Positions 1-10,356 of a stretch of DNA of 10,356 nt are shown here, piece after piece. Both the position numbers and the translations under genes were made by a program. The stretch covers positions 1-10,356 of the forward strand of contig PJAB01002127.1 in the NCBI GenBank assembly GCA_002887195.1, in the 5' to 3' direction. The first letter of the stretch is position 1, and each line of letters begins with the position of its first letter. Origin of the DNA: Chrysochromulina parva. Its lineage: Eukaryota > Haptophyta > Prymnesiales > Chrysochromulinaceae. The notes beneath the pieces are model-generated. The model was not told the origin of the DNA. It did not search any database and worked only from the letters and a program-made list of their open reading frames with translations.

Positions 1-361
1 TGGCACCCTGCATCACGGTGCATCATCTCGCTATTACTGCGTATTACCGATGGTAATCAAGTTGCCCCGCTGACGCGAGAGCACCCCCGTCGCCGTTACA
101 CCCCCGTCGACTACCCTTGCGCATGCTCCGTGTCTCATAGGGGGTCGTGTAAGGTGTGTGTATTCTGAGCGGGCAGTAACAGTGCCGTAGACTCCCCCAC
201 CCCTTACCAAGCTATTTGTACTTGAGCACCGGTTGTCGCGTCTGTCGTGTTAACGTTCACAGTATTTCAACCGCCGATGTGATGCATGGTGAGGATCGCG
301 CCCCACAAACCTGTCCTTGGATCGAGTCCATGCGCACCGTAGAGCATCACCTTGAATTGCC
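1..361. other. Non-coding region upstream of the PRMT-like gene
   Basis: I see no convincing gene here. The stretch presumably holds the promoter and 5' UTR of the methyltransferase gene that starts at 362. There is a small perfect inverted repeat at 43-57 (ATTACC, 3-base loop, GGTAAT) and a repeated C-rich word (CACCCCCGTCG) near 84-94 and again near 100-110. No clear TATA box is placed at a sensible distance. An open frame starts at 216 and overlaps the PRMT-like gene in another frame, but its translation has no recognisable domain and is treated as chance. Confidence 0.5.
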
Positions 362-2725
362 ATGCACCATTGCGATGCAAGTGAAACCTGGTATCGCCTC
401 GCAAAGGAGGCGGCCGCCGAGCGCGACTGGGAAGCCGTGCTTTTGTCTGGAGCGCCAGTCATGCAACCTGATGTGCTGCAGACGCTACTTCCAGCGCTGC
501 GTCGTGCGGCTGCAGTTCTCTACAAGGGCATGGTCGAAAGTGCAAATGAGTTCGGACGAGACGAGTATGCTATCTCTCAAAGTCTCACGGGACTTGAGCA
601 CGTGATGTGCTACGGCCCGGGCGTGACACTTGCTGTGTTGCAGAGCATTGGGTGCGTCATTGGGTGCGTCATCAGACTCTCTGAAGACATGCTGCCGCTG
701 CAGCCCCTTTTGGTCCGTGCCGCAAACGTAGCAGGCTGGAGCGTGTCCATTCAGCCGCTGCAAGCCACATGCAGCGCCGCTTCTTCGAGTGTCGCCCTCT
801 TCGACATTGGCGTCAGCGGACCGACAGCAGTGCAGATGGCGCAGGCAGCAGCGTTGACTGCGGCGGGTGTGAGCCGATTTTGGCCGCTGTCAGTTGAGGT
901 GTGGGCGCTCGTTGTGCAGAGCTCAGCCGCCGACGGCAACCTGCTGCACGTGCTCCGTCCGGATTGCACTCGCTTGGGAATTGACATGCAGCCACTGCGC
1001 GAAGCGCTCGAGGGCGGCCATGCACTCGCTGCCTCGGTTCGACTCGAGTGCACGGGCCGCACGGGCCTCTGCAACCCATGCCGGCTTGTGTGCTGGCGCC
1101 CGGCGGATTCGGCTCCGCAGACTCGCGCTCAAAGCGACACGCCCACGGTGGAGTGTGCCAGTAGCTGCTGCACAAGAGAGGGCACCGCCGACGCAGTCGT
1201 CTATTGGGCTGAGTTGGAGGTGGCGCCTGGTCAGTGGATCACACGAGCGCCGGAGGCTTGGCAGCAGCTACTGCTGCACAGCCGCGGTGCCGAGGGCGCG
1301 TACGTATCGCCGGCTGGACTGCGAGAGCCGCAGGCTGCATTGCCGGTTCGCCCAGTGGCCGTGACACAAGGGGGCACGGTTGAGATTTACGCGACTGTGG
1401 GACCTCAAGGGGTTCGCGTCGATCGCATCGTGTCGAGCGACGCTGCCGCGGCTGCCGCGACGACGCCCTCGATGCCCGCTACGACGCCCTCGATGCCCGC
1501 TACGACGCCCTCGATGCCCGCTACGACGCCCTCGCTGCCCGCTACGATGCTGCCCGCTTGGACAGCTCTAATGATGAATGATGCGGCGAGGGCCCACGCA
1601 TATGCAACCGCACTCAAGTACGCGATGGGCACCCACGCCGCAGCCGGCCGCCGGCATGTGACCGTGCTTGACGTTGGTGCAGGGGTTGGCCTCCTCTCCC
1701 TCCTTGCCGCGCGCGCGGCTGCGGGCGCGGGGCTCGCAGCCGACATCTATGCTGTCGAGCGTGACGCATCACTCGCCCGAATCGCCTTGGCCACTGTGGA
1801 GGCCAACCGAGTTCATCTCCCCCCTGCGGTACGTGTGCATGTGCTCCATGCGGAGGTGGCGGCGCTGGCAGTGCAAGACGAGTCCGAGAGCGGCGACGGA
1901 TGCGCTGAGAGCGGCGACGCGTGCGCCGAGAACGGCGACGGCACTCTGCATGCTGCGTGCGCCCTGCCTCAGCTCGTGCTGCCCGAGCGTGCTCACGTGC
2001 TCGTGCATGAGATTTTCGGAGATGATCCTTTCTCCGAGGGCGTGCTTCCGACTCTACGACACGCTACGGCCTCGCTGCTCGATCCAGAGTGCGGAGTGGT
2101 GCTGCCTTGCCGGGTCACCGTCTACGCCGCGCTGGTGGCGGCGCTGCCCGGCAGCAGCAGCGTAGTAGAGCGAGCGGCGTTGCTCGTTCCGTCTGGAGGT
2201 ACCGGTACGCAGGCACGTGACCTCAGTCTGCTCGACACGCTCGCGCCTCACAAGGCGAGCATCGACCTGAGAGCCTTGCGTACCTCGCCGTTGATCAGCG
2301 CCCCTGTCGAGCTCGTCACCGTGGACCTCGCCACGATGCTCTCTATGACGACATCCGGCGCCATGGATGCCCTTTGCTCAGGCAGCGTCACGACGCGGCG
2401 GATCCGCAGTGCTCCCGCCTCCGAGCCGCATGCAGTCGCGACTTGGTTTTCGGCAGCCTTCGGCTCCGCTGGAGACGGCGCCTCCTTCAGCTCGTCGCCC
2501 TCCTCGACCACGCATTGGAGGCAGATGATGCACTTCCCGCGACCCCTGGGCTTCAGCAGCCGCTGTAGCCCAGCTTGCGAAACCGACGCGGCGGCAAGTA
2601 GATTGTCACATGTCTTGAAGAGGCCGAAGGCAGCCACCGACGTAGAGGCGTGCTGGACCATTCGCTGGGCGCTGCTGGAGGAGGAGATGCTCATCACCGC
2701 CCTAAGTGCGTGCGCAGAGTCATGA
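362..2725 (+). CDS. PRMT7/PRMT9-like protein arginine N-methyltransferase, tandem-module form
   Basis: This intronless frame encodes 787 residues. The second half is a SAM-dependent arginine methyltransferase: a PRMT7-style MMND..R..AY helix just before the fold; motif I VLDVGAGVGLL (about 435-445); acidic E466 in YAVERD at the end of the next strand; the double-E loop with E550 and E559 (EIFGDDPFSEG, followed by VLPTLRHA and a VTVYAALV strand, closest to PRMT7); an AT-WF strand (W695) and a THW loop (717-719). Such enzymes methylate arginines of proteins such as histones and RNA-binding proteins, using SAM, in nucleus or cytosol. The first 350 residues seem to be a decayed PRMT module: a weak motif-I position (YGPGVTL, 84-90), a VWALVVQSS strand and a VVYWAELEV...WQQ barrel end (278-302), without usable catalytic acids. 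A 7-residue repeat joins the halves. The gene converges on the minus-strand gene downstream. PRMT versus other methyltransferase is fairly sure; PRMT7 versus PRMT9 is not. Confidence 0.8.
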   Translation: MHHCDASETWYRLAKEAAAERDWEAVLLSGAPVMQPDVLQTLLPALRRAAAVLYKGMVESANEFGRDEYAISQSLTGLEHVMCYGPGVTLAVLQSIGCVIGCVIRLSEDMLPLQPLLVRAANVAGWSVSIQPLQATCSAASSSVALFDIGVSGPTAVQMAQAAALTAAGVSRFWPLSVEVWALVVQSSAADGNLLHVLRPDCTRLGIDMQPLREALEGGHALAASVRLECTGRTGLCNPCRLVCWRPADSAPQTRAQSDTPTVECASSCCTREGTADAVVYWAELEVAPGQWITRAPEAWQQLLLHSRGAEGAYVSPAGLREPQAALPVRPVAVTQGGTVEIYATVGPQGVRVDRIVSSDAAAAAATTPSMPATTPSMPATTPSMPATTPSLPATMLPAWTALMMNDAARAHAYATALKYAMGTHAAAGRRHVTVLDVGAGVGLLSLLAARAAAGAGLAADIYAVERDASLARIALATVEANRVHLPPAVRVHVLHAEVAALAVQDESESGDGCAESGDACAENGDGTLHAACALPQLVLPERAHVLVHEIFGDDPFSEGVLPTLRHATASLLDPECGVVLPCRVTVYAALVAALPGSSSVVERAALLVPSGGTGTQARDLSLLDTLAPHKASIDLRALRTSPLISAPVELVTVDLATMLSMTTSGAMDALCSGSVTTRRIRSAPASEPHAVATWFSAAFGSAGDGASFSSSPSSTTHWRQMMHFPRPLGFSSRCSPACETDAAASRLSHVLKRPKAATDVEACWTIRWALLEEEMLITALSACAES
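647..670 (+). repeat. 12-base in-frame tandem duplication in the PRMT-like gene
   Basis: Two exact adjacent copies of ATTGGGTGCGTC add four residues, giving IGCVIGCVI in the degenerate N-terminal module. It falls where the helix after motif I would lie, which fits a region free of catalytic constraint. Confidence 0.85.
1460..1558 (+). repeat. 21-base minisatellite encoding TTPSMPA repeats (interdomain linker)
   Basis: Four 21-base units start at 1460, 1481, 1502 and 1523. The first three are identical and the fourth has one change (Met to Leu codon); a shortened 15-base copy follows. Each unit is seven codons, so copy-number change stays in frame. The product is a Thr/Pro/Ser/Ala-rich linker (about residues 367-399) between the degenerate N-terminal half and the catalytic half. 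The near-identity of the copies suggests recent expansion. Confidence 0.95.
1886..1942 (+). repeat. 21-base repeat inside the methyltransferase domain
   Basis: Two 21-base units (1886-1906, 1907-1927) and a 15-base partial copy encode ESGDGCA, ESGDACA and ENGDG. They form an acidic insert between the strand before (VHVLHAEV) and the strand carrying the double-E loop, a place where PRMTs normally have only a short loop. The insert is in frame and probably lies on the surface. Confidence 0.9.
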
Positions 2726-3125
2726 TACTGATCGCGAGCGCTCAGAACGCGGAAAGTAATAACCTCTACTCGTCATAAAATCTTAACGATTAATCGGATG
2801 TGTGGTGAAATCTATGGGGACAAAATAGCACTCCTTCAAGACCGTAACTGGGACGAGAGCAACATTTCAATTTCATATATCATTTGACATTTCTCCCCAA
2901 TCTCCCGTCGGCCTTTGCTCCGCTCGCGTTCGCCCGTTCGTGTTCCCCGACGCGACGATGGCGCGCGGTTTCGTGGACTCTCCGTAATGTATCCTTAATG
3001 AACCCTAGGATGTGTCCTCTCTGTGCTCCGTGTCTCTGGCCTCATCAGGTACGACGGTGATCGCGCTCTTCCTCTTTCCCCTGACATCACCGAAGTCAGC
3101 TCGAGCGGCAAGGCTCACGAAATCG
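2726..3125. other. Convergent 3' intergenic region
   Basis: This region separates the stop codons of two converging genes. It is more AT-rich near 2760-2890 than the flanking coding DNA, as expected of 3' UTR and terminator sequence. I see no exact AATAAA on either strand, so poly(A) sites cannot be placed. Part of it (3005-3080) could be a short last exon of the minus-strand gene if the possible intron at 3081-3141 is used. Confidence 0.5.
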
Positions 3126-3141
3126 TCAGTCGAGGACGCAC
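3081..3141 (-). other. Possible short intron near the 3' end of the NTF2-like repeat gene (alternative C-terminus)
   Basis: On the minus strand a GTGCGT donor (from 3141) overlaps the TGG codon for W924. A TCAG acceptor ends at 3081, with a CTGAC branch-point-like word about a dozen bases upstream. Splicing would keep W924 and replace CVLD with a 24-residue basic then acidic tail beginning GKRKSAITVV and ending at a TAG at 3005-3007. The intron would be 61 bases, shorter than the two better-supported introns in this window (83 and 93). No family conservation guides the choice, so the unspliced end at 3126 is kept as the main model. Confidence 0.25.
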
Positions 3142-5912
3142 CATGGCAGTCCGAGATCTTTGGGCCGCGGCGCCATCTCCTTGTCCTTGGCCGTCTTGAG
3201 GCCGCCCTTGGACAGAGCGGGCGGCTTGGCGATGGCGTCGGACCACGCGGGTCGGTTGAGGGCGGCCGCTGCGGCTGAGGCAGGCCGCTGTGCATCGGTC
3301 TGCTTGGCGCGGCGGCGCTTGGCGCGTAGCCGCTCCCAGACGGACTGCGCCTGTGGGTGGTCTTCAGATAGCACCTCCCACACGACGCGTGTGATGGCGG
3401 TGCCACGCCACTCAGCCGTCTCCCGCATCGCCACCTCTTGCTCGCCATACCACTTGGCGCCGAGGGGACGGAAAGTGCCGATCAAGATGGCCTGATAGAG
3501 GCGCGCCGCCGGCGCCGGCGGCTTACCCGGCTTGCCCGGCGGCTTGGGCGGGGTAGGCATGCCCTCGGGCCACGTCCACGCGCCAAGCTCGCGCGTTCGT
3601 CCAATATGCGCGATACGCCCGCCGAGCCGCGTGGCCGTGGCGAGCAGTGCTGCCCTCGCCTCCGTCGGGTCGGCATACACCTTGCAAGCTTGGCCGTCAG
3701 CGATGGCGAAGGCCAGGCGAGGCAAGTCGAACAGAGCGGGTAGCTCGCGCGTGCGCCCGGCGCCCACCATCTGGAGAAAGTCGCGCTGCATGGGACGTGG
3801 CTCGCGCACGCGCACCCACGAGCTCACGTGCCCAGCTGCATCCCAGCCGATCACGTCCAGGAAGCGCTCGGTCTCACCCGCCTTATTATGGATCTCGAAG
3901 CTCGTGGAGGTGCGCCCGTCAAGCCGCATGGCCGAAGGTTGGATATTAGCCAGCATGCGCCGCGTGCGAGGGATCTGTGCCGCCTTGAGGTACGCCATGA
4001 GCGTCGAGCGCCCCTCGAAGCGCACGTCCGATGGCGGCGCCTCGGCGTCGCCGCTGCACACGTGAAACTGGACTCGTTCGCTCAGCAGCTGCGTGAGCGC
4101 CTCCAGCTCGCCCGCGCCCGCCACGTGCTGCAAGCGCAACAACTCCTGCGCCATTTCAAACGTGTCGAGCATCTCGCCCGCCCTTGCGCCCTCGGTCAGC
4201 AAGCGCAGCCCGGCGTACTCGAGCGCTTGCGCCTTCGCTGCCTCCCGATCCAGCGCTGAGGATTCGGCCTCTAAGGCCAGGCTTGCTCGCGCGAGGGCGA
4301 CAGCACCGCGCACGCGCAGCCGTAGTGAGAGCGTGCCCCATCGCTGGCGCACGCGCACCGCACGCACCTCCGCCTCCACCTTTAGTTCAAGGTCCCGACT
4401 CACCTCCGCCGTGATCTCTCCGAATGCGTCCGCCAACGGGCGGCTGATGAAGCCTCGGCGCTCGCCTTCTTCTCGCATCAACTCCTCGAGCGCCGGGTTG
4501 GCGCTCGGCGCGGTCGCGCCCGCCGTCTCGTCGCCCACCAGCAGCAACCGGTACACGTCGTCCGCACCGTCCACGCCGACGCCCGCGAGAGCGCCGCCTC
4601 CCCGGCCCCCGCGTAACCGCATAGGCGAGTCGGTGCGGCTACGGCTGCGGCTGTTGCACAGGCGGTCCGAGGTCGTAGGCGCTGTCGCGTGCACGCTCGA
4701 GCGACGCACCTCATCGCTCTCGGCCGCATGGTTCGCCGAGTACCCGCCCGCATCCAGGTCAATGTAGACCTTGCTGCCGAAGGCGCCTTCGCGCCCATCC
4801 CCCTCGCATGCATCGGCTTCGTCGTCGTCGTTGCCCGCGAGCGGACCGTAGAGCATCGCAGTGCTGCCAGCGAGGGCGGCGGCTGTAAAGACGTTCATTG
4901 GGAGCGCGCCACCGCTCGGGTGCGCGTCAGGAAGGGCCAGCGTGCGCCGCCACAGCCGGCACACTTGCCAGCCGGTGCCGGCCATACCAAAGCCACCGCC
5001 ACCTCGGCGGCGGCGGCGGCTGCTGCTGCTGCTGCTGCTTCCAGCGGCGGCGGCGGCGGTGGGGCCTAACGTGCCGCGGCGGGGTCTAACGTACCGCCAC
5101 TCAAGGGTCTCCTCGAGCAGGGCCTCTAACGGCTCGCCGCCGGGCGCGATCGGCCACCGGCCGGCGATCGAAACGCGAGTGCGCCTGCGCTCGATGTGCT
5201 TGGTGCGAGAGAGCTGCATGGTGTCGCCCGTCTGGCCGAACGTCGCCACCGCAGCGTCCGTCGCCCAGCGCAGCAGCCGTGGGAGCACGCGTGCGGCGCC
5301 CGTGCACTCGGAGGCAGATGCACCGCCGCCGCCGCCCTCTGCATCGTGCAGAACCACGTCATCCGACAGCAGCGCCGAAACCGCCGGGCTCCGATGCTGC
5401 AAGGCTTCACACCACTCGCGGTGCGTGGGCGGCGGTTCGACCACCCACACGAGGTGGAGCGCGAGGCCGGTCACGCTCCACACGGCGTTCAGCCCGTGCC
5501 GATTGCCGAGCGTGTCGTGCCAGAGCGAGCGCGTCTCGCCCCGCGGCAGAAGCTCCGCGGGCTCCATGCGCAGTATGGGCGCCTCAGCCGCCTCGCTGAG
5601 CAGCAGCTGGGCGCTTGCCGCGCGGCCGCGTGCGCTCTCGCACAGCTCCGGTGCTGCATCGTCAAAGTCGCCGTCGCGCACATGCACCGTACAGCGCTCG
5701 TGCAGCAGGCCGGGCAGCGTCCCTTCAACAAAGCGTCCTCCCTTTGTCAAAGGCTGGGCAGCATCCGAAGCAGCTGCGGAGAAGGCACGCACAAGGGCCT
5801 CATGCTGATGCAGCACGTTAAAGCCGCCGCGCTCGCCGTCTGCATCGGTGTTATCCACCCAGCGTACGCGAGGTGGCATATTTTCCGAAGCGCCAACGTT
5901 GCCGACCGCCAT
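3126..5912 (-). CDS. Unrecognised 928-residue protein with several divergent NTF2/SnoaL-like repeats
   Basis: I cannot name this protein. It has no signal peptide or membrane segment. Four stretches look like copies of an NTF2/SnoaL-like alpha+beta cone: about 66-160, 180-328, 603-705 and 726-850. Three begin with the same pattern, a helix end LL then S/H, acid, two or three residues and H (LLHERCTVH 69-77, LLSDDVVLH 181-189, LLSERVQFH 609-617); each is followed about 70-140 residues later by aromatic strands (ALHLVWVVEPP, WQVCRLWRRTL, FLDVIGWDAAGHVSSWVRV, TAITRVVWEVL). The third is the clearest SnoaL-like copy, with an FEGRSTLMAYL helix. Between copies two and three are Ser/Arg/Gly runs (290-309), a disordered acidic/Arg-Ser part (360-445) and a charged helical stretch (500-600). 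The C-terminal tail (860-928) is Lys/Arg/Pro-rich. NTF2-like folds bind small ligands or act as protein adaptors; no catalytic role can be assigned. The start at 5912 is the first Met; M12 is an alternative. Confidence 0.7.
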   Translation of the reverse strand: MAVGNVGASENMPPRVRWVDNTDADGERGGFNVLHQHEALVRAFSAAASDAAQPLTKGGRFVEGTLPGLLHERCTVHVRDGDFDDAAPELCESARGRAASAQLLLSEAAEAPILRMEPAELLPRGETRSLWHDTLGNRHGLNAVWSVTGLALHLVWVVEPPPTHREWCEALQHRSPAVSALLSDDVVLHDAEGGGGGASASECTGAARVLPRLLRWATDAAVATFGQTGDTMQLSRTKHIERRRTRVSIAGRWPIAPGGEPLEALLEETLEWRYVRPRRGTLGPTAAAAAGSSSSSSSRRRRRGGGGFGMAGTGWQVCRLWRRTLALPDAHPSGGALPMNVFTAAALAGSTAMLYGPLAGNDDDEADACEGDGREGAFGSKVYIDLDAGGYSANHAAESDEVRRSSVHATAPTTSDRLCNSRSRSRTDSPMRLRGGRGGGALAGVGVDGADDVYRLLLVGDETAGATAPSANPALEELMREEGERRGFISRPLADAFGEITAEVSRDLELKVEAEVRAVRVRQRWGTLSLRLRVRGAVALARASLALEAESSALDREAAKAQALEYAGLRLLTEGARAGEMLDTFEMAQELLRLQHVAGAGELEALTQLLSERVQFHVCSGDAEAPPSDVRFEGRSTLMAYLKAAQIPRTRRMLANIQPSAMRLDGRTSTSFEIHNKAGETERFLDVIGWDAAGHVSSWVRVREPRPMQRDFLQMVGAGRTRELPALFDLPRLAFAIADGQACKVYADPTEARAALLATATRLGGRIAHIGRTRELGAWTWPEGMPTPPKPPGKPGKPPAPAARLYQAILIGTFRPLGAKWYGEQEVAMRETAEWRGTAITRVVWEVLSEDHPQAQSVWERLRAKRRRAKQTDAQRPASAAAAALNRPAWSDAIAKPPALSKGGLKTAKDKEMAPRPKDLGLPWCVLD
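4998..5100 (-). repeat. Compound trinucleotide tract plus a 20-base direct repeat in the 928-residue gene
   Basis: On the plus strand there are runs of CGG, then CTG, then again CGG/GCG triplets (about 5003-5060). Read on the minus strand they encode five Ala, seven Ser, five Arg and four Gly. Directly next to them (5061-5080 and 5081-5100) are two 20-base copies matching at 16 positions, each containing CTAACGT. The tract interrupts the second NTF2-like copy between EWRYVR and GWQVCRLW. On the minus strand it begins with GTACGT, a good splice donor, and offers several CAG acceptors, so it might be an in-frame intron rather than protein. Confidence 0.85.
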
Positions 5913-5954
5913 TCACGGGACTCGACGGTTAGGTTGTAAACCAGCTGTGTAACG

Positions 5955-5988
5955 GTCAGTCAGTTTCGTCGCGGTCCCCCGCGCTCAC
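5955..5988 (+). repeat. Direct repeat copy A
   Basis: This 34-base block starts GTCAGTCAGTTTCG and ends CGCGGTCCCCCGCGCTCAC. It recurs at 6158-6200 with a 9-base insertion after the GTCAGTCAGTTTCG part and one extra C in the C run. It lies just upstream of the 928-residue gene's start, in what should be its promoter or 5' UTR. Confidence 0.85.
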
Positions 5989-6157
5989 GCTTTCAGTCAC
6001 GGGACTCGCTCGTCCACCCCGCCGCGCCGCGCCCGCAACCGACCAGGAAGTGCACCGCTGCTGCCGCTTGCGGCCGAGCCTTGTGCTGCCTCTTAGCTGC
6101 CTCTGACCTCTGCGAGTTTTTTTCCGACTCCTACCGTGAGTCGTTCATATTCAGTCA

Positions 6158-6200
6158 GTCAGTCAGTTTCGACCTTTCGTCGCGGTCCCCCCGCGCTCAC
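6158..6200 (+). repeat. Direct repeat copy B
   Basis: This is the second copy of the block at 5955-5988, about 200 bases away, carrying a 9-base insertion in the middle. It is preceded by extra CAGT units, so the start of the block is itself a short tetranucleotide repeat. It may be a duplicated regulatory element or a remnant of a dispersed repeat. Confidence 0.85.
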
Positions 6201-6243
6201 TACACCTCCCGTAACTATACGTCGGAAAGGGGTGGGGGAGTAA

Positions 6244-6265
6244 GTGCACGCGCTCACGCGTGCGC
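6244..6265. repeat. GC-rich hairpin
   Basis: GCACGCG and CGCGTGC form a perfect 7-base-pair stem around a CTCA loop, extended by a T-G and a G-C pair. It lies in the gene-free region between two minus-strand genes. It could be chance in such GC-rich DNA, or part of an RNA 3' end or a regulatory site. Confidence 0.5.
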
Positions 6266-6474
6266 GTTGCCTTGGGGTTGGGCCGGTGTATGCTGCGCCG
6301 TTCGCGTCGGCCGAAGATGAGCGTCTGGGGACACGCTGGTGCACGGAGCGCGCCTGCCAAAGTTGCATGCATTTCATTCACCACATCCCTTTTTTGGTAC
6401 CTATTTGATGTCACCGTCTCAAAGGACTCTTCATCTTAATCTTTCTTAATCTCATCATCAGAGCCGGCACGCCC

Positions 6475-6518
6475 CGAACACGGGCGCCATTCGCACACAC
6501 GAACACGGGCCCATTCGC
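6475..6518 (+). repeat. Pair of 19-20-base direct repeats
   Basis: CGAACACGGGCGCCATTCGC at 6475-6494 recurs at 6500-6518 with one base deleted. The copies are separated by a five-base spacer, so the unit is effectively a 25-base tandem duplication. It lies 3' of the plastid-protein gene. Confidence 0.8.
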
Positions 6519-6736
6519 CTAAAATTAAGTCTCTACTCGACCAAAGTGCTGTGTGAGTGAGCCCAAAACTCAACGTGGGGTCGAAATCGTCCAGCTTCGC
6601 GCGGCACAAGATTCGATTCTCGTCCTCGCCTTTCCGATTCCGTCGTCGTTCGCACTTCATGTCCACGCCGTCTTCGGCGCCTGCTGTGAGCACACTCGTG
6701 AGCGCTCCCTTCAAGCCGCCCGGAGCAGCAGCGCCT

Positions 6737-7728
6737 TTAGATGATGCCCCAAATCTTGAAGAGTCCCAGGTCGACTGGCGAGGGGACTAAGTCGGGCCGG
6801 AGGTCATGCATCCACTTGACGCCGACGAGGACCCAAATAAAGTTGGCCTTTCCGAAGATGAACCACCCAACGATGATGAGGACAGTCGACTTCGTGTGGC
6901 CGACGCGGAAAGCGAGCTCATTGAAGCTACCATCAGCATTGACGATCTGTTTGTACCGGTCGTCGACCGTAGCATAGGGGATAAGCCCCGACCGGCTCTC
7001 GGCCAGCGCGTCGAACACTATGTTGCAGGCCGCAATAGACACCGGAAGCTTCTGGAAGTCCTCTACGGTCAGGCCTACCGATTTTGCGAGCAGCTCGTTG
7101 GTGAAAGGCAGTTCAGGCACCTTCTGGAACAGCGCGACGCGCTCCGCGCACCCAAGGCGCTTGGCCATCTCGTGCCGCTTGAGCGTCAAGCTATTGCTCC
7201 TGTCCTCCTTGCGCGTGTTCTCGACCTCCAACTGCGCGTGCGCTCGGACGGAGGCGGCGTGAGTGCCACCCCGGGCGCGTCTCCTGCGTGGGTTCGATGC
7301 TAACGGCAACTCACGAATTTCGTGCGCATGGCCCACTGATCGCACGTGTTAAACCGGCCCAGCACGTTGACGATCTCAAGAAAGGTTGCAGTCTCATTGA
7401 CCCAGAAATCGGCACGCCGCCACACGGGGCTGAGCTGCGGGCATTTTTTGATGAGCTGCTGCAGGTACGGATCCTCCCTCTTGAGCTGCAAGAGCTGCCT
7501 GTCAGAGTTCTCCCACGGTGGAGGCGCAACAGTGAAAGCTTCCATTGATGCAACGGTGGGCATGGTGGACGCCGCATCAGGCGCAAGGTTGAACACTTTC
7601 GGCGCCTGCATGCGTACATCAACGACAGGGCGCACGGCACCCGGGGTGCGCGTGATGCCTGGGCCGAGGCGCAGCGCAGAGCACGCCGCAAGGCCCGTCG
7701 CGATCAAGGAATACGTGAGCGGAGCCAT
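6737..7728 (-). CDS. Unrecognised, probably plastid-targeted membrane protein, two exons
   Basis: Exon 1 is 7315-7728 and exon 2 is 6737-7231; splicing joins ...AMRTKF to LEVENTRK... in phase 0 and gives 302 residues. The N-terminus MAPLTYSLIATGLAACSA is a good signal peptide, followed by a basic, Pro-rich stretch almost without acids (RLGPGITRTPGAVRP), which together resemble the two-part leader used to reach a complex plastid. The mature part is soluble and charged (EDPYLQQLIKKCPQLSPVWRRAD, then a Lys/Arg-rich helix ending in RLG) and ends with a strongly hydrophobic segment at about 253-276 (VLIIVGWFIFGKANFIWVLVGV), possibly a hairpin, and a short tail. I do not recognise the family and assign no function; a thylakoid or envelope protein is the natural guess. 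A Met ten codons upstream (7758) is possible, but it would place the charged MDRAPPDRRS in front of the signal peptide and overlaps a CCAAT box, so 7728 is preferred. Confidence 0.75.
7232..7314 (-). other. Intron of the plastid-protein gene (83 bases)
   Basis: On the minus strand the donor is GTGAGT (from 7314) and the acceptor is CGCAG ending at 7232. Removal joins two frames, both of which would otherwise end or begin in non-protein-like sequence; the unspliced reading stops four codons into the intron after VSCR. The phase is 0. An earlier CAG would give a 31-base intron, which is too short. Confidence 0.85.
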
Positions 7729-7751
7729 GGATCGCCGATCTGGGGGTGCCC

Positions 7752-7763
7752 GATCCAATCAGG
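7752..7763 (+). promoter_or_regulatory. CCAAT box, copy 1
   Basis: GATCCAATCAGG contains CCAAT followed by CAG, close to the consensus for the NF-Y (CCAAT-binding) complex. It repeats 28 bases downstream with one change. Function is inferred from the motif and its place in a divergent promoter. Confidence 0.5.
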
Positions 7764-7779
7764 TCTCCCTACAACCTCG

Positions 7780-7791
7780 GATCCAATTAGG
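7780..7791 (+). promoter_or_regulatory. CCAAT box, copy 2
   Basis: GATCCAATTAGG matches copy 1 at 11 of 12 positions in the same orientation. The start-to-start distance of 28 bases is near, but below, three helical turns. Confidence 0.5.
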
Positions 7792-7916
7792 GGCAACAGA
7801 ACGAACTTCTCGGGACTTGCAATTCGGGCTTTGGAGACGCAGGCGGACACTGTGCCCGGTGCTGGGACGGAGCATCTTCATGTGAATGGTTCGAAACGCA
7901 GGGCCGCTTCTGCACG

Positions 7917-9866
7917 ATGGGGCGTCGCCGTCGGCCTAAGTTTGATGCCTCCGGATACGATGACATCGTCTCGGGCGTCAAGGCCATCTACCGCGACATG
8001 GTACGCCCGCTCGAGGAGCAGTACCTTGTGAACCAGTTCCACTACCCGATGCTCACCGACCAGGACTTTGATGCGAAGCCGATGGTGCTGCTCATCGGAT
8101 CCTACTCGGTCGGAAAAACCACCTTCATCAAGTACCTGCTCGACCGGGATTACCCAGGCGCCCACATCGGCCCGGAGCCGACGACCGACCGTTTTCAGGC
8201 GATCATGTTTGGCCACAGCGAGCGCGAGATCCCGGGCCACGCGCTCATCTCAAACCCATTGTCGCCGTTTGCGGAGCTGACCAAGTTTGGCAACACGTTC
8301 CTCTCGCGCCTGTACGGCTGCGAGGTGCCCTCGGACTTTGCCATGGGGTGCACTCTGGTCGACACGCCGGGCGTGCTCGCCGGGAGGAAGCAGACCGAGG
8401 ACCGGCAGTACTCGTACTACGACGTGATCAAGTGGTTCGCGCCTCGCTGCGACATGATCCTGCTCATGTTCGACGCGAACAAGGTCGACATTCCCGACGA
8501 GCTCGCCGACGTGATCCGGCACCTCGAGGGCTACGATGACAAGATCCGCGTCATCCTCAACAAGGCCGACTCGCTCGAGCCGCACGAGCTGCTCAAGATC
8601 AATTCGGCGCTCACGTGGAACCTCGCGCGCATCCTCAAGGGTGCAGAGACGCGTCGCATCTACGTGGGCTCGTTTTGGGACCAGCCGCTGCGGCCGAGCT
8701 ACATGATGGAGCTGTTCGAGACCGAGACGACGGCGCTGCTGAACGACCTCGCCTCGCTGCCGCGCAACAACACGACGAACAAGCTCAACGACCTCGTGTA
8801 CCGCACACGCATGGTGCGCTGCCAGGCGCTCGTGTTGGACGAGTTGCGCTCCGAGACGAGGAAGGTGAGGATGGGCAAGCGGTCTATGTTGGCCTCTGAT
8901 GGCCTCTGATGGCCTCTGACGGTTTCTGATTGCCTCTGATTGCCTTCCTCATGTCAGGTGATGATGGGCAAGGACAAAAAGCAGAAGGAGCTCATCGCCG
9001 GGCTCGAGGATATCTTCTTCAAAGTGTCACGGGCACACGCAATCCCACCCGGCGACTTCCCCGACGTAGCCAAGTTTCGGCACATCCTCGCCACGAACGA
9101 GTATTGCCGCGACTTCACCAAGTTCAAGAAGCTGGATGACAAGCTCTTGGGGCAGCTCGACACGATCATTCGCGATCACATCGGCAACCTCATGTCCGCC
9201 TTTGAGGCCGTCCCAGCCGCCACCCCCGCGGTCCCGAGCGGGGGTATGCGACAGCCGGAGCCCAAAGGGCAGCCCGCACAGTCCACGTGGCAGCCCAAGC
9301 CACAGGAGCACGCGGCGACGGAGCACTCGGTGATGCCTCCACCCTCGGCGCCGCCGAGTGACCCTTGGAGCTCGTCCCCCGTCGCTGTGCCGTCCGCGCC
9401 CACGATGGCGCCGAGGGATCCGTGGGCGACGGCGCCCGCTGCACCCCCCGCGCGCCCCGCCGACACGGCGGGCATGGTCGACGGTCTCTTTGGCCGACCG
9501 ACCACTGCCGCCGCTCCGCCGGCGCCCGTGCCGCCGCCGCCCACGGTGGCGCTCTCCCGGATGGCGGTGTCCACCCCTTGGGCGGTCACGAGCGCGGAGA
9601 AGACCAAGTACGACTCGATCTTCGAGCAGATGCTGCCCGAGGACGGCAAGGTGGGCGGCAGCAAGGTGGCGCCCGTGCTCAAGCGTTCGGGGCTCGACCA
9701 GGCTGTGCTGCGCGACATCTGGAACCTGGTGGACGTGAACGAGGATGGGCTGCTCGACGCCGACTGGTTCGCAGTCGCCATGCACCTCACCATGAAGACG
9801 AAGCGCGGCGAGCCGCTCCCGACAACCATCCCTGAGGCGCTCATACCGCCCTCGAGCCGGCGGTGA
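7917..9866 (+). CDS. EHD: EHD-family (C-terminal Eps15-homology domain) dynamin-like ATPase, two exons
   Basis: Exon 1 is 7917-8864 and exon 2 is 8958-9866; together 618 residues. EHD proteins bind ATP, oligomerise on curved membranes and drive recycling and scission of endosomal tubules. Seen in order: a polybasic start (MGRRRRPK); the N-terminal helix PLEEQY..NQFHYPML; the P-loop GSYSVGKTT (61-69; most EHDs have GQYSTGKTT); the switch-I signature GPEPTTDRF (85-93); DTPG (149-152) in DTPGVLAGRKQ; NKAD (215-218); IYVGSFW and LPRNN...KLNDLV of the helical domain, continuing across the intron in KDKKQKELIAGLEDIF and PGDFPDVAKF. Then comes a Pro/Ala-rich linker of about 125 residues (400-527) and a C-terminal EH domain (about 528-618) with the NPF-pocket Trp in IWNLVD and the usual ending LIPPSSRR. 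The EH domain is C-terminal as in animals, not N-terminal as in land plants. Odd points: a much longer linker than animal EHD1-4, two DPW motifs in it, and Trp at position 12 of the EF-hand loop. Confidence 0.95.
8865..8957 (+). other. Intron of the EHD gene (93 bases), bounded by a direct repeat
   Basis: The donor is AAG|GTGAGG and the acceptor is TCAG|GTGATG, phase 0; splicing gives ...ETRKVMMGKDKKQKEL..., which fits the EHD helical domain. Without splicing the frame stops at 8907-8909. A 17-base word at the donor (8863-8879) recurs at the acceptor (8956-8972) with one mismatch, and each copy contains AGGT across the splice site. The centre of the intron is a 10-base tandem repeat. Confidence 0.93.
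8891..8940 (+). repeat. 10-base tandem repeat inside the EHD intron
   Basis: Five consecutive 10-base units: GGCCTCTGAT twice, then GGCCTCTGAC, GGTTTCTGAT and TGCCTCTGAT, followed by a partial TGCCTT. The repeat fills more than half of the intron. Confidence 0.97.
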
Positions 9867-10237
9867 GTGAGAGGGCGGCCTAGAGTGCGACTAACGTGCG
9901 TGTGCCCGTGAAAGAGTCTGAGAACTGACGAACGAGGACGTCGACGTGCAAGACTCATTAGATCCTTATGGATATCGCAGGGATCGTATGTTGAGGCAAG
10001 GGATGGTGGACACACGACACGTAGGTGCCATAGGTACGTGTTGTGAACGTGTGCGCGTGCCGCGTGGCGGAAGTTGCATTTTGATTTTTTCACAACATTT
10101 ACACCGTACAAGCCTCAACGCTCAAGCGTGCGGCTCGTGTGCGGTGTGTTCGCTACATCAGCCGATCAGGGATCCGCGAAAGGAGAAATACCCGACCGGT
10201 GTATCGGAGACGGAGGATCGCCTTCTCGTATACGTTT
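9867..10237. other. Non-coding region downstream of EHD
   Basis: This should hold the EHD 3' UTR and then intergenic DNA. It is less GC-rich than the gene. A T-rich stretch occurs near 10078-10090. No canonical AATAAA was found, and no gene or structured RNA was recognised on either strand; the long minus-strand open frame crossing from 10111 into EHD is antisense shadow. Confidence 0.5.
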
Positions 10238-10356
10238 GCCTCAGTTTCGTCGGCTGCAGTGCCTCAGTTTCGTCGGCTGCAGTGCCTCAGTTTCGTCGGC
10301 TGCAGTGCCTCAGTTTCGTCGGCTGCAGTGCCTCAGTTTCGTCGGCTGCAGTGCCT
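10238..10356 (+). repeat. 23-base tandem array running off the window edge
   Basis: Five identical 23-base units start at 10238, 10261, 10284, 10307 and 10330, with four bases of a sixth before the sequence ends. Each unit begins GCCTCAGTTTCGTCG and ends GCTGCAGT. The full length is unknown because the array continues beyond the window. The word TCAGTTTCGTCG within the unit also occurs at 5960-5971 in direct repeat copy A. Confidence 0.98.

Follow-up and report, generated by a model that had tools for sequence, protein, structure and literature searches.

Results

The EHD gene and its predicted intron

The window analysed here is one entire contig of 10,356 nucleotides (PJAB01002127.1) from the haptophyte Chrysochromulina parva, taken from an assembly of 45.07 Mb in 2199 contigs (GCA_002887195.1). 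It carries an EHD gene on the forward strand, whose coding sequence runs from 7917-8864 and 8958-9866 once a putative spliceosomal intron of 93 nt (8865-8957) is removed. Exon 1 is an open frame that ends in ...GAGACGAGGAAG and encodes EHD_N, Dynamin_N and the start of DUF5600; exon 2 encodes the remainder of DUF5600 and the EH domain (Pfam). The intron is bounded by GT...AG and lies in phase 0. As the first-pass annotation had proposed, a piece of exon sequence is present in duplicate at its two borders. It contains in-frame stops, and its predicted removal restores the protein. The junction falls at residue 316 of the spliced product, within a DUF5600 match that extends over residues 285-395, and the joined sequence, ETRKVMMGKDKKQKEL, is collinear with 12 homologues with no duplicated segment there; one extra residue at the junction is common to the query and its closest homologue. 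The nearest proteins with algal names are those of Chrysotila carterae (58% identity) and Prymnesium parvum (61%). Beside the EHD gene there are two long intronless reading frames, at 362-2725 on the forward strand (787 codons) and at 3126-5912 on the reverse strand (928 codons). A perfect 23-bp tandem array (TGCCTCAGTTTCGTCGGCTGCAG, 5.2 copies) at 10237-10356 reaches the contig end and may be the reason that the contig stops there.

The intron is bracketed by a direct repeat, AGGTGAGGATGGGCAAG at 8863-8879 and AGGTGATGATGGGCAAG at 8956-8972, with 16 of 17 bases identical and a spacing of 93; the near-perfect repeat, its spacing and the frame are all as the first-pass annotation had described them. 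The AG that opens the repeat (8863-8864 in the upstream copy) is ambiguous, since the 3' end of the element family described below likewise finishes in CAG. The 15 nt that follow it, 8865-8879, form the upstream copy of a putative target duplication and contain the predicted donor GTGAGG, while 8958-8972 opens exon 2. At position +5 there is a T in the exon copy and a G in the intron copy. Anchored in this way the repeat scores 12.5 over 15 nt; an equally good anchored repeat was found in the same 600 bases in 2 of 2000 draws, for which 45-base starts were taken from elsewhere in the window, those falling within the tested stretch being ineligible.

Downstream of the upstream copy come ten bases (CGGTCTATGT, 8880-8889) that are neither exon copy nor clear repeat, and then a 10-bp array of unit TGGCCTCTGA at 8890-8945 (TRF; period 10, 5.6 copies), the repeat part of which matches elsewhere in the genome and within which CTGAY is branch-point-like by motif alone. 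The acceptor is provided by CTGATTGCCTTCCTCATGTCAG at 8936-8957. This is the 3' module of the family, CTGATTGCNTNCCTCATCAG, with a 2-nt insertion (GT), the intron ending CTGATTGCCTTCCTCAT-GT-CAG. In all, 15 of the 93 bases are exon-like and 78 are not exon-derived; 68 of these 78 (8890-8957) consist of the 10-bp repeats and the dispersed 3' module. The first-pass annotation had called the intron recent, which is no more than possible for EHD, its repeat copies differing by one base and its module bearing a 2-base insertion.

In the same genome, two EHD paralogues (identity 49% and 41%) can be aligned uninterrupted across the intron position; a third, weaker match stops short of it. This pattern fits a gain of the predicted intron in EHD, though loss in the paralogues may account for it instead.

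A dispersed family with a constant 3' module

The genome was searched with window positions 8780-9050, giving at least 104 matches (40 of 288 candidates scored). The window itself excepted, all of these lie inside positions 92-188 of the query, a stretch that covers the repeats and the 3' module with a few bases after it. The same layout recurs, in which GT and a copy of the start of the next exon are followed by TGGCCTCTGA-type repeats, then by CTGATTGCmTTCCTCATCAG or a relative of it, and then by the exon. The first-pass annotation had suggested a search for other introns with matching ends or the same 10-base repeat; the 10-bp repeats and the 3' module recur at hundreds of other places. The 10-base repeats form a real array, and local slippage does not suffice for them, the repeats being a property of the family.

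The 3' module consists of 18 fixed positions. There are 753 exact copies of CTGATTGCNTNCCTCATCAG in the genome, 395 forward and 358 reverse, compared with 0 for the reversed-pattern control, and GT follows directly after 502 of them. In 15 random 4-kb stretches, modules with at most 4 mismatches were present in 6, with a total of 21, of which 15 were in one array (reversed control 0). A near-identical module occurs in many unrelated genes, the spliced hosts spanning different Pfam families. In other genomes, 11 contigs of bacterial or archaeal collections had one match each, which is close to what 18 fixed bases would give by chance in 257 Gb (about 7 by our own estimate). A viral vector for the element was considered and rejected, there being 0 matches to the module in viral contigs; introns of mirusviruses are described as including candidate introners (PMC12768974).

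Duplication of the exon start

Regions around the first listed module copies, 73 in number and from the largest contigs, gave 100 distinct sites. The bases directly after the acceptor are GT at 70 sites, GC at 16 and others at 14. At 61 of the 100 there is a repeat whose anchor is the first exon base (score of at least 10, distance of at least 45); swapping the exon starts between sites gave on average 2.45 per 100 over 20 permutations. The other 39 module copies have no anchored repeat under this criterion. Among the 61, another acceptor-like CATCAG lies ahead of the upstream copy at 11 and a module lies soon downstream at 9 more, leaving 41 simpler cases, 8 of which have a further module (CCTCATCAG) inside.

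At the 41 simpler sites a constant duplication length was not seen; the repeats are 10-86 nt long (median 25), and identity reaches 95% or more in 24 of them. The repeats of 80 and 86 nt, the two longest, continue into the element and are tandem copies, which leaves 39 of 10-46 nt. There is no trade-off between the length of the repeat and that of the insert (rho -0.20, p 0.27, 33 sites). The upstream copy starts with GT at 28 sites, GC at 8 and other bases at 5, and the base preceding it is G at 30. The presence of GC after 16 of 100 modules and at the start of 8 of 41 upstream copies suggests that GC-AG introns arise by the same route.

The exon copies that start with GT are themselves donor-like: a purine is found at +3 in 29 of 30 and G at +5 in 21 of 30, and the target has G at -1 in 21 of 30, compared with 51%, 30% and 26% respectively for a background of 6464 GTs. 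Nothing now requires this of the exon copies, and judged by their bases the target sites were already donor-like. Improvement of the donor after insertion was also considered, but G at +5 occurs in 27 intron copies and 26 exon copies of the 41 sites, so no trend is apparent.

Several loci depart from the simple layout. Tandem arrays at L040 (2485-2950) and at L021, L026 and L030 have units of 56-83 nt, each made of an exon start and 3' module and ending in an acceptor-like CATCAG or CATCAA, in 3 to about 8 copies; the arrays resemble the outcome of successive rounds at a single site or of unequal exchange. At L065 (site at 670) and L114 (site at 671) CAG precedes the upstream repeat copy, and here the element may have landed at an existing border of acceptor and exon, shifting the acceptor downstream without making a new intron. 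Two overlapping direct repeats surround GTACGACCTCTG at L043 (1569-1690), with CTGGCAG at both borders, which is possibly a mirror case where the end of an exon has been duplicated instead of its start.

Reading frame, domains and orientation

Frames were compared with a codon model trained on 12 ORFs and EHD, which was used because a test by stop codons is weak in a GC-rich genome; in that test 24 of the 41 simpler sites are open when spliced, compared with 12 and 18 for shifted controls and 3 unspliced. By the codon model, the frame before the donor resumes after the acceptor at 31 of the 41 sites and does not at 10. Where the frame was confident on both sides, it agrees in 23 of 27 sites when spliced but in 6 of 27 unspliced; phase 0 applies to 15 of these 23 frame-keeping sites. 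Sixteen of 25 other spliced partial proteins, the 25 being picked mostly for agreeing frames, were scanned against Pfam. In 10 of the 16 a match at E<=0.01 spans the junction, 7 of them above the curated cut-off (Fn3-like, TPR, UCH, HhH-GPD, MutS_III, sulfatase and EamA), and 6 have no match across the junction at this threshold.

A strict rule for orientation gave 23 sense, 0 antisense and 77 unclear sites (nine bacterial sites left out), and a loose rule gave 62 sense, 16 antisense and 22 unclear, random stretches scoring 951 to 977 by the latter (n=3000). The bias towards sense is thus strong under the strict rule only, and weaker under the loose one.

The ends of the element

The element has 10-bp repeats that end in CTGATTGCNTNCCTCATCAG, with the acceptor AG at its right end, and in most of the copies examined it lies immediately before a donor-like GT or GC of a gene. 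Its right end is constant, which is partly a matter of ascertainment, the copies having been found by the 3' module. The left ends are ragged within the repeats; inserts are 20-203 nt long, with 51 or 52 nt in 8 of 41. Microhomology at the left junction has a mean of 2.06 nt compared with 0.54 nt expected, from the 16 scorable of the 41 sites, although L074 inflates this mean. Terminal inverted repeats are absent (3.05 of 14 positions match, control 3.09).

Five remote matches to reverse transcriptase (RVT_1) were found in the genome, none tied to the element. Two of these frames were scanned, and Pfam names RVT_1 alone in them at E<=0.01. The long frames with such matches form two groups, L127, L128 and L130 on the one hand and L129 and L131 on the other.

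Discussion

A probable introner that brings its own acceptor

The EHD intron is, on the evidence of its sequence and of its relatives in the genome, very probably a copy of a haptophyte introner family that carries its own 3' splice site and obtains its donor from a long target duplication of variable length. That the predicted donor lies inside the target copy and the predicted acceptor is brought by the element is directly legible from the anatomy. As the target stretch is present on both sides of the insert (61 of 100 sites), the upstream copy would give the donor, and predicted splicing returns the original exon. The first-pass annotation had mentioned introner-type insertion with target duplication as its second option, and this is the better fit to the duplication of exon starts seen at 61 of 100 module copies.

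Insertion would take place at a staggered lesion that has the donor-like site as its left edge, and fill-in would then produce the duplication. A constant 3' end together with a ragged 5' end, the microhomology and the lack of inverted repeats speak for retroposition or templated repair rather than for cut-and-paste transposition. What is found at these sites, a variable target duplication with a constant 3' and a truncated 5' end, is what non-LTR retroposition (SINE-like, by target-primed reverse transcription, TPRT) leaves behind. Tentatively, and at somewhat less than even chances, we suggest that the element is copied from intron RNA or its cDNA, where splicing at CAG would fix the 3' end; the 5' end would be truncated within the repeats and attached through microhomology of 2-3 nt, in the manner of target-primed reverse transcription. 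Such an RNA route is possible, given the reverse-transcriptase reading frames. The tandem arrays would be built up as exon start and 3' module together were duplicated again in subsequent rounds.

The copying step, rather than the introner core of this reading, could instead be the work of DNA repair, and this is quite possible without being probable. An exon with a staggered break or a stalled fork would be mended on the template of the 3' half of an intron already present elsewhere, with a return by short homology at CAG/GT, and fill-in would leave the repeat; the insert would be templated filler made without reverse transcription. The variable repeat lengths, the microhomology at the left junction and the G at -1 of the right junction (30 of 41) agree with this, as do the arrays of exon start and 3' module, which share the geometry of a tandem duplication described in potato (PMC4974935). 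By itself, however, repair explains neither a single constant 3' end across hundreds of genes nor the preference for donor-like sites.

That preference can be read in either of two ways: insertion is drawn to such sites, or just such insertions are retained. Retention alone would require that many insertions were lost, and numerous intergenic copies would then be expected. A more specific form of the RNA route, which we regard as rather unlikely, is that a mobile 3' splice site is at work, intron RNA that ends in its own acceptor being reverse-transcribed into exons at pre-existing cryptic donors via a long staggered cut. The splicing machinery would perhaps already have marked the cryptic donors in the transcript, and the long cut would copy the donor to the other side. 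If this were true, introns would be born where the spliceosome favoured sites before the intron existed.

A cut-and-paste DNA transposon, as for the introners of several algae, is improbable here. The principle that the element brings one splice site and the target duplication the other is known (PMC9860276), but the duplication has no fixed length (10-86 nt, and 10-46 nt in 39 of 41), which already largely refutes this mechanism; neither the constant short duplication nor the terminal inverted repeats of DNA-transposon introners were found, and the inserts of 20-203 nt have ragged left ends.

The first-pass annotation had favoured tandem duplication of an exon segment containing AGGT as the source of the intron, with the 10-base repeats growing by slippage. 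The duplicated segment does contain AGGT, and this was a fair reading of EHD alone; it is now highly improbable. Under the Rogers model of tandem exon duplication the body of the intron should come from the duplicated exon, yet only 15 of 93 bases are exon-like, and the body is not from the exon because the 3' module and repeats recur at hundreds of loci. Nor is AGGT the rule, because although G precedes the upstream copy at 30 of the 41 simpler sites, the base before that is A at only 15. Finally, convergence on one acceptor (branch point, pyrimidines, CAG), with the repeats owed to chance or to selection for donor-like exon starts, is scarcely conceivable: any acceptor needs part of the module, but not 18 fixed positions in 753 copies with a control of 0, nor repeats of 20-46 nt, many of them 100% identical, against a control of 2.45 per 100.

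The multiplication of introns has long been an open question, and many of the introners described show marks of DNA transposons. The scar of the present family, a long and often still perfect copy of the target, shows where the element went in and in which direction, what the exon sequence was beforehand and how old each intron is relative to the others. With hundreds of datable intron births, dependence on RNA, targeting of donor-like sites and later improvement of the donor would become testable given a single relative in culture or a set of strains.

Comparison with known introners and intron gains

Introners that take one splice site from a target duplication are already known, with repeats of 3-9 bp in the families characterised previously, and some of those published are described as also having no terminal inverted repeats (PMC9860276). 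Close in principle are those of Symbiodinium microadriaticum (Gozashti et al. 2022, PMC9860276), which likewise recur as introns in many genes, the element giving the acceptor and the duplicated target the donor; there, as reported, the duplications are of 4 bp and inverted repeats are present, whereas here the duplications are of 10-86 nt (median 25), inverted repeats are lacking and the 5' end is ragged. The same survey describes an introner of a Chrysochromulina sp. (a haptophyte TARA genome), likewise from a haptophyte and without inverted repeats, but with a 4-bp duplication and a reversed polarity, the element carrying the 5' splice site and acquiring the 3' one (PMC9860276). The introners of Amoebophrya also have direct repeats at the intron borders, though these are given as 3-5 nt, with inverted repeats of 8-20 nt and many non-canonical borders (PMC7789003). 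Micromonas introner elements are sense-oriented, gene-bound and near-identical, as here, and their authors propose an RNA route (PMC3879977); reverse splicing of the kind they envisage would be expected to leave no exon duplication, in contrast to the long one seen here.

New introns attributed to the repair of staggered breaks in Daphnia pulex similarly carry, at their opposite end, a second copy of the exon end, and repeated rounds of breakage were proposed there too (PMC4202315). The exon repeats reported are of 4-12 bp; here they are longer, exceeding 12 nt in 39 of 41, and the insert is one shared family rather than unrelated filler (PMC4202315). In the tandem duplication of the potato RdRp gene, a cryptic donor lies in the duplicated exon start and the acceptor comes from the copied 3' side of the intron, which is the geometry of the tandem arrays here; that was a single local event, as described, whereas this is a dispersed family, mostly without a parental intron at the site (PMC4974935). 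Long border repeats as such are not unheard of, since in a 2025 survey 213 introns of every kind are reported to have repeats of 4-30 bp (mean 11.4) at their borders or close by (PMC11782384).

In the literature covered, mostly the main texts of open papers, no haptophyte introner with long variable duplications was found; the present family may be listed in the supplements of the 2022 survey (PMC9860276) with its duplication uncalled. We count it as a new introner variant because of its long and variable duplication, an element that is barely more than a 3' splice region, and its repeated rounds at a single site.
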